A DNA stretch of 64,000 nt from Nostoc sp. NMS9 (GTDB lineage: Bacteria; Cyanobacteriota; Cyanobacteriia; Cyanobacteriales; Nostocaceae), in contig NZ_JABXKL010000026.1 of NCBI RefSeq assembly GCF_017114995.1, positions 1 through 64,000 on the forward strand. Reading direction: 5' to 3'. The notes beneath the pieces are model-generated. The model was not told the origin of the DNA. It was given only the letters and a program-made list of their open reading frames with translations, and searched no databases. This document shows positions 1 through 64,000 of this stretch, one piece after another. A program made the translations under genes and the position numbers. Numbering within the stretch: the stretch's first letter is position 1; every line of letters starts with the position of its first letter.

Positions 1-171
1 GGTGTTGGATTTGTTGGGGTTACGGGTGTTGGATTTGTTGGGGTTACGGGTGTTGGATTTGTTGGAGTTACAGGTGTTGGTTCTGTTGGGGTTACAGGTG
101 TTGTCTCAGATGAGGTATTCGATGTTGTCTCAGATGAGGTGTTCGATGTTGTCTCAGATGGGCTATTTGAA
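1..171. repeat. 24-bp in-frame tandem repeats in the FecR-like gene
   Basis: Two kinds of 24-bp unit abut. Positions 1-96 hold four copies coding for TPTNPTPV-like octapeptides. Positions 100-171 hold three copies coding for SNTSSETT-like octapeptides. The first two Pro-rich units are identical, which suggests recent copy-number change. The unit length keeps the reading frame. The array continues past the window edge. Confidence 0.85.
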
Positions 172-923
172 GGACTAGGAGTTAGCTTCATTTCAAATAC
201 TCCCTCGCCTTTTATTGGTGGCTGTGCTTCCAAAGCCGCAGCAGTTTCGGCTTGAACACTGGTGATTGCAGGATCAGGTGTAGGCACAGGACTCTGCCTG
301 TTCAAATCAAGTTCCCGAACCATCTGGCTCGTTTCATAAAAATTTCTTAGATCAAAATCATATAACCTCTGAAATTCGCCTTTAATTATAATCACCATTT
401 GCCCTGCTTCCAACACCTGACTTTGAGAACCTTTCTTGTTAAAAACTTCAATGCCGCTATTTGTCAGCGCACCCACAATCGTGGTGTCTGTTTGTTGGTC
501 GTAGCGTACAAATAATGCTGAACCACGAATTGCTGCTGCTGCATTTGGTGTTTGTATACGTGTTTGCCCCTTTCCTGGTGGGATGAGCAACAACACAGTC
601 CCGTTTGTCAGTTTAAAGTCACGAGTCTTCGGCAAAAATTGAAATAACGCCTGTTCTCCAACTCGTGCCAAAGAGCCATCATTAAAACGCAAATCTGCTA
701 GGGAAGCTCGACCAGTTGACAGCCCGTCCCCAGGAGTCATTGCATCTAATTTGCGTGCAGGACGTTTCTTCAATTTATCTTTGGGTATCAGTTGTACGAT
801 GTTGCGGAGGTTCTGAATCTCTGCTCGCGTTAGAGGAGTTGTAGCACTTACCCGATTTGGCAGAGGCAGTACTATAACTCCCCATAAACCAATCACCAAT
901 AATGGAAACGATTTATAAAACAT
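1..923 (-). CDS. FecR-domain secreted protein (C-terminus cut by the window edge)
   Basis: An open frame starts at an ATG at 921-923 and runs off the window start, giving 307 visible codons. It begins with a hydrophobic signal peptide (FYKSFPLLVIGLWGVIVLPL) followed by a periplasmic part. Residues about 60-180 resemble FecR domains as found in cyanobacterial surface proteins (ADLRFNDGSLARVGEQ, then IRGSALFVRYD). The last 60 visible residues are low-complexity Ser/Thr/Pro repeats (SNTSSETT, then TPTNPTPV), like a cell-wall spacer. It is divergent from the outer-membrane barrel gene downstream, so the two may share an envelope role. FecR-type domains occur in both sigma-factor regulators and polyanion-binding surface proteins; lacking a cytoplasmic anti-sigma segment, this one looks like the second kind (inference). 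Confidence 0.75.
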   Translation of the reverse strand, partial: MFYKSFPLLVIGLWGVIVLPLPNRVSATTPLTRAEIQNLRNIVQLIPKDKLKKRPARKLDAMTPGDGLSTGRASLADLRFNDGSLARVGEQALFQFLPKTRDFKLTNGTVLLLIPPGKGQTRIQTPNAAAAIRGSALFVRYDQQTDTTIVGALTNSGIEVFNKKGSQSQVLEAGQMVIIIKGEFQRLYDFDLRNFYETSQMVRELDLNRQSPVPTPDPAITSVQAETAAALEAQPPIKGEGVFEMKLTPSPSNSPSETTSNTSSETTSNTSSETTPVTPTEPTPVTPTNPTPVTPTNPTPVTPTNPT

Positions 924-1595
924 AGTTTGAGAAATTTTTACCTTCAACTAATATCATAAAAATTAAAGTTTAAGCTAATGCTAATTGTTGTAAGAGTTTT
1001 TCTGGTAAATTGGTTTAAATTTTAATTTAAATTTAATCTCTAAAATAGATAACAATTGAAATCAATGACTCATATTTTATTTTTGAAAAAACTCAGTACA
1101 CATCTATTATCTTTTTTCGTGTCTACCTGTTCCTTCTCTACTTAAGCAAGTTCATGAATCAAATTGGATTACTATATGTCTTTAGTTGATTTAAGTTTTC
1201 CTTCTGAAACTTAAATTGTATGCAATAAAGTCTGTAGCAGAGTTAAAAGTTAGTATTTGATATAAATAATTAAATCAGAAGAACTTACATATAATCCTTT
1301 ATAATCAGTTCAGCCAGAGGATCATTAACTATGGGGAACAATAACTTACTAAGGATTTGTTGTGAAATTACCCACTAGCTGTATTTCACTAAAATTTAAA
1401 CAGCAATTTCATGGTAGCATCTCGGTTTTACAAAAAATCTGGGAAAAAATCCGAAAAGCAGCAATTTTAGTTTGTAGTCTAAGTATATACCTACAAAGCT
1501 AAAATAGATGCAATCAACTGTATCTTTGTAGTCGGAACTTCCGATACAGCTTGTGGGTCTACATTTGCCAAACGCAATCAACGCGATCTAACCAG
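924..1595. other. AT-rich divergent intergenic region
   Basis: About 670 bases lie between the divergent FecR-like and outer-membrane genes. The stretch is AT-rich with many A/T runs and no convincing gene. A 61-codon minus-strand frame at 1396-1581 has no ribosome binding site and no family signature, so I treat it as chance. The region must carry promoters for both flanking genes, but I cannot place them precisely. Confidence 0.4.
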
Positions 1596-2897
1596 ATGCG
1601 ACTCAAGAACTGGAAAAATTTGTTTTTTTGTATTTTGTTAACGTCTAGTGGTGGAAGCTGGTGTTGCATTAGAGTAGATGCGGCAGAATCTGCAATTACA
1701 GATGTTTGGCATCCTAATAATTTAGCAACTACACAGGTAACTCATGAGCAGTTATGTCATAAGTTGGAGCAAAAGGCAATTAACTCTTTGTGCAAGCTGT
1801 CGAGTGAGTCACATACTTTAGATTCTCGGATGCGGTTAAATCTGGCACAGCAAACACCAGAAACGACTCAAATCCCAGATCAAACCGAAGAACCTATAGA
1901 TACTCAAAAGCAAAATGACCCGCCACAGCTAGAATCGCAGCCAAATAATTTGCCCATATCTCCTTCAGACTCAAAAGAGCAACTATTAAATTTACCTGAG
2001 ATAGAATATTCCCAAAGGCTAGAGAGGTTGATAGAACTGCTGCGATCGCCAAAACAACCGTTTGAATCTGATAGCGATCGCGAATTGGGGTTGCGGGTGC
2101 GGTTACGACCTCTAGAACAACGGCTACCACCACCGACAGAACAACCTGTACCTCAGTTTAAACCTATCGGCTATCTACAAGGACGTGTCGGCTACTTCCA
2201 AACGAGTAATATATTTTCCTCAAATGATAGTCCCATAGAAGATGGTTTAATTATTTCTGGACTGACACTAGCCTCTACATATTTCCCTTTAGGATCTAAG
2301 ACTTTTTTAAATGGCTCAATTGATGGCAATCTGATTCGTTATATAAACCAGTCAGAATATCATTACAACCAGGTGAGATTCAATCTCAGTATTTACCAGC
2401 AGCTATCCCAACGAATGTTTGGAGAAATCAGTTGGAGCAATCAACAGTTATTTTATGCCAACAGCAGCGATCGCCTGGATAGCTTCAAAGCAGGCGATCG
2501 CTTTTTAAATGAAAATTCCCTGCAACTGTCTTTGGGACGCCGAGATCCCTTAACTTCAAGATTAACCCTAGATAGCTTCTACGAATTGAGTGTAAATTTT
2601 GCCGATCCCCAAAGTCGTAATCGGATAATCAATTCCTTTTGGGTGTCTCTGAACTACTACTTGCAAAAGCCTCTCCAGGTTGGTATTGACTACCAAATGA
2701 ATTTATCAGACTTTACACAGCGCGATCGAGAAGACGAATTTTACCGGCTATTCGGACACTTAAATTACCGAATATCCGACAACATTAATATGAATATGCA
2801 GGCTGGAGTAAGTTTAGGTAGTTCAACCGCCGAAAACATTGATTTTGATGGCTGGTTCTTCGCTATTAATTACAGTTTGCAATTAGGTAGGTTTTGA
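1596..2897 (+). CDS. Outer-membrane beta-barrel protein
   Basis: I do not recognise a named family, but the architecture is clear. I chose the ATG at 1596 rather than one 15 codons upstream because it puts a basic MRLKNWKN start directly before a hydrophobic signal peptide (LFFCILLTSSGG). A Gln/Pro-rich linker (residues about 75-190) leads into alternating hydrophobic/polar strands such as YLQGRVGYFQTSNIF and VSLNYYLQKPLQVGIDYQM. The protein ends in Phe (YSLQLGRF), the usual C-terminal signature recognised by the BAM insertion machinery. It probably sits in the outer membrane as a barrel of about 250 residues. Substrate or partner is unknown. The divergent FecR-like gene could be functionally linked. 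Confidence 0.65.
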   Translation: MRLKNWKNLFFCILLTSSGGSWCCIRVDAAESAITDVWHPNNLATTQVTHEQLCHKLEQKAINSLCKLSSESHTLDSRMRLNLAQQTPETTQIPDQTEEPIDTQKQNDPPQLESQPNNLPISPSDSKEQLLNLPEIEYSQRLERLIELLRSPKQPFESDSDRELGLRVRLRPLEQRLPPPTEQPVPQFKPIGYLQGRVGYFQTSNIFSSNDSPIEDGLIISGLTLASTYFPLGSKTFLNGSIDGNLIRYINQSEYHYNQVRFNLSIYQQLSQRMFGEISWSNQQLFYANSSDRLDSFKAGDRFLNENSLQLSLGRRDPLTSRLTLDSFYELSVNFADPQSRNRIINSFWVSLNYYLQKPLQVGIDYQMNLSDFTQRDREDEFYRLFGHLNYRISDNINMNMQAGVSLGSSTAENIDFDGWFFAINYSLQLGRF

Positions 2898-2940
2898 AAT
2901 TTGTCATTTATCCTTTGTCCTTTGTCAAAAATCAATGACT

Positions 2941-2965
2941 AATGCCCAATGCCCAATGCCCAATG
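2941..2965. repeat. Short tandem heptamer repeat (AATGCCC)
   Basis: Three and a half copies of AATGCCC lie between two convergent genes. Such short tandemly repeated repetitive sequences are typical of heterocystous cyanobacteria. Confidence 0.8.
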
Positions 2966-2966
2966 A

Positions 2967-3788
2967 CTATAAATAGGAAATCCAATCACTCCAGCTACCA
3001 GCATAAAGTTTCCCCTTGCTAATACCAGCTAATTCTAAAGAAAGTAAATTCACACAAGCAGTAACGCCAGAACCGCAATATACCAAGATTTCTGCGGCTG
3101 TTTTTAGCTTTTCCCACCGACGCCGTTGTTCTTCTGGAGGGAGTAGGTAGCCGGAAGAGTCTGTAACTTCTTGCCAAGGATAGTTGACTGCACCGGAAAT
3201 ATGTCCAGCAATTCGATCGATTGGCTCTCGTTCGCCTCGATAGCGATCGCTCTCTCTTGAATCTACCAATACTACCTCGTGGCTATCTTTCCGGCTTTTC
3301 ACCGCTGTAATATCTACCACCTTTTGTGTTTGTACTTGAGCTACAAACGTACCCATCCGGGCGGGAGGAATAACATCTGTAACAGAATATCCAGCTTTTT
3401 GCCATCCAGTCAAGCCGCCATCCAGTACTGCTACTTGCTCATGTCCTAGATAGCACAACAGCCACCATAGACGAGCCGCAAAGGCAAAGCGCGAATCATC
3501 ATAAGCTACAACTAAACTTTTTTGGTAATTTACCCCAATCGCTGCCAATTTGTTAGCTATATCATTAGGGTTAGGTAAAGGATGTCTCCCGCCATGCTTA
3601 CCCACTGGACTGGAAAGATCCTGATTCAAATCTAAGTAATATGACCCCTCTATATGGCTTGTTTGATACTGTTGTTGTCCTAGTTGTGGATCGGCTAAAG
3701 AAAAGCGACAATCCACAATAACGACTTGCGGATCTTCTAGATGTTCAAACAGCCAAGCTGGCGAAACAACAAATTGGGGATTAGGCAT
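2967..3788 (-). CDS. sseA: Two-domain rhodanese-type sulfurtransferase
   Basis: The 273-residue protein carries two rhodanese domains (residues about 8-130 and 155-270), the standard length of thiosulfate or 3-mercaptopyruvate sulfurtransferases. The N-terminal domain opens with VVSPAWLFEHLEDPQVVIVD. The C-terminal domain has the active loop CGSGVTA with Cys238 as the persulfide-forming residue. CG[SA]GVTA is usually associated with mercaptopyruvate sulfurtransferases, whereas thiosulfate enzymes usually have CRKGVTA, so mercaptopyruvate is the likelier sulfur donor. No signal peptide is seen, so it acts in the cytoplasm. The neighbouring divergent gene is a tRNA methyltransferase-like protein; a link through tRNA thiolation is possible but only inferred. 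Confidence 0.9.
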   Translation of the reverse strand: MPNPQFVVSPAWLFEHLEDPQVVIVDCRFSLADPQLGQQQYQTSHIEGSYYLDLNQDLSSPVGKHGGRHPLPNPNDIANKLAAIGVNYQKSLVVAYDDSRFAFAARLWWLLCYLGHEQVAVLDGGLTGWQKAGYSVTDVIPPARMGTFVAQVQTQKVVDITAVKSRKDSHEVVLVDSRESDRYRGEREPIDRIAGHISGAVNYPWQEVTDSSGYLLPPEEQRRRWEKLKTAAEILVYCGSGVTACVNLLSLELAGISKGKLYAGSWSDWISYL

Positions 3789-3814
3789 TAGTCATTATTT
3801 AGTTTTTTTGTAAG

Positions 3815-4738
3815 ATGTCAGACTTAGAGAATTTTACACCTAAGTTAACAGCAGATGGTTCTTTCACCTTTGTCTCTCAAGAGTTTGGTGAATCCTTTCA
3901 CAGCCATTATGGAGCGCAGCAGGAAAGTTTTTGCAAGTTTGTGGAACCTACTCAACTGGCTACAGCAGCGCAAAAACCTATCTTGCGACTATTGGATGTT
4001 TGTTATGGTCTAGGATATAACACAGCTGCTGCTTTGCAAACAATTTGGGCAGTGAATCCTAGTTGTTGTGTTGAAGTAATCGGTTTAGAACTGAATCCAG
4101 CAGTTCCACAAGCGGCGATCGCTCATCAGTTATTCGACAATTGGAACTGTAACTATATTGAAATTTTGAAAAAGCTAGCTTTTGAGCATCAAGTACAAAC
4201 ACCTTGCTTGAAAGCGAAGCTACTAATTGGCGATGCTAGAACTACGATAACACTAGTACGTCAGTCAGGTTTCTGGGCAGATGCAATTTTCCTCGATCCC
4301 TTTTCACCACCACAGTGTCCTCAATTATGGACTGTTGAATTTATTAAACACTTGTCATTGTGCTTACATCCAGATGGTTTATTAGCCACCTATTCTTCTG
4401 CTGCTGCTGTACGTACAGCGCTTTTGTCTGCTGGCTTGGTGATAGGTTCTACCCCACCCGTAGGAAGGCGATCGCCTGGTACCGTGGCAACACATTCTAA
4501 AAATACTGAGTCTAAAGACCACTTGCCACTCACTACCCTTTCAGAAGTTGAAAAAGAACACTTGCTAACTCGTGCTGCTATTCCCTATCGCGATCCTCAA
4601 TTGAGCGATCCAACTGAAGTCATAGTCAAGCGGCGACAACAAGAGCAACAAAGCTCTTGCCTGGAACCTGCCTCCCATTGGCGAAAAAGGTGGCTATTGG
4701 GAACACAAGGCAGGGATTTGATGGGAACTAGCTTGTAG
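3815..4738 (+). CDS. MnmD-like tRNA wobble-uridine methyltransferase
   Basis: A Rossmann-fold methyltransferase of the MnmC N-terminal/DUF752 family. Family signatures visible: FHSHYGAQQES near residue 30, the SAM-binding motif LLDVCYGLGYNTAAAL near residue 65, and DAIFLDPFSPPQCPQLWT near residue 155. MnmD-type enzymes methylate the aminomethyl group of the modified wobble uridine in certain tRNAs using SAM. This protein lacks the FAD-dependent oxidase half of bifunctional E. coli MnmC, as usual in cyanobacteria and Gram-positives. It starts 26 bp from the divergent sulfurtransferase, so the two share a promoter region. The last 60 residues are basic and less conserved. Confidence 0.75.
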   Translation: MSDLENFTPKLTADGSFTFVSQEFGESFHSHYGAQQESFCKFVEPTQLATAAQKPILRLLDVCYGLGYNTAAALQTIWAVNPSCCVEVIGLELNPAVPQAAIAHQLFDNWNCNYIEILKKLAFEHQVQTPCLKAKLLIGDARTTITLVRQSGFWADAIFLDPFSPPQCPQLWTVEFIKHLSLCLHPDGLLATYSSAAAVRTALLSAGLVIGSTPPVGRRSPGTVATHSKNTESKDHLPLTTLSEVEKEHLLTRAAIPYRDPQLSDPTEVIVKRRQQEQQSSCLEPASHWRKRWLLGTQGRDLMGTSL

Positions 4739-5236
4739 TTTGATTGCAATATCATACAATATGCTACGCCTATAGACTGCAAGCCTAATTCAACGAGTTT
4801 TTACGAGCCAAATAGCTTATCTATATGTTAGTATTCAATATTACATACTATTTAACAGTACTGGAGTATTGCTATAAGTGAGTAAAAACATTTATATCTA
4901 ATGATTATTATAAAGACTTGAAACTCAAAATCCGATATCTCGATATAAAGCAGTCAATTATAACGCTTTCTGACGCCACAAGCCGAAAAAATCTCCGTAA
5001 AAAACCTGATTTAACATTTGTGAGAATTTATCATACTGGAATTAGAAGCAAAAAATTTGACAACAAGATACACCTTGTTCGTACTAGAAAAGATACATAC
5101 TGCGAAAAATTCTGATGGCAGCTTGACATCATGCATAATCCATATCGAAACTCTGACTCAGATACCGTCGAATCTTAAATTTGTTTTTAAAATCTGACAC
5201 TGTTAACTAACTTGTGCAAAAACTTGGAGTGCCTTT
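4739..5236. other. Intergenic region with no convincing gene
   Basis: Nearly 500 AT-rich bases before the HD-GYP regulator. A 65-codon frame with a TTG start (4918-5115) is basic and lysine-rich but has no clear ribosome site or recognisable family, so I leave it uncalled. No hairpin or tandem repeat stands out. Confidence 0.4.
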
Positions 5237-6481
5237 GTGATTCAATGGAAATCCAACCATACAGACTTTACAGAAAAAATTGTTAATGGGTCAAACCCCA
5301 TTAGCACAGTGAAGAGTATCGGTTCAAATCATGCCGTAGAATCGCAAAATGCGGAGGGTTATTCTTTAGGCTTATCTCAAGGAGACCTTATGCTTGAAGA
5401 TAAACAAGCAATGTCTTCTTGGATAAAATCTGATGTTAATTGTGGTGATGATTCATTGGTCTCTAGAACACTACAAGCCAAAGGTTCTAAAGTGAATGGG
5501 TTTGATTTAGATCCGCCGAAGGTTTTAGTAGTTGACGATCATGCCGCCAGTCGGATGACTGCTGTTGCGCTCTTGGGGATGGAAGGATACGAAGTGATTG
5601 AGGCGGACAGTGGTTCTATTGTTGTTGGATTGGTAACTCAAAAACAACCAGATTTGATTTTGCTGGATGTAATGATGCCAGGAATGGATGGATTTGAAGT
5701 GTGCCAATTGCTTAAACATGATGAGCAGACTAGGTTAATCCCAGTAATTTTTATTACAGCGTTAAATGACAGGCGATCGCGCATTCGGGGAATTGAAGTT
5801 GGGGCAGATGATTTTCTCACCAAACCCTTCGATCGGGTGGAACTAGCGGCGCGTGTCAAGTCCTTGGTGCGGCAGAAGCGTCTGAACGAAGATTTAGACC
5901 ATGCTGAACAAGTACTGTTTTCTATTGCCATGTCCATTGAAAGCCGCGATCCCAATACAGGCAACCATTGCGAACGTCTAGTAAAACTAGGACAAGTTTT
6001 TGGTGAATACCTCAACCTCTCACGCTATCAAATTCGAGATTTGATGTGGGGTGGTTATCTCCACGATATCGGTAAGGTGGGTATTCCCGATGCTGTGCTG
6101 CTAAAAAAAGGCAAACTCACCCCCGAAGATTGGCAAATTATGCAGCAGCACGTTTTGATTGGAGAAAAAATCTGCCAACCACTACGGAGTATGCGCGGTG
6201 TAATTCCGATTATTCGTCATCACCACGAACGTTGGGATGGCTCAGGCTACCCCGATCGACTCAAGGGGGATGATATTCCCTACCTAGCGCAAGTATTTCA
6301 GTTAATTGATATTTACGATGCCCTAACCAGCGAACGACCTTACAAAAGAGCTTTTACTTCAGCAGAAGCACTTTTAATGATGCAAGAAGAAGCTGATTCC
6401 GGTTGGCGTAATCCCAAACTAATGCAGCAGTTTGCAGAGTTTATTTGCTCTTGTCAGGAAAAAGGGAAGAGTGGGGAATAG
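5237..6481 (+). CDS. Response regulator with HD-GYP phosphodiesterase domain
   Basis: Residues 1-90 are an unconserved N-terminal extension. Residues about 93-210 form a receiver domain (VLVVDDHAASR, phospho-acceptor Asp144 in LLDVMMPGMDGF, conserved Lys in DDFLTKPFD). Residues about 220-405 are an HD-GYP domain with His276-Asp277 (HDIGKVGIPD), HHERWDGSGYP with the GYP signature at 337-339, and the RPYK motif. HD-GYP proteins hydrolyse cyclic di-GMP (some hydrolyse cGAMP) in a binuclear metal site; all visible signature residues are present, so it is probably active. Phosphorylation by an unlinked histidine kinase would control it. GTG is the start used; an in-frame ATG at about codon 52 would still keep both domains. 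Confidence 0.92.
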   Translation: MIQWKSNHTDFTEKIVNGSNPISTVKSIGSNHAVESQNAEGYSLGLSQGDLMLEDKQAMSSWIKSDVNCGDDSLVSRTLQAKGSKVNGFDLDPPKVLVVDDHAASRMTAVALLGMEGYEVIEADSGSIVVGLVTQKQPDLILLDVMMPGMDGFEVCQLLKHDEQTRLIPVIFITALNDRRSRIRGIEVGADDFLTKPFDRVELAARVKSLVRQKRLNEDLDHAEQVLFSIAMSIESRDPNTGNHCERLVKLGQVFGEYLNLSRYQIRDLMWGGYLHDIGKVGIPDAVLLKKGKLTPEDWQIMQQHVLIGEKICQPLRSMRGVIPIIRHHHERWDGSGYPDRLKGDDIPYLAQVFQLIDIYDALTSERPYKRAFTSAEALLMMQEEADSGWRNPKLMQQFAEFICSCQEKGKSGE

Positions 6482-6684
6482 GGAGTAATGATTTGTAGCT
6501 GCTGTAATCAACGCTAATTGGTATGATGATAATCTCTGCTTTTAAGGAGTGAAATTATACCGACTTCTGAATTCTGACTCCTTTGATATTTTCAGTCTTC
6601 TATAATTAGCTGGTATGATTTGAGCCGAGATTTTAAAGTACCAACAGCATTAATCACAATTTCACTGATAGCTGATAGCTAATT

Positions 6685-8064
6685 ATGGTAGTTGTAGCAA
6701 TTCTAGCGGCAGGACGCGGCACACGGATGAAATCACGCTTACCCAAGGTTTTACATTCTTTGGGTGGGCGATCGCTAGTAGAGAGAGTTCTCGAAAGTGT
6801 AGAACCACTTTCGCCCTCACGGCGAATCGTGATTGTGGGATATCAATCCGAGGAAGTCCAAGCCGCCATGCATTCAATTCCCAGTTTGGAGTTTGTCGAA
6901 CAGACTGTGCAATTGGGGACAGGTCATGCTATCCAGCAATTACTTCCTCACTTGGAAAATTACACTGGAGATTTGCTGGTACTTAACGGCGATTTACCGT
7001 TAATACGCAGCGAAACTCTTAAGCAGATGTTACAAACTCACATCCGAAATCAAAACTCTGCCACTATTCTTACCTCGCACCTACCTGACCCCACAGGCTA
7101 TGGGCGCGTTTTTTGTAACGATGAAAATATTGTGCAGCAAATGGTCGAACATAAGGATTGTACGGCTGCTCAAACACAAAATCAGCGGATTAACGCTGGA
7201 GTTTACTGCTTTCGCTGGCCAGATTTGGCAAAGGTGCTTCCCCACCTCCAGGCAAACAATGCCCAAAAAGAATACTATCTTACCGATGCCGTGACTCAAG
7301 TGGGACAAGTAATGGCAGTGGATGTGGAAGATTACCAAGAAATTCTCGGCATCAACGATCGCCTGCAACTAGCAACAGCATCCGAAATTTTGCAAAAACG
7401 AGTCAAGGAAAAATGGATGCTGGCGGGTGTCACTCTCATCGACCCCACAAGCATCACCATTGATGAAACAGTGGAATTGCAGCCGGATGTAATTATTGAA
7501 CCCCAAACTCACCTGCGGGGAAATACGGCGATCCAAACAGGAAGTCACATTGGGCCGGGGAGTCTAATTGAAAATAGTCAGTTAAGTGAAAATGTCACAG
7601 TGCAATATTCAGTAGTCATAAATAGTACCGTACAGGCCGGAAGCCAAATTGGCCCTTATACTCATTTGCGCGGTCAGGTACAGGTGGGTGCTGGTTGCCG
7701 TGTGGGGAATTTTGTGGAATTGAAAAATACGCAATTAGGCGATCGCACCAATGCAGCACATTTGTCATATATAGGCGATACTGTTGTCGGCAATCAGGTG
7801 AATATTGGTGCTGGTACAATTACTGCCAACTATGACGGCGTGAAGAAACATCCCACCAAAATAGGCGATCGAACAAAAACTGGTGCCAATAGCGTTTTAG
7901 TAGCTCCACTCACCTTGGGAGATGATGTCTATATCGCAGCTGGTTCTACTGTGACAGAAGATGTTCCTGATAATTCTCTAGTGATTGCTCGTAGTCGTCA
8001 GGTGGTGAAACCAGCTTGGCGTAGGAAAAGTGTTGACAATAAAACCACAGATCAACATAAATAA
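6685..8064 (+). CDS. glmU: Bifunctional GlmU (UDP-GlcNAc pyrophosphorylase / GlcN-1-P acetyltransferase)
   Basis: GlmU acetylates glucosamine-1-phosphate and then couples it to UTP to give UDP-N-acetylglucosamine, the precursor of peptidoglycan and lipopolysaccharide. The nucleotidyltransferase domain starts with the signature [15 protein letters not shown] and includes [10 protein letters not shown]. The C-terminal half is a left-handed beta-helix of hexapeptide repeats, with conserved [24 protein letters not shown] and [11 protein letters not shown] segments. At 459 residues it has the family's normal length and both activities look intact. It appears monocistronic; its stop codon lies within an inverted repeat that may act as a terminator. 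Confidence 0.97.
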
Positions 8065-8098
8065 TTCATCGGTGTTAATCGCGGTTGATTTGTGGTTT
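8042..8098. terminator. Inverted repeat spanning the glmU stop codon
   Basis: Arms of 15 bp at 8042-8056 and 8084-8098 match with one mismatch (AAACCACAGATCAAC against its complement). The loop is 27 nt. There is no downstream T-run, so it is either a weak or Rho-independent-like end signal or an mRNA-stabilising 3' hairpin. Confidence 0.45.
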
Positions 8099-8175
8099 GA
8101 GAGCATAAACCAGGATTTTTGTGAGTTGTCTAATCTAGCTAGATTAGTAGTAAAGCCAAAATCTCAACATATAAC

Positions 8176-8568
8176 ATGGAAGAACTGCTAGAACTTAGGC
8201 AATTTCTAGAACAAGGCAAAATCCATGAGGCGCTGCTGTTGGTGGATGAGTTAGAAGAAATGAGCCTCGGTGACAAAATCAATAAAATTGATAGTTATAG
8301 TGTAATTCTGCTCATCCATTTAATTAAACAAAAGGCCGAAAAACGTTCTACTCGCTCTTGCGATGTTTCGATAGAAAATACAGTACGTGAAATCAACAAA
8401 ATAAACAAGCGCCGCAAATCCGGTGGTTTTTACTTGAATCAAGCAGAATTAATCGATATTCTGCAACAAGGATATCAAGTGGCACTCAAAAGAGCGGCGC
8501 TAGAAGCTTTTGAAGGGCGTTATGAAGCCGAAGAATTAGCTGCAATGTTGACCAGCAAGAAACTTTAG
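8176..8568 (+). CDS. DUF29 family protein
   Basis: A 130-residue protein starting MEELLELRQFLEQGKIHEAL and containing the typical DUF29 pattern of an N-terminal helical pair, LLIHLIKQKAEKRSTRSCD in the middle and a C-terminal helix (ALEAFEGRYEAEELAAML). DUF29 proteins are abundant in cyanobacteria and have no established function. It is cytoplasmic with no membrane segment. It stands alone, 111 bp after glmU and convergent with the isoaspartyl peptidase gene. Confidence 0.75.
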   Translation: MEELLELRQFLEQGKIHEALLLVDELEEMSLGDKINKIDSYSVILLIHLIKQKAEKRSTRSCDVSIENTVREINKINKRRKSGGFYLNQAELIDILQQGYQVALKRAALEAFEGRYEAEELAAMLTSKKL

Positions 8569-8587
8569 CCGAAGCACTGAAACTGAT

Positions 8588-9541
8588 TCAACAATAGCCA
8601 ATCAATTCACTATCATTCCATTCCAAAGTATCACCAATTTTTTCGCCGTCGTGGTAGGCGGCGAGTAAGATTTCACTAGTTTTTCCCCAAGCGATCGCTC
8701 CACTAGCATCTAAGGCGATCGCTCCCAAATCGCGTTTGTTCTCGTGGGCTTCCCCAAAGGATCGCTGCATGGCCTCCTTCAGTGACATCCCATCAGTGAC
8801 ACGCACTACAATCCGTGCGGCTAAACACTCATCAATGATATCTTCGCCAATGCCAGTACAGCTAACACCAGCATTACTAGTAGCATAATTACCTGCTGGC
8901 ATCGCCGAATCACTTACCCTGCCAATCCGCTCAAATCCCTTACCACCAGTAGAAGTGCCAGCAGCTAGCTTACCAGATGCATCTAAAGCTACTACACCGA
9001 TGGTACCGCGTCCGGCATTGCTGGTTTCTAGCAGTTCGGGTTCTGCTACCACGCCAGCCATTGTGCTTTTAAAATTATCCTGGCGCTCTTGTATCCACTC
9101 TTGTAATCGCAAATCAGTTAAAGCGTTATAGCTGGGAATTTGCATTTCCCGCGCCAACTCAGCTGAACCGAAATCTGATAGCACTCGGTCTGGCGAGCTT
9201 TGTAAAAATTGCGCTAAATCAATAGGATTTTTCACCCGCGAGATATTAATCACACCACTAAACCGCCCTGATGCACCATCCATCAGGGAAGCACTCATAC
9301 GAATTTGTCCATCAGATTGCAATACTGAACCAGTACCAGCATTAAAGCGGGGGTTGTCTTCGAGCATTTGGCAACCCTGCACCACCGCCTCAGAGGCAGT
9401 TGCTCCTGACAATAGCAGAGAATAAACTTCTTCTATTACTGTATGGAGCGATCGGCGCACCGCCTCTAATCCGCCTTTACCGTGGAGAGAACTACCAGCC
9501 CCTCCATGAATAATTAATTTAGGTTGCACCTGTAACTCCAT
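8588..9541 (-). CDS. iaaA: Isoaspartyl peptidase / plant-type L-asparaginase
   Basis: An Ntn-hydrolase precursor that cleaves itself before a catalytic threonine to form alpha and beta chains; it removes iso-aspartyl residues from dipeptides and hydrolyses asparagine. Seen here: N-terminal PKLIIHGGAGSS, the autocleavage site GRGTIGVVA with Thr180 as nucleophile, then GTSTGG and the C-terminal GAIALDASGAIAW segment. At 317 residues it is family-sized. Its start codon overlaps the stop of the upstream DUF2256 gene by one base (TAATG), so the two are probably translationally coupled. Confidence 0.93.
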   Translation of the reverse strand: MELQVQPKLIIHGGAGSSLHGKGGLEAVRRSLHTVIEEVYSLLLSGATASEAVVQGCQMLEDNPRFNAGTGSVLQSDGQIRMSASLMDGASGRFSGVINISRVKNPIDLAQFLQSSPDRVLSDFGSAELAREMQIPSYNALTDLRLQEWIQERQDNFKSTMAGVVAEPELLETSNAGRGTIGVVALDASGKLAAGTSTGGKGFERIGRVSDSAMPAGNYATSNAGVSCTGIGEDIIDECLAARIVVRVTDGMSLKEAMQRSFGEAHENKRDLGAIALDASGAIAWGKTSEILLAAYHDGEKIGDTLEWNDSELIGYC

Positions 9542-9735
9542 TAATCTCTTGCGCTATTTGCGTCTGTATTGCGGTTGGTTTCATTTTGAGCTTCAGAACG
9601 GCGACGACGACAACGTTCTGAGCAATATTTCACATCGTCCCAACAATCTTGCCACTTTTTACGCCATGTGAAAGGACGTTGACATACCGGACAGATTTTT
9701 GTCGGGAGGTCAGATTTAGAACGAACCCGTCCCAT
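9541..9735 (-). CDS. DUF2256 small zinc-ribbon-like protein
   Basis: A 64-residue basic protein with four cysteines in two pairs ([14 protein letters not shown] then CSERCRRRR), matching the DUF2256 family. The Cys pattern suggests a bound zinc ion and possible nucleic-acid contact. It overlaps the start of the isoaspartyl peptidase gene by one base and is upstream of it on the same strand, so they form a two-gene unit. Molecular function is not established. Confidence 0.85.
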
Positions 9736-9958
9736 ATAAGTACTGTGTAGATGAGAATTTCATTTCTGAGGGAGATGGAAGATAATTATAACCAGTTTGC
9801 TAAGAAGGCAGGATAAATTCGACGAATAAATATATTGTCAATCTATCCTTAGACCTATTTGCAACATCTCTTCTAAAAGAAGAGAGGCTTTGAATCTTAC
9901 TATCCTTCTCTTTTAGGGACTTGCAAAAAATAAATTATCCCAAATTATTTCTAGATTT

Positions 9959-10156
9959 GTAGGTGTGCAAGGACTTGCATTGGTGTCAACTGAAGGTTAA
10001 AGCCAGTCTAGAAAAAGCTTTTAGCAGATTATCTCGCTCCCTGTCGGAGACTGGGAATGCCTAATGGGAGGCAGCATTTCCAGCAAGAGGCTGGAAACTA
10101 GATTTTAAAGGAATTTCAGCTTAAGTTGACACCAATGCAAGTCCTTCCGCACCTAC
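9959..10156. mobile_element. MITE-like element with long terminal inverted repeats
   Basis: Terminal inverted repeats at 9959-9991 and 10124-10156 match perfectly over 23 bp (core GACTTGCATTGGTGTCAACT) and extend to about 33 bp with mismatches. The interior (about 130 bp) has no ORF but contains a piece of the repeated 'cccagtc-gagactgggaatgc' sequence also present near 14110. No transposase is encoded, so movement would need one supplied elsewhere. Confidence 0.7.
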
Positions 10157-10157
10157 G

Positions 10158-10191
10158 ATTATCTGTACCTCACAAAGTTGCAATCTGCTGT
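10158..10191 (-). repeat. Dispersed repeat shared with 52394-52428
   Basis: Read on the minus strand this begins ACAGCAGATTGCAAC and ends GTGAGGTACAGATAAT. The same two blocks, separated by a few different bases, occur on the plus strand at 52394-52428. It directly abuts the MITE-like element, so it may be part of a larger composite repeat. Confidence 0.65.
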
Positions 10192-10512
10192 AACTTAAGT
10201 TGACTGATACCAATGAAGGACATGAAACACTCCTGACAGGTTAGGACAAGGCAGTTTCATTGCCTAAAAGGTGCTGATTTACAAAGGTTTTAAGCAAAAA
10301 AATCAGGTGAATAAAAAATCTGATTGCACAAGAAAATGGTGATGCCTCCAGCAAGGTTTCGCCAACGCACTGGAATTGACTCTTTGAGATAGTAATTTTT
10401 CGATTACTAACTTCCCCAAATTTATTGCCTATGTTGTTGACAATATCCCTAATAGATTCGGATGAAATAGCCCTGGAGGTTAGGGAGATTAAAAGTGCCT
10501 AAAGTCATCTCG

Positions 10513-10632
10513 AAACACTTTTCAAAAAACCTCTAAATAGTAAATGCCGTAAGTAGCTTGATAATACATAGCAAAACACTTTTCAAACAATTTCTAAATA
10601 CTAGATACTGTAAGTAACTTGATAGTAGAATG
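10513..10632. repeat. Imperfect 61-bp tandem repeat upstream of the leader-peptide genes
   Basis: Two diverged copies, 10513-10573 and 10574-10632, share AAACACTTTTCAAA, then CTAAATA and GTAAGTA-CTTGATA blocks. They lie 150 bp before the first small peptide gene and could include regulatory sites. The rest of 10192-10777 is non-coding as far as I can see. Confidence 0.6.
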
Positions 10633-10777
10633 TTTTTTCGTTTTTAAAATAAAATTTACGTAAAGCTACTATTAATCGAATTCTAATAGTGCTATTGTTT
10701 GTATGCCACTAAAAAACAAGTTGTAGTGGCACGACAACAAACAAGTTGACCTTACTAATTCTTAGGAAAGTAAAATC

Positions 10778-10984
10778 ATGATTATCAACGATCTTTCTCA
10801 TGTAGAAACCGTTCTTGAAAATGAGAATGTTCAAGGTGGAATAGCTTTTGCAGATGCTAAGGTAAAAGCATTCGCTTTTGGTAAAAACATCACTACCACC
10901 AGCATTGTCGTTAGCACTGTTGCTGTCTCCAAGAAATACAGCCTATCTTCTAGTTACGGTGAATCTAGTTCTGCTGCCGGCTAA
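10778..10984 (+). CDS. Double-glycine-leader small secreted peptide, copy 1
   Basis: A 68-residue peptide. The first 21 residues (MIINDLSHVETVLENENVQG plus G) look like a leader ending in Gly-Gly, the site cut by peptidase-containing ABC exporters of bacteriocins and microcin-like peptides. The predicted core is 47 residues, Ser/Thr/Val-rich and without Cys, ending SSYGESSSAAG. A ribosome site (AGGAAAG) lies 8 bases before the ATG. It is identical in protein and DNA to the next gene. No exporter, immunity or modification gene is adjacent, so any transporter must be encoded elsewhere. The class (bacteriocin-like or other signal) is inferred from the leader only. Confidence 0.7.
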   Translation: MIINDLSHVETVLENENVQGGIAFADAKVKAFAFGKNITTTSIVVSTVAVSKKYSLSSSYGESSSAAG

Positions 10985-11071
10985 ATATGCCTTAGTACTA
11001 CAGTGTACTACAGGGCATTTTAGATAGAAAAATTGCAAGTTGACCTTACTAATTCTTAGGAAAGTAAAATC

Positions 11072-11278
11072 ATGATTATCAACGATCTTTCTCATGTAGA
11101 AACCGTTCTTGAAAATGAGAATGTTCAAGGTGGAATAGCTTTTGCAGATGCTAAGGTAAAAGCATTCGCTTTTGGTAAAAACATCACTACCACCAGCATT
11201 GTCGTTAGCACTGTTGCTGTCTCCAAGAAATACAGCCTATCTTCTAGTTACGGTGAATCTAGTTCTGCTGCCGGCTAA
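11072..11278 (+). CDS. Double-glycine-leader small secreted peptide, copy 2
   Basis: Identical to the gene 294 bp upstream at every base. Same 21-residue leader ending Gly-Gly, same 47-residue core, same ribosome site. Having two identical genes would double dosage or allow later divergence. The imperfect hairpin after each copy may trim or terminate the transcript and so set the ratio between copies. Confidence 0.7.
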   Translation: MIINDLSHVETVLENENVQGGIAFADAKVKAFAFGKNITTTSIVVSTVAVSKKYSLSSSYGESSSAAG

Positions 11279-11385
11279 ATATGCCTTAGTACTACAGTGT
11301 ACTACAGGGCATTTTAGATAGAAAAATTGCTGAAAGTTTTTGATAACTTTCAGCAATACATTCGTTTTTCAAAGAGAGCTTTTTT

Positions 11386-11634
11386 ATGGAACGATTAAGA
11401 ATTTCCGATCTCAGTTTTTGTGAAGATGAAGTTTCCGATCTTAGTCAAGTACAAGGGGGAATTGCATTTGCTTACGCACGTAGTTATTCTACTGCTAACA
11501 AGAGCAGTTATAAAGTAGGCAAATCCAGTATTACAGGTACTATTGAAGGTGCTATTGCTGGCGGTATTGCTGGCGCTATTACTGATGGTGATAAGGCCAT
11601 TGCATCTGCCAATACATCGGCAGCAGTTTCCTAA
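11386..11634 (+). CDS. Double-glycine-leader peptide, diverged third member
   Basis: An 82-residue peptide. Its leader (residues 1-25) contains ISDLSFCEDE and ends in SQVQGG, and the following IAFA matches the two upstream peptides. The core differs: it contains the glycine-rich hydrophobic stretch GTIEGAIAGGIAGAITDG (residues about 52-69), with GxxxG-like spacing as in membrane-active two-peptide bacteriocins. It lies 108 bp after the second identical copy on the same strand, so the three form one cassette. A membrane-active role is inferred from composition only. Confidence 0.65.
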   Translation: MERLRISDLSFCEDEVSDLSQVQGGIAFAYARSYSTANKSSYKVGKSSITGTIEGAIAGGIAGAITDGDKAIASANTSAAVS

Positions 11635-11709
11635 AGCTGGCATAACCAAATTCTAGGAAGCTTTTATGGACATAGCCTATAAAAGCTTGTTAGGAATATT
11701 TCTATACCT

Positions 11710-11742
11710 CTGTCTTATACTACATATAGCAGTATAAGACAG
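11710..11742. terminator. Perfect 12-bp stem-loop after the peptide cassette
   Basis: Arms CTGTCTTATACT (11710-11721) and its exact complement (11731-11742) flank a 9-nt loop. It sits 75 bp after the last peptide gene and could end that transcript, although there is no T-run after it. Confidence 0.5.
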
Positions 11743-11942
11743 TAGGTAAAAGCGACACTTCGGCGTTGCTCAATGACTATGCTTGTTTTTGAGTTCAAAG
11801 CTTATGAAAAGTCAGCCCAGATAACAGCAGTAGATAATGCAATTCTGACTGTAAGAATTCATTCAAAATAGCTGTATTTGGCTATAGATGAATGTTAAAA
11901 ATACAGCTAAAAAAAATTTGCATAAATTATTGAATTGATTGT

Positions 11943-12061
11943 GCTGTATTTGCAGCTAACTTTCCTTTTGCTAATGAACTTAACTCAATGGCAAGACTTA
12001 CCAGTGGAGAACAAGCATGGTCTTCTATCTCTTGGTTTTATGACAACTGTAAAAGGGGTAC
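11943..12061 (+). pseudogene. Remnant of an IS200/IS605-type TnpB gene
   Basis: A short frame reads ELNSMARLTSGEQAWSSISW then FYDNCKRG. This resembles the N-terminal part of cyanobacterial TnpB proteins (the LNSMARQxSAExAW...FYxNCK block). There is no start upstream, the frame drifts into unrelated sequence after about 40 codons, and no TnpA is present. I recognise the motif from memory; the match is short. Confidence 0.5.
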
Positions 12062-12224
12062 TTCGGGTTTAAAACCATTCATTTTTATAGCTATTTATTT
12101 GCATTTATTTTATGCTTGTATGTCAGGGTGCAAAATCACAAAACTATTTGCATACCTAATGACTTAAAGTTTCCATAAATGCCATTTCCCCTTAATTTTT
12201 TATTTTTTCAGGGAAGACGCTTTT

Positions 12225-12332
12225 TATAGCGGTTCTCGTTTATGTGAGTTACACCCGTAGTGGCATGGCAAGCCATGCCCCTACACCTTGTGATATAAAG
12301 TTGTGTACCGCATCTGAATGGGAACCGCTATA
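12225..12332. mobile_element. Small inverted-repeat element (TATAGCGGTTC ends)
   Basis: Ends TATAGCGGTTC (12225-12235) and GAACCGCTATA (12322-12332) are perfect inverted repeats. The interior holds a second palindrome around GGCATGGCAAGCCATGCC flanked by GTAG/CTAC, related in layout to palindromes at 51318 and 52431. No coding capacity. The remainder of 11743-12619 shows no convincing gene. Confidence 0.7.
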
Positions 12333-12619
12333 TTATGGTTTCTAGACCGTGCAGAGCGAACATTAGCCAAAAGTAGAAAGAATAGAGTAGGGACAGAGCG
12401 CAGTTCGATATATCCTCTGTCTCAGTTTCCTAACGGTTTTGCTGACCTTACAGAAGTTTGCTACCTTTTGGTATAGAGCAGCGCATAATAGCAACCCCGA
12501 ATAACTATTACCGTTTTGGTCTGGCTTATCAGTCTCTTTTAGCCAGTTCGCTTTTAGGATGGATTAATGTGACTTTGCTTTTGCTATCCATGACCTGAAC
12601 TTCTCTTAGTGCAAACATA

Positions 12620-13477
12620 CTAAACAGACCTTAAATCCTTATTAACCAACAACGCAGCCGAAGAAGTTCTTTTACGCTTGCGTATCGAGACAGCACCAAA
12701 CATAGTGCAACTAAACAGCGAACCTAGAATTGTTGAGGGTTCTGGGACAGTATAGACGCTCACCTGATTACTTTTAGATTCTATTAATAATAAACGAGTT
12801 GACTTATCGAAAGTACGAGAATATTTACCTTTAAAGCTAGTCAAAGCATATTCCTGTGTTCCGCCAAAAAATTTATCAATAGAAGTCTGACTTGAATCAA
12901 GAGTTATGTTACTACTCGGTTCAAATACAAAAGCATCATTGTTACCTATAGTTGATAAATTTCCAGAAATCTTGAAAGAGTCTAAAAGATTACCACTATC
13001 ACTGTCGTATAACTCATATAAGAACTCTCCACGAGCATTTGCACGTTCAGTCAGTGCATCATCAATGGATGTTTTAAGGTTAAATAAGCCACTGAAATCA
13101 AAAGAAAACTCTTTGTCTACTATAAAATCATAACCGATAATCGCAGCGAAGCTTTCCGCCGACCCTGTATAGCCATCACCCTGACCTTGAGCTTGGCTGA
13201 AGGACAAATTAGAGGCAGAGTTGTTTGCATCGATATTAAACTTAGCCTCAGCCTTAGCATCAGCAGTTACTTGACCACCTGTGCTAATTGCTGTGGTCAC
13301 ATTATCAGTCAAAGTCCTAACATCTAAAGGGCTGCTACTAAAGTTGTTGATGTTGAATTTTGACTCAGAATATGCAATGGTAGCAGCTTGGCTCGGTAAG
13401 GTTGCCAATATCGAAGTAGCGATCGCTGGAGTAGCTAGTGTCAAAAAACGCTTTACAACTTTGATGTATTGTTTCAT
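12620..13477 (-). CDS. PEP-CTERM sorting-domain protein
   Basis: A secreted protein with a signal peptide (KRFLTLATPAIATSILATLP, cleaved near SQAA) and a C-terminal PEP-CTERM tripartite tag: VPEPSTILG, a short hydrophobic stretch and the basic run RKRKR. In known systems the tag is cut by a membrane exosortase as the protein goes to the cell surface or matrix. Residues between are beta-rich with no recognised enzyme domain (TDNVTTAIS, FSFDFSGLFNLKTS). I prefer the ATG at 13475-13477 because it puts a basic stretch right before the signal sequence; two ATGs lie up to nine codons upstream. No exosortase gene is in the window. Confidence 0.8.
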   Translation of the reverse strand: MKQYIKVVKRFLTLATPAIATSILATLPSQAATIAYSESKFNINNFSSSPLDVRTLTDNVTTAISTGGQVTADAKAEAKFNIDANNSASNLSFSQAQGQGDGYTGSAESFAAIIGYDFIVDKEFSFDFSGLFNLKTSIDDALTERANARGEFLYELYDSDSGNLLDSFKISGNLSTIGNNDAFVFEPSSNITLDSSQTSIDKFFGGTQEYALTSFKGKYSRTFDKSTRLLLIESKSNQVSVYTVPEPSTILGSLFSCTMFGAVSIRKRKRTSSAALLVNKDLRSV

Positions 13478-13534
13478 ACAATTACTCATTTTTACTTTTA
13501 TCATGCTAGGATTGTAAATTTGTCATGCTTACTG

Positions 13535-13557
13535 ACTCCTTGCTAATGAGCAGGAGT
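13535..13557. promoter_or_regulatory. Hairpin in the 5' flank of the PEP-CTERM gene
   Basis: ACTCCT-T-GCT / AGC-AGGAGT forms a nine-pair stem with one bulged T and an AATG loop, about 60 bp before the chosen start of the minus-strand gene. It could be a 5' UTR structure or a protein site. Confidence 0.35.
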
Positions 13558-14314
13558 AAAATATAGGCAAGCATGATGGACAACTTGGGAAATTCTCAAG
13601 CCGTTTTTGTCTTATGCAGAAGAAATCTTCTCTTCTAAGAACGAATGTTTATTTACCGTTACTGCACCGAAAATTCAGTAATAACCGCATCAGTGATTTA
13701 GTCATAAATCCGGGGCAGTAGATAATTGGTTACATACTTATACTAGCCGTGATCGATTTGTTTCTTGTAAAGTTTGAGTGAAACGGAGAGTTTTTTTATT
13801 GGTATTTACGTAAGGATTTATAGGACTCATATCATATTTTTGAACAAGATTTCAGATAAAACCCTTATAAAACAGGCTTTTCAGTCTCAGTATGTTTTCA
13901 GAAATCAAATCGGAGTCCTATAGGTAGGGAGGAGTTGACATAAGTGATGTTGTTGCCAAAGCATCCTTTGATGAGCAAGGAAGTCATTGTAAAATCAAGC
14001 AACGATCGCCTGTACCAATTGTCGAAGTCAGAATTGTAGCAATCCGGTTTGGTTAAGGTGCACTCTTAAAAAGCTACGGTGTACACACAAGTCCTAAAAA
14101 CCTAGCTTGATAAGACTTTTCTCGTTCCCAGTCCGAAACTGGGAATGCATTCATTGAGTCTATGACTCAATATCTGACTGGAGGCACAAGGTTTTGCGCC
14201 CCTACGTTCCCGGAGCGTCCCGCAGGGATGGGATATTTTTTTACTGGAAGCCCTTTAGGAGTTGGGTTAGGTCTATATTAAATTTCCAGAGAAGTAAAAA
14301 AGGTGATTGAATGC
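13558..14314. other. Intergenic region with decayed repeats
   Basis: No gene is supported. Bases 14111-14240 hold a Nostoc-type repeat (TCGTTCCCAGTC, CTGGGAATGC, then GCGCCCCTACG) that shares its first part with 10030-10060. A 37-codon frame near 13941-14055 has no start or family match. The region separates two minus-strand transcription units. Confidence 0.45.
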
Positions 14315-17300
14315 CTAATTCAAAGGGTTATAGTCTGAGAGTAGATCATCCAAAAGCTTACGTTCGTAAGGATTTAAATCTAAGGCAGATGTTCCGAATT
14401 CCTGTAATTTATGGTAGATAAAATCACGTTCAAATGTTTCGATACGTTCTTCTAAGTCTCCATAGAGTTCCTGAAGGGTAAACTCAGTTGCTAAAGCGAA
14501 GGCAATTTGTTCTCGGTCTTTACCAATTGACCCACCCTTGAATTGATAATCACCTTGAGAATGCTGGGATAGTAGCCCAAGAGCGATCGCTAAGATCACT
14601 TTCTCATAAGCTAGTTTTAATTCCCTACCAGAACCAATTTCTTCTGGGATTAAATCGGGAATGTTTTCGTCTAGCTCGATTTGTTCGCTTTGAGTCCGTT
14701 CGTAGCAGTCTCGATAATACTCAATTTGACTGAGAAAATAAGCCGGAAAGCCCAACGAACGGGTCAAAATACACAATCGTTGCTCATCTTCAGCTACCAA
14801 AGCGGTTAAACTACGACTAAAGCGACTGTAAAACGCAAAAATCTGTTCTTTATCTTTTGCTCCCACCCAGAGGGTAATCTCCCGTTGAGAAGTTGGGTTT
14901 AAGTTAGTGTCAATATCTTGAATTCGCAGCAACAAATTAGCGCTATCATAAAGTTGATTCAAACGCAGAGTAGCTGTATTGGCGGCAATTAAATCTGATT
15001 GCTTTAATACTTCGCCAAGAGACAAGTTACCCAATTGCTCGAACTGCTGGCGAACAAAGGGCATAAGTTGGTTCTGAAATTCTTCAGCAGAAATTTTCCA
15101 CGACTGAGAACGGCTAACCTGTTCCTGAGTAAACTTCTCTGTCGTTAATCTGGAAAGGAAACTTTGATAATAAGCATCAATATCCGCATCAGTTAGAACT
15201 GTCAGCCGAATTTCGGAGAACTTCGTGGTCGCTTGATCGCGTTGAGCAACTAAATTATTGTATATCTCAGAGAAATCGGCCAGAGTTTGACGTAAGGTTT
15301 CAGTTCTTTGTTTAGCTGTTTTAATCAAATAATTCAACGCCTCGACACGGAGATTTTGGGCGTATAAATCGTACTCTAACTTTAATTGTTCATTATAACT
15401 GCGACGCAATTCGACGGCGGTTGCTTTAATAGTGCTTTCTAGGCGTTTAATTTGTTTCTGAACCTTCTGAATGCGATCGCGAATATTAGTGCTGTACTTG
15501 AGCCAAACAATACCTAAGTAAGTCAAAATTGTTACCGCAGTCCAAAGGAGATAAGTAACTAAGTTAGCCCAAAACTTTTGCAATAATAGCCATAGTGTTG
15601 ATTGACTGAAAATTCCGGTCAGAACCAGCAAGGCTAATAAAGCAGCAGTAACCAAGATAGGATAAACGATCAGATACTGTGAGCGAAAACGGTTTTCTTC
15701 TGTTAGCAGTTCATCTAAGTTATCTGTGGCTTTTTCGAGCTGATTTTCAATGGCCGTTAAGTGGTTCTGAGCTACAACGATCGCAGCTTCGGCTTGTTCA
15801 CGAGCGCGAGCGATCGCCATAGAGCGAATTTGTCGAGCTTGTTCGATTTCGGCATTTAAGGCTTGACGATAGTCAGCAACTGCTGTTTCTAGCTGTTTCT
15901 GAGTTGTTTGTAGCTCTTGCAGTTGTTCTTCAGACTTTCTTTCAGCTAAACCATCTTGTAATTGTTGCTGCCGCAATTTTAAGGATAGAACTTGGTTGAG
16001 CAGCTTTTGAGTGGCTTCTCGATCAATTGTTACCTGCAATCTTGAGTCGAGAAATGCTTCAGCCGTTCGCAGTTCTGTAACCAGATTCTGGGATTGATCG
16101 CCAATGGCATCCGTTTGCAGTTCCAAATACAAAAAGGTCAATATGTTTAATAGCCTAACTCCTTCATGTAAGCCTCTAGGTGTAGCATCGACATAGCGAT
16201 TTATGCTGCGATCTAAGAAGCCGGTTAGGTTTCCTTGTAATTGTTTGCAACACTTTTCGAGCGTGCGCTTATAGGAAAGTAGCTCTTTATTTTCAAATTG
16301 CCGATAAGCACGTTGCAATTCCATCCCATATTCCCGCGCCATGCCAGCATGGATGTCAATACGCGGATTAAAATCTTGCCAAACTGGTTTGCCGTTATCT
16401 CGTTCTAACTGCAAAAAAGCATTACTGAAATCTTCGCTGAGGACAAATTCTTTGGCATCTAACAGGCATTTACGGCTTGCTTCGGGAGTGAATTCTGCCT
16501 TGGGTAAAAACTGCTCCATGATAATATCGGCAGCTAAGGCAGCACTCAAACGATTAATAGTTATTTCTCCAGCGAAAAACAATTCTCCATAACCAAATGA
16601 ACTATAAGCGGGTATTTTCCCCCGTACTTTTTGTACGCCAATCAATAAGCCGTTGGTTTCCGGTTCCACGGTGAGAAAACCTGCCAAAGCATCAGCATAG
16701 CTAGGTAAATTATCCCTCAGTCCGCCAATTCGCTCATCCATTAGCCAGCAGTTATCAAAAGGTGGTACTTTTTGAGCACCTTTAATCACAACTCCACTGG
16801 CCATTTTGTAATCTAACTCTTTCAGGAAGGCGTAAGCAGCACCGTAATCAGCAGTTGTGGCTTGGGTAAATAATCCTGGCAGTAGGAATAAAGCTTCTAA
16901 ACTGTAAGGAATATCTGCAAAGTAGTTAGAAAATAGCCAACGAATCAAGCGTACTATGTCAAAAACTAATCCCCTAGCAAATTGATTGCTGGCTGATAGC
17001 ATGAGATATACTCGATGGCTGCTACTGATTTCCACTCCTTGGCGTTTTGCTGTGATCGCTTCTTTTGATTGACTAGGCGTTTTCAATAATTCAATCAGTG
17101 CAGTTTGCAGTTCGCCTGTCGCTTCGCTGAACTGGGTACGAATTTTGGAGACATAAGCTTGTTTACTATGAGTTTGAGCCAGATCAAAACTCGTGTCAGC
17201 AAACTGATCTAACTCGCCACTAAAGCCAAAAGCTTGACCATCCCAAGTTAAAGTATAAGTTTGAATTAAAGAGCTTTCGGCGGCGGGAAATTCTTGTAGT

Positions 17301-17392
17301 TGCCGTTTAATGGCTGCACAAAAAGCGGCACTGTGAGGATCGAGTGCAAGTAAAATAGTTGGTTTTGGCATGGGAACACTCTCAGAGTGCAA
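14315..17392 (-). CDS. Large membrane coiled-coil protein of the tubulin-like/VWA operon
   Basis: A 1025-residue protein with no named family that I recognise. Residues 1-440 are a globular domain starting TILLALDPHSAAFCAAIKRQ and containing SYGSFGYGEL-like features in its middle (SSFGYGELFFAGEITINRL). Residues about 455-565 form a heptad coiled coil. Two membrane helices follow (about 572-595 and 605-632: YPILVTAALLALLVLTGIF, then LVTYLLWTAVTILTYLGIVW). A second coiled coil spans about 640-720, and the C-terminal 300 residues are helical. It starts 9 bp after the tubulin-like gene ends, so the two are almost surely co-transcribed. I infer a membrane anchor or scaffold for the tubulin-like protein. 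Confidence 0.75.
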   Translation of the reverse strand: MHSESVPMPKPTILLALDPHSAAFCAAIKRQLQEFPAAESSLIQTYTLTWDGQAFGFSGELDQFADTSFDLAQTHSKQAYVSKIRTQFSEATGELQTALIELLKTPSQSKEAITAKRQGVEISSSHRVYLMLSASNQFARGLVFDIVRLIRWLFSNYFADIPYSLEALFLLPGLFTQATTADYGAAYAFLKELDYKMASGVVIKGAQKVPPFDNCWLMDERIGGLRDNLPSYADALAGFLTVEPETNGLLIGVQKVRGKIPAYSSFGYGELFFAGEITINRLSAALAADIIMEQFLPKAEFTPEASRKCLLDAKEFVLSEDFSNAFLQLERDNGKPVWQDFNPRIDIHAGMAREYGMELQRAYRQFENKELLSYKRTLEKCCKQLQGNLTGFLDRSINRYVDATPRGLHEGVRLLNILTFLYLELQTDAIGDQSQNLVTELRTAEAFLDSRLQVTIDREATQKLLNQVLSLKLRQQQLQDGLAERKSEEQLQELQTTQKQLETAVADYRQALNAEIEQARQIRSMAIARAREQAEAAIVVAQNHLTAIENQLEKATDNLDELLTEENRFRSQYLIVYPILVTAALLALLVLTGIFSQSTLWLLLQKFWANLVTYLLWTAVTILTYLGIVWLKYSTNIRDRIQKVQKQIKRLESTIKATAVELRRSYNEQLKLEYDLYAQNLRVEALNYLIKTAKQRTETLRQTLADFSEIYNNLVAQRDQATTKFSEIRLTVLTDADIDAYYQSFLSRLTTEKFTQEQVSRSQSWKISAEEFQNQLMPFVRQQFEQLGNLSLGEVLKQSDLIAANTATLRLNQLYDSANLLLRIQDIDTNLNPTSQREITLWVGAKDKEQIFAFYSRFSRSLTALVAEDEQRLCILTRSLGFPAYFLSQIEYYRDCYERTQSEQIELDENIPDLIPEEIGSGRELKLAYEKVILAIALGLLSQHSQGDYQFKGGSIGKDREQIAFALATEFTLQELYGDLEERIETFERDFIYHKLQEFGTSALDLNPYERKLLDDLLSDYNPLN

Positions 17393-17401
17393 ACTATGGG
17401 G

Positions 17402-20170
17402 CTAAATAATCACATCTAAATCTTCCAGGTAGGCTTCAATTTCCTGGATTTCCATTTCTACCTGTTCTTGAATCTGGGGATCAACCTTACCTCCCTTTAA
17501 AACCTGATTGAGGTGATTGATGTAGTTTTGCAAAGTAAATTTGGCTTTGTCTTGGTCTTCGTGGGTAATACGCTCAACTTTGTCAGCAATTTCCTTGACT
17601 AGAGGCAAGTTACTTTTGAAAGTTTTAAATGCTGATTTGCGTAGGCTTTGCCCGCCGTAGGCATCGCTTCCCAAAGGCAAAACTCCGCCCTCTAATCTTT
17701 TCGCTTGTTCTGTAGAAACGAAATATTTCCTACCCTGATTGACAATCAATTTATATGGATCGGGTGCCAGCGCTAAAGCAAACCAACGCAACGCCCCACC
17801 GTCGTCTTCTGGAGGAATTAAATTTGCTAAGTTTGTCCAATTACGATGTAGGTGCTTAAAGACTTTATTCGGATCTAGGTAGGCTGACTCCATATCCCTC
17901 ATTCCGTTGAATGCAAATAAGGGAACACCAATTTCTACTCGAAACAGCATCACCTTATGGGGTTCGCCTGTTGGTACGAAAGAAGGATTATTATTTCCTT
18001 TAGGCAAACGACTAGAAAGAGGCGGATCGCTAAAAATTGTGTTGTTGCTCTCTACTCCGTAGTAATAAAATTCTGTGATTACGTGCTGCTGTTGAACGGG
18101 AATTTCCGTTTCTTCATACTGCCAAAGAGGAACTGCAAGCTTGCCAAGTTGTTGCAAATCTTGCCCTGCATCTTCGGGATTACTATCTGCTAAAACCTGC
18201 TCAACAGTCATACTGGTGAGCGGATAGTAAGCTTCATCGACAAATTTTATAATTTCGTTCTTGACATCTTCAGCTTTTTTCTCAGACCAATTCGTTAAAG
18301 TTTGAGACTGTTCTCGATACCAACGGATAAAATCTTCGCCAGTAACTTTGGGGCGTTTTGATTGGAGATTGATACGCTGAATGGTGTGAATAAAAGGATT
18401 ATCGTTACTTCCTTGACGGTTGGCTTCGTGATAACTCTGCTCTAAATCTCGATAAACTTTATCTAAGTTGCTATGTAGACGCTGACACTTTTCTTGGATT
18501 TGCTCTACCTTAGCCCGCAGTACACCATAGAGTTCAGCCGCTTTATCACACCGTTTCCAATGTAAATAAGTCTTCCACTTTTGGTCAGCCCGTTCTTTGT
18601 ATCTTTGGCAAGCGGCTTGAATAGTATTTTTATTTGGGAACCAAGTTTCTGCGGCTTCTTTAATTTTTTCTTCTTGTGGTTCTAATTTCAAAGCATTGAA
18701 ACTAGATTGCGTCTCTTGTGACTTGCGCTGCACGCTTTGCTGTAATTCGTCTAATTTTTGGGAAAGGCTACTCAAAAATTCCAAAACATAAGCTAGTCCA
18801 TTGGGACGATTCAGACTGCGTTCCCAGAAAGTTGCGATCGCAGCTGTTGCAGTCTGCTCTAAGCGATAAAAACTCAATCCCAATTCTTGAGCCGTCCGTT
18901 GTTCAAATTGATCTAACTGTCGTTTATAGAGTTCTTTGATGGTTGACAAAGCTGTGCGATCGTGACGGATTTCACCAATTCTAAATTCAGGTTTCATTTG
19001 TCCGCCGCGATCGCTTTCAGTCAACGCATTCAGGATAGTAGTCGCTTCTGCTAACTTGCAATCTTCTAAAAACCGGGCGATGTCGCTTTCTAAATCAATT
19101 GCTGGGGTAGATGCCATTAACTCATTTTTCAGTAAGCTTTGAGCATCTTCTAATTTCATCCGCTCGTATTGCTGTACTGGCAGAGTCAGGGTAGCAAAGC
19201 CAAAACTACAGTAATTTATATTGCGCCCTCGAACTTTTTCACCATTTCCCAGATAAGCGCGAATGTTATCAGCAACGTTAGCAGCATCTAGACCGATTTG
19301 AGAACCAATCTGGATGTACAAACCATCTGCAACTAAATTTTGCAAATCGTCTGGACGACCAACTACAGTTCCATTTTTGTTAACTCCGTCAATTAAAAAC
19401 ACTGCATCAAAGGGAGGGCGATCGGCTTTGATTTTTGTGACACCATAATCAATCTCAATGCTATTAGATGGTGACAATCCCCAAAAGTGTTCGATTTCTT
19501 TAAGAGCGCCATAAGCATTAGACTTCACCAAGTGAGTTTGGGGAATATTGGCAAACACTCTGGGTAAAACAAATACCCCCGTAATATTAGAAAAATTATT
19601 GAGATGTTGCCGTGTTAAAAATGCCACATCTAAAAATGTGCCACTGCCCGTTCCACCAGCCAAACTGCCAACAATAAAAACTTCGACACCATCCCGACTG
19701 GAAACTTGAAAGTTATCTGAAAATGCTTGTTTGCTAGTGCGAATTTCGCGGACAGCATTGATTGCTTGATCAATTAAACCTTTAATATCGCCTACTCTCG
19801 CAAATAAGGCGAGCCGTCCCCGTGCACGAATCTGTCCGGCACCACTGATCAGGGCGGTTGCTGGAATGTCCCTAGGCCACCATTCTGCGATGTGGTCGTT
19901 ACGTGTTAGCGGTAGTGGATTTGCGACAGAAATTGCATAAAGTTCATTAGGTTCTAAGAAAACCTTAGTTCCATCAGGTGATTTTTCTCGTTCTTGGATA
20001 TTTTCAGTAGTATCAATAGAAATAAAACGAATAACTTCTGGAACTGAGCCGTAAACATCTATAAATCGCTTTTTAAGTTTGAGTACAACTTCATAACCCG
20101 TTCCTCCTAGCCCGATAACAACGGTAGGACGAAAAACAACCGTGGGACGCACAACCGTGGGACTTAACAT
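17402..20170 (-). CDS. Tubulin/FtsZ-like GTPase (Tubulin_2 family)
   Basis: A 922-residue protein whose N-terminal 450 residues match prokaryotic tubulin-like proteins: VVIGLGGTGYEVVLKLKKRF near residue 14, then the tubulin/FtsZ signature SLAGGTGSGTFLD near residue 175, which binds the GTP phosphates. The remaining part is largely helical with coiled-coil character, unlike FtsZ, and ends in an acidic tail (EIEAYLEDLDVII). Members of this family have been described as FtsZ-like proteins genomically linked to VWA proteins and proposed to act in membrane remodelling. Here the VWA gene is 21 bp upstream and the membrane coiled-coil gene 9 bp downstream. A 29-bp dispersed repeat lies in-frame inside the coding sequence near residue 838. 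Confidence 0.85.
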   Translation of the reverse strand: MLSPTVVRPTVVFRPTVVIGLGGTGYEVVLKLKKRFIDVYGSVPEVIRFISIDTTENIQEREKSPDGTKVFLEPNELYAISVANPLPLTRNDHIAEWWPRDIPATALISGAGQIRARGRLALFARVGDIKGLIDQAINAVREIRTSKQAFSDNFQVSSRDGVEVFIVGSLAGGTGSGTFLDVAFLTRQHLNNFSNITGVFVLPRVFANIPQTHLVKSNAYGALKEIEHFWGLSPSNSIEIDYGVTKIKADRPPFDAVFLIDGVNKNGTVVGRPDDLQNLVADGLYIQIGSQIGLDAANVADNIRAYLGNGEKVRGRNINYCSFGFATLTLPVQQYERMKLEDAQSLLKNELMASTPAIDLESDIARFLEDCKLAEATTILNALTESDRGGQMKPEFRIGEIRHDRTALSTIKELYKRQLDQFEQRTAQELGLSFYRLEQTATAAIATFWERSLNRPNGLAYVLEFLSSLSQKLDELQQSVQRKSQETQSSFNALKLEPQEEKIKEAAETWFPNKNTIQAACQRYKERADQKWKTYLHWKRCDKAAELYGVLRAKVEQIQEKCQRLHSNLDKVYRDLEQSYHEANRQGSNDNPFIHTIQRINLQSKRPKVTGEDFIRWYREQSQTLTNWSEKKAEDVKNEIIKFVDEAYYPLTSMTVEQVLADSNPEDAGQDLQQLGKLAVPLWQYEETEIPVQQQHVITEFYYYGVESNNTIFSDPPLSSRLPKGNNNPSFVPTGEPHKVMLFRVEIGVPLFAFNGMRDMESAYLDPNKVFKHLHRNWTNLANLIPPEDDGGALRWFALALAPDPYKLIVNQGRKYFVSTEQAKRLEGGVLPLGSDAYGGQSLRKSAFKTFKSNLPLVKEIADKVERITHEDQDKAKFTLQNYINHLNQVLKGGKVDPQIQEQVEMEIQEIEAYLEDLDVII
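17639..17667. repeat. 29-bp dispersed repeat inside the tubulin-like coding sequence
   Basis: On the plus strand it begins GCGTAGGCTTTGCCC and ends CGTAGGCATCGC. The same family occurs at 32189-32217 and, inverted, at 59267-59295. In the protein it codes for the GSDAYGGQSLR-like stretch, so the repeat has been accommodated without breaking the frame. It fits the published class of small dispersed repeats in Nostoc genomes. Confidence 0.75.
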
Positions 20171-20191
20171 TCACTTTCCTGTGATATTTAT

Positions 20192-22024
20192 TCAAAAGTT
20201 TGTCTGCCCACTGCTTGGCTCAGAGGGTCTTTGGTGTTCAATCCAGTTAAATTGCAACTTAACGTTGCCAATCTGGATGATGTCCTCGTCGAAGAGTTCA
20301 TCTGTATTTATATTTTTAGTATTGACAAAAATTACACCTTTCAAACACTGCAAATCTATATTCTTTTTGCCTGCCCGCCAAACTGTGACTAACTCAGCAT
20401 CAGAATTTGTCGCAGCAATGGCTGGTATTAAATCACTCAGGCATACTCTGTCCTTCTGTAGGTGAGTCAGACTAATCTCTTCGTCTTGCGATGATTGTGG
20501 CAGTGGTTCCAGCACAACCAATGCTCCTTCTAAGCGGTTGCGGTTGCGGAAATCTTCGACTAATTCCAAGGGGGTTTTGCGTTGAATCAAACAAACTACT
20601 ATTAGGGCAATTAACAACACCAACAGCACTAAGAGCAACCAAATAACTATTTTCCGCCATAGGGGCATCAAAATATACAGATGAACTTCCGCACTGACAG
20701 GATTAGCAATTGAGTTATCTGGGGTTAGGATTAAGGTGAAGGTGCGATCGCTTGCAAAACTGTTATCAGTAACCTGCAACTGCACAGGAATTTTAGTTTC
20801 TCCTGGTTGTAAGGATATGGCTGCTGAAGGTTCTGCCATAGAAACGTCTTTGAAATTGCCTTGCAGTTGTAAGCTAGCGGTTCCAGATATATTACTGCGA
20901 ATTACCAAAGTTTGGGTTTCAGTGGTTTTCCCTGCTTCTATTGAGCCAAAATCTATCTTTGTCGGTTGTATTTGTAGTTTTGACTGAATGGTTACAGGTA
21001 GGTCAATTTTAATTGGTGGGATAGCCTGATCTGCGCTGATCAACACCAAGCGCAAGTTATTTGCGCCCCCTTTTGCCTCTGGTGGTATCTGTAAACGCAC
21101 GGGAATGACTGTTGCTTGATTAGCAGCTAAGTCGATGGTGCGATCGCGTGGAATTAAACGAATACCACTTTGATTGGGGTCTTCCAGTTGCAAACTTACC
21201 TTAGTATTGATATTACTGATGCTATTAATATTCAGCGCTTCAGTAGTTGCTCCCGGTAATACTGGCGGCAAATTGGCAGTGGATAAATTAACATCAAGTT
21301 TGGGTTTAATAAGCGCTGGTCGGATATTTTGAGCTAGTTGGTTGAGTTGAACTCCTCCAGGATCTCGCAATACCTGCCCCTTACCGCAAAGTGCTGGATT
21401 GCTAGCAAAGTCATTCAGTTGCTTTTCGTGTTCTTTTAATCCTAAAGACACAAAAAATATATAGGGTTTGCATTGTTGCTCACGTAGAAATTGGGTATTG
21501 CCAGGAATAGAAACAGGATTAGGAATACCACGTACATCTTCTAATCCGTCTGTTAGAAATACGATACTAACAGTACGACCAAGAGCATCAGCACGTTTAT
21601 TTAACAGGGCAGAATGTTGCAAAGCCTTTTGCACAGCCTTACCTGTATGAGTACGCACACCCTCAGCTTGAAGTGAGCTAATTATTTGCTTGAGTTTACC
21701 TCTGTCTGGATTACTGTTAATGGTGATATCATTGGCGTTTAGGGTGACATCTTGAGCGAAACTATAAATAGTAACAGTATCGCCTAATCTGGCCGTGTTA
21801 ACAAATTCAGTAATAGAATTTTTGACTGGTTCAAAAATGTTTTTTGTTCCACCTACACCACGCATGGAAGCAGAAGTATCTACTACTAAAATCCAGTCAA
21901 TTCCCCCTTTAGGAGTAGTCTGAGCAGATGCACTACAAAAGTTAGTAATTGATATTAGAGCCAAAAAAATAATGCTTCTGATTGAACTAAATCTCAACCA
22001 ATGCTTGAAGTATCTAAAACTCAT
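20192..22024 (-). CDS. Secreted/membrane VWA-domain protein with MIDAS motif
   Basis: A signal peptide (SIIFLALISITNFCSASAQ) precedes a von Willebrand A domain at residues about 42-225 with an intact metal-ion-dependent adhesion site, Asp49-x-Ser51-x-Ser53 in VVDTSASM. Residues about 235-450 are beta-rich, Ig-like repeats (PTKIDFGSIEAGKTTETQTL). One membrane helix (IVIWLLLVLLVLLIALIVVC) lies near 470-490. The last 110 residues are cytoplasmic and end in a segment resembling an FHA-like edge (DEDIIQIGNVKLQF). So an extracytoplasmic adhesive domain is joined through the membrane to a cytoplasmic tail beside a tubulin-like GTPase. Its start overlaps the stop of a 60-codon ORF (ATGA). Confidence 0.85.
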   Translation of the reverse strand: MSFRYFKHWLRFSSIRSIIFLALISITNFCSASAQTTPKGGIDWILVVDTSASMRGVGGTKNIFEPVKNSITEFVNTARLGDTVTIYSFAQDVTLNANDITINSNPDRGKLKQIISSLQAEGVRTHTGKAVQKALQHSALLNKRADALGRTVSIVFLTDGLEDVRGIPNPVSIPGNTQFLREQQCKPYIFFVSLGLKEHEKQLNDFASNPALCGKGQVLRDPGGVQLNQLAQNIRPALIKPKLDVNLSTANLPPVLPGATTEALNINSISNINTKVSLQLEDPNQSGIRLIPRDRTIDLAANQATVIPVRLQIPPEAKGGANNLRLVLISADQAIPPIKIDLPVTIQSKLQIQPTKIDFGSIEAGKTTETQTLVIRSNISGTASLQLQGNFKDVSMAEPSAAISLQPGETKIPVQLQVTDNSFASDRTFTLILTPDNSIANPVSAEVHLYILMPLWRKIVIWLLLVLLVLLIALIVVCLIQRKTPLELVEDFRNRNRLEGALVVLEPLPQSSQDEEISLTHLQKDRVCLSDLIPAIAATNSDAELVTVWRAGKKNIDLQCLKGVIFVNTKNINTDELFDEDIIQIGNVKLQFNWIEHQRPSEPSSGQTNF

Positions 22025-22203
22025 TGATAGATTCCTCCAGGCATATAAATTTTATATTGGTCTTCCTCAAAGCGGTAGCTTAAGAGTTGAGATTTAATCC
22101 TCTTGATGCTTTTAAATATCTTGTCATAGTATCCAGATATTCCTCTTTGCAGTAAACTTAGATTCCGTAAAATTACAGTTATAATTTTATGCACTGATTT
22201 CAT
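22021..22203 (-). CDS. Small basic ORF leading the VWA/tubulin-like operon
   Basis: A 60-residue basic protein (KSVHKIITVILRNLSLLQRG then FKSIKRIKSQLL) ending YMPGGIYQ. Support for being real: the stop overlaps the VWA start as ATGA, and an AGGT ribosome-like site lies about 8 bases before the ATG. I recognise no family. The N-terminal half could be an amphipathic helix. It may be a genuine small subunit or a leader ORF that couples translation of the VWA gene. Confidence 0.4.
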   Translation of the reverse strand: MKSVHKIITVILRNLSLLQRGISGYYDKIFKSIKRIKSQLLSYRFEEDQYKIYMPGGIYQ

Positions 22204-22704
22204 TTTATTACCTAATAAAAGTAGGCTTTTTATACTAGTTTTATCCCTAATTTCGATATAAATATTTGATTAAATATGTAAAAATGATATATTTTTTAAA
22301 AAATAGATATTAATTTAATTATTTATAAATATTTTTAGATAAGATGGCGAAATTAAACCAATATTTAAGTATTGGAAAAGCACTAAAGAAAATTGCTAAT
22401 TACTTCCTTTATAATATTTGCGGATGGACTTTATAGAAAATTTCGATTAATTTTGGCTGAATATTTATTTTTTAAATTAAAAATAAATGGTATGGATCAG
22501 CTTTTTATCAAGTTACATATTAACTACTATTATAAAAAATGTCACGTTTTTCTGTAAATATTAAAATTATCAAAAGCTACAATTTTAGCTCTTTGTGGAA
22601 TCAGTAAATATATCCAAAATAGTTGAGATAATTGTCAAGATAATTTTATATTTCCGTTTAATTAGCCTTGACAGTTACAAAGATAAATTGTTAATGCTTG
22701 TGCA
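22204..22704. promoter_or_regulatory. Very AT-rich region upstream of the VWA/tubulin-like operon
   Basis: Five hundred bases, mostly A/T, with no ORF. As the only sizeable gap upstream of four tightly packed minus-strand genes, it should contain the operon promoter. It also separates that operon from the multi-GAF gene on the same strand. No clear -10/-35 pair can be singled out because of the base composition. Confidence 0.4.
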
Positions 22705-25626
22705 CTAAGAATCATGAATAGCTAACGGCAACAACAAGCGACTGACTACCCGATTATCTGGTAACTGATAGAAATTCAACTCTCCTCCTAGTTCTTGCAT
22801 GAGGTTTTGGCAGATCGCCAGATGTAAAGCTGGTGGTTGGTCGAGGTTGGAAGGAGCAAGCAGATGTTTCGGTATATTATCATGTAGTTCCTTGAGTAGC
22901 TGTGGTTCGATCGCACCGTTATATGTGATCGATAATTCTAGCGATGTCTGATGTTCAGCCCCTCCACTTGTAGAAGAATATTTTGTATCTGAGGGTTTTG
23001 ACGCATCTAAACGGCGGCACCAAATATCTATTCTGCTACCTGTTTGAGAACGGTTACAGGCAGTAATCAATAATTCATGGATAACTAATTCAATTTTGAC
23101 AATATCACCAGCGATCGCCATTGCAGATTGAGCGCTGGAGGTAGGAACGCCTCTAACTAATGAGGAATTCTTGGGTGATTCCTGCTCGTCAATTGGTTGT
23201 CCCAAACCATGTACACCAATCCACAGCTTTTGTTGTTTAAGTAAATTTTCGATCCGTTCGAGCGATCGCTTCAGTAAACTGGCTATGGGCATAGTTTCCC
23301 AACTAATATGTAGCTGCCAGTTCTCAAGTTTTAGCATTCCACTCATGGAGGTGGCTGTATGGTCTAACTGCCGCAGCAATAGCTGGTAGCGCATCTGAGT
23401 CAGTTCATTAGCAGGAATGCCCAAATCGTGTATTTGTTTAAGAGAATGGGCCGTTATTCTTTGAATTTCCTCTAGACGACGATGTTTGTACCAGTTAAGT
23501 TGTCGTAATTCTTCGGTTGTGGATTCTAAAAGTCGGGTAATTTGCTTTTCACGACGCCACCAGGCTAATTGAGAAATCAGAGTTGCTGTTGCACTCAGGT
23601 TTTGTTCTGACCAGCGACGCTGTTGATAGTCTACAAGCAACACTACACCAGTGGTTTCATAATCAGCAGTTGTACGTAATGCCATTACCAAAATTTGACT
23701 TTTGTCTGGAACATTCAACCATTTCCGGGTTTCTGAAGGTAAATTATCCACCTTCAAAGTCAGGTAAGTCTCTGTAGCAAGTGCCCACTGAATTAAGGCT
23801 TCAGCCTGGATAGAAATAGATACATCAGAAAAAATCCCAAATTGGCTATTGTCAATCACTCCAGGGATAATTTCTGCCCAACTTTCACTAGGTGCCCAGG
23901 ATAGCATTAGCGCTAGGGGACAGGCCAAAATTGATGCTATTTGTTCGAGTGCTGTACGTTCTAAATGCTTTTTTTCGACCTCAATCCTGTTCTGGGATTG
24001 TGTCAGGATGCGTAAGCATTGCTCAAATGCCTGGGAAGTTTTTTGCTGCTGGGTGGTGCGATTATGTAATTGCCACTGACGAACAATTACACCAATCTGT
24101 TGACTGACGGCCCACAGCAATTCTTTTTCTAGAGTTGTCCAAGAACGATGGGTTTCGTGAGTGATGACTAAAAGTGCTGCTGGTATATGTTCATGAGTGC
24201 ATTTACAAACAAGTAGCGATCGCACATTATTCTCTAACAACGAGGGTCGCCAATTAAAAAAGCGCAAATCTTCATCTAAGTTCTCAATTTCCACCGCCTG
24301 AGTTGAACTTTGCAAAAGCTGCCCATCTAATTCTTTGAGAGTATGAAGGGTAAATGTCAATGGTCGGCGATTATGGGGCTGACTTTGGTAAGTAAATTGA
24401 TAATTCTTCTGCTCAGGGTCGTACTGCAACAGTAAAAAGCGGGTAGCACCTAATCGAGCTAAAACTTTTTTAGCACAACTATGTAAAGTTGTCTGAAGGT
24501 CATGTTCGCTATAGATACCTTGGGCAACTTGGCTAGTTAGTTGAGCATCCTCTTGAATCTGTTTGATAGTGCTTTCCATGCTTTCGGTAGGTGTAACTAG
24601 GGAGATTAAACCAGCAACACCCTGGACGAAATTTTTGTCTGTGTCTGTCCAGATGCGAGGTTCATTGCTTTCCACCGCCAGAAAACCGACTAAGTTCTTT
24701 TGCCAGATAATCGGAGCTGCTAGGAGCGATCGCACCTTCAAGCGTTGCAGCAATTTAGCTGTAAAATGGCTTTTTAAAGAACTGCGAGCATCACCAATCG
24801 AGACTATTTGGTTAACTGCCAAAGCATAATAAAAATCGCTCAAGTCCTGTACAGTCATTCCCGCTGCTTGCTGACTGCTAGAATTGCGATCCATTTTGAC
24901 CAGTTGATTGCTCATTCGACACCAAAAGTAGCGCCCTTCCCGCTCAAACCAGTAAACATTTGTCCGGTTGGGAGAGACAAATTTATGAGTTGCTTGCACC
25001 GCTGCTTCAAGTCTTTGATTCAGGTTACTGAGGGTGCGTAAATTTTCTAGCAATTCTAATAATGGCTCGTCGGTTCGCCTGGTTTGCTTTTGCTGCTTAT
25101 GCATCTCATTTTGATAAAGCACTGCCCCCAGTTCACCTGAAACCATCATCAAACGTGCTTTTGTTTCTCCTGTCAGTAGGTAGCCCCAGCGTTCTGAACC
25201 TAGTAATACCAAGCCCAAGCAACGGTCTTTATAGCGAATTGGTAAAATAATCGTTCCTTGGATGTGGAATTTTTCGGCAATTTTTCGCCATTCAGCGGCA
25301 CGGATTTCAGTTTGCAAATCAGCTACGCCTAAAGGATGCTGTTCAATTACTACTTGCTCTAATAAATCTCCAGGACTGAGAACAACCCTTTGGCGTAAAA
25401 AGCTCATGTCGCGATCGGGTGTGATGCCTCCTTTACCGAATAATATGTGATTCAGGCGATCGTAAAGAGCAATCCAAATCAGTTTGTAGTCAAACTCTTC
25501 CTTGAGATAAGAAATAGTAGTTTCAATCAGAACGTCAACATCATCTTCTTCTCTGAGGCTCTGGAGGACGCGCCCCAAAGAGAGGATCTGCTGTTCGGCG
25601 GCTATAGGTTTTTGTGGCTGCCCCAT
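22705..25626 (-). CDS. Multi-GAF sensor protein with degenerate histidine-kinase end
   Basis: A 973-residue cytoplasmic protein with about four GAF domains (residues roughly 20-165, 200-340, 370-520 and 545-690) that could bind small ligands or tetrapyrroles. The C-terminal 250 residues resemble a histidine kinase core (dimerisation helices near RLEEIQRITAHSLKQIHDLG, then an ATPase-like fold). The N-box position reads HELLITACNRSQTGSRIDIW where active kinases have ELLxNAxK, so the metal-coordinating Asn seems replaced by Thr. It may be a pseudokinase acting by binding. No response regulator is adjacent. No canonical bilin-binding Cys context was identified. Confidence 0.75.
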   Translation of the reverse strand: MGQPQKPIAAEQQILSLGRVLQSLREEDDVDVLIETTISYLKEEFDYKLIWIALYDRLNHILFGKGGITPDRDMSFLRQRVVLSPGDLLEQVVIEQHPLGVADLQTEIRAAEWRKIAEKFHIQGTIILPIRYKDRCLGLVLLGSERWGYLLTGETKARLMMVSGELGAVLYQNEMHKQQKQTRRTDEPLLELLENLRTLSNLNQRLEAAVQATHKFVSPNRTNVYWFEREGRYFWCRMSNQLVKMDRNSSSQQAAGMTVQDLSDFYYALAVNQIVSIGDARSSLKSHFTAKLLQRLKVRSLLAAPIIWQKNLVGFLAVESNEPRIWTDTDKNFVQGVAGLISLVTPTESMESTIKQIQEDAQLTSQVAQGIYSEHDLQTTLHSCAKKVLARLGATRFLLLQYDPEQKNYQFTYQSQPHNRRPLTFTLHTLKELDGQLLQSSTQAVEIENLDEDLRFFNWRPSLLENNVRSLLVCKCTHEHIPAALLVITHETHRSWTTLEKELLWAVSQQIGVIVRQWQLHNRTTQQQKTSQAFEQCLRILTQSQNRIEVEKKHLERTALEQIASILACPLALMLSWAPSESWAEIIPGVIDNSQFGIFSDVSISIQAEALIQWALATETYLTLKVDNLPSETRKWLNVPDKSQILVMALRTTADYETTGVVLLVDYQQRRWSEQNLSATATLISQLAWWRREKQITRLLESTTEELRQLNWYKHRRLEEIQRITAHSLKQIHDLGIPANELTQMRYQLLLRQLDHTATSMSGMLKLENWQLHISWETMPIASLLKRSLERIENLLKQQKLWIGVHGLGQPIDEQESPKNSSLVRGVPTSSAQSAMAIAGDIVKIELVIHELLITACNRSQTGSRIDIWCRRLDASKPSDTKYSSTSGGAEHQTSLELSITYNGAIEPQLLKELHDNIPKHLLAPSNLDQPPALHLAICQNLMQELGGELNFYQLPDNRVVSRLLLPLAIHDS

Positions 25627-25736
25627 CTGATTTATTGGTTAACATAACTTGTAATATATAAGATGCCCAGAAAAGCACCCTGAGTAATATTGCCACAAGT
25701 GTTTAATGTTGAACCTTGACAGATGAATAAGCGGTT

Positions 25737-25922
25737 ATGTACCCACAAGTACCTACAGCAAAACAAACCGTTGAATTTTTCTTAGTTTGCGTCAGATTAA
25801 GTAATGTACTTCAGCCAATTAATATAGTCAGACTTGATGAGAGAACCAACCAAATTTATATCTTGGCTGGCGATGACATAGAAGTGCTGATTTACCCAAA
25901 CGCAAAAGTGAGGTTTTTATGA
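25737..25922 (+). CDS. DUF6888 family small protein
   Basis: Sixty-one residues with the layout I associate with DUF6888: a hydrophobic first half with LSNVLQPINIVRLDERTNQI and a C-terminal DDIEVLIYPNAKVRFL. It overlaps the following gene by four bases (ATGA), so the two are translated together. Such DUF6888/DUF6887 pairs recur in cyanobacteria and look like toxin-antitoxin arrangements, but no activity is established. Confidence 0.65.
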   Translation: MYPQVPTAKQTVEFFLVCVRLSNVLQPINIVRLDERTNQIYILAGDDIEVLIYPNAKVRFL

Positions 25923-26110
25923 CCGATATAAATCTTGCCGCAATGAGCAGAGAGCAATTGAGAGACTACGTGAAAAAACATCCACAAGACCAGATTGCAT
26001 TCCAAGCATACATGGACAGACTACAAGATGAACCTGGAATTGATATCACTTCAATGGATCAATTTGAGCAGCTAGTCCGCAAGAAAATTAGACAATCCCA
26101 AGCCGAATGA
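25919..26110 (+). CDS. DUF6887 family small protein
   Basis: Sixty-three residues, charged and helical, starting with MTDINLAAMSREQLRDYVKK and followed by QIAFQAYMDRLQ, as expected for DUF6887. Its start overlaps the stop of the DUF6888 gene (ATGA). It ends 28 bp before pyrD on the same strand, so a longer transcript including pyrD is possible. An antitoxin-like role is inferred from pairing only. Confidence 0.65.
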   Translation: MTDINLAAMSREQLRDYVKKHPQDQIAFQAYMDRLQDEPGIDITSMDQFEQLVRKKIRQSQAE

Positions 26111-26138
26111 TCTGCAATAGCCCCGAAAATAAAAGCTA

Positions 26139-27284
26139 ATGGATATTTATAAATTTGCAATTAGTTCGCTTTTGTTCAATGTGATAAAAACAGACCCGGA
26201 GTGGTTACACCAGCAGACGATTCGTAGTTTTAGTTGGCTATCGCAAAGAAATATTAGCCCTCCTGCTAGTTGGGTAAACCACCGCCTACAAAAATCCCTG
26301 TGTCTGTACGATTCCCGCCTAGAAAAAAATTTGTTTGGGCTAAACTTCCCAAATCCCGTAGGGTTAGCAGCTGGCTTCGACAAGGATGGAGTCGCTGCTA
26401 GCATTTGGTCTAACCTGGGTTTTGGCTTTGCAGAACTAGGAACTGTAACTTTTCACGCACAGCCCGGAAATCCCCGTCCTCGTTTGTTTCGCCTACCGTT
26501 GGATAAAGCTGCTCTCAATCGGATGGGCTTTAATAACAGTGGTGCAGCAGTAATGGCAGCACGTTTGGAACAAGAAAAGCATGAGTTAATCCGATCGATA
26601 CCCATAGGGATAAATTTGGGTAAATCTAAGGTAACTCCCCTAGAAGCAGCCGCACAGGATTATCTCGATAGTTTTCGTTTACTCAAGAATTTGGGAGACT
26701 ATTTTGTTGTTAATGTATCTTCTCCCAATACACCAGGTTTACGATCGCTCCAAGATGCTTCTATGCTCAGTGCCATCTTAGATTTATTACAACAAGAAAA
26801 TACTACACATAAACCAATTTTTGTCAAGATAGCCCCAGATTTAGAATGGGAAGCGATCGCTGACATTATTTCTTTGGCTAAAACCTACAAACTGGCGGGA
26901 ATTATCGCCACTAACACCACCATCCGCCGTGATGGACTGAAAACCCAGGTGATTGACCAAACAGGCAAATCACCTCAGGATGAAGCTGGCGGAATTAGTG
27001 GTGAACCATTACGCGATTGCTCCACTGAGGTAATTCGTTTTATTTGGCAGCAAACTCAAGGACAAATCCCGATTATTGGCGTTGGTGGCATCTTTTCTCC
27101 TGAAGATGCTTGGGAAAAAATTACTGCTGGTGCTAGCTTGATTCAGGTTTATACAGGCTGGATTTACGAAGGGCCAATGATGGTACGCCGAATTCTAGCT
27201 GGTTTACTTTCCAAGCTAGAACAAAGCGGATTAAATTCCATCAACGAAGCTGTGGGTTTACAAACAAAAATTCAAAAATTCTAA
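26139..27284 (+). CDS. pyrD: Dihydroorotate dehydrogenase (quinone), class 2
   Basis: Catalyses oxidation of dihydroorotate to orotate in pyrimidine synthesis, passing electrons to quinone. Class 2 features: an N-terminal membrane-associating helix ([20 protein letters not shown]), FMN-barrel motifs [12 protein letters not shown] and [11 protein letters not shown], the [11 protein letters not shown] segment that carries the class 2 catalytic serine, FVKIAPDL with the conserved lysine, and the phosphate-binding GVGGI. At 381 residues it is the normal size. Confidence 0.96.
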
Positions 27285-27314
27285 TTTTGAATTTTGAATT
27301 TTGAATTTTGAATT
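27283..27314. repeat. TTTTGAA heptamer array between convergent genes
   Basis: About four tandem copies of TTTTGAA fill the gap between pyrD and the convergent gene, overlapping the pyrD stop region. The same heptamer array recurs at 28742-28774 and 32769-32795. Confidence 0.85.
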
Positions 27315-27316
27315 AT

Positions 27317-28042
27317 TTAACCTTCTTCTTCCACTGGGAAAAACTCTTTAGTTTTTTCCGAGTATGACCAGGCAATACCATCAGGGTCTTTGCTGCGGCT
27401 CCACTCAGGAAACTCTGGATCGTTTCGCCGTTTATAAACTGTGCTGGAATAGACATTGAGCCGTTTCGCAAGTTCAGATTGAATCAAAGAGCCAAAAACT
27501 AACTGTTTTTCCAGTGATAGTTTAGCTTCCTCATGGGTTTGCTGCGGGAGTGATTCGGTTTCTGGTTCTTCCTCCTGTGGGGTTGGTGGTGGCGCTAAGA
27601 GCGATCGCGCTGTTTTAGTAACAGGTTGAGCCGGAAGTTCTTTAACTGGCTCACTACTATCAAGAATATTGCCGAGAATGCTGGCAGTTATAAAGTAATA
27701 AGACTGCCCCGCATCTTCAGAGTTCACTATACTGGCACCAAATTCCGAGGCTTTACCATCCAAGTAGCGTTTTGCCGTTGTTCCAGGAAAATTGCCCTTG
27801 ATTGCCAAGTCCATTGGTGTCAGTCTGCCCTGATTTTCACGAACCAACTGATGAAAAATTGGGTTAACTCGCACAGTCCACTGTTGCCATTGATATTCCT
27901 GCCAAAGCTTGAAAGCAATTACCAGCAAAATTACCGCCAGTAAAATTCTCCAAGTGGCAACTAGGAAAATAATCAAAAACGAGATGGGCAAAAGTAGAAC
28001 GAGAAAAGCCTTACCGTTATCTTCTATGGGTTTCTCACTCAT
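27317..28042 (-). CDS. Membrane protein with DNA-binding-like helices, unknown function
   Basis: The start at MSEKPIEDNG is preferred because a membrane hairpin follows directly (FLVLLLPISFLIIFLVATW and ILLAVILLVIAFKLW); the open frame extends 21 codons upstream. After the membrane part, residues about 75-125 (LTPMDLAIKGNFPGTTAKRY) resemble a small winged-helix-like unit. Residues about 145-185 are a Pro/Glu-rich linker. The last 60 residues include a helix-turn-helix-like SELAKRLNVYSSTVYKRRND. It may be a membrane-tethered regulator; this is inference, and I do not recognise the family name. Confidence 0.6.
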   Translation of the reverse strand: MSEKPIEDNGKAFLVLLLPISFLIIFLVATWRILLAVILLVIAFKLWQEYQWQQWTVRVNPIFHQLVRENQGRLTPMDLAIKGNFPGTTAKRYLDGKASEFGASIVNSEDAGQSYYFITASILGNILDSSEPVKELPAQPVTKTARSLLAPPPTPQEEEPETESLPQQTHEEAKLSLEKQLVFGSLIQSELAKRLNVYSSTVYKRRNDPEFPEWSRSKDPDGIAWSYSEKTKEFFPVEEEG

Positions 28043-28271
28043 GCCGATTTTTGCCAAGTGAATTTTGGGAAATAATATTATATATTTTGGCAAAATTTGA
28101 GACACTTTTTTGTATCTTTTGGCAAATTTACAGCAAATTTGTCGGCAAAATCTTTATTCAGTAGGTGTTATAGGTTTATTACCCTTCTGCTCATATAACA
28201 TTGGTCTGCGATCGCGCAAAAGTTTTTTACCAGAGAAAATAAAGGAGTTTTGATAAGAGCGATCGTAATAC

Positions 28272-28505
28272 AACGTGAGTTCGACGGAAGTAAAAAATGC
28301 CAGGAGGTAGTGCAGGCAAATCTTTTGGGTAAATGTCGATGGAAGGTTTTTTAGACAAATAGGTATAAGCAGCTAAACCAGCTATCAAATTAACCAAAAA
28401 GAATTCTCAATCAATCGTCGCGTAGGCATCGCCTGAATAATGCTCAGTTGAGCAAATTCATACATAGCAAGCTTTTTGCGCTTTCCTATCCGTCGAACTC
28501 ACGTT
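28272..28505. mobile_element. MITE-like element, copy A (related to 32047-32290)
   Basis: A 234-bp element with perfect 17-bp terminal inverted repeats (AACGTGAGTTCGACGGA and complement). The interior matches the copy at 32047-32290 over most of its length, including AATGCAGGCAAATCTTTTGG-like and GAGCAAATTCATACATAGC blocks. It contains no complete gene. The rest of 28106-28775 has no gene I can support. Confidence 0.85.
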
Positions 28506-28741
28506 TAATTATACTTTGGCGAGAGTGATAAAAAAGGGTTAGTGTTCGGTGTACGCGCTTATTATGGAGAGTTTACAAGTTCCAATGGTTGAGCAGACTA
28601 TTACTGTCAGAGCAATAGTCTGCTGCGTTAGGCTACTTTTAGCCCTAAATGCTTTTATCGTAAATTCAAGGGTTTAAGACCCCTACATCTATATGTAGCA
28701 TCAGTTTCAGTCGGGGTTTAAATCCCCGTGTGAAATGTCTT

Positions 28742-28774
28742 TAATTTTGAATTTTGAATTTTGAATTTTGAATT
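28742..28774. repeat. TTTTGAA heptamer array
   Basis: Four tandem copies of TTTTGAA end right at the stop codon of the minus-strand PEP-CTERM gene. Same unit as at 27283-27314. Confidence 0.85.
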
Positions 28775-28775
28775 G

Positions 28776-29348
28776 TTAAGAGGCTTTCTTTCGGGAAGCT
28801 ACTGCTTGCTTTCGTTTCCACCACCAGCCAAAACCAAGAGCAATTAATGAGCCACCTACTGTATGAGGTTCGGGAACAAGACGTGGATTGATACTAAAGT
28901 TGCCATAATCCACATCACTTGAAAGCTCTGAATAACCTTCACTAAAACTACTGTAGAATATGTTAACGTTCCCCTGACCGTCTTCCCCGTTACCGGAAAC
29001 CAGGTAAGAAAAACCGTTCGTGGTTAACAGTGGCTTACTCGCATTCAACAGATTATCGTTGACACCGTATGTACCGGGTGAGAGCAACCCGATTATTGTC
29101 TCTGCAATTCCTTGAGCTGTCCTTGTCCCACTTATACCTGTGATTGTGTAATTGTTGTTTATGGGGTCTAGATCAGTTGTAGTAAGAGTGCCGCTAGCTA
29201 AAATAGCCGTACCATTTGCTTCGTAACTGGGAAAAGAATACTGAAAATCAAATAACTGTACAGCTTGTGCTGTAGAATACGCACCGACAACAGTCAAGCC
29301 GACAACAGCACTAGCGGTAGCAATGCCAAGCTTTTTGACTAATTCCAT
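28776..29348 (-). CDS. PEP-CTERM sorting-domain protein
   Basis: The start at 29346-29348 (MELVKKLGIATASAVVGLTV) is chosen because a GGAG ribosome site lies about 8 bases upstream and a proper signal peptide follows, cleaved after AQA; the open frame extends 37 codons further. The C-terminus is a PEP-CTERM tag: VPEPHTVGG, the hydrophobic SLIALGFGWWW and basic KRKQAVASRKKAS. The middle is beta-rich with no enzyme signature (FDFQYSFPSYEANGTAILAS). It is predicted to be surface-sorted by an exosortase encoded elsewhere. It lies 185 bp downstream of the cytochrome gene, same strand. Confidence 0.8.
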   Translation of the reverse strand: MELVKKLGIATASAVVGLTVVGAYSTAQAVQLFDFQYSFPSYEANGTAILASGTLTTTDLDPINNNYTITGISGTRTAQGIAETIIGLLSPGTYGVNDNLLNASKPLLTTNGFSYLVSGNGEDGQGNVNIFYSSFSEGYSELSSDVDYGNFSINPRLVPEPHTVGGSLIALGFGWWWKRKQAVASRKKAS

Positions 29349-29533
29349 CAGATAATTCTCCAAAAAAATAAAGTAAAAATTCTGGTAGGAGTCAGAATAT
29401 TCTTTCTTCTGACTCCCAAATCCCTGTTTCCAAACAAAAAGTAATATCTTTGAACGCAACTCTCTATTACTTTTGCCCGAAGTTAGCGTCCGATGAAAGG
29501 TAGATTCACTCTTTGTATCAGCCTCAGTTTCAA

Positions 29534-31612
29534 TTAAAATTTACCAGGGTCATCATCAAGCGCCAGTAAGAAATTAATCAAGTCTGTTTGCTGTTTAGGA
29601 TTAAATCCAGCTTGACTGTCTACATAAAATTCATGACCTGTACCATCAAGGTTACTACTTACTAAATCAGGGTCAGCTTTGTTAGCTTTGATGACTTTGG
29701 CACGAAGTTCACGATCAACTAAAGCTCTTAAGCTGCTAGCAGCATCCGCTGGTATGCTTTGGCGTAGAGTGCCAGGCAGCCCTAACCCAGTAGGATCAAC
29801 AACAGTGAAATCGCCATTAGAGTCAAATTTTAAACTACCAGCACGTACTGTTACACCACCATCATGTAAATAGGGTGGGTTTAAATAAAGGCCACGTAAG
29901 GGAGTAGTTTTGTAACCACCATTTGGTAGTTGATTAGTGGGGTTATCAGAAATGCCTGGGGTTGGGACATCCAACACTTTTGCATCAGCAGGTATGGGAA
30001 CAGGAGTATTGAAACTGTATAGCTTGGGAAGCACTGAGAATTTCAACAGTGCCAAGCGAGACTTTGCACGGGCTGGATTAGTACCAATTTCCTCAACTGG
30101 GTGAACTTTGTTATCAGTAAAGAAAGGGGGAATATGGCAAGTTGCACAATTAGCCTTTTCAAAGACTTTGACCCCACGTTTGACTGAATTACTATTTAGT
30201 GCCTGCCAGTTTTCAGGAGTGCGGTTAGCAGGTGGTACTAAGCTATTTTGAAAAGCAGACATGGCGTTATTCGCAAACATGAACTTCCCACTGGCATTAT
30301 CGAAAGGATTGCCAGTAGGGGGACTAAAAATCAGTCCATTAGCTGTCAACGGGGTGGGTTTCAAGTCTGGATAGTTACCAACGCCAGGAGCAACAACTTG
30401 ATCTTGTAACTCTGCTTTATTAGGGTCTGGTGCGATCGCCCGCAGGAACTCTGAAGGTTTTATAGGAGATCCTTCTGGTAAACGTATTCTTTCGTCAGCA
30501 GCATTTTGAAGAGCAGTACCAAGATAAACTTCTGGGTCAATATTCAGACTTTTGGCAATTAGTTCGTATGATGCGAGGATGTTCGTTTCTGAAGAGTGAA
30601 CAGCACTGTTGAAAGCACTCAATCCTGCAAACGGGCCAACGGCAGCTTCTCCAGAGGCAGTGTAAGGAGCAGTTTTAAAGGTGAAATTGTTGGGAATTTG
30701 AGTAGTATTTTTAATTCCATCTGTGGAACTTTCAAAATTACCAAAAGGTAATTGCCATAAAATATCATCAAAAGCCTTCTCAAACTTTTCAGGATCGGGC
30801 AATTTTACTAAATTACCTTTACTGTCAATAATAGTTTTGCCATTGCCTTGGTATTTTGGATCTAAGGGATTGAGTTTGGTGCGTGAGAAAGCAGCAGATG
30901 AATTTGGTGCTAAACCCAGAAATATCGGAAATGCTATTTCACCATTTGCTATACCAGGAATACGTTTACCTTCTTTGGAAAGAGTCGCATGGCAAAATGC
31001 ACAGCTAGTTTGCCCATTCGGTGTCGATCCTAAGGGAGCAGTTGATCCTTTTTCTAGCTTTAAGCCTGTATTTATGGCTGTCCCTTTTCGTAAAATCCGA
31101 CTACCTATAGGTATATCTTTCTGCAAGACAATTTTTAAATTATTGCTTGGCTGACCCTGCAAATTAATAATTGCTGTGGTAATTTCATCCGAAAGAATGG
31201 CTGAACCTTTTCCAATACCAAACACACCTTGCAAACCAAACAAATCGCCTAAAGGTCGATTGAAAAATATATCTTCACCTTGGGCAATCAATTCTTTAGT
31301 AATATGAACTGCGCCTATTTTTTCATAAGAAATAGGGTCTTTAGGATTAAGTCCTTTACTAGCAACCAGTTGTGATGCTTCTTGGGGGCTGAGGAGTTTA
31401 CCGAAATAATCGTAGTAGCCTACTGGTTGAGTTGGTGCTGGTTGTAGTGGGTCAATCTTCGCGAAAGCTGGCTGGCTTGTTATCAACAAACTTGATAACA
31501 CAATACCAAAAATAGTAGTAATAAAAATGCACAGTAATAAGAAAATCTTAGTTTTCAACGCAGATAACCATCTACTTACACCATATTTAGGGTTGGGTTT
31601 TTTTTGTTTCAT
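29534..31612 (-). CDS. Exported di-haem cytochrome c, peroxidase/MauG-like
   Basis: A 692-residue exported protein. After a basic N-terminus comes a hydrophobic signal or anchor (IFLLLCIFITTIFGIVLSSL) and SQPAFA. Two c-type haem sites are visible, CAFCH at Cys204-His208 and CATCH at Cys489-His493, the latter in a segment (KANCATCHIPPFFTD) and with a downstream PLRGLYLNPPYLHDG typical of the di-haem cytochrome c peroxidase/MauG superfamily. It should act in the periplasm or lumen as a redox enzyme. The substrate cannot be read from the sequence. It is longer than classical two-haem peroxidases (about 330 residues), so an extra domain is present between the haems. Confidence 0.8.
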   Translation of the reverse strand: MKQKKPNPKYGVSRWLSALKTKIFLLLCIFITTIFGIVLSSLLITSQPAFAKIDPLQPAPTQPVGYYDYFGKLLSPQEASQLVASKGLNPKDPISYEKIGAVHITKELIAQGEDIFFNRPLGDLFGLQGVFGIGKGSAILSDEITTAIINLQGQPSNNLKIVLQKDIPIGSRILRKGTAINTGLKLEKGSTAPLGSTPNGQTSCAFCHATLSKEGKRIPGIANGEIAFPIFLGLAPNSSAAFSRTKLNPLDPKYQGNGKTIIDSKGNLVKLPDPEKFEKAFDDILWQLPFGNFESSTDGIKNTTQIPNNFTFKTAPYTASGEAAVGPFAGLSAFNSAVHSSETNILASYELIAKSLNIDPEVYLGTALQNAADERIRLPEGSPIKPSEFLRAIAPDPNKAELQDQVVAPGVGNYPDLKPTPLTANGLIFSPPTGNPFDNASGKFMFANNAMSAFQNSLVPPANRTPENWQALNSNSVKRGVKVFEKANCATCHIPPFFTDNKVHPVEEIGTNPARAKSRLALLKFSVLPKLYSFNTPVPIPADAKVLDVPTPGISDNPTNQLPNGGYKTTPLRGLYLNPPYLHDGGVTVRAGSLKFDSNGDFTVVDPTGLGLPGTLRQSIPADAASSLRALVDRELRAKVIKANKADPDLVSSNLDGTGHEFYVDSQAGFNPKQQTDLINFLLALDDDPGKF

Positions 31613-31820
31613 TGAGCCTACTGTTACTAAAAAACTCTAAGTAGATATACCACGCCATTACATAGTTATCAGGACACTAGAAATTTTTCTTGTATTCGTT
31701 CACGATAAAAAAAGATTTGTTAAATTACGTGTATATATATGTTGTGCTTTTATAACTTTGTAAAATATGGTAAATAAAAATTTAAATAATTTATATTTGC
31801 CAATTTTGTCAATAAGATAG

Positions 31821-31937
31821 CGTAACGCCCCAAAAGCGATACATCTAAACCGACATATCGAGCGTGAGATCATGTTATTAGAGGGAGAGCTGGCTAGGCA
31901 AGAAGTCGTCAGTTTCATCCAACTGGAGGAAGAGTGA
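31821..31937 (+). pseudogene. Possible 3' remnant of a lost gene
   Basis: A 38-codon frame reads HLNRHIEREIMLLEGELARQ then EVVSFIQLEEE and a stop. Its composition looks like the helical C-terminus of a real protein, but a stop lies directly upstream and there is no start. No family is assigned. The surrounding 31613-32046 is otherwise AT-rich and silent. Confidence 0.3.
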
Positions 31938-32046
31938 AAACCATTCAACCTATTGGCGTGCACTCGGAAGCGATGTACGAGTTAATCGCACTGCCACATA
32001 CATAATTAATTTTTGGCGCTCAGTATCAGGTTCACGCTTTAGGTTT

Positions 32047-32290
32047 AACGTGAGTTCGATGGGAGTAAAAAATGGCAGGAGGTAATGCAGGCAAATCTTT
32101 TGGGTAAATGTCAATGGAAGGTTTTTTAGGCAAATTTTTTAGTCTTGGCATTTTTTATCACTTTTTTACCAATTCTCAATCAATCGTCGCGTAGACGTAG
32201 CCCGCCGCAGGCATCGCCTGAAGAATGTTCAGTTGAGCAAATTCATACATAGCAAGCTTTTTGCGCTTTTCTATCCGTTGAACTCACGTT
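32047..32290. mobile_element. MITE-like element, copy B (related to 28272-28505)
   Basis: A 244-bp element with terminal inverted repeats AACGTGAGTTC / GAACTCACGTT that continue with mismatches. It aligns with copy A except for local differences in the middle and one clean 16-bp insertion at the GCGTAG/GCATCGC junction, where copy B carries the 29-bp dispersed repeat in full. It lies 175 bp before the Y RNA array. Confidence 0.85.
32189..32217. repeat. 29-bp small dispersed repeat inside MITE copy B
   Basis: The unit begins GCGTAGACGTAGCCC and ends GCAGGCATCGC. Copy A of the element has only the 13-bp collapsed form GCGTAGGCATCGC at the same place, so this insert or its loss happened after the MITE copies arose. 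Confidence 0.75.
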
Positions 32291-32465
32291 AAGAGACATC
32301 CGATAATATCCTCCCGAACTTCTAATCATTGGCTTGCTTATACTCCTCAGACTTTTCTTTCCAAAGCAATAATTCTAAATTAGCTTGCCAGACCCTTGAC
32401 AATTTATACTACACAAGCTACATTATAATACAAGTTAACTTTCACAAGGAAGTTAGCTTTCACCA

Positions 32466-32594
32466 GTAGCGAATAACTCAAATGGCAGAGCACCCACTTT
32501 GCTTGGAAAGGCCCACGTATCGAGGGTTATCGCATATAACTAAAACACCCTTGATAAACTTCTGGAGGTGTAGGTAAAAATCCTACTTCGTTAC
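32466..32594 (+). ncRNA. tRNA-like Y RNA unit 1 (diverged)
   Basis: An 8-bp acceptor stem GTAGCGAA/TTCGTTAC closes the unit. A D-arm-like ACTC...GAGC follows at canonical spacing. The T-arm position has a 5-bp stem (GTAGG/CCTAC) but the loop TAAAAAT lacks the usual TTC. In place of the anticodon arm is GCTT-GGAA-AGGC (a GNRA-type tetraloop hairpin) and CGAGGGTTATCG. The 5' strand ATCCTTGTTC that pairs in the other units is missing, so this copy may be degenerate. Confidence 0.55.
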
Positions 32595-32626
32595 AGCAAA
32601 TTTAATGCTGAGTTTTGAATTTATAT

Positions 32627-32752
32627 GTGGTGGGTAGCTCAGTGGATAGAGCGCCTAAATATCCTTATTCACACCTTGCCTGAAAAGGTCGACGAATTGA
32701 GGGTTATCGCCTGCCAAGCGGGAGGTCGCGGGTTCAATTCCCGCTCCACTAC
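32627..32752 (+). ncRNA. tRNA-like Y RNA unit 2
   Basis: Acceptor stem GTGGTGGG/TCCACTAC (8 pairs, two G-U), D arm AGCTCAGTGGATAGAGC, T arm GCGGG-TTCAATT-CCCGC. Between D and T arms lies the Y core: ATCCTTATTC pairs with GAATT-GAGGGTTAT, enclosing the hairpin GCCT-GAAA-AGGT. No anticodon arm exists, so it cannot be a decoding tRNA. Relative to its sisters, a G-to-A change in the 5' strand (TTG to TTA) keeps pairing with the opposing U. ACCA follows the acceptor stem. Confidence 0.8.
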
Positions 32753-32768
32753 ACCAAATCTAGTGCTA

Positions 32769-32795
32769 AAATTTTGAATTTTGAATTTTGAATTT
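32769..32795. repeat. TTTTGAA heptamer array between Y RNA units
   Basis: Three to four tandem TTTTGAA copies fill the spacer between units 2 and 3, and single remnants occur between other units. The units share a TTTTCAT-like 5' flank, suggesting they arose by duplication with their spacer. Confidence 0.75.
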
Positions 32796-32799
32796 TCAT

Positions 32800-32922
32800 G
32801 TGGCGGGTAGCTCAGAGGTAGAGCGCTAAACATCCTTGTTCACCCCTTGCCTGCAAAGGCCGACGAATTAGGGTTATCGATTAGGGTTCGAGAGGTCGCA
32901 GGTTCAAGTCCTGCTCCGCCAC
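32800..32922 (+). ncRNA. tRNA-like Y RNA unit 3
   Basis: Acceptor stem GTGGCGGG/TCCGCCAC (8 pairs), D arm AGCTCAGAGGTAGAGC, T arm GCAGG-TTCAAGT-CCTGC. The Y core has ATCCTTGTTC pairing with GAATTAGGGTTAT and the hairpin GCCT-GCAA-AGGC. A short CTAA/TTAG helix connects the core to the tRNA-like body. All parts look intact; this is the cleanest copy together with unit 5. Confidence 0.85.
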
Positions 32923-32947
32923 CCAAAACTTAATTTTGAATTGTCAT

Positions 32948-33105
32948 CTGGTGGGTAGCTCAATCTGGCAGAGCAATGAACGGGTTAATTCCCATAGTCC
33001 TTAGTTCACAAACTTGCCTGCAAAGGCCGACGAATCGAGGGTTATCGTTAATTCATCGGTTGCAGGTACCCTACGGGAAGCAAGCTACAAATCCTGTTCC
33101 ACCAG
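32948..33105 (+). ncRNA. tRNA-like Y RNA unit 4, T loop interrupted by a 19-nt insert
   Basis: Acceptor stem CTGGTGGG/TCCACCAG, D arm AGCTCAATCTGGCAGAGC, hairpin GCCT-GCAA-AGGC and the core CGAATCGAGGGTTATCG. The connecting helix is longer than in its sisters (ATGAA..TTAA with TTAATTCAT). The T stem GCAGG/CCTGT encloses a 26-nt loop. Removing 33067-33085, which is flanked by a TAC direct repeat, restores a normal 7-nt loop TACAAAT. At 158 nt it is the longest unit. Confidence 0.8.
33067..33085. repeat. 19-nt small insert in the T loop of Y RNA unit 4
   Basis: TACCCTACGGGAAGCAAGC followed by TAC: the TAC at both ends looks like a target duplication. The insert has CCTACGGG and AAGCAAGC, reminiscent of Nostoc small dispersed repeats that are known to sit inside structured RNAs. 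Its removal regenerates a canonical-size T loop. Confidence 0.65.
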
Positions 33106-33132
33106 AGTAAATTTTGCGTTTTTAATTTTCAT

Positions 33133-33259
33133 GTGGCAGATAGCTCAGTTGGTAGAGCGCCGAAAAACATCCTTGTTCACACCTTGCCTGAGAAGGCCGA
33201 CGAATTAGGGTTATCGCCTCTTAAGCCGGATGTCGCAGGTTCGATTCCTGCTCTGCCAC
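33133..33259 (+). ncRNA. tRNA-like Y RNA unit 5
   Basis: Perfect 8-bp acceptor stem GTGGCAGA/TCTGCCAC, canonical D arm AGCTCAGTTGGTAGAGC and T arm GCAGG-TTCGATT-CCTGC. The Y core keeps ATCCTTGTTC with GAATTAGGGTTAT and the hairpin GCCT-GAGA-AGGC. It ends 37 bp before the Ro60 start codon, so RNA and protein genes are probably in one transcript that is cut at the tRNA-like ends. Confidence 0.85.
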
Positions 33260-33270
33260 CTTTCATTTTT

Positions 33271-33282
33271 GCCCGCAAGGGC
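33271..33282 (+). promoter_or_regulatory. GNRA hairpin next to the Ro60 ribosome binding site
   Basis: GCCC-GCAA-GGGC forms a 4-bp hairpin with a GCAA tetraloop, ending one base before the GGGAG ribosome site (33284-33288) of the Ro60 gene. It mimics the hairpin of the upstream Y RNAs and could influence Ro60 translation. Confidence 0.4.
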
Positions 33283-33296
33283 CGGGAGATGAAGCG

Positions 33297-34898
33297 ATGA
33301 ATTACAATTTTTTCACTAAAAAGAAAACAACTACACCTCAAAATCAACCTATCCCCGGACGAGAAGCAGAAATGGTTCAGGGACGTTCCGGCGGCTGGAT
33401 GTTTGATGCTGGTATTTGGAAAATGCTGCGCCGTTGTTTGTTGGTTGGCACAGCAAAAAGCACTTACTACGCTGGTAAACAGGAATTAACTGAGGATTTT
33501 GTGACAGTTGTCAGACAAGCTGTTGCCGAAAATCCTGGCCGTGTAGCAGAAGAAATTTTGTATGCTAGCGATGGACGCGCCATCAATAACAGTGCGCCTA
33601 TCTTGGCTTTGGTATTGCTCTCTATGGGTGAAGCACCAGAAGCAAAACAGGCGTTTGGTGAAATATTTCCGCAAGTTGTCCGCACTGGTAGCCACTTCTA
33701 CGAATGGCTGAACTACACCAAATCTCTGCGGGGATTTGGCAAAGTAGTCCGGGAAGCTGGTAAAACTTGGCTCTCAAGGGAAGATGTCAAGGGTTTAGCT
33801 TATCAACTGTTGAAATATCAACAGCGTCAAGGCTTCTCCCACCGAGATGCGTTGCGGTTGTTCCATGTCAAACCGCCTACAGAAAATCACCGTCAACTAT
33901 TTGAGTGGGTAGTTAGAGGCTGGGAAGAATTGCCAGCAGATATCCCCTCAGAAGCATTGGCGCAGATTTGGTGGTATGAGTGGCTGAAGCGGAATCCAAC
34001 CCAAACCCATGAAGCTATTTCCCAAGGACGCTTAACCCACGAAATGGCTGCACCAGTGGGCAAAATGGATCAGCTTGCTTGGCAGCTGCTATTTCAGGAA
34101 ATGCCAATAGGTGCAATGTTGCGTAACTTGGGTTCTTTAACTGAACTGGGTGTGTTGCGAACAGATGAAAGTGCCAACTTGCTGCGAGTGGAAGCAGTTC
34201 TTAACAACAAGGAACATCTGCGTAAAGGTCGCATCCATCCAATTGATGTTTTGAAAGCACTCAAAACTTATAAATCTGGTGGAACATTAGGACGCAGTAA
34301 GAAAACTTGGAACCCAGTTCCTCGGATTGTAGACATATTAGAAAAGGCGGTTGAGCTGTCTTTTGATGTTGTGCAACCCACTGGTAAAGTGTTCATGCAC
34401 GCCGTAGACGTTTCTGGTTCTATGGGTAGTATGGTTGCAGATATGGGACTGACTTGCTGTGAAATTGCCACTACAATGGCACTGGTAACAGCAAAAGCAG
34501 AGAAAAACTACATGATTCGTGGTTTTGCTACCGAATTCTGGGAATTAAGTATCACTGCCAAAGATAGTTTTAGTTCTGCGGTTCGCAAAGCTAGCAATCA
34601 AAATTTCGGTGGAACGGATGCGTCTGTAGCTTATGACTGGATGATTAAGAATAAGTTTAAAGCAGATGTAGTCTGCTTTTGGACTGACTCGGAAAGTTGG
34701 GCTGGGTATAAGCATCCAAGTCAAGCGCTGAAGGAGTACCGCAAAAAGGTAAATCCTAACGTCAAGGCGGTGTATGTCACCTTGACACCTTACCAGATTA
34801 CTTTGGTAGATCCTGAAGATTCGCTGTCTTGGGATTTGGCAGGGTTTGACCCAGGTACGCCTCGGATCATCCAGATGCTAGCTACGGGTGAATTGTAG
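33297..34898 (+). CDS. rsr: Ro60/TROVE-domain RNA-binding protein (Rsr orthologue)
   Basis: A 533-residue Ro60 orthologue. Residues 1-355 form the TROVE domain, a ring of HEAT-like helices that binds misfolded RNA ends in its hole and Y RNA on its outer face (GGWMFDAGIWKMLRRCLLVG, then VGTAKSTYYAGKQELTEDF). Residues about 365-530 are a VWA domain with an intact MIDAS, Asp371-x-Ser373-x-Ser375 in AVDVSGSMGS. In Deinococcus and Salmonella, Ro60 works with Y RNA and PNPase in RNA maturation and decay. Here five Y-like RNAs are directly upstream and one is 48 bp downstream. The ATG is preceded by GGGAG at 8 bases. Confidence 0.95.
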   Translation: MNYNFFTKKKTTTPQNQPIPGREAEMVQGRSGGWMFDAGIWKMLRRCLLVGTAKSTYYAGKQELTEDFVTVVRQAVAENPGRVAEEILYASDGRAINNSAPILALVLLSMGEAPEAKQAFGEIFPQVVRTGSHFYEWLNYTKSLRGFGKVVREAGKTWLSREDVKGLAYQLLKYQQRQGFSHRDALRLFHVKPPTENHRQLFEWVVRGWEELPADIPSEALAQIWWYEWLKRNPTQTHEAISQGRLTHEMAAPVGKMDQLAWQLLFQEMPIGAMLRNLGSLTELGVLRTDESANLLRVEAVLNNKEHLRKGRIHPIDVLKALKTYKSGGTLGRSKKTWNPVPRIVDILEKAVELSFDVVQPTGKVFMHAVDVSGSMGSMVADMGLTCCEIATTMALVTAKAEKNYMIRGFATEFWELSITAKDSFSSAVRKASNQNFGGTDASVAYDWMIKNKFKADVVCFWTDSESWAGYKHPSQALKEYRKKVNPNVKAVYVTLTPYQITLVDPEDSLSWDLAGFDPGTPRIIQMLATGEL

Positions 34899-34946
34899 AT
34901 ATTGCTGAAGGGTAAAGGATGAAACACTTTATCCTTCATGCTTCAT

Positions 34947-35054
34947 GGCGGGTTATCCTTGTTCGCAACTTGCCTTTCGGGGCCGAAGAATTTAGGGTTA
35001 TCGGTTACGTCTCCACCATTGTGGGGATTAGCGGGTTCAATCCCCGCACCCGCC
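34947..35054 (+). ncRNA. tRNA-like Y RNA unit 6, without D arm, downstream of Ro60
   Basis: Acceptor stem GGCGGGT/ACCCGCC (7 perfect pairs) and T arm GCGGG-TTCAATC-CCCGC, but no D arm: the acceptor strand runs straight into ATCCTTGTTC. The core GAATTTAGGGTTAT is kept. The hairpin is GCCT-TTCG-GGGC, so a UUCG tetraloop replaces GNRA while the stem pairs are kept. An extra 7-bp hairpin (TCTCCAC/GTGGGGA) precedes the T arm. A T-rich stretch follows (TTTATTTTT), a possible end. Confidence 0.8.
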
Positions 35055-35139
35055 TTTATTTTTGATTCAAATACAGCCCAAGGGAATGGAATTCGCAGGT
35101 TAACAGGTGAACGCATATTTTTTAGAACTAGCTAGACAT

Positions 35140-37884
35140 TCAAGAAAGACGCTGAATGGCATCATTAGCTTGATTGACATACTTATCTATACCCATTGAT
35201 TTAAACAAAGCACTTGCTTTTTGGTAAGCATTGACTGCTTCTGATTTTTCACCGAGTTCAACAAATAAATTTCCTAAGTTATATAAAGCTCGCGCAGCAC
35301 CAATATCACGACCTGTTTGCTCTGACACTTTCAAAGATTCTTTACAGTATTTCAATGCCTGCATATGCAAGAGTTTTCCTAAAAACAAATAAGAATTACT
35401 CAAGTTTAATAAACAATCTGCTTGTAGTTCTGGTTCACCAATTTCCTTTGCTATATCCAAAGATTGCTGAATCAACTCAATAGCTTTTTCAGGCTGATTT
35501 AGTTGATTGTAAACAACACCTAGACTTCCTAAAGCTCTAGCCTCCATAGGCTTATCTCTCATAGATTGAGCAATTTCTAATTGGCGACTATGGCAATCAA
35601 GAACTTTTTGATATTCTCCTAATGCACAGTATGCACCACCTAAATTACCAAGTGTACTAGCCTCTCTTTCAAGATCACCATTGTTTTGTAAGATTTTTAC
35701 TTTTTGTTCTTGGTAATCAATTGCTTCAGAGTATTTTCCTAATGCATAACATACAATGCCTAGATTATTTAATGCATTAGCTTGTTCTTCAGAATCCCCT
35801 ATTATATTTGCAATTTCTAGTTGCTGCTGATGACAATATATAGATTGTTGATAATTCCCTATATCCTGGTAAACAAGACCTAAGTTATTCAATGCAGCAG
35901 CTTCACCTTGTTTATTGCTGATTTCCCTTTCTATCAGTAAAGCTTTTTGAAGAATATTAATTGCTTTTTGGTACTGCCCCATCCGTGTATATATACTGCC
36001 TAAATCAATCATTATTGCTGCCAAACTTAATCGATTTTCTTCATTAGATTCCCAAGCAAATACTAAATTTTCATAAAGTTCCATTTGGATAGAATAATAA
36101 CCTTGTGAATCTAAAAAACCTTTGCATAGACGGAGTGTATCAAAGGCGATTACATACTTTTTCTGTTGGCATAGATGATATATAACTTCTAAGTGAGGCA
36201 TTACATCTTCAAGTTTTTGCCATTCCTCTCCAATTTTTGCTATTGAAGCATAATAAGTAATGATTCTATCTCTCAGTGAATCTTGCTGATTGCCTATCTT
36301 TTGTCTAGCATAATGTAAAACAAAAGGATGAAACTGAAACTGTTGTTCTTCATTGATTACATCCAGTAGAGAACGGCTAGTTAATTCATTTATTGCTTGT
36401 TGTGTTTGCCAATAGTTATTCGGATCTTCTAAATCTTGGGAATTTAAATTTGTCAATACCATGCCCCAAGTGCTAATTTTAACTACATCAAAGCCTTTTA
36501 GTGAGCTTATTTCATCATCACTTAGGGAACCTTGACTAAGCCTATCGTTCAAGATTAACTTTGAAGTTAGTTGATTATTATTCAAAACTACTGTTGCAGC
36601 ATCTTGATTAAATGAACTACGGTAGAGACTAAGACTGAGGAAAAAACATTTTAAATCAGAAGCTAAATTCTCAAAATGTTGCTCTAAAATCCAAACAAAA
36701 AATATCCGTTCTCTATCCCGATAAGGCATAGGTACTTTATTTAAAAGTAAATCAAGTTGTCTAAATCCTATTTTTTCTGCTTCTTTAATGTGATTACCTG
36801 ATTTTAACTTTGATGCCACTAGCCGCAACATCTTGGGGTGTCCGTTGAGATATTTGGAGAAATCTTGAAGTTCCTCATCAGATCCAACAATTCCAAATCT
36901 TTGAAGTAGCCGTGCTCCATTAATTGCTTCTAATCCTTGCAACGGTAGCCAATAGCCATGCCCTTCCATGACTTCAGGTTGAGTTTGGGTTGTCAGTAGC
37001 AATTTACTACCTACTCCATTTTCAATCCAGCGAATAAAAAAGTCTTTATAAATTCCTATAAAATGCCGATCTTGATCTAGTAGGGTTTCTAAGTTATCGA
37101 TTACTAGCAAACATGGGCGCTTTTTTAAAGTGTCTAGCAAAGCAAAAATTAGTTGTTCTGGTTCCCGCAATGCTGCTAACTGTTCTGGAGATGTCCCAGC
37201 CAGTTTCATCAGAGCATTTTGGGCAAATACTGTGAAATCAGTACCTTGTCTGACATCAGCCCAAAACTTTGCCTCGAAATCAGTAGATTCAAACATATAT
37301 GAAGCCAGCCAAGATTTGCCAACTCCACTAAGTCCCTGAATTCCAAGAGTTTTAACTTTAGTATCTACTAACCATGTTTGCAGTTCTTTAATTTCTGCGT
37401 TGCGTCCTTGCCAGTTATCTAGTGTTGGTGGTATTGAAATTAGGTTAGCCGAAGAAATCGGCTTCTGCTCCTGCTGTTGCATTCCCTGGAGAATTCTTAG
37501 AAGTTCAGCAAGATGATTTTCTGGAATAGAATTTGCGATCGCATCCTCACGCCCCACGAAATCAGGATTTTCAGATATCGTTTTATCTTCACTGAAATTT
37601 TCAGTTTGTGGTAAGTCTGAAGTATTTTGATTTAATAACTCAGGCTTGTACTTGGCAAATAAAGAAATCAATTCTGGAAGCTTTGAACGGCGTTCGTCTG
37701 AAAATTCATTATTTAAGCCAAATAACTTACAAATTTCCTCACGATGTTTTCTGACAGTTGATTTCTGAATATGCAAAGAATTAGCGATCGCTTCATCTGT
37801 TTCGTTAGCCAGTAGTTTCAGCAGCACCTCTCGCCGCCTTTCAGTTAAGCGATTAAATACTGCATTGAAATGTTGTTGATTCAT
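35140..37884 (-). CDS. STAND ATPase: HTH, NB-ARC and TPR repeats
   Basis: A signal-transducing ATPase of about 914 residues from the preferred ATG (MNQQHFNAVFNRLTERRREV); the open frame extends 21 codons further. The N-terminus is a LuxR-like helix-turn-helix (LLANETDEAIANSLHIQKST). The NB-ARC module has LGIQGLSGVGKSWLASYMF (Walker A), CLLVIDNLETLL (Walker B) and KLLLTTQTQ (sensor). The C-terminal third has at least six TPRs (AAALNNLGLVYQDIGNYQQ type) as ligand sensor. Such proteins oligomerise on sensing a trigger; here the output is probably transcription or HTH-mediated binding. It is convergent with Ro60 and divergent from the nuclease gene. Confidence 0.88.
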   Translation of the reverse strand: MNQQHFNAVFNRLTERRREVLLKLLANETDEAIANSLHIQKSTVRKHREEICKLFGLNNEFSDERRSKLPELISLFAKYKPELLNQNTSDLPQTENFSEDKTISENPDFVGREDAIANSIPENHLAELLRILQGMQQQEQKPISSANLISIPPTLDNWQGRNAEIKELQTWLVDTKVKTLGIQGLSGVGKSWLASYMFESTDFEAKFWADVRQGTDFTVFAQNALMKLAGTSPEQLAALREPEQLIFALLDTLKKRPCLLVIDNLETLLDQDRHFIGIYKDFFIRWIENGVGSKLLLTTQTQPEVMEGHGYWLPLQGLEAINGARLLQRFGIVGSDEELQDFSKYLNGHPKMLRLVASKLKSGNHIKEAEKIGFRQLDLLLNKVPMPYRDRERIFFVWILEQHFENLASDLKCFFLSLSLYRSSFNQDAATVVLNNNQLTSKLILNDRLSQGSLSDDEISSLKGFDVVKISTWGMVLTNLNSQDLEDPNNYWQTQQAINELTSRSLLDVINEEQQFQFHPFVLHYARQKIGNQQDSLRDRIITYYASIAKIGEEWQKLEDVMPHLEVIYHLCQQKKYVIAFDTLRLCKGFLDSQGYYSIQMELYENLVFAWESNEENRLSLAAIMIDLGSIYTRMGQYQKAINILQKALLIEREISNKQGEAAALNNLGLVYQDIGNYQQSIYCHQQQLEIANIIGDSEEQANALNNLGIVCYALGKYSEAIDYQEQKVKILQNNGDLEREASTLGNLGGAYCALGEYQKVLDCHSRQLEIAQSMRDKPMEARALGSLGVVYNQLNQPEKAIELIQQSLDIAKEIGEPELQADCLLNLSNSYLFLGKLLHMQALKYCKESLKVSEQTGRDIGAARALYNLGNLFVELGEKSEAVNAYQKASALFKSMGIDKYVNQANDAIQRLS

Positions 37885-38014
37885 AACTATTAGCGCATCA
37901 CAATCACAGTACACATCTGTGTACTCGATATAGTTACAAAGACTCACAGCATGTGTATTACTTGTGTACTAGGCTAACGCAAAAGTTGATGTAGTAATTC
38001 ACGACTTACAACTT

Positions 38015-38674
38015 ATGAAATCTACTTACATCAACGGACGATGCTACTATCAAGGCAATGGTGGCGTTCTTCTTCCTGCTGTCACCACAGTTTTAAAAGC
38101 GACACAGCCACCAAAGTCTCTAGCCGCCCTTTCCTATTGGCGCAATAAAGTTGGCGATGCAGAAGCAAATCGAATCGCTGCTAACAGCCGTCGCCGAGGA
38201 AATGCCTTGCACCAGTTGATTAAAGAACACCTGCAAGGTTACTCACCCAAACCTGACAGCAGCCTGATTCAGCCTTACTGGGATAGCGTTCAATCTGTGC
38301 TAAATCAACTTAGCGATGTTCAACTGGTTGAGCAACTTGTGCCTAACTATCAGGAACTTTACGCCGGGAAAGTTGATTTAGTTGCTCGTTACCAAGGTGT
38401 TCCCCATTTAATTGAATGGACTACAGCCGAGGAACCAAAACTAAGAATTGATAAGCTTTATGACAAGCCTTTACAACTAGCTGCTTATGGTGGTGCGATA
38501 AATCGGTATTATAGCGATCGCCTCTTTAACTGCAAAATTAACCATGCTCTGATTGTCGTAGCCTTGCCAGGTGAGGAAGCAGAGATTTTTGAATTTGACC
38601 GTGCAAGGCTAATTCATGTCTGGCATCAATGGCTTAATCGGCTGAATTTTTTCTTCAGTGCAGTTGCTGCATAA
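38015..38674 (+). CDS. PD-(D/E)XK nuclease-like protein (MGME1/RecB-like)
   Basis: A 219-residue protein with features of the RecB/MGME1 exonuclease group: NSRRRGNALHQLIKEHL near residue 57, AGKVDLVARYQGVPHLIEWT near 125, and a QLAAYGGA motif like the QxxxY of RecB-type nucleases. The catalytic pair would be Asp (KVDLV) and Glu (IEWT). The expected Lys of (D/E)xK is Thr here (E-W-T), so activity is uncertain. It lies between two NB-ARC genes and is divergent from the first. Its stop lies in a strong terminator. Confidence 0.7.
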   Translation: MKSTYINGRCYYQGNGGVLLPAVTTVLKATQPPKSLAALSYWRNKVGDAEANRIAANSRRRGNALHQLIKEHLQGYSPKPDSSLIQPYWDSVQSVLNQLSDVQLVEQLVPNYQELYAGKVDLVARYQGVPHLIEWTTAEEPKLRIDKLYDKPLQLAAYGGAINRYYSDRLFNCKINHALIVVALPGEEAEIFEFDRARLIHVWHQWLNRLNFFFSAVAA

Positions 38675-38718
38675 AAGTGCGATCGCCTACGCTCGGCTGG
38701 AAGCGATCGCACTTTTTT
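38673..38718. terminator. Intrinsic terminator built from two HIP1 sites
   Basis: A perfect 14-bp stem, AAAAGTGCGATCGC (38673-38686) against its complement (38703-38716), ends in a T-run. Each arm contains the HIP1 octamer. The A-run before and T-run after make it work in both directions, ending the nuclease gene and possibly the convergent peptidoglycan-binding gene. Confidence 0.85.
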
Positions 38719-38771
38719 ACAAGCACAACACAAAAATTGGATTGCCGATCAATTATTCAACTACCGAATGA

Positions 38772-39617
38772 TTAATTAAACAATTGTCCCAAGAAATTGA
38801 TAATTGGTTTCCAAAAGATACCAGTTAATACATAAGGAGCATATTGCAATAGAGATAAGCTCGGCTTAATTGAAGGCTTTAGCGGTAAATTTTCTAACAG
38901 AAAAGGTACTACACAGGTGAGTCCATACGCAGTTGCTAAAGCAGTAGTGAATTTAGGAGTCTGACCTGGTATAGGACTATAATAAATACCCAATAGGATG
39001 CAACAAATCATCAAAAATTGCTCCCATAAAAACCATGATTGCGGCGACAGAAAATAAATTAACCTCGGAAAGCTTTTATCAATTTTTTGTCGCATTCCCA
39101 GCAGTACTGCCCAAGTCGCTGCCCCAACAATGCCATCATTCTTCAATCCATAAATTCTTTGAAAGCGTTTCACTGCTCTTTCTGTTGCACTGTCAAAATA
39201 GCTAGTAGGTTCTTTTTTCAAAAAGCCTTCATCATAAAGGATAATTTGCAGTTCCTTAACCGCATTCCTTAATTCTGGGGACTTAATTTTTTGATTCCGA
39301 GAAAGTTTTGGGTACAAAAGGCAAGCCCATGTCAGTGGGCCAACCACTCCATCTGCTAGAAGATTATTTCTTTTTTGAAATTCTTTTACTGCCTCGTCTG
39401 TCTCTAAGTCAAATTTACCAGTAATCTCTGCAAGTAAACCTTGAGTTTTTAATCGCTCTTGCAATTCGTTGATTGATTCTTGTACAGATTTTGGTGTAAA
39501 CTCACGGTAAAGTGTCGGAAGTTTATTAAAGACACAGACTTGTTTTTCTTCAGGAAAATAAAGTCGAGCTTGTTTTAAACCAACCAAGATACTTACAGTT
39601 TGAATTAGTTTATTCAT
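38772..39617 (-). CDS. Membrane protein with two peptidoglycan-binding domains
   Basis: A 281-residue protein with two PG_binding_1 repeats (residues about 45-105: TDEAVKEFQKRNNLLADGVV; about 115-170: TERAVKRFQRIYGLKNDGIV), each ending in the usual GPLTW/GAATW. Three hydrophobic segments follow at the C-terminus (EQFLMICCILLGIYYS, ALATAYGLTCVVPFLL, QYAPYVLTGIFW). No cleavable signal peptide is seen. The topology should put the binding domains outside for the protein to touch peptidoglycan. It precedes the second NB-ARC gene divergently. Confidence 0.8.
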   Translation of the reverse strand: MNKLIQTVSILVGLKQARLYFPEEKQVCVFNKLPTLYREFTPKSVQESINELQERLKTQGLLAEITGKFDLETDEAVKEFQKRNNLLADGVVGPLTWACLLYPKLSRNQKIKSPELRNAVKELQIILYDEGFLKKEPTSYFDSATERAVKRFQRIYGLKNDGIVGAATWAVLLGMRQKIDKSFPRLIYFLSPQSWFLWEQFLMICCILLGIYYSPIPGQTPKFTTALATAYGLTCVVPFLLENLPLKPSIKPSLSLLQYAPYVLTGIFWKPIINFLGQLFN

Positions 39618-39784
39618 TCAGTACTCCTTTGTTGTCAGAAGTGAAAACGATAATTCAGCTAGAGTTTTTGGTTGGTTGTCAGGATAGATTTTGCATTTGT
39701 ATGCAGCCTGTTACCAACAATTATGAACTTAGTAATTAGCCTACTAAATTGACCCTAAATAGCGTAATTAACAATGTTAAAAAT

Positions 39785-39850
39785 TTGTTAGTGAAAAATT
39801 ACTAATACAACATGGTAAAAGTTTTGTTAGTTAAAATGTTGCTAACACAA
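39785..39850. promoter_or_regulatory. Two palindromic operator-like sites upstream of NB-ARC gene
   Basis: Two successive imperfect palindromes share half-sites: TTGTTAGTG...TACTAATACAA at 39785-39810 and TTGTTAGTT...TGCTAACACAA at 39824-39850. Centre-to-centre distance is about 40 bp, and surrounding bases are also related, so this is a tandem duplication of a dyad. They sit 33 bp before the start of a gene whose product begins with an HTH-like domain, so autoregulation is plausible. Confidence 0.5.
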
Positions 39851-39882
39851 CATTCAACAACAAAACTAATAGGGTGATATTT

Positions 39883-42204
39883 ATGTCAGATCAGTCAGAG
39901 GGTGGGAATCTGTCTAAAGCTTGGTATCAAAAGGTTTTACAGGATTGGGATATAGATCGTTTACTGACTGATTTGGAGTCTAAAATTCAACAGCGATACA
40001 GGCAAAATTCTAAGAAAGACCTGTTACTTGGGTTGCTATGTGGGTATAGCTTGACAAAGATAAGTCAGGACTTGTACAGAGATAACGCTGGTGTGAGAGT
40101 GGGATTGAGCAATATCTATCGAGATATTGAAACTTTGACAGGAGAACCCGATAACAGCGTCAGATCAAGCAACCTTATTTACATTCTTGAGATACATGGA
40201 TATCGCAGAGGTGTTGCTGCATCTAGTACCGAAAGCACCTCTATTCCCCATAATCTGCCATCACCAACCTACACAGAATTTATTGGGCGCGAGGCAGATA
40301 TGAAAAAGCTACTGGAACGGCTTTTGCCGATGCATGGCGCTCACATGATTACAGTGCATGGCATTGGTGGCGTAGGGAAAACGGCGCTGGTGTTAGCAGC
40401 TGCTTACCTGTGCTTAGAAGCTAGTAACGAAAATAGTTCTGATGCACCTAAATTTGATGCAATTATTTTCACTTCAGCCAAACAACAGGAACTGATTCCC
40501 GATATGATTTTGCAACGGCAGCAAGGACAGCGTAACCTGCGCGAGATTTTTCGGGTGATTGCCAATGCCTTAAACGACTCTACAATTATTCAATCTCCTC
40601 CCAATGACCAATTTGAGCGTGTACGCCAATGTCTTTCTAAACAGCGAACGCTTCTGATTGTGGATAATATGGAGACTATAGAGGACAGGGATGAGGTTAT
40701 AGAATTCTTATACAATTTACCCATTTGCGTCAAAGTAGTAATTACTACCCGCGAACGAATTGCCCTACTGCCAATCAGTCTGCGAAACTTGCCCCTGAAT
40801 GATGGTTTGCAGTTGATTCAGCAACAAGCTGAAGAAAAAGGTATAACTATCCAAGATGAAGACTCTAGCTTGCTCTACGATCGCACTGGGGGAATCCCTC
40901 TCGCTATTGTCTATGCACTCGGTCAAGTATCCAGTGGCTACTCTTTGAACTTTGTATTGGAGCAGTTAGCCTCCGCTACAGGCGATGTGGCTCGTTTTTG
41001 CTTTGAGCAATCAGTGCAAGGTACGAAGGGACAGCCACCACACAAGTTACTCATGTCACTGGCGATTTTTCCTGACGCTCCTATCCAAGCTGCTGTGGCT
41101 GAAGTTGCTGGACTGACATCTGCTCCTGATTCTGTCAGTAATGGCTTGGTACGTTTGCAGCAACTCTCGTTAGTGAATCTGAATCCAGAGACTAAGCGAT
41201 ACGAGATGCTCTCTCTGACTCGTGAGTATGCCTTAGCACAATTAGCTGCTTACCCAGATTTTGAGAAAGAAGCACGGATGCGTTGGGTGAGATGGTATCT
41301 AGATTTTGCTTACAGTTACGGCGGAGAAGATTGGGAAAAATGGATACATTACAACAGGTTAAAGGAAGAGGAGGGAAATCTACGGGCAGTACTTTATTGG
41401 TGTAAAAACCAAGACCATTATGCGGAAGTTAGGGATTTGTGGTTGCTCTTGAACCACTACGCCAATCTCTATGCTTATTGGGACGATCGCCTCGATTGGT
41501 TGCAATGGCTGATAGAACAATCAGAACGACGTGGTGAATGGTCATCTTTAGTAAAATTCATGATCCGCAAAACCTGGCTGCTAATTCGGGAGTGTTCACC
41601 CCAAAGTCTCACACAAGCAGACGAAATATTGCAGCGGGCATGGGTTTTACGCGACCATGCAGATTCATGCGTTCAAGCTGACTTAGCCGAAAATATGGCT
41701 AGACTGCGAATCAGACAGAATAATTATACAGATGCACGCCACTGGCTAATGGTAGAAGAAAAATTGGTGATTGAGGCGAATCTAGACGAGCGAAAGCACA
41801 TCCGCTATTTTATTCCTGTTCTTTATCATCGGGCTGAAATCTTTTATTCAGAAGGTGAATATTTTTTAACCAAGAAGCTATTTCAAGATGTGATGAAAAG
41901 TGCAGAAAAAATTAATTGGCATCGGGTGATTAATTCTGCTCAAAATTGGCTTGCTGATATTGCCATCGAACAAGGCGATCGCGATGAAGCTCAAAAGCTA
42001 TTAATTAAAGGCTTAACTGTCGCCGAAAGTAGCAATAATAAACGGCGTCTAGCTCGTTATCAACGTTCTCTAGCCCGCTGGGAGAGAAGGTGGGGAAGTG
42101 TCCAGAAAGCTTGCCAATTGTCAACTCAGGCTATTAATGGTTTTGAGCAATTGGGAATGACAAGGGATGCACAGGAGATGCAAACTTTACTTGATTGCCC
42201 ATAA
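39883..42204 (+). CDS. STAND ATPase with N-terminal HTH-like domain and NB-ARC
   Basis: I use the ATG at 39883 because an AGGG ribosome site lies 8 bases upstream; the open frame begins three codons earlier at GTG. Residues about 20-105 (LGLLCGYSLTKISQDLYRDN) match the HTH domain common at the start of cyanobacterial NB-ARC proteins linked to VWA/MoxR systems. NB-ARC motifs: VHGIGGVGKTALVLAAAYLC, LLIVDNMETIEDRD, VVITTRERIAL and GIPLAIVYALGQ. Residues about 450-773 are helical TPR-like repeats. Upstream dyads may be its own operators. Confidence 0.88.
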   Translation: MSDQSEGGNLSKAWYQKVLQDWDIDRLLTDLESKIQQRYRQNSKKDLLLGLLCGYSLTKISQDLYRDNAGVRVGLSNIYRDIETLTGEPDNSVRSSNLIYILEIHGYRRGVAASSTESTSIPHNLPSPTYTEFIGREADMKKLLERLLPMHGAHMITVHGIGGVGKTALVLAAAYLCLEASNENSSDAPKFDAIIFTSAKQQELIPDMILQRQQGQRNLREIFRVIANALNDSTIIQSPPNDQFERVRQCLSKQRTLLIVDNMETIEDRDEVIEFLYNLPICVKVVITTRERIALLPISLRNLPLNDGLQLIQQQAEEKGITIQDEDSSLLYDRTGGIPLAIVYALGQVSSGYSLNFVLEQLASATGDVARFCFEQSVQGTKGQPPHKLLMSLAIFPDAPIQAAVAEVAGLTSAPDSVSNGLVRLQQLSLVNLNPETKRYEMLSLTREYALAQLAAYPDFEKEARMRWVRWYLDFAYSYGGEDWEKWIHYNRLKEEEGNLRAVLYWCKNQDHYAEVRDLWLLLNHYANLYAYWDDRLDWLQWLIEQSERRGEWSSLVKFMIRKTWLLIRECSPQSLTQADEILQRAWVLRDHADSCVQADLAENMARLRIRQNNYTDARHWLMVEEKLVIEANLDERKHIRYFIPVLYHRAEIFYSEGEYFLTKKLFQDVMKSAEKINWHRVINSAQNWLADIAIEQGDRDEAQKLLIKGLTVAESSNNKRRLARYQRSLARWERRWGSVQKACQLSTQAINGFEQLGMTRDAQEMQTLLDCP

Positions 42205-42531
42205 TTATCTGCAAATAATGCATTTCCGGTTAGAGAGACGCGATCAATCGCCGTCTCTACAATGGGCTACACCTTGTCGCCAGCGATCGCACTTCTAAGT
42301 ATTCCAAAAACAAGATGCGTTGTTTGTCAAAAAAATGTAATATAACTTAGTAATGATTGGGCGATCGCTGTTCTTTTTCGATCTAATACTATTAATGCGG
42401 CAATCTGCTAAATATTGGCCTGATTTCATCCCAAATTGTCCACCCAAAGACAGTAGATGAAGTTTTGTCTGAATAACTATAAGGGATGAAATAGCTCTGC
42501 TTTCCAAAAAGTGAAAAAGGAACAGATTTTT

Positions 42532-43875
42532 ATGACATTTGATTATGATTTGTTTGTCATTGGTGCTGGGCCTGGGGGATTGGCAGCAGCTAAAAAAGCA
42601 GCTAGTTATGGTGTACGTGTCGCCATTGCCGAACAAGAAGCCATTGGTGGAACCTGTGTAAATCGCGGCTGCGTTCCAAAAAAGCTAATTGTCTACGCTG
42701 CTGACTTCGCCCTAAAAAATCAAATCGCGCACAGTTATGGGTGGAGTGACTGTCAAACATACTTTGACTGGACATTATTTATTAAGTCAGTACATGAGCA
42801 TATTGACAGCGTTAACCAATCCTATTTTCAGCAATTGCAAAAAGCTGGAATTGAATTAATTTCCCAACGTATCACTTTCATCGATGCCCATACTATCAAT
42901 ATTGATGGACGCAAAGTTACAGCAGACAAAATTTTAATTGCTGTGGGAGGACAACCCCTCAAGCCCAAAATCCCAGGTATAGAATACGCCATCACATCCC
43001 GCGAAATGTTTCAGCTACCCTATCTGCCGAAACGTTTAGCAATTATTGGCGGCGGCTACATTGGCGTAGAATTTTCCAGTATGATGCACGCTTTCGGTTG
43101 TGAGGTAACGGTGATTGAAAAAGATGAGATGATTTTATCGGGGTTTGATGATGACATTTGCTCTACTGTACAACAGGGTTTGATTAAACGCGGAATTAAG
43201 TTTTTCACCAACAGCACTGTTCAAGAAATCAAATATTCAGAAGAGGGTTTGTTGTTAACTATTACTGGTGAGAGCCAAGAAATAATTACAGCAGATACCA
43301 TCTTAGTTGCCACAGGTTACGCTCCAAATACCAAGAATATGGGTTTGGAAAATGCCCATGTTGAACTTGGCGAACATGGTGCAATCAAAGTAGATGAATA
43401 CAGCCGCACCAGCCAAGAAAATATTTTTGCTGTGGGTGATTGCACCAGTCGGATGCAATTGACTCCAGTGGCAAAGGCAGAAGGTATTGCCTTTGCCGAT
43501 ACAGTTTTTGGCAACAAGGCGCAAAAACTAAATTATGATTATGTGCCCACTGCTGTTTTTTGCCGTCCAGAAGCGGCTAGTGTGGGGATGACGGAGGCGA
43601 AAGCACGGGAAAAATTTGGTGAATCTGTACAATCCTACTGCACCGAGTTCCAACCATTGTTGTATCAGCTAATCGAACAGGATGAGCCAACCACTATAAA
43701 GTTAGTGCTAAATAGTGATTCTGGGCAAGTTTTGGGCGCTCACATGGTGGGTGAACATGCAGCAGATATCATTCAAAGTCTAGGTGTGGCAATTCGCAAG
43801 GGCATTACCAAGGAAGATTTGGATGAAACAATAGGCATTCATCCCACGACAGGAGAAGAATTTCTGTCCTTATAG
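42532..43875 (+). CDS. gor: Glutathione-disulfide reductase
   Basis: An FAD-dependent pyridine nucleotide-disulfide oxidoreductase that reduces oxidised glutathione using NAD(P)H. FAD motif FVIGAGPGGLAAAKKA; redox-active disulfide Cys42-Cys47 in GGTCVNRGCVPKK; nucleotide motif IIGGGYIGVEF; FAD motif FAVGDCTSRMQLTPVA; C-terminal GIHPTTGEE with the catalytic His of the partner subunit. The start at 42532 follows AAGGA by about 10 bases; the upstream GTG is less likely. Length 447 is normal. It stands alone, protecting against oxidative stress from photosynthesis. Confidence 0.94.
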   Translation: MTFDYDLFVIGAGPGGLAAAKKAASYGVRVAIAEQEAIGGTCVNRGCVPKKLIVYAADFALKNQIAHSYGWSDCQTYFDWTLFIKSVHEHIDSVNQSYFQQLQKAGIELISQRITFIDAHTINIDGRKVTADKILIAVGGQPLKPKIPGIEYAITSREMFQLPYLPKRLAIIGGGYIGVEFSSMMHAFGCEVTVIEKDEMILSGFDDDICSTVQQGLIKRGIKFFTNSTVQEIKYSEEGLLLTITGESQEIITADTILVATGYAPNTKNMGLENAHVELGEHGAIKVDEYSRTSQENIFAVGDCTSRMQLTPVAKAEGIAFADTVFGNKAQKLNYDYVPTAVFCRPEAASVGMTEAKAREKFGESVQSYCTEFQPLLYQLIEQDEPTTIKLVLNSDSGQVLGAHMVGEHAADIIQSLGVAIRKGITKEDLDETIGIHPTTGEEFLSL

Positions 43876-44182
43876 CTGAGTGCTGTTAGCGGAAGCGGGG
43901 CGTTTAGCCCGTGCTGAGTAAAAACCCAGTTGTTTCAAAACTTTGAGCAATCAATACTGTCCTAATCTGTGTGACTACAGCTATAAATTAAAATCATGTG
44001 CAGGGCTGAGTGAAAAAGGCACAAACAGAGAAGGGGGAAATCCTTCTTCTCATCTCCTTATTTTCGTGCCCAATTATACTTTGGCTCCAAAAATTAAATT
44101 ATTCAAATTCTTGTATCCAATACAACTATCAGATTTTGCTTCCCCTACTCAAGAACAGCTTCCACAGCGATTGGATATTTTT
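43876..44182. other. Intergenic, nothing supported
   Basis: About 300 bases between convergent genes. Overlapping plus-strand frames up to 92 codons run through it into the 3' end of the kinase gene but have no ribosome site or recognisable content. The 5' end includes AGCGGGGCGTTTAGCCCGTGC, a short dyad (GGGCGTTTAGCCC) that could help end gor transcription. Confidence 0.35.
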
Positions 44183-46537
44183 TTATTTGGAAGTCTCTTG
44201 TCCTTCTGAGCAAGATTTTGTGGCAATGCCTAAATCGTCTAAAGTATTCATTAATAAGTCATCTTCTGGGAGATGGTGTCTGTGTTGAAAATTTACCAAA
44301 TCGTCAAGAGCTTTAAGAGCTTCAAGATCCTTAAGAGCCTCTGATGCAGACTGATATCGCTGTTTGAAGTCATCCAGCACCATTTTACTGAGAATCTTAG
44401 CTAGGGAGTGACTTACCTGAGTGCCATCGCTCCATTTGATCTCCCCATCAGCATCCCTATCTAGCTCACGGGGTGCTACACCAGTTAAGGCTTTAATCCC
44501 AACCATACCAACTGCATAGATATCACTACTGTAGTGTGGACGCCCAAAACATTGTTCGCTTGGTGCGTAACCCTGAGTACCAATACCAATGGTGAAAGGG
44601 GTTGACTCTTGACGATCGATCTGTTTGATGCCGACTTCCTTAACGGCTCCAAAGTCAATCAACACCAGTTTTCCGTCTGAGTGTCGCCGGATGATATTAC
44701 TGGGTTTAATATCCCGATGAATCACGTGGTTTTCATGGACAAATGTTAATGTTTGCAATAAGTCCCTGATAATTTTGATCGCTGCAATTTCTTCAATTGC
44801 TCTACCTGCTAAAAGTTCTTGATTTAAAGGATGACCAATTATCTGTTCTTGCACTAAATAAAATTCTTCATCTTCTTCAAAATACGCCAAAAGTTGAGGA
44901 ATTTGAGCGTGCGTTCCCAATTTTTCTAGTGTTTGTGCCTCTGAGTTAAATAAACGTCTGGCAAGTTGCAATCCTTCTGGTTTGGTGTTGGCTGGTTTTA
45001 GTTGTTTGACAACACATCGCGGATTTCCAGGACGTTGGGTATCTTCGGCAATGTAGGTTTCACTAAATCCACCGCAACCGAGAACTTTGACAATTTTGTA
45101 TCGTCTAGCCAAAACTTTCCCTGATAAGGCTAAATCTCGTTGTTGGATTAGGTGTTGGAAGTCATCTTGTTGGCTGATAATCTCTTGGACAACGGGGGAA
45201 GTTTTATACTTCTGAAAAATGTCTACCAACTGGCGTTTTCTGATGCTTTCTCTGATGACTGAGGTTGCTAAATAGCAAATTCCGGTCATTGCGATCGCGA
45301 TCATTGGTACACTAGTGGGAAAAATTAACTGACCATAGACAAATAACCCATAACTAATTCCTCCCCAAGCGCCAGACAGGACGAGGCTATAGAAAAATCT
45401 ATGGATGCTACGCTTGCGTCTGCTAATCATCAAGGCTGTACTGCCCACTAGCATTAGCACAAACAAACCCTGTAAAGGTGGACTATTAATTCCTGGGGCG
45501 ATCGCTTTTCCTGTCATCAAAGTTGCGATCGCATTAGCGTGAATTTCCACACCCGACATCGGGTCAGTGCTATTACTACCAGCAACTGGATAATAATCAT
45601 TATGTAACTTATCTGTTGCACCAATCAGCACGATCTTATCTTTGAACACCTTTCCTTGCTGCAAATAGCTGTTCCAGTTTTGCGGATCGAGTACGTGCCA
45701 AAAAGGTTTTTGCTCAAATGTACCCGCAGGCCCCCAAAAATAAATGCGATCGCCCTTTGGTCGAGGATAATTTACTTCTGCTGCCCTCAGCGCTGCTTCA
45801 TCAAAAGAGAGTCGCTTTTTGGTAAATAGATTATCTTCACCTAAGAACTTGGGAAACTCACTCGCTAATCGATGAACTTTTCCATCTACTTCTAAAGGAA
45901 AATTAACTGAGCCAATGGATACTGACCCTGTACGAAACATTTGTTGTGGGTCTGTTAGCTGCGTAAAAGAGCCTTGGTGCGTCTGGGAATTTTCGTAGAC
46001 AGCTGCTAAGGTAACTTTTTTGCCATATTTTTGCAATACTGCTTGAAATTGGCGATCGTCTGTAACTCCATAACTACTTGCTGTATCAAGAACCACATCT
46101 AATGCTACAGCGCGGGCACCTGCTTCGATTAATTTTGTGATTACCTGGGAGTATGCAGCCCGTTTATAAGGATAAGATTTCAGTGTTTCTAAGTAGGCAT
46201 ACTGTTTCGGATCTGTTTTATAGTACTGTTCGGGAACCGATATTGACTGATCGTCTATTGCTAAAATTACAATGTCTTCTGGAGGCACAATCGGCCCGCG
46301 CAGTTGAAAAAAGCCAGAAAGCACCTGATTTTCCATCAATTGAACCAATTCCCCACCAGAAGCGCTCAATAGTGCGCCCCCAATTGCCCAAGTACCTGCC
46401 AGTAGATGACCTAAGCGAACCATCCATCGGGAGTGGCGAGCAGATGCTGTCGAAGTCACTTTTGTTGGTTTACTTGACAGTCCTTTGGCAGTAGAGACAT
46501 AGTTTTTAGTTAAGGTAGATGTAGGTTCTTCTGCCAT
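44183..46537 (-). CDS. CHASE2-domain serine/threonine protein kinase
   Basis: A 784-residue membrane receptor kinase. After an N-terminal membrane helix (MVRLGHLLAGTWAIGGALLS) a CHASE2 extracytoplasmic sensor spans residues about 60-350 (GPIVPPEDIVILAIDDQSIS; IVLIGATDKLHNDYYPVAGS). Three more membrane helices follow (about 355-440). The kinase domain runs from about 495: P-loop LGCGGFSETYIAE, Lys in CVVKQLK, catalytic loop HRDIKPSN, DFGAVKEV and GTQGYAPSEQ. It should phosphorylate Ser/Thr on an unknown target in response to an external signal. All catalytic residues are present. Confidence 0.93.
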   Translation of the reverse strand: MAEEPTSTLTKNYVSTAKGLSSKPTKVTSTASARHSRWMVRLGHLLAGTWAIGGALLSASGGELVQLMENQVLSGFFQLRGPIVPPEDIVILAIDDQSISVPEQYYKTDPKQYAYLETLKSYPYKRAAYSQVITKLIEAGARAVALDVVLDTASSYGVTDDRQFQAVLQKYGKKVTLAAVYENSQTHQGSFTQLTDPQQMFRTGSVSIGSVNFPLEVDGKVHRLASEFPKFLGEDNLFTKKRLSFDEAALRAAEVNYPRPKGDRIYFWGPAGTFEQKPFWHVLDPQNWNSYLQQGKVFKDKIVLIGATDKLHNDYYPVAGSNSTDPMSGVEIHANAIATLMTGKAIAPGINSPPLQGLFVLMLVGSTALMISRRKRSIHRFFYSLVLSGAWGGISYGLFVYGQLIFPTSVPMIAIAMTGICYLATSVIRESIRKRQLVDIFQKYKTSPVVQEIISQQDDFQHLIQQRDLALSGKVLARRYKIVKVLGCGGFSETYIAEDTQRPGNPRCVVKQLKPANTKPEGLQLARRLFNSEAQTLEKLGTHAQIPQLLAYFEEDEEFYLVQEQIIGHPLNQELLAGRAIEEIAAIKIIRDLLQTLTFVHENHVIHRDIKPSNIIRRHSDGKLVLIDFGAVKEVGIKQIDRQESTPFTIGIGTQGYAPSEQCFGRPHYSSDIYAVGMVGIKALTGVAPRELDRDADGEIKWSDGTQVSHSLAKILSKMVLDDFKQRYQSASEALKDLEALKALDDLVNFQHRHHLPEDDLLMNTLDDLGIATKSCSEGQETSK

Positions 46538-47276
46538 ATCGTGTTACTGATTGATCTAAGTCCAACACTTTTATTTATTCAGACCACGTTTTAGTGTAAG
46601 CACATCGAAATAAGACTTAAATGATAATCTTATACATTTGTAAAGTATCTTCTATTTATCAACAAACTTTTATTGGCAGAGCCAGCCCCCAAGGAATTCT
46701 TACTCAACCACTACTTAATTTATTATTTTTCTGTTGAATGAGTTACAAGTAGTGATTGTCTCATAGATCGGAGCCAGATATACTCTACCAGTGCATTTGG
46801 TTGTGGCAAGATTTTGCCCTAACCTAACCAACAAGTACATTACTAACTGGATGCAATACCAGAAGCAGTCCCAAAGCTGTCTTCTGTCTTTGGTGCAATG
46901 TTGGTAATCTCCAGAAAGCGTGTCCTGATACTGACAGCTTTCCCGAAAGATAGGCATTAATTTATATCTTACCTTAAGCCTATGTTATACCTCTTTAGGA
47001 GTAAACTTTAGGGTTATGCAGCGATGAATGCTGTTACTGGGTCAATTTTATGAGTAGATTTTGATCGTCGGGTGGCCCTTGTAGTGCTGGAGGTGAATCA
47101 GGTTAACACCCAGGATCTCAACTTCAATATTGCAGGCGTTTTTATGTCTTGAAAGAGGTAGGATAAAAGCTATAGATAAAGAACTACGTTATAGATATTA
47201 GCAAACAAGGCATTTGAAAATTGCTATAATCTATTGTTCCATCTAAATTCATATATATTATTAGGTGTAAATTTGT
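46538..47276. other. Intergenic region, no gene supported
   Basis: About 740 bases between divergent genes. A minus-strand 80-codon frame (46715-46957) is cysteine-rich without a ribosome site, and I see no family in it. No clear repeats or hairpins. It must carry promoters for the kinase and the NYN-domain gene. Confidence 0.4.
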
Positions 47277-47798
47277 ATGGGTTCTCCAATGAATCGTCTG
47301 TCTATTTTTGTAGATGGAAACAATATGTTCTATGCTCAACAAAAAAATGGCTGGTTTTTTGACCCGCGGCGAGTCTTAGAATACTTCAAACATGAGCAAT
47401 CAGAAACAACATTAATTAATGCCTTCTGGTACACCGGCTTAAAAGATCCACAAGACCAGCGAGGTTTCAGAGACGCTCTGATTAGTCTAGGATATACAGT
47501 ACGAACTAAAATTCTGAAAGAATATTATGATGATACGTCAGGTCGTTACTCGCAAAAAGCGAATTTAGATATTGAAATTGTTGTAGATATGTTTAATACA
47601 GTAGACCAGTATGACCGAGTAGTATTATTCAGTGGTGATGGAGATTTTGAAAGAGCAATCGAACTATTACGCTCAAAAAATACACATATTACGGTAGTAT
47701 CAACAGAAGGAATGATTGCTAGAGAACTACGCAATGCTACTGATAGATATATAGATTTAAATGATATCAGAGATCAAATAGAGAAAACTGAAGGTTAG
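47277..47798 (+). CDS. NYN-domain (LabA/DUF88) nuclease-like protein
   Basis: A 173-residue PIN-like protein. NYN signature residues: FVDGNNMFYAQQ (first acidic residue), the middle TGLKDPQDQRG, KANLDIEIVVDM, and the C-terminal VVLFSGDGDFERAIELLRSK with the conserved SGDGDF acidic cluster. NYN proteins are predicted metal-dependent RNases; in cyanobacteria the family includes LabA, which affects clock output in Synechococcus. I cannot say whether this is the clock paralogue. AGGTG precedes the ATG at 10 bases; an in-frame ATG four codons on is also possible. Confidence 0.85.
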   Translation: MGSPMNRLSIFVDGNNMFYAQQKNGWFFDPRRVLEYFKHEQSETTLINAFWYTGLKDPQDQRGFRDALISLGYTVRTKILKEYYDDTSGRYSQKANLDIEIVVDMFNTVDQYDRVVLFSGDGDFERAIELLRSKNTHITVVSTEGMIARELRNATDRYIDLNDIRDQIEKTEG

Positions 47799-47900
47799 TA
47801 GCTTTAACAATTATTTACAAAAATAAGAGTAAAAGAAAAACTAGGGTTGAAGATATATTAAGCCACAAGTAAACACTAAACACTAAACAAGAAAGGACAA

Positions 47901-49505
47901 ATGACAAACAAAACAGATCGAATCATCATTTTTGATACAACATTGCGAGATGGAGAGCAGTGTCCGGGAGCGACTTTGAATATAGACGAAAAGCTAGTTA
48001 TTGCCAAACAATTAGCGCGTCTAGGTGTAGATGTAATTGAGGCAGGCTTTGCCTTTGCTAGTCCTGGAGATTTTGAAGCAGTCAAGAAGATTGCTCAAAT
48101 TGTCGGGACAGAAAATGGCCCGGTAGTTTGTAGTTTGGCAAGAGCCATTAAAGCAGATATTGAAGCGGCTGCCGAAGCATTAAAACCAGCAGTTAATGCC
48201 AGAATTCACACATTCATTTCGACTTCTGATATTCATTTAGAGTATCAATTGCGAAAGTCACGGGCAGAAGTGCTAGCGATCGCCGAAGAAATGGTAGCTT
48301 ATGCCAAGTCCTTCATGACAGATGTCGAATTTTCGCCGATGGATGCGGCCCGTACCGATCCAGAATTTCTGTACCAAGTGTTAGAGCGAGCGATCGCAGC
48401 TGGTGCAACAACAGTTAATATTCCCGATACTGTAGGTTACACAACCCCTAGCGAATTTGGAGCCATAATTAAAGGCATTATCGAAAATGTCCCCAACATC
48501 GACCAAGCGATTATTTCCGTTCACGGCCACAATGATTTAGGCTTGGCAGTTGCTAACTTTTTAGAAGCCGTGAAAAATGGTGCACGGCAACTAGAATGTA
48601 CAATCAATGGCATTGGCGAACGTGCCGGCAATGCATCACTAGAAGAATTGGTAATGGCGTTGCATGTGCGGCGGCAATATTTTAACCCTTATCTCGGCAG
48701 ACCAGAAAATTCTCAAGAATCCCTGACAAATATCGACACCCGACAAATTTACAAAACCTCACGCTTAGTTTCTAATTTGACGGGAATGTTAGTACAAGCA
48801 AATAAAGCGATTGTTGGGGCGAATGCCTTTGCCCATGAGTCTGGAATTCACCAAGATGGTGTGTTAAAAAACAGGCTAACTTACGAAATTATGGATGCCC
48901 AATTGATTGGCTTGACAGACAATCAAATAGTTTTGGGCAAACATTCCGGTAGAAATGCTTTCCGTACTCGGTTGAAAGAATTGGGCTTTGAACTGTCAGA
49001 TACTGAGTTAAATAAAGCCTTCGTTAGATTCAAAGAAGTAGCAGATAAAAAGAAAGAAATTTCTGATTGGGATTTGGAAGCGATCGTTAACGATGAAATC
49101 CAACAAGCACCTGATTTGTTCCGGGTAGAGTTGGTGCAAGTTTCCTGTGGTAGCAACGCCCGTCCTACCGCAACAGTTACCCTGCGTACCCCAGACGGTG
49201 AAGAATTAACTGATGCTGCGATCGGTACTGGGCCAGTGGATGCAGTTTACAAAGCTATCAACCGTGTGGTGAATGTACCCAATCAGTTGATTGAGTTTTC
49301 TGTGCAGTCAGTAACAGCCGGTATTGATGCCATTGGAGAAGTGACGATTCGTTTACGTTATGAATCTAAAGTATTTTCTGGTCATGCAGCGAACACAGAT
49401 ATCATCGTGGCATCTGCGCAAGCTTATGTAAATGCGTTGAATAGGTTGTATGCATCTTTGCAAACTCAAGAAAAGCCAGAGGAAGTAACCGCACAGAAAG
49501 TCTGA
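47901..49505 (+). CDS. leuA: 2-isopropylmalate synthase
   Basis: Condenses acetyl-CoA with 2-ketoisovalerate, the first committed step of leucine synthesis. The N-terminal HMGL-like barrel has [17 protein letters not shown], the metal-binding [14 protein letters not shown] and [12 protein letters not shown] linker with [15 protein letters not shown] leads to the C-terminal LeuA dimer/regulatory domain (residues about 395-515) where leucine feedback acts. Length 534 fits the bacterial family. A ribosome site AAAGGA precedes the ATG. A strong hairpin follows the stop. Confidence 0.96.
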
Positions 49506-49547
49506 AATCGGATCTGTCAAACTGTCAGTTTTTAGCTGATGCTAACA

Positions 49548-49575
49548 AACTCCTCTCCAACTTTGGGGAGGAGTT
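49548..49575 (+). terminator. Hairpin downstream of leuA
   Basis: AACTCCTCTCC (49548-49558) pairs with GGGGAGGAGTT (49565-49575), 11 pairs with one wobble and a 6-nt loop, 43 bp after the leuA stop. A short ATTTG follows rather than a long T-run. Confidence 0.7.
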
Positions 49576-49606
49576 ATTTGTGAGTTCCAAAAAATCGTTA
49601 GAAATT

Positions 49607-50086
49607 ATGCTGACAGAAAAACATATCACTATTAGAGAAGCCTCCAGCAAAGAAGATTCACTGATTGCAAAACACTTTTATCAAATGTGACTAGATATTG
49701 GTGTTGATGAGAGTAATATTCTTCTGGAGTGGCAGAATATTACCCTCCAATTTATAAAATAGGTGCGTCGAGATTTGTTTTATAAGGCTTTTATTGCAGA
49801 GATTGATAATACAGTTGTGGGTTCTGTAAATTGTCAACTGTTTGCAGGTTTATACCCGAATGTTTTTAAAGATGAATACCGCAAATTTGGATATATTTGG
49901 GGTGTTTACGTTGAACAATCTTACCGCAGACAAGGCATTGCTAAATCTCTAACTAATAGAGCAATTGAATATTTAAAAGCGATCGGCTGCACGCGAGTAG
50001 TTCTTAACGCCTCGCCATTGGGTAAACCAGTTTACTCCAGCCTCGGTTTCTTTGAAGGTAATGCAATGCAATTAGATTTGATTTAA
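49607..50086 (+). pseudogene. GNAT acetyltransferase gene broken by two in-frame stops
   Basis: A continuous frame from the ATG at 49607 codes for a 159-residue GNAT protein (MLTEKHITIREASSKED ... GYIWGVYVEQSYRRQGIAKS ... AIGCTRVVLNASPLGKPVYS). It is interrupted by TGA at 49688-49690, where related proteins have Trp (FYQM-W-LDIG), and by TAG at 49760-49762. The acetyl-CoA binding region RRQGIA is intact. A GTG just after the second stop could start a truncated protein of 107 residues lacking the first strands. The gene therefore looks recently inactivated, unless the stops are sequence errors. Confidence 0.75.
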
Positions 50087-50218
50087 CAAAACAGAATTTA
50101 TTTCTGAATTCTGTGTAACTAGCGGATGAATAACCTAAATTTGATAGGATAAGTTTCTAGCTCAAGAAGCATCGGTGTTTGCTCATATTCGGATTTGTAC
50201 AACAAGTCAAGTTTATTA

Positions 50219-50339
50219 AACCTCTTGCAAAAGTCCCTAACACCCCACCCCCAACCCCTCCCCTTGGTAAGGGGAGGGGAGCGTTTGCTTTACTCAAATG
50301 CGGGGTAGGGTTATTTATTTTTGATTTATGCAAGAGGTC
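50219..50339. mobile_element. MITE-like element with ACCTCTTGCA ends
   Basis: Ends AACCTCTTGCA (from 50219) and TGCAAGAGGTC (to 50339) are inverted repeats of 10 matching bases. The interior has CCCCTCCCCTTGG / AAGGGGAGGGG-type complementarity. No coding capacity. Confidence 0.65.
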
Positions 50340-50443
50340 TATTGAGTTCATTATGAATATTTTTTACTTTTTTAGATTTTTCTATTTACTTATATGCATA
50401 AAACTTTATTCTGAGAAACGATGTTTATAATCAGTCAGCTTGT

Positions 50444-51106
50444 ATGAGTAGCGAAAAAACAACAGAATTGCCACTCTGGGTACAAGATAGAGATATAGTC
50501 ATTGCTCATGATGAAGAAGTACAGTGGCGAGAAGGAAAACGCCCGGATTATTCATACACCAATGAATTTCTTCATCAAGAGAGTAAATTTCAGCATCCTG
50601 AAGGTTCTTTAGAAGCGATCGCTCAAAACTTAGTCCGCACTTTTGAGATGGAAGCTTCTAATAAATCTAATCCTCAACAGTGGCTTTCGATTGTTACTGA
50701 TAAGTTTAAGATGAGTACCAATGGCGGACAACAATTCACTGCTGAAGATGTTGCAGTTGAGGGTACATATAACCTGTTTTTGGGTAAAACTGAGCAATAT
50801 AACTCTGAAACAGAAACCTTTGAATCTTCATTTCAAGTTTTTCATAAAGCCTTTCCTAATGGCTTCCTTTGGGAATTAACAGAAGTACTTTCGGGGCCGC
50901 CTAATGTTACCTTTAAGTGGCGACATTGGGGAACATTTAATGGTTCCTATAAGGACTATATACCTACAGGTGAAACAATAGAAATCGTCGGAGTTAGTAT
51001 TGCTCGTGTCACTGATGATTTGAAGATTGAGTCTTTAGAGCATTATTTTGATAATAATGTCTTTCTTCAGAAATTAACGAGTGGCGGTTGTCCCTTTCAT
51101 TCCTAA
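50444..51106 (+). CDS. SnoaL-like (NTF2-fold) protein
   Basis: A 220-residue cytoplasmic protein whose last 150 residues look like a SnoaL/ester-cyclase-type NTF2 fold (SFQVFHKAFPNGFLWELTEV, then FKWRHWGTFNGSYKDYIPTG and the IARVTDDLKIESLEHYFDNN strand pair). It ends GGCPFHS. SnoaL-like proteins bind small hydrophobic ligands and a few are cyclases; no substrate can be inferred. It stands alone between two MITE-like elements. Confidence 0.6.
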   Translation: MSSEKTTELPLWVQDRDIVIAHDEEVQWREGKRPDYSYTNEFLHQESKFQHPEGSLEAIAQNLVRTFEMEASNKSNPQQWLSIVTDKFKMSTNGGQQFTAEDVAVEGTYNLFLGKTEQYNSETETFESSFQVFHKAFPNGFLWELTEVLSGPPNVTFKWRHWGTFNGSYKDYIPTGETIEIVGVSIARVTDDLKIESLEHYFDNNVFLQKLTSGGCPFHS

Positions 51107-51128
51107 AATCAGTAGATATAGAACACCA

Positions 51129-51246
51129 ATTCAGTAATCCTGAAAGAACCTCTCCCCCAACCCCTCTCCGAGGCGGAGAGGGGAGTTTGGCTCCCCCTTC
51201 CCTTATAGGGAAGGGGGCTGGGGGGTTAGGTTTTTGATTACTGAAT
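51129..51246. mobile_element. MITE-like element with ATTCAGTAATC ends
   Basis: Perfect 11-bp inverted ends: ATTCAGTAATC (51129-51139) and GATTACTGAAT (51236-51246). The interior has two C/G-rich hairpins (CCCCTCTCCGAGGCGGAGAG and CCCCTTCCCTTATAGGGAAG). No ORF. Confidence 0.75.
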
Positions 51247-51258
51247 CGATGCTCTAGT

Positions 51259-51388
51259 GTGCGTTACGCCGTAAGCTAATACCATTTCACTAAAACCCTG
51301 ATACATATAGATTTCGCGTAGGGGCACAACATGTTGTGCCCCTACCAACGTATTTGTATCATAATTAAAGTGAAACGGTATAACGCAC
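51259..51388. mobile_element. Nested inverted-repeat element with a 28-bp central palindrome
   Basis: Outer arms GTGCGTTA (51259) and TAACGCAC (to 51388), next arms TACCATTTCACT and AGTGAAACGGTA (one mismatch), and a perfect palindrome at 51318-51345 (half-site GTAGGGGCACAACA). The same palindrome core recurs at 52431-52456. The nested design would fold into a long cruciform or RNA hairpin. Confidence 0.75.
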
Positions 51389-51542
51389 CTTGAATTGTTG
51401 ACGGCGCGTTGCAGCAATCTGATTCGCCTAACTCACGATCGCAGCGATCGCCCACCTATCCAGTGTTATCCTAAAGAATATTAGGAATTAATTACCAAAG
51501 CAAATGATTATTACTGTCAACCTTACTCAAGCAACTGCCAAA

Positions 51543-51733
51543 ACATTACGACATTAGTCACCAACATTACGACATTAGTGAGTAATATTACGACATTAGT
51601 CATCAAACATTACGATATTAGTCACCAACATTACAATATTAGTCACCAACATTACGATATTAGTGAGTAATATTACGACATTAGTCATCAAACATTACGA
51701 CATTAGTCACCAACATTACAATATTAGTCATTA
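51543..51733. repeat. Nine direct 21-22 bp repeats, iteron-like
   Basis: Nine head-to-tail units share the core ATTACGACATTAGT (some ATTACGATATTAGT or ATTACAATATTAGT). Spacers of five or six bases are drawn from a small set (CACCA, GAGTA, CATCAA), and units 1-3 and 6-8 have nearly the same spacer order, so triplets were duplicated. There are no unique spacers. The array lies 215 bp upstream of a small gene. Confidence 0.9.
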
Positions 51734-51947
51734 ACATGAAAGCGATCGTGAATAAACTGAAGCTTGTATGAAGTTCAAATATATTATCTCTATAAAAATC
51801 AGCATCTAGTTCTTGACTTCAGCAAAACCACTGGAATTGCCTACAAATATTATTAGAAAAAATATAATGACTTGCGAGTTTTTCTGATACAGAATACAGC
51901 TTAATTGAGGCAAGCTAGTTCTAGAAATATCTTCAAGGAGTACATCC

Positions 51948-52343
51948 ATGCCTCGTACAAAGCGGACATCGCGGATTCTAGAAAAAGCTGAATTGAGAAC
52001 GTCTGGATTCAAAGCAGTTGATTCAAACATGGATTTTGGTAATAGTTGCGATTTGGAAAATCTGACTCAATCAATTGAGGAGTTTCGCACTATGCTTGAT
52101 ACTTATAACAACGCTTTAGCTGTGGTTGACTCTACTAAAACTAAAATCGATGAAATGGAAAAAAAGCTAAGTAAACTTTCAGATAAGATGCTGAAGGGAG
52201 TTGGTTTCAAGTATGGCACAGACAGCAGCGAATATGAAGTAGCAGGTGGCGTTCGTGACAGCGAACGTATACGCAAAAGCAGGTTGAGTCGATTGAAAAG
52301 TAATGCACGGCAGACATCAGATGAAAATCAGAAATCTGCCTAG
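51948..52343 (+). CDS. Cyanobacterial conserved hypothetical coiled-coil protein
   Basis: A 131-residue protein with a basic N-terminus (MPRTKRTSRILEKAELRTSG), a central coiled coil (residues about 45-90: NNALAVVDSTKTKIDEMEKK) and a basic C-terminal tail (ERIRKSRLSRLKSNARQT). A GGAG ribosome site precedes the ATG by about 9 bases. I have a sense of similar unnamed proteins in Nostoc but cannot name a function. The basic ends suggest nucleic-acid binding. The repeat array upstream could be its binding site or its regulator's. Confidence 0.6.
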   Translation: MPRTKRTSRILEKAELRTSGFKAVDSNMDFGNSCDLENLTQSIEEFRTMLDTYNNALAVVDSTKTKIDEMEKKLSKLSDKMLKGVGFKYGTDSSEYEVAGGVRDSERIRKSRLSRLKSNARQTSDENQKSA

Positions 52344-52393
52344 TTCTCGCATGGGTAAGCTACAGAAAAAAATAGTTAACCACAGATAAATAT

Positions 52394-52428
52394 ACAGCAG
52401 ATTGCAACAGGCGTGAGGTACAGATAAT
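52394..52428 (+). repeat. Dispersed repeat shared with 10158-10191
   Basis: ACAGCAGATTGCAAC and GTGAGGTACAGATAAT blocks, matching the minus strand near 10.2 kb. Immediately downstream is the AGGGGCACAACA palindrome. Confidence 0.65.
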
Positions 52429-52430
52429 CA

Positions 52431-52456
52431 TAGGGGCACAACATGTTGTGCCCCTA
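52431..52456. repeat. Perfect 26-bp palindrome, second copy
   Basis: Half-site TAGGGGCACAACA and its exact complement. Same core as 51318-51345, although the flanks differ, so the palindrome moves or is maintained as its own unit. Confidence 0.85.
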
Positions 52457-52617
52457 CTCGTGTACTTAATTTACCTGAAATACGCTGTACCCGCATTTAT
52501 CACAAGCTGTGCGTAGCTTGCCGCCGTAGAGATCGCTATAAAAAATTATTACATTAAGTGATTACTATGTATTTCACCCCTTATTATTAAGTATTAATAC
52601 AGAATTAGAGTAAGTAA

Positions 52618-53067
52618 ATGGATATAGTAACTTTAACTACTTTCTTGACTCCTTTTTTACCCTACTTACTCAAAGTCGGAGAAAAAGCAACTGAAGAAGC
52701 TGGTAAGAAATTTGGTGAAGGGTTTGGCGCTAATGCCTGGGAAAAAGCCAAAGCTTTGTGGAGTCAGCTGCAACCCAAGGTGGAGGAAAAGCCAATGGCG
52801 AAAGGTGCAGCAGAGGAGTTGGCTAATTCTCCTAATGATGCAGATGCCAAAGAAACACTCCAGAAGCAACTCAAGAAATTTCTGGATGAAGATAAAAATT
52901 TATATGCTGAAATTGCCCGTTTAATGCAAGAAGATTCTGAAGCAATTTCTCAGGTTGTTAATACTTTTAATCAAACAATATCTGGCGATGACAACGTAGT
53001 GCAAAACATTGCGGGTGATGGTAATAAGGCGATTGGTAGAGTGGGAGGTGATGCAACTATCAATTAG
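52618..53067 (+). CDS. Putative effector protein with C-terminal amyloid-like motif
   Basis: A 149-residue protein. Residues 1-20 are an amphipathic or hydrophobic helix (TLTTFLTPFLPYLLKVG), and residues 20-115 are helical and charged (GANAWEKAKALWSQLQPKVE). Residues 120-149 form a Gly/Asn motif (TISGDDNVVQNIAGDGNKAI, then GRVGGDATIN) that matches 17 of 30 positions of a motif near the N-terminus of the NB-ARC protein encoded 32 bp downstream. In bacterial amyloid-signalling pairs, an effector carries such a motif at its C-terminus and an NLR at its N-terminus. I infer a membrane-acting helical effector; no direct evidence of toxicity can be read. Confidence 0.65.
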   Translation: MDIVTLTTFLTPFLPYLLKVGEKATEEAGKKFGEGFGANAWEKAKALWSQLQPKVEEKPMAKGAAEELANSPNDADAKETLQKQLKKFLDEDKNLYAEIARLMQEDSEAISQVVNTFNQTISGDDNVVQNIAGDGNKAIGRVGGDATIN

Positions 53068-53099
53068 TCAGAAAACTAGAATAATAGGAAGTTAAAACT

Positions 53100-56000
53100 G
53101 TGCAGAAAAGAAGCCTGAGAAGGTTATGGAAGCAGATAATACTTTTTTTATCTAAGTTAGCTAGCTTTTTGAGAGGGAATCGTCGGAGATTAAAACGTAG
53201 GCGACATCTATTACTTAGAGATGAAGTTGCTCAAACCCGTTTAGATAGGCATATTCAGTCTCAGGTTGAACAACCAGTTTTAGGTAACATAGAAAATGAT
53301 GAAGCTTCTGTAACGAGTTTAGAACCTCCTATTCAGTCTCAGGTTGAACAAACAATTTCAGGCAATGAAAATGTTCTTCAAAACGTCAAAGGCAACAACA
53401 ATATTAATGTAGGTCGGGTAGAAGGCAGCCTCACTATTAATTATCGTCGCCCAATTGACAGACCTTTTCAAGTACAGAGTTTACCTGCCAATTTTGTAGA
53501 CCGCCCACAAGTTACTATAGAAATCAAAGCTCGTCTACTGGCAAATACATCTAATGCTGGTGCTTTGCTCATCAGTGCAATTCACGGTTTAGGTGGCATT
53601 GGCAAGACAACTTTAGTTACTGCCCTTGCCCATGATGAAGATATCCAAAAACGTTTCTCTGGTGGTGTACTTTGGGCAACCTTGGGACAGGAACCAGATA
53701 TTCTGGCGTGGCTGAGTAGCTGGGTGCAAGCCTTGGGAGACAATGAATTTCGTGCCATTAATATAGAAGCAACCTCAGCCCATTTACGAAGTTTACTACA
53801 TGATAAGGCAGTTTTACTGGTAGTTGATGATGCTTGGAAGCCAGATAAAGTTAAACCCTTTTTGATAGCAAGTTCCCAATCCCAGCTATTAATCACTTCG
53901 CGGCGGGCTGACGTGGCTGATGCCGTGGGTGCTTATTTGCAACAATTGAATTTGATGACGCCGGCAGAATCTCTGGAATTACTTTCTAAATCTTTAGAAC
54001 GAGAAATAGAAGGAGTAGAGAAACAAGAGGCTTTGAGAGTATCCCAGACTGTGGGATACCTACCCATCGCACTGAATTTGGTAGCAGCAAGAGTTAAATG
54101 GGGAATTACATGGGTGAAGCTGGAAACGACTTTGAAACAAGAGGTTGCAAACTTAAAAGTTTTATACGGGGCGCGTCAAGAAAACTCTTTAGAAGCAACC
54201 TTTAATTTAAGCCTGAAAGCTTTGCGGGACTATGACGAACAAGCTTGGAAAAATTTTATTTGGTTGGGAGTTTTACCAGAGGATGTCACAATCGCCGCAC
54301 CAATGGCAGTTACATTATGGGATATGGAATCCCAGGATGAAGCTGATGAGCGTTTAGAGCTACTTTGGAATGATGCCTTACTTCAGTCTGATTCACCTAT
54401 ATTTATCGGGGGTGCTGAGTGGAAAGGCTACAGGCTACATGACTTATTGCATGATGTAGCTCGTAGCCTATTAATTAAATCTCCACCTACAGGAATGGGT
54501 TTGAATTTACTCGACGCTCACAGCCAACTGCTAGAACGGTATCGGAAAAAGACTGAAAAAAACCTTTGGCATACCCTACCTAATGATAGTTATATTCATC
54601 AAAATTTAGTTTGGCATTTAGAAAAGGCTGGACAGGTAGAAGAGATTCACCAGTTATTACGGGAAGAATCGCAGGCAGGAAACAATGGCTGGTATGAAGT
54701 GCGAGAAAAATTAGGGCAAACTGAAGGTTACATAACAGATATTTCTCGTGCTTGGGAACTAATAGAAGCGAATTGGACTGAATCACCCCTACCCCAAGTT
54801 GTGAGTTTGCAGTGTCGCTATGCTTTGATCACTGCATCCCTAAATAGTTTGGCAGCAAACTTACCAAATGAACTGCTAGTTGCATTGGTCAAAAACAATA
54901 TTTGGACTCCTGAACAAGGACTAAGTTACGCCTTGCAAAACCCGTATCAAGAGCAGAAGGTGTATTTACTTACAAAACTAGTTGACTATTTGCCACCAGA
55001 TTATAAAGAAATAGCGCTACAAAAAGCCCTGGCGACAGCAAGGACAATTCAAGATGAGTCTTTTCATGCCTTTGCCTTAGCAGTCTTAGTTGAAAAATTG
55101 CCAGAGTTGTTGCCAGAAGCACTAACCGCAGCAAGGGCGATTCAAATTAAGGAGTATCGTGCCTCTGCCTTAACTGTCTTAGCCGAAAAATTGCCAGAGT
55201 TGTTGCCAGAAGCACTAACCGTAGCAAGCTCGATTCAAATTGAGGAATATCGCACTGATGCTCTGAAAGCCTTAGCTAAAAAACTACCGGCAGAGTTGTT
55301 GCCAGAAGCACTAACCGCAGTAAGGGCAATTCAGAATGAGGAGTATCGTGCCTCTGCTCTTTGTGCCCTGTCTAATAAACTACCAGAGTTATTACCAGAA
55401 GTGCTAACAGTAGCAAAGACAATTCAAAATGAGTATTATCGCACTGAGGCTTTGAGAGCTTTAATTGATCAACTGCCAGAGTTGTTACCAGAAGCACTAA
55501 TGGCAGCAAGAGCAATTCAGGATGAGTATTATCACGCTTATGCATTGATAGGTTTAGTTGACAAACAGCCAGAGTTGTTAACAGAAGCATTAACGGCGGC
55601 AAAAGCAATTCAGGATGAGGAGGATCGTGCTGATGCCCTTTGTGCTTTAGCCGACAAACTGCCGTTACAGTTATTGCCAGTAGCACTAACGGCAGCAAAG
55701 ACAATTCAGTATGAGAGTTATCGTGCTAATACTTTAAGTGCCTTAGCTAATAAATTGCCAGAAGTATTGCTAGAAGCGCTGGCAGCGGCAAGAGCGATTC
55801 AGGATGAAGAGTATTGCACTTCTGCTCTACTAACAGTCTTAGCCGACAAACCGCCAGAGTTATTATCAAAAGCCCAGGTGGCCGCAAGCTTGATGAATGA
55901 TGAAGATCATACTGTTAACCTTTGTGCCTTAGACGACAAACAGCCGCCACACTTGTTGTCAAAATCAAAAGCTCTTGCCGCAGCAAGAGCGATTGAGGAT

Positions 56001-56420
56001 GGGTATTCTCGCGTTAATGCTCTTATAGCTTTAAGTGATATGCTCCCGAAACTCTTGCCAGAAGCACTGACGGCAGCAAGAGCAATTCAAGATAAGGAGG
56101 ATCGTGCTGATGCTCTTTGTATTTTAACTGACAAACTGCCAGCGTTGTTGCCAGAAGCGCTAGCAGCGGCAAAGGCAATTCAAAATGAAAATTATTTTGT
56201 CTCTGCGCTCAGAGCTTTAGCTTTTGGTTTATCACAGATGCCATCTGCTGAACTTTTTCCCCTTTGGCAAGATATACTTCATCAATTGTCTCTTAGTACT
56301 CGCCTTCAATTGCTCCAAGGTATAAAGGCATTGTTTCCGGCTATTTTTGTATTAGGTGGCCAAGCAGCAAGGACAGAAATTGCTCGTGCTATTCAAGATG
56401 TGGCACGATGGTGGCGATAA
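53100..56420 (+). CDS. NB-ARC NLR-like protein with N-terminal amyloid-like motif and 31-residue repeats
   Basis: An 1106-residue STAND ATPase starting at GTG with GGAAG upstream. Residues 1-60 are very basic. Two IQSQVEQ-containing segments lead to the motif at about 84-113 (TISGNENVLQNVKGNNNINV, then GRVEGSLTIN) shared with the preceding protein. NB-ARC follows: AIHGLGGIGKTTLVTALAHD (Walker A, about 160-178), AVLLVVDDAWKPDK (Walker B), QLLITSRR and VGYLPIALNLVAARV. Residues about 640-1045 consist of some 13 repeats of about 31 residues (consensus LPELLPEALTAARAIQDE), likely a helical solenoid sensor. Together with the upstream gene it resembles a two-gene NLR/effector module. Confidence 0.85.
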   Translation: MQKRSLRRLWKQIILFLSKLASFLRGNRRRLKRRRHLLLRDEVAQTRLDRHIQSQVEQPVLGNIENDEASVTSLEPPIQSQVEQTISGNENVLQNVKGNNNINVGRVEGSLTINYRRPIDRPFQVQSLPANFVDRPQVTIEIKARLLANTSNAGALLISAIHGLGGIGKTTLVTALAHDEDIQKRFSGGVLWATLGQEPDILAWLSSWVQALGDNEFRAINIEATSAHLRSLLHDKAVLLVVDDAWKPDKVKPFLIASSQSQLLITSRRADVADAVGAYLQQLNLMTPAESLELLSKSLEREIEGVEKQEALRVSQTVGYLPIALNLVAARVKWGITWVKLETTLKQEVANLKVLYGARQENSLEATFNLSLKALRDYDEQAWKNFIWLGVLPEDVTIAAPMAVTLWDMESQDEADERLELLWNDALLQSDSPIFIGGAEWKGYRLHDLLHDVARSLLIKSPPTGMGLNLLDAHSQLLERYRKKTEKNLWHTLPNDSYIHQNLVWHLEKAGQVEEIHQLLREESQAGNNGWYEVREKLGQTEGYITDISRAWELIEANWTESPLPQVVSLQCRYALITASLNSLAANLPNELLVALVKNNIWTPEQGLSYALQNPYQEQKVYLLTKLVDYLPPDYKEIALQKALATARTIQDESFHAFALAVLVEKLPELLPEALTAARAIQIKEYRASALTVLAEKLPELLPEALTVASSIQIEEYRTDALKALAKKLPAELLPEALTAVRAIQNEEYRASALCALSNKLPELLPEVLTVAKTIQNEYYRTEALRALIDQLPELLPEALMAARAIQDEYYHAYALIGLVDKQPELLTEALTAAKAIQDEEDRADALCALADKLPLQLLPVALTAAKTIQYESYRANTLSALANKLPEVLLEALAAARAIQDEEYCTSALLTVLADKPPELLSKAQVAASLMNDEDHTVNLCALDDKQPPHLLSKSKALAAARAIEDGYSRVNALIALSDMLPKLLPEALTAARAIQDKEDRADALCILTDKLPALLPEALAAAKAIQNENYFVSALRALAFGLSQMPSAELFPLWQDILHQLSLSTRLQLLQGIKALFPAIFVLGGQAARTEIARAIQDVARWWR
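55040..56200 (+). repeat. About 13 tandem 93-bp coding repeats
   Basis: DNA repeats of about 93 bp code for the helical repeats of the NB-ARC protein. Blocks such as TTGCCAGAGTTGTTGCCAGA and GCACTAAC-GCAGCAAG recur with little change, so the array is prone to unequal exchange. The ninth to eleventh repeats are the most diverged. Confidence 0.85.
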
Positions 56421-56730
56421 AGAGACGTGGATATACGGGAACAGGAAGATGCAAAGACGGAGGGATGCAGTATTTATAGTTTTAGGCAAAGTGCGATCAC
56501 TATTTACAGCTACTCAACCCAGTTCTCTAACAACAGCGTAGGAATGCGAGGTATCTAATTTACAAACTCTCTCTGGTGTCCATGAGTGACTGATCGCAAT
56601 TAGTCATAAAATCATCAGAGAAATTGTCTAGACTGTCAATGAGCGATCGCCAGGGGTCGGGGTCAACCACCAACTGAAAATCAAACCACTGTTGCAGCAA
56701 TTACAGGCAGAACCACAAGCTGGCAATTAA
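56421..56730. other. Intergenic with a possible gene fragment
   Basis: On the minus strand, 56560-56703 has a frame reading WFDFQLVVDPDPWRSLIDSL then DNFSDDFMTNCDQSLMD and a stop. It starts without ATG after an upstream stop and resembles the tail of a small antitoxin-like protein, so it may be a remnant. Nothing else is supported here. Confidence 0.3.
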
Positions 56731-59184
56731 TCATGGTATTACTGTTTGCACAGTACTAACTAGTGTAACTGGAGGTGTAAACCCAGCCAGTTTACCCAAC
56801 TTCTGGGGTACAAAGTCGGTTTCTTTGCTACCTTGAACCTCAGATAAGTAGCAATCTCGCACCGCCAACAACAAGCCTTTAATGGCATCTTGTCTGCCTG
56901 TTTTGACTAAATCATCTGCCTTTTTGAAAAAATGCGATCGCCATTTGCCATCATTATTGCCATATAATTCTATTAAATACCAACCTGCAAGATACTCAGC
57001 TAAAGGATCGAGACAAAAACGGATTCTGTCTTTGGCAGAACCGATAGTTTGAATCAAGTGCAAACGCTTTTCCAGATAATTGAGGTGTGCTTCGGGGTCG
57101 TCAATACCCAAAGCTGCTAATGCAACAATAGCATCTGCACGCTTGGCGGTTCCTGGTTGATAACTTTGCTGCAAGCATTCCCAGGCGATGATTTTGGCAA
57201 TTTGATGAACAGTGCGGTCATCAAATTGTTCGTCTGTAACATCACGATTGAGTTCATTGATATAACCCAGCATCAAATTAGGAATATTTTCTGGTAACGC
57301 AGAAATATTAGATGTAACGTCTTTACTGGCCATTAACTGTTCAGCATAAAGTTTAGCCAGCAAGACAGTGATATTATTTTGACCAACCATGAGAGAAAGA
57401 CGGTTACAAGCGTCAAAAAATTCTTGATCGGTAAAGCGATCGCGTTTACCTCGCTGCATGAGATAAGCTTCCATAAAGGACGATAGTTTATTAGCCTCAA
57501 TCCGCAAAGGTTTAATTATTGTCTTATTAACCCGCCCCAGCTTTTCCTCAATTCGGGAAGTAATCACCAATGCATTCACCGGAAACTCTGGCGACTCCGG
57601 CTCAATTGCTTCTCGTGTAGTCGCATTCATTTCTGAGAACCGATCTACAATTACTAGAATGCGTTTCTTTCTTAACAAACGTAACAGTAATTCTTGACAA
57701 ATTGGCTCTGGCTCATCAATTAAAGCTTGCAACTGTCCTCTGATGGCTTCTAAAAGCGGCGACTTACCTTCAGTTACCCGAAATTCTTCTTCTAACAGCA
57801 CTGGTAACATCAAATGTTTGCAGAGTCGTTGGTCTTCAGTCTCAGCCATTGCCCACCCAGCTATTCGACACGCTAAACTGGTTTTACCTACACCCCCTTC
57901 CCCACCAATTACTAGACAGCTACGCTGTTTCTCGAAAGTTGAGTGCAAATTCTCATTCATCAGTTGGGGAACTGTTGTACCATCCAGAACAACGGGAATG
58001 GGAATGTAACAGGCACGACTGCTAACTGTATCCTTTTTGGGAAATTGTTCGCGGGCTGCTTTGATATATTTAGCTACCCACGCATCTAATACTCTGGGAT
58101 GGTAATGAAACCACCCAACAAATAGCACATATCGCAGAGGTACATTAACGCTGATAAATGGGAGGGAAAAGTCTGTGTAAGGTTTGAGGGCGTTATTAAT
58201 TTTCAACAACCATAAAGGGGCTATCCGCAAGAGAATTAACCAAATAGAAGGCAATAAAATAACGTAGGCGGCAATTCCCAAAAGTAATTTATGCTTAAAT
58301 AGCGATTCCAGAACTCTATCGAAAAGGCGAGTTTCTTTTTCTGCTTTCAGGGCATTGAGAGGGCGACGTATCAGCCTAATGTCCGTCTCTGTGAATTTAT
58401 CTTTGTATTTTTGTATAGTTGTCAACACCTGCTCAAAGTCTGAGATGACTTTCTGCAACTTGGAGGTAGGTAAAGCATTTGCTTTGTCCTGAAAGCCTGC
58501 TGCTATTCCTCCTAAACCTTTGATCGCACCTAAACGCACGTAAAACTGGCTATCATTCAACAGGGCAATTAAATTAGGGACAGAAGATACTGCTTCTGTA
58601 CCCATTGCACCCAGAGCGTAGGCTGAATTGTAACGTACAGTGGGGTTATGATCTTTTAAGGCAGCAGTTAATACTGGGACAGCGACTTTCGCTTCTACGC
58701 CAATTTTTCTGAGTGCAGAAGGAACATAAATGCGAACGAATTGCTCCTTGTCTTGTAATGCTGCCATCAACGATGGAACTGCTGCTTTGGCTGCTGTACC
58801 AATATTTCCTAAAGCTAAGGTGGCGTACAAGCGGACTTGTCCATCTTCATCCTGCAATGCCGCACTTAAGGCTGGGACTGCTGGTGCTGCTTCTGCACCC
58901 AAATCTCCTAAAACCGAAGCGGCGTGCCAGCGAAGATTAATATCCTGATTTTTCAAAGCTTCAATCAGAGACGGCACTGCTGGCGAACCGATATTAACTA
59001 ATGCATCTGCGGCAATGCTACTGATGTGGGCATCGTTATCTATTAGCTTCTGAATCAGGGGAGCAATTTTGCTGTCAGTAGTGATTTGCGCCCAACTATT
59101 GCTCGTGCATAGTAGGAACAGTGTCAGGCATAAGACAACCACCTTAAGCGCACTAAGTAATACTTGTCTGGTATGCTTTGTCAT
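56731..59184 (-). CDS. HEAT-repeat membrane NTPase (NACHT-like)
   Basis: About 817 residues from the preferred ATG at 59182-59184 (GGGTGAT upstream; a GTG six codons earlier is possible). A signal peptide (VVVLCLTLFLLCTSNSWAQ) is followed by five to six HEAT repeats (residues about 30-230: AVPALSAALQDEDGQVRLYA). A membrane helix (LLGIAAYVILLPSIWLILL) lies near 305. The NTPase follows: VIGGEGGVGKTSLACRIAG (Walker A), RILVIVDRFSEMN (Walker B) and ALVITSR. If the signal peptide works, HEAT repeats are outside and the ATPase inside, an unusual receptor layout. It is convergent with the NB-ARC gene. Confidence 0.8.
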   Translation of the reverse strand: MTKHTRQVLLSALKVVVLCLTLFLLCTSNSWAQITTDSKIAPLIQKLIDNDAHISSIAADALVNIGSPAVPSLIEALKNQDINLRWHAASVLGDLGAEAAPAVPALSAALQDEDGQVRLYATLALGNIGTAAKAAVPSLMAALQDKEQFVRIYVPSALRKIGVEAKVAVPVLTAALKDHNPTVRYNSAYALGAMGTEAVSSVPNLIALLNDSQFYVRLGAIKGLGGIAAGFQDKANALPTSKLQKVISDFEQVLTTIQKYKDKFTETDIRLIRRPLNALKAEKETRLFDRVLESLFKHKLLLGIAAYVILLPSIWLILLRIAPLWLLKINNALKPYTDFSLPFISVNVPLRYVLFVGWFHYHPRVLDAWVAKYIKAAREQFPKKDTVSSRACYIPIPVVLDGTTVPQLMNENLHSTFEKQRSCLVIGGEGGVGKTSLACRIAGWAMAETEDQRLCKHLMLPVLLEEEFRVTEGKSPLLEAIRGQLQALIDEPEPICQELLLRLLRKKRILVIVDRFSEMNATTREAIEPESPEFPVNALVITSRIEEKLGRVNKTIIKPLRIEANKLSSFMEAYLMQRGKRDRFTDQEFFDACNRLSLMVGQNNITVLLAKLYAEQLMASKDVTSNISALPENIPNLMLGYINELNRDVTDEQFDDRTVHQIAKIIAWECLQQSYQPGTAKRADAIVALAALGIDDPEAHLNYLEKRLHLIQTIGSAKDRIRFCLDPLAEYLAGWYLIELYGNNDGKWRSHFFKKADDLVKTGRQDAIKGLLLAVRDCYLSEVQGSKETDFVPQKLGKLAGFTPPVTLVSTVQTVIP

Positions 59185-59266
59185 TGAATCGGATTGAATC
59201 ACCCGATGAACAACTCCAGTCAGAGAAACTATACCTAGATTGTAATCTAACTGTCAATCCGGGTTA

Positions 59267-59295
59267 GCGATGTCTACGACGGGCTACGCCTACGC
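59267..59295. repeat. 29-bp small dispersed repeat (inverted relative to 17639 and 32189)
   Basis: Begins GCGATGTCTACGACGGG and ends CTACGCCTACGC. It is the reverse complement of the family at 17639-17667 and 32189-32217 with a few differences. Confidence 0.7.
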
Positions 59296-59316
59296 ACTGA
59301 TTTACCCCCGCTTTGC

Positions 59317-59754
59317 TCAAGCTTGATTAGCATTGGCATTTAAACGCATCATAATTTTTTCCGGTTCTGTCAAATTTTTAAATCCATAACGGCGATAAAG
59401 TCCATGAGCATCTTTTGTGCCTAACAACCACCTTTGAACGTCTTGCAATTCTGGATATTCTAAAATGTATTCTACAAACCATTTTCCTAAACCCTGTCCT
59501 CGATAAGGCTCCAGAATAAAAACATCTTTTAACAACGCTGAAGTTGCATAATCAGTGATGACTCTCGCAAAGCCAACTTGTTGATTATCTTCATAAAGTC
59601 CAAAACATAAAGAATTGTTTATTGACTTTTCTACAGTGGCTAATGGGATGTTTTCAGCCCAATAAGAAGTTTGTAAAAAATCATGAACCATTTGAATATC
59701 TAATTTAGATTTATCGGTGTTGATGTAAAATCGATTTTTTAATTCTTCATTCAT
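59317..59754 (-). CDS. GNAT family N-acetyltransferase
   Basis: A 145-residue GNAT protein. Acetyl-CoA binding motif A is LKDVFILEPYRGQGLGKWFV, with the Q/R-x-x-G-x-G/A pattern as RGQGLG. The C-terminal LGTKDAHGLYRRYGFKNL holds the usual tyrosine. The domain is full length. Substrate is unknown. It is divergent from recQ. Confidence 0.88.
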   Translation of the reverse strand: MNEELKNRFYINTDKSKLDIQMVHDFLQTSYWAENIPLATVEKSINNSLCFGLYEDNQQVGFARVITDYATSALLKDVFILEPYRGQGLGKWFVEYILEYPELQDVQRWLLGTKDAHGLYRRYGFKNLTEPEKIMMRLNANANQA

Positions 59755-59906
59755 CTCGCTACATCTTTTATTTAATAGGTTGAAAAATTATAATTCATTC
59801 TTGGGGTCAGTGGTTTGTAGTGTCAAATGATGAAATTACTGAACCATTAGCTGGTAACAGAGGCTATATTCAGCATTCAATGATATGGATGTATTTACCA
59901 TTGATT

Positions 59907-61352
59907 ATGAATCAGCCTACAACAAAATCTTGGCATGAAGTTCGCACTGCTTTTCAACAAATCTGGGGTTATGAAGATTTTCGTCCACCACAAGGAGAAA
60001 TTGTTAGCAGTTTATTGGCACAAAAAGATGCGCTGATTATTATGCCCACAGGTGGTGGGAAGTCGATTTGTTTTCAACTTCCTGCACTGCTACAAACAGG
60101 ATTAACCTTGGTAGTTTCGCCCTTGGTGGCGCTAATGGAAAATCAAGTACAGGAACTACGAGAAAGCCACCAAAAAGCAGCACTTTTGCATAGTGAATTA
60201 CCTTCATCTCAACGCCGTGCAACTCTGCAAGCTTTAGAAGGTCAACAGCTAAGATTACTTTATTTATCACCCGAAACTTTGCTCAGTGCGCCAGTTTGGG
60301 AAAGATTATGTCACCCACAATTGCAAATTAATGGTTTGATTTTAGATGAAGCTCATTGTTTAGTACAGTGGGGTGATACTTTTCGCCCAGCTTATCGCAG
60401 ATTAGGGGCGGTGCGTCCGGCATTGCTAAAATCAAAACCACCAGGAACAAAAATTAGCATCGCCGCTTTTACTGCTACTGCTGACCCCTCAGCCCAAAAA
60501 ATTATTCAAACAGTTTTACAATTACAGCAACCAGAGATTTTCCGCTTGAATCCCTACCGTCCGAATTTGCATCCCAGCGTTCGCATTGCTTGGACACCAC
60601 GAGGTAGGAAACAACAATTATTAAAGTTTATTCAAAATAGACTGCAACAATCGGGATTAGTTTATGTTCGCACTCGGAGAGATAGCGAAGATTTAGCCCA
60701 ATGGTTAGCAGAGATGGGTTTTGCTACAGCTAGTTATCATGCGGGATTAGGTGCAACCGAACGCCGTGAAGTAGAAGCAAGCTGGTTAAGTGGTAAAATA
60801 CCATTTGTGGTTTGTACCTGTGCGTTTGGCATGGGGATTAATAAATCAGATGTTCGCTGGATTGCCCATTTTCACGCGCCACATTTGTTATCTGAATATG
60901 TGCAAGAAATAGGCCGCGCTGGAAGGGATGGGAAACCGGCCCAAGCATTGACATTGGTGAGTGAACCTACGGGGTGGTTAGATTCAGGGGATAAGCAAAG
61001 ACAGGAGTTTTTTCAACAACAAATGCGATCGCAACAACAAATAGCGCAGCAACTTGTGAAAAAATTACCAAAACAGGGAGAAGTGAATGCAGTGACGCGA
61101 CAATTTCCTGAAGGTGCGACGGCACTAGCTTTACTCCACAGCAACGGTCAATTAAACTGGCTTGACCCTTTTCATTACACCATTGGGCAAAAAGCGGGAA
61201 ATCAGCAACCAACGCAATTACACGCTGCTAAACAAATGCAGCAATACCTAACAACTAAGCAGTGTCGTTGGCAGTTTTTGTTAAACGCCTTTGGTTTTGA
61301 TAAAGAAGCAGCTAACTTGCGTTGTGGACATTGTGACAATTGCCGTCAATGA
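59907..61352 (+). CDS. recQ: RecQ-family ATP-dependent DNA helicase, short form
   Basis: A superfamily 2 3'-5' DNA helicase. I prefer the ATG at 59907 (MNQPTTKSWHEVRTAFQQIW), where family similarity begins; the open frame extends 29 codons upstream with a GTG start. Motifs: FRPPQGEIV (motif 0), IMPTGGGKSICFQLP (I), LVVSPLVALMENQV (Ia), LDEAHCLVQWG (II), AFTATAD (III), YVRTRRDSEDLA (IV) and EYVQEIGRAGRDG (VI). The zinc-binding cysteines CGHCDNC are at the very end. There is no winged-helix or HRDC domain, so it is shorter than E. coli RecQ. The stop codon is overlapped by a 21-bp repeat array. Confidence 0.92.
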   Translation: MNQPTTKSWHEVRTAFQQIWGYEDFRPPQGEIVSSLLAQKDALIIMPTGGGKSICFQLPALLQTGLTLVVSPLVALMENQVQELRESHQKAALLHSELPSSQRRATLQALEGQQLRLLYLSPETLLSAPVWERLCHPQLQINGLILDEAHCLVQWGDTFRPAYRRLGAVRPALLKSKPPGTKISIAAFTATADPSAQKIIQTVLQLQQPEIFRLNPYRPNLHPSVRIAWTPRGRKQQLLKFIQNRLQQSGLVYVRTRRDSEDLAQWLAEMGFATASYHAGLGATERREVEASWLSGKIPFVVCTCAFGMGINKSDVRWIAHFHAPHLLSEYVQEIGRAGRDGKPAQALTLVSEPTGWLDSGDKQRQEFFQQQMRSQQQIAQQLVKKLPKQGEVNAVTRQFPEGATALALLHSNGQLNWLDPFHYTIGQKAGNQQPTQLHAAKQMQQYLTTKQCRWQFLLNAFGFDKEAANLRCGHCDNCRQ

Positions 61353-61503
61353 GTATCAAAGACTCATCGCCGAATATAAAAGACTCATTCACGAGTATCA
61401 AAGACTCATCGCCGAGTATAAAAGACTCGTTGGCGAGTATCAAAGACTCATTCACGAGTATCAAAGACTCGTCGCCGAGTATCAAAGACTCATTTACGAG
61501 TAT
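61351..61503 (+). repeat. 21-bp tandem repeat overlapping the recQ stop codon
   Basis: Seven full units and part of an eighth, consensus GAGTATCAAAGACTCATCGC plus C. The period is seven codons, so all frames stay open: one gives heptads EYQRLIA/EYKRLIH, another SIKDSSP. An ATG at 61349 overlaps the recQ stop (ATGA) and opens an 80-codon frame through the array to 61591. Each junction pairs as GACTC/GAGT. Bases 61504-61859 after it show no gene. Confidence 0.9.
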
Positions 61504-61859
61504 TACTCCCTTGCTGTTTGTTCGCCGTCAGGTATTCCCGCTACAATACCCAAATTTTTTTAATAACTCCGATCGCGCAGCGTTTTGTTAGAGAAAGACA
61601 CAAAAGAAAAGATAAATAATCTTATCGCGGGACAAGGAGTAAGTTAAAACTTTTTTCTTTCCCCTGCTCCCCTAGATATTCTCTAGCTAGTACAGGCGTA
61701 AATAAACATACCATTTTAAATGGCGCAAGAGCTTGGAATATAATTATGCGTGACTTTTGACTTTTGACTTCCGCCTTGCGGTACTAGGTTCATCCAATAG
61801 GATGAATTGTCATTTTCACCTCCAAGTGACAATAGGGTAGTCAAGTAGAGGATAAAAAT

Positions 61860-63746
61860 ATGTCATCTGCTCAAGCGCCCTCCCTACCACCGTTGATTCC
61901 GCGCGAAATTCTGTTTGGGAATCCCGAAAAAACTAGTCCACAACTCTCCCCTGATGGCAAGTACTTGGCATATATCGCCCCTGATGAGAAAAATGTCTTG
62001 CAGGTATGGTTGCGAACTATAGGACAAGAAGACGACAAGATACTAACTGCTGACAAAAAGCGTGGTATCCGCATTTTCTTCTGGACTTATAACGCCGACC
62101 AGTTGATTTATATGCAAGACTCGGATGGCGATGAGAACTTTCACCTCCACTTGGTTAATATTCACTCCAAGATTGTGCGTGACTTAACGCCATTCCAGGG
62201 TGTGAAGGCCGAACTTGTGGAACTAGAACCTAAATTTCCAGATGAAGCGCTGGTAGCGTTGAACTTGAACAATCCCCAAAAGTTTGACGTTTACCGCATC
62301 AACCTCAAAAATGGTGCGGTTGAGTTCGACACTGATAACCCCGGTAACATTATCAGTTGGACATCTAACGCCCAGTTACAAATACGTGCAGCAACAGCTA
62401 GTACACCCGATGGTGGTTACGATTTATTGTTGCAGAAACCAGATAAACAGTGGGAAATTCTCCGCCACTGGGGGGCAGAGGAGGAAGGAAATTCTGTAAG
62501 TTTCTCAGATGATGGCAAAACCCTTTATATTCAAGGGAATCATGATGCTAACGCCAAACGTCTGCTAGCTGTTGACCTAGAAACCCGTCAAGAAACTGTC
62601 ATTGCTGAAGATGAGCAGTATGATGTCGTGGGGATAATTATTCATCCACTGACGCGAGTTATTCAAGCAGTTTCTTTCTACAAAGATAAACAAGAATGGC
62701 AGGTAATCGATCGCAGTATCGCCGCAGATTTTGACGAAATCGCCAAGGTGCGTCCTGGAGAATTCTCTATAATTAGCCGCGACTTGGAAGATAAAACTTG
62801 GGCTTTAGCTTATAGAACTGACAATGGCCCAGTTTATTACTATGCCTACAACCGAGAGTCCAAAACTAGCGCTTTCCTTTTTAGCAACCAACCCAAACTA
62901 GAAACGTTGCAGTTAGCTTCAATGCAACCGATTTCCTACGAAGCGCGGGATGGCTTAACTATCCATAGTTACCTGACAACTCCTGTGGGAATACCTACGC
63001 AGAATCTCCCAACAGTCCTGCTGGTTCATGGCGGCCCTTGGGCGCGGGATACTTGGGGTTTCTCTCCCACAACGCAATGGCTGGCTAACCGAGGTTATGC
63101 CGTGTTGCAAGTGAACTTTCGCGGTTCCACAGGCTATGGTAAAGCATTTTTGAATGCTGGAAATCGGGAATGGGGTGGCACAATGCACGATGACTTGATT
63201 GACAGCGTGAACTGGCTGGTAGAAAAAGGTATTTCTGATCCGCAAAAGATTGCGATTATGGGCGGTTCTTATGGAGGTTACGCCACCCTAGCAGGGTTGA
63301 CTTTTACACCCGAAATCTTTGCTGCTGGCGTGGATATTGTCGGGCCAAGTAACCTGATTACCCTGATAGAAACTATACCGCCCTATTGGGAACCGATCAA
63401 AGCAATGATTTATCATCGCATTGGCAACTTGGAGACAGAAGAGGAGTTTCTCAAATCGCGATCGCCTTTATTTTTCGCTGACCGAATTCAAAAACCTTTA
63501 CTTATCGGTCAAGGTGCAAACGATCCACGGGTGAAACAATCAGAAAGCGATCAAATTGTCAACGCAATGCAACAAGCTGGTTTACCAGTGCAATATGTAC
63601 TTTACAGTGATGAAGGACATGGTTTTGCCAGACCAGAAAATCGCTTGCACTTTTTTGCGATCGCTGAAGAGTTTCTCGCCAAATACTTAGCTGGTAGATT
63701 TGAACCTTTGGCAGATATCCCCGGTCATTCAGGAATAGTTAAATAA
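61860..63746 (+). CDS. S9 family prolyl oligopeptidase-type peptidase
   Basis: A 628-residue serine peptidase. The N-terminal 370 residues form a beta-propeller (SPDGKYLAYIAPDEKN; FSDDGKTLYIQGNHD). The C-terminal alpha/beta hydrolase has the nucleophile Ser470 in IMGGSYGGYATL, Asp555 in GANDPRVKQSESD and His587 in SDEGHGFARPENRL, with an oxyanion region LLVHGGPWARD. It should cleave short peptides or acyl-peptides. No signal peptide is seen, so it is cytoplasmic. Several dozen AT-rich bases with the dyad TTCATCC/GGATGAA lie upstream. Confidence 0.93.
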   Translation: MSSAQAPSLPPLIPREILFGNPEKTSPQLSPDGKYLAYIAPDEKNVLQVWLRTIGQEDDKILTADKKRGIRIFFWTYNADQLIYMQDSDGDENFHLHLVNIHSKIVRDLTPFQGVKAELVELEPKFPDEALVALNLNNPQKFDVYRINLKNGAVEFDTDNPGNIISWTSNAQLQIRAATASTPDGGYDLLLQKPDKQWEILRHWGAEEEGNSVSFSDDGKTLYIQGNHDANAKRLLAVDLETRQETVIAEDEQYDVVGIIIHPLTRVIQAVSFYKDKQEWQVIDRSIAADFDEIAKVRPGEFSIISRDLEDKTWALAYRTDNGPVYYYAYNRESKTSAFLFSNQPKLETLQLASMQPISYEARDGLTIHSYLTTPVGIPTQNLPTVLLVHGGPWARDTWGFSPTTQWLANRGYAVLQVNFRGSTGYGKAFLNAGNREWGGTMHDDLIDSVNWLVEKGISDPQKIAIMGGSYGGYATLAGLTFTPEIFAAGVDIVGPSNLITLIETIPPYWEPIKAMIYHRIGNLETEEEFLKSRSPLFFADRIQKPLLIGQGANDPRVKQSESDQIVNAMQQAGLPVQYVLYSDEGHGFARPENRLHFFAIAEEFLAKYLAGRFEPLADIPGHSGIVK

Positions 63747-63809
63747 AGTTTCACGCATGGTGGTTAGTGTAATTCACTGACCACCTTAATATTTTTAATT
63801 CGGAACGAT

Positions 63810-64000
63810 TCATGCATACAACAACTGATTCCTAATTTCATCAGCCGTTAGTGTGCTTACCAGAATACCAATCCGTTGCGCCACTTCATAAGCATTTTTC
63901 TGAGGCACAACGATAATCCCAAAATGTTCTCTATCCTGCTCCATATACTGAAGATGCAACCGCTCAAAATCGACACGGTTATGTGTCAGAATACATCTGC
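63810..64000 (-). CDS. DUF5615 PIN-like toxin (5' end beyond the window)
   Basis: The last 62 codons of a minus-strand gene read CILTHNRVDFERLHLQYMEQ, then HFGIIVVPQKNAYEVAQRIG and end LTADEIRNQLLYA. This matches the C-terminal half of DUF5615 PIN-like proteins, where THNRxDF carries a catalytic acidic residue. These are usually toxins of type II toxin-antitoxin pairs; the antitoxin would lie outside the window. Confidence 0.75.
   Translation of the reverse strand, partial: RCILTHNRVDFERLHLQYMEQDREHFGIIVVPQKNAYEVAQRIGILVSTLTADEIRNQLLYA

Follow-up and report, generated by a model that had tools for sequence, protein, structure and literature searches.

The six units at positions 32466-35054 of the window (the stretch of 64,000 nt of Nostoc sp. 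NMS9 DNA that was analysed) are best explained as an array of Y RNAs with the shape of a tRNA. They would probably be processed like tRNAs and loaded on Ro60, and would offer their anticodon loops to tRNA-acting enzymes. We give this reading as a whole a probability of about one half. The fold, the Ro60-type motif, the linkage to Ro60, the tRNA order of the parts, and the anticodon loops with their fast change can all be read in the sequences, and the structural identity of the units, that of a tRNA-shaped, non-permuted Y RNA, appears very probable. A full anticodon loop with a changing triplet makes the role of the tRNA-like module of bacterial Y RNAs testable.

Five units (u1 to u5) lie 5' of the Ro60 gene and one (u6) lies 3' of it, all on the + strand, as does the gene (33297-34898). 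Its product, a Ro60 orthologue of 533 aa, contains a TROVE and a vWA_Ro60 domain (Pfam, 7.1e-18 and 3.8e-38), and the nearest solved structure is 2nvo, D. radiodurans Rsr (3.9e-74). In a hand-counted alignment, it has residues identical to K170, R174 and H187 of Xenopus Ro60, which we take to be Y-RNA contacts. This arrangement, a TROVE gene with five units on its 5' side and one on its 3' side, had been proposed in the first-pass annotation, and it was confirmed by these domains and by 'R1', a covariance model made from relatives, which detects all six units at 30.7 to 139.9 bits, the next match within the window being at 12.8 bits. Because u2, u3 and u5 were used in building R1, they match it by construction; u1, u4 and u6 were left out. 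The remaining R1 matches in the rest of the host genome were ordinary tRNAs (150 of 1770 first-look candidates scored), and weak units may be missed in whole-genome R1 searches, since a subset of candidates is scored. A promoter scan gave 4 against a shuffle mean of 4.4, that is, no enrichment, and a terminator scan gave 5 against 3.3, a small excess.

Three units, u2 (32627-32756; R1 130.3 bits), u3 (32800-32925; 136.4 bits) and u5, the final one 5' of Ro60 (33133-33259; 139.9 bits), share one architecture: an 8-bp acceptor, a D arm, a split anticodon stem and a T arm. A putative Ro60-type hairpin interrupts the anticodon stem on its 5' side, at 32657-32708 in u2 (52 nt, ending in GGGTTATC), 32829-32878 in u3 (50 nt) and 33163-33215 in u5 (53 nt), each with the Y-RNA-like motif UUGCC...GGC(C)GA and its bulged C. 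A canonical 7-nt anticodon loop follows 3' of the insert, within GC-CTGCCAA-GC in u2 (32709-32719, anticodon GCC), GA-TTAGGGT-TC in u3 (32879-32889, anticodon AGG) and GC-CTCTTAA-GC in u5 (33216-33226, anticodon CUU). ACCA is encoded after the T arm in u2, and C73 (32922) followed by CCA in u3, while CCA is not encoded in u5.

The other units depart from this plan. In u4 (32948-33105; 49.8 bits), the Ro60-type hairpin replaces the loop of an anticodon stem ATGAA/TTCAT, without a 7-nt loop, and the T arm (33062-33097) has an interrupted loop; a dispersed repeat was considered for the extra stretch in this loop but is not shown, an exact 18-mer from it occurring once in the genome. Unit u1 (32466-32594; 30.7 bits) has tRNA-like acceptor, D and T arms, but the D arm is imperfect, the core is rearranged and the Ro60 motif reads GGCCCA in place of GGCCGA. 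The motif is intact in a near relative, L003, and u1 is probably impaired. Unit u6 (34947-35054) consists of a 7-bp acceptor, a Ro60-type hairpin and a T arm, followed by TTTATTTTTG, with a long hairpin at 35010-35027; its R1 match (47.6 bits) spans 34885-35055, and the boundary was taken from the acceptor pairing. An anticodon arm was looked for in u1 and u6, and none was identified. The earlier description of acceptor stems and T arms in all six units, and of D arms in five, is borne out, u6 being the unit without a D arm. Its statement that no unit has an anticodon arm is not, given the split arm with a 7-nt loop in u2, u3 and u5 and the stem in u4. The shared core that it reported is exact in two units, u3 and u5, and varies in the remaining four.

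Support for the fold came from relatives. Among 216 core matches, 164 had an acceptor and a T arm, 163 of these also the anchor TTAT[CT], and 145 a D arm; 98 of the latter were classed as 'type A' from pairing and variable-loop length. These parsed units, a few of them evidently mis-parsed (L020 6629, L067 6549), are part of 324 R1 matches, the unparsed ones being excluded. In 30 diverse units, the 35 proposed pairs were formed in 98.6% of cells, and in 100% for the helix of the Ro60 motif. Both sides had changed in 19 of the 35 pairs, compared to a mean of 8.7 in shuffles, none of 500 reaching 19, and to 0 to 8 when the pairing scheme was slid. The split-stem form, defined by the presence of both inner pairs and no fewer than two outer ones, was found in 99 of 145 parsed units and did not fit the other 46.

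The two acceptor arms of a unit co-vary. At positions where neighbours differ, a unit's own arms pair in 126 of 133 cases, against 42 of 133 with a neighbour's arm, own pairing having been part of unit detection. CCA is encoded in 81 of the 145 parsed units, compared to 10 of 69 own-genome tRNAs. In the 8-bp class with CCA, 42 of 57 units have G-U as third acceptor pair together with an A before CCA, a combination seen in 0 of 49 units of the CCA-less last-unit class. Such tRNA-like ends make release of the units by tRNA-end processing plausible.

The association with Ro60 extends across cyanobacteria. Units adjoin Ro60 in 78 of the 80 loci fetched, and in a sample of 244 genomes of the phylum (14 R1 candidates scored per genome), all 23 unit-bearing genomes also had a Ro60 gene no more than about 3 kb away on the contig that bears the units. 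This comparison of related genomes supports the earlier proposal of multi-copy Y-RNA-like RNAs linked to Ro60. A shorter set, three units beside Ro60 with one anticodon GUU, is present on plasmid pAQ7 of the laboratory strain Picosynechococcus sp. PCC 7002 (L158, units at 2541-2947). A protein search of viral contigs for Ro60 found none. The core DNA pattern pointed to six viral contigs. One of them has its own divergent Ro60 (32% identical) and one unit (R1 95.4 bits) with the loop TTAGGGA; the other five were dropped. In ten GenBank phage Ro60 loci, picked by hand among the matches listed (344 records), there was no R1 unit above tRNA background, and seven had a YrlA match at E<=0.01 (L160, L161, L174-L177, L179). 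Arrays of tRNAs adjoin several Ro60 genes (L149, L152, L154, L161, L175). No description of the present units was found in the part of the literature that was searched.

The anticodon loop combines constant and changing positions. Of the 98 type-A units, most of which come from related loci, 97 have U33, and G37 is found only alongside G36 (35 of 35 units against 0 of 63; 12 of 12 against 0 of 22 when distinct arms are counted); neither was a selection criterion. Changes per site were estimated by parsimony for last-unit orthologues (43 leaves; two of 45 loci, L058 and L059, were dropped as lacking a full Ro60 reading frame, and L054 was left out). The anticodon proved the most divergent part, with 13.67 changes per site, a figure that unit turnover or conversion inflates, compared to 2.01 for the tRNA body, 1.21 for the Ro60 hairpin and 0 for U33. 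Positions 32, 37 and 38 were also variable (7, 8 and 10 changes). The 25-nt upstream spacer averaged 9.56, its single columns ranging from 0 to 18, so that some spacer columns are more changeable than the anticodon. The first-pass annotation had suggested that diverged copies would let Ro60 load different adaptors; the copies do differ, and the idea can be sharpened, as it is the anticodon that differs most among last-unit orthologues. The commonest anticodon, AGG (23 of 98 type-A units), is absent among the 69 own-genome tRNAs called, so that mere copying of host tRNAs does not account for the units; when each was compared with the nearest tRNA of its own genome, no parent emerged consistently, nor did the bodies match any one isotype throughout. 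An A-G mismatch at 29-41 occurs in 39 of 98 units. Anticodons within an array are rarely repeated (1 equal pair in 53, shuffled mean 6.0), but this was rejected as a test, because orthologous unit types confound it.

We propose that each unit would fold as a tRNA, with a 7- to 8-bp acceptor, a T arm and, except in u6, a D arm, the Ro60-type hairpin either splitting the 5' side of the anticodon stem, as in u2, u3 and u5, or taking the position of the loop, as in u4. Enzymes of tRNA processing would free the ends, Ro60 would bind the inserted hairpin, and the complex would display tRNA surfaces, varied anticodon loops included, to tRNA-acting enzymes. A variable triplet beside fixed or rule-bound tRNA positions suggests recognition by such enzymes. 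Their likeliest use, put forward tentatively, would be as baits or sensors for anticodon-cutting RNases, whether toxins or phage or defence nucleases. With slightly more reserve, we suggest that they form a Ro60-held bait array, which such RNases would bind or cut in place of real tRNAs or as a signal on their behalf, its anticodons diversifying in an arms race and its design shared with a Ro60-bearing virus. Against this reading, a Salmonella study reports that YrlA fragments were not found when tRNAs were cut (PMC7790460). Showing an anticodon cannot be essential to every unit, as u4-type units lack one and the split-stem form is not seen in 46 of the 145 parsed units. The tRNA module may also tether an exonuclease such as PNPase, as the Deinococcus Y RNA does according to PMC8394870 and PMC8058203. 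The host genome (8.1 Mb) has a PNPase gene and two RtcB genes, in keeping with our proposal.

This last role, taken alone, leads to a different reading, in which the units are ordinary RYPER-type adaptors: the tRNA shape would help them to be processed, to stay stable and to tether PNPase, and the anticodon would be a free loop that drifts. It agrees with the Deinococcus precedent, with u4- and u6-type units devoid of an anticodon loop, and with the PNPase gene of the host. Pure drift is inadequate, however, because U33 is fixed and the G36-G37 rule holds beside a changing anticodon, whose sites are on average faster than the spacer; we consider this reading rather unlikely. It is improbable that some units are chargeable tRNA mimics, aminoacylated perhaps with alanine and acting like tmRNA or as synthetase sensors. 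A G3-U70 pair is the alanine identity, and both the G-U pair with its A and the frequency of encoded CCA would fit; but few orthologous positions supply the G-U units, which cannot be counted as independent cases. An acceptor of 8 bp is also atypical, last units lack CCA, and ARAGORN found no tmRNA.

Excision of the hairpin to leave a working tRNA is very improbable. With the insert left out, ARAGORN called a tRNA in 117 of 145 units, against 0 of 145 intact ones, yet the test is weak, since incorrect junctions gave at least as many calls, up to 126 of 145. Moreover, few parts are as conserved as the hairpin, the anticodon varies while the acceptor is nearly constant, the bodies fit no single isotype, and u4 and u6 would give no tRNA. 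Finally, decaying tRNA genes near an unrelated TROVE gene could account for the altered motif of u1 and the interrupted T loop of u4, but this is hardly credible beside the compensatory changes and the phylum-wide linkage to Ro60. The first-pass annotation had named decayed tRNAs without a Ro60 core as one outcome that would speak against it; this is not what is seen, although u1 looks impaired.

Compared with tRNAs, the units of our preferred reading, tRNA-shaped Y RNAs, have the cloverleaf order, U8, the T loop, U33, R37 and, in some, an encoded CCA, and differ by the hairpin of 50-53 nt that splits the anticodon stem. In the window, ARAGORN called no tRNA and no tmRNA, and the Rfam tmRNA model reached 23.1 bits (cut-off 47). 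The gap-tolerant Rfam tRNA model attained its cut-off in some relatives (all seven tRNA matches listed, 32.5-52 bits), and weak Plastid-ycf2, tmRNA and permuted-tmRNA matches were put down to chance or to resemblance to tRNA. Tandem arrays of tRNA genes in phages and bacteria likewise have tRNA-like genes with altered anticodon loops, but are taken as working tRNAs, whereas the anticodon stem of the units is interrupted; phage tRNAs are proposed, in PMC10264068, to evade anticodon nucleases.

At the Rfam gathering threshold nothing was found in the window. The bacterial Y RNA model, YrlA (RF02553), which the first-pass annotation had named for a check, gave at best 37.7 bits (32868-33007; cut-off 69), the match spanning adjacent units here as in L082, L054, L072 and L158. 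Under broader Y RNA criteria, the motif stem is present (altered in u1) and Ro60 is adjacent. The motif is of the vertebrate type, in which the Ro60-binding stem has the consensus GGYC-C-GA opposite UUGRCC with a bulged C; vertebrate Y RNAs lack the tRNA module, and their stem is open where that of the units is closed. With YrlA, the units share the T arm, the D arm (except u6), the acceptor-like helix, a Ro60-binding stem where the anticodon arm would be, and the adjacent Ro60 gene. The YrlA consensus has no anticodon loop, in contrast to type-A units. The large Ro60-binding stem of YrlA is formed by the RNA ends, as stated in PMC8394870; sequence pairing predicts no such end-formed stem in the units. 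A loop closes the acceptor-like helix in the YrlA model, whereas in the units the acceptor has open ends and it is the Ro60 hairpin that is closed, so that the two are circular permutations of each other, the units keeping the tRNA order. Judged by sequence, they belong to a previously known kind, the bacterial tRNA-like Y RNAs, in a variant form. tRNA-like Y RNAs therefore exist in two circularly permuted forms, and a shift of register within a tandem array could turn one into the other.

The Ro60 orthologue (533 aa; 33297-34898, plus strand) is encircled by six tRNA-like units: u1 (32466-32594), u2 (32627-32756), u3 (32800-32925), u4 (32948-33105) and u5 (33133-33259) precede it, and u6 (34947-35054) follows. 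The nearest Ro60 locus among the matches listed was that of Nostoc sp. LPT (99% identical), and the window belongs to a Nostoc-like cyanobacterium. None of its units was reported by Rfam at its cut-offs or by ARAGORN. Parsed positions and matches to R1, a covariance model made from units of relatives and partly from u2, u3 and u5 (which match by construction), nevertheless bear out the six-unit array around Ro60 proposed in the first-pass annotation, and it is richer than described. The T loop of u4 (33062-33097) holds an extra stretch, from which an exact 18-mer occurs once in the genome; two units of another Ro60 locus (L040, 4630-4788 and 4818-4967) have other extra letters at the equivalent site. 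Downstream of the array lie two large reading frames: 35140-37947 (minus), with matches to LuxR-type, to TPR and, below cut-off, to NB-ARC, and 39874-42204 (plus).

Across the window and the loci fetched, 145 units with a D arm were parsed. When aligned, 30 diverse split-stem units (A2) fold into an 8-bp acceptor, a D stem, a T stem and a split anticodon stem with an inserted hairpin, 98.6% of cells being paired. Double-sided changes were found in 19 of the 35 pairs, compared to a mean of 8.7 after shuffling and 0 to 8 in slid versions, and the small anticodon hairpin was recovered by RNAalifold without a supplied structure. This pairing contradicts the earlier description of all six units as lacking an anticodon arm: split-stem units have a split anticodon stem and a loop. 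The insert, 50 to 53 nt long in the window, follows nucleotide 29 of the anticodon stem and ends 3' in the nearly invariant GGGTTATC. Within it lies the motif UUGCC-loop-GGC(C)GA, one C of which is bulged; we take this to be the layout of the Ro60-binding stem of Y RNAs. Only 1 of 14 pairs in this stem (helices 4 and 5) changed on both sides, because the stem varies little; the case for a putative Ro60 stem is one of conservation and motif, not of compensatory change.

The loop corresponds to the seven bases 3' of GGGTTATC-NN. Among 98 split-stem ('type A') units, selected on pairing and variable-loop length only, with neither U33 nor position 37 as a criterion, 97 had U33 and 97 a purine at position 37, although these counts are not independent events, because related units share descent. 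All 35 units with G36 also have G37, and none of the 63 lacking G36 does (12 of 12 and 0 of 22 by distinct arms). The anticodons were those of Pro (AGG 23, UGG 5, CGG 3), Gly (GCC 17, UCC 12), Asn (GUU 7), Met (CAU 7), Lys (UUU 6, CUU 5), Tyr (GUA 3), Ile (GAU 2), Cys (GCA 2) and Leu (UAG 2), with Phe AAA, Gln UUG, His GUG and Glu UUC once apiece. The commonest, AGG (u3-type units), is absent from the called host tRNAs; it recurs in a distant host (L082) and in a viral contig (L169).

The rate of change was followed in the last unit, immediately before Ro60 (u5 in the window). For 45 such units, pairwise diversity stood at 0.69 for positions 34-36 and 0.404 for the 25-nt 5' flank; the 3' flank (0.142), the D arm (0.088) and the hairpin (0.086) varied less. 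On the Ro60-gene tree (43 last units), the anticodon underwent 13.67 changes per site (14, 13 and 14 at 34-36). The 5' flank averaged 9.56, with single columns ranging from 0 to 18, and the 3' flank 2.12; U33 had none, and positions 32, 37 and 38 had 7, 8 and 10. Part of the apparent anticodon change is whole-unit replacement. Within 20 last units of one stem type, the anticodon was still the most different part (0.375, compared to 0.316 in the 5' flank).

With one simple parser for both, an encoded CCA was found in 81 of 145 units, compared to 10 of 69 tRNAs of the own genome (4 of 44 when one array is set aside). Among the 57 CCA-bearing units of the 8-bp class, 42 combine a G-U third pair with an A before CCA, which we take to resemble alanine identity; the last units, without CCA, have G-C at the third pair (49 of 49). 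These alanine-like acceptor features are a lead, and no claim is made from them.

A scan for relatives found 168, the best 80 of which were taken as loci; they gave 324 R1 matches at E<=0.01. The match reached at least 62 bits in 78 of the 80 loci and 23.5 bits in L028, and L057 had no R1 match. Real tRNAs of the own genome reach 44.8 bits, so weak R1 matches count only with the core present. Across 244 genomes of the phylum, R1 matched in 23 at E<=1e-10 and vWA_Ro60 in 27; all 23 were among the 27, and in each the two share a contig, at most about 3 kb apart. For the four others (G127, G018, G021 and G041), a direct R1 search of the Ro60 regions (L150-L152, L154) gave only matches at tRNA level or lower. 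The distant relative G044 combines Ro60 with a YrlA match of 38.4 bits, 25 tRNAs called by ARAGORN and an R1 unit of 62.2 bits, whose loop, read by eye, is CTCTTAA. The viral contig L169 encodes a divergent Ro60 and a single unit, its loop being TTAGGGA; in ten GenBank phage loci, R1 gave no tRNA-ordered unit above tRNA background. tRNA genes or arrays repeatedly adjoin Ro60, both in cyanobacterial relatives (L149 in G044, L152 in G127, L154 in G018) and in phages (L161, L175, L176, L177, L178); amid the tRNAs of L175 lies a Pistol ribozyme match (4931-4987, 56.8 bits). On plasmid pAQ7 of PCC 7002 (L158), Ro60 and three units are flanked by phosphonate transporter and siderophore genes. Elsewhere in the own genome, a dense array at C77:99783-102332 comprises 25 tRNA matches to Rfam. 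One of these scores under its cut-off, and for some ARAGORN fails to resolve the anticodon.

The units share a structure, a linkage to Ro60 and a loop that is conserved in its frame and changes in its anticodon. We propose that tRNA enzymes would process them, and that Ro60 would bind them and they would be presented to tRNA enzymes. A possible bait role for the units is testable and unproven; against it, units of the u4 and u6 types offer no anticodon, and AGG is missing from the host tRNAs called. In PMC10264068, phage tRNAs are proposed to alter their anticodon loops and so escape nucleases; the known Y RNA role, according to PMC8394870 and PMC8058203, is PNPase tethering.

The Rfam model of YrlA (RF02553), the bacterial tRNA-like Y RNA, matches the second half of u3 plus the first half of u4, and such bridging of neighbours recurs in L082, L054, L072 and L158 (4 of 6 sources examined). 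At the 133 positions (65 neighbour pairs) that distinguish the 5' arms of adjacent units, the 3' arm finds its partner in the same unit's 5' arm at 126 and in the next unit's at 42; this contrast is inflated, because detection itself required at least 6 of 7 own pairs. By sequence, the units therefore follow tRNA order, and YrlA is their circular permutation. In Gordonia phage Cashline (L160), where R1 matches at 2216-2355 (33.9 bits), a tandem pair of YrlA-type units was read by eye, of which Rfam reports one. The Y RNA label given earlier holds as to kind, that of bacterial tRNA-like Y RNAs, and needs qualifying, as two tested features of YrlA are absent from the units; the array is best filed as a putative new variant of the bacterial tRNA-like Y RNAs.
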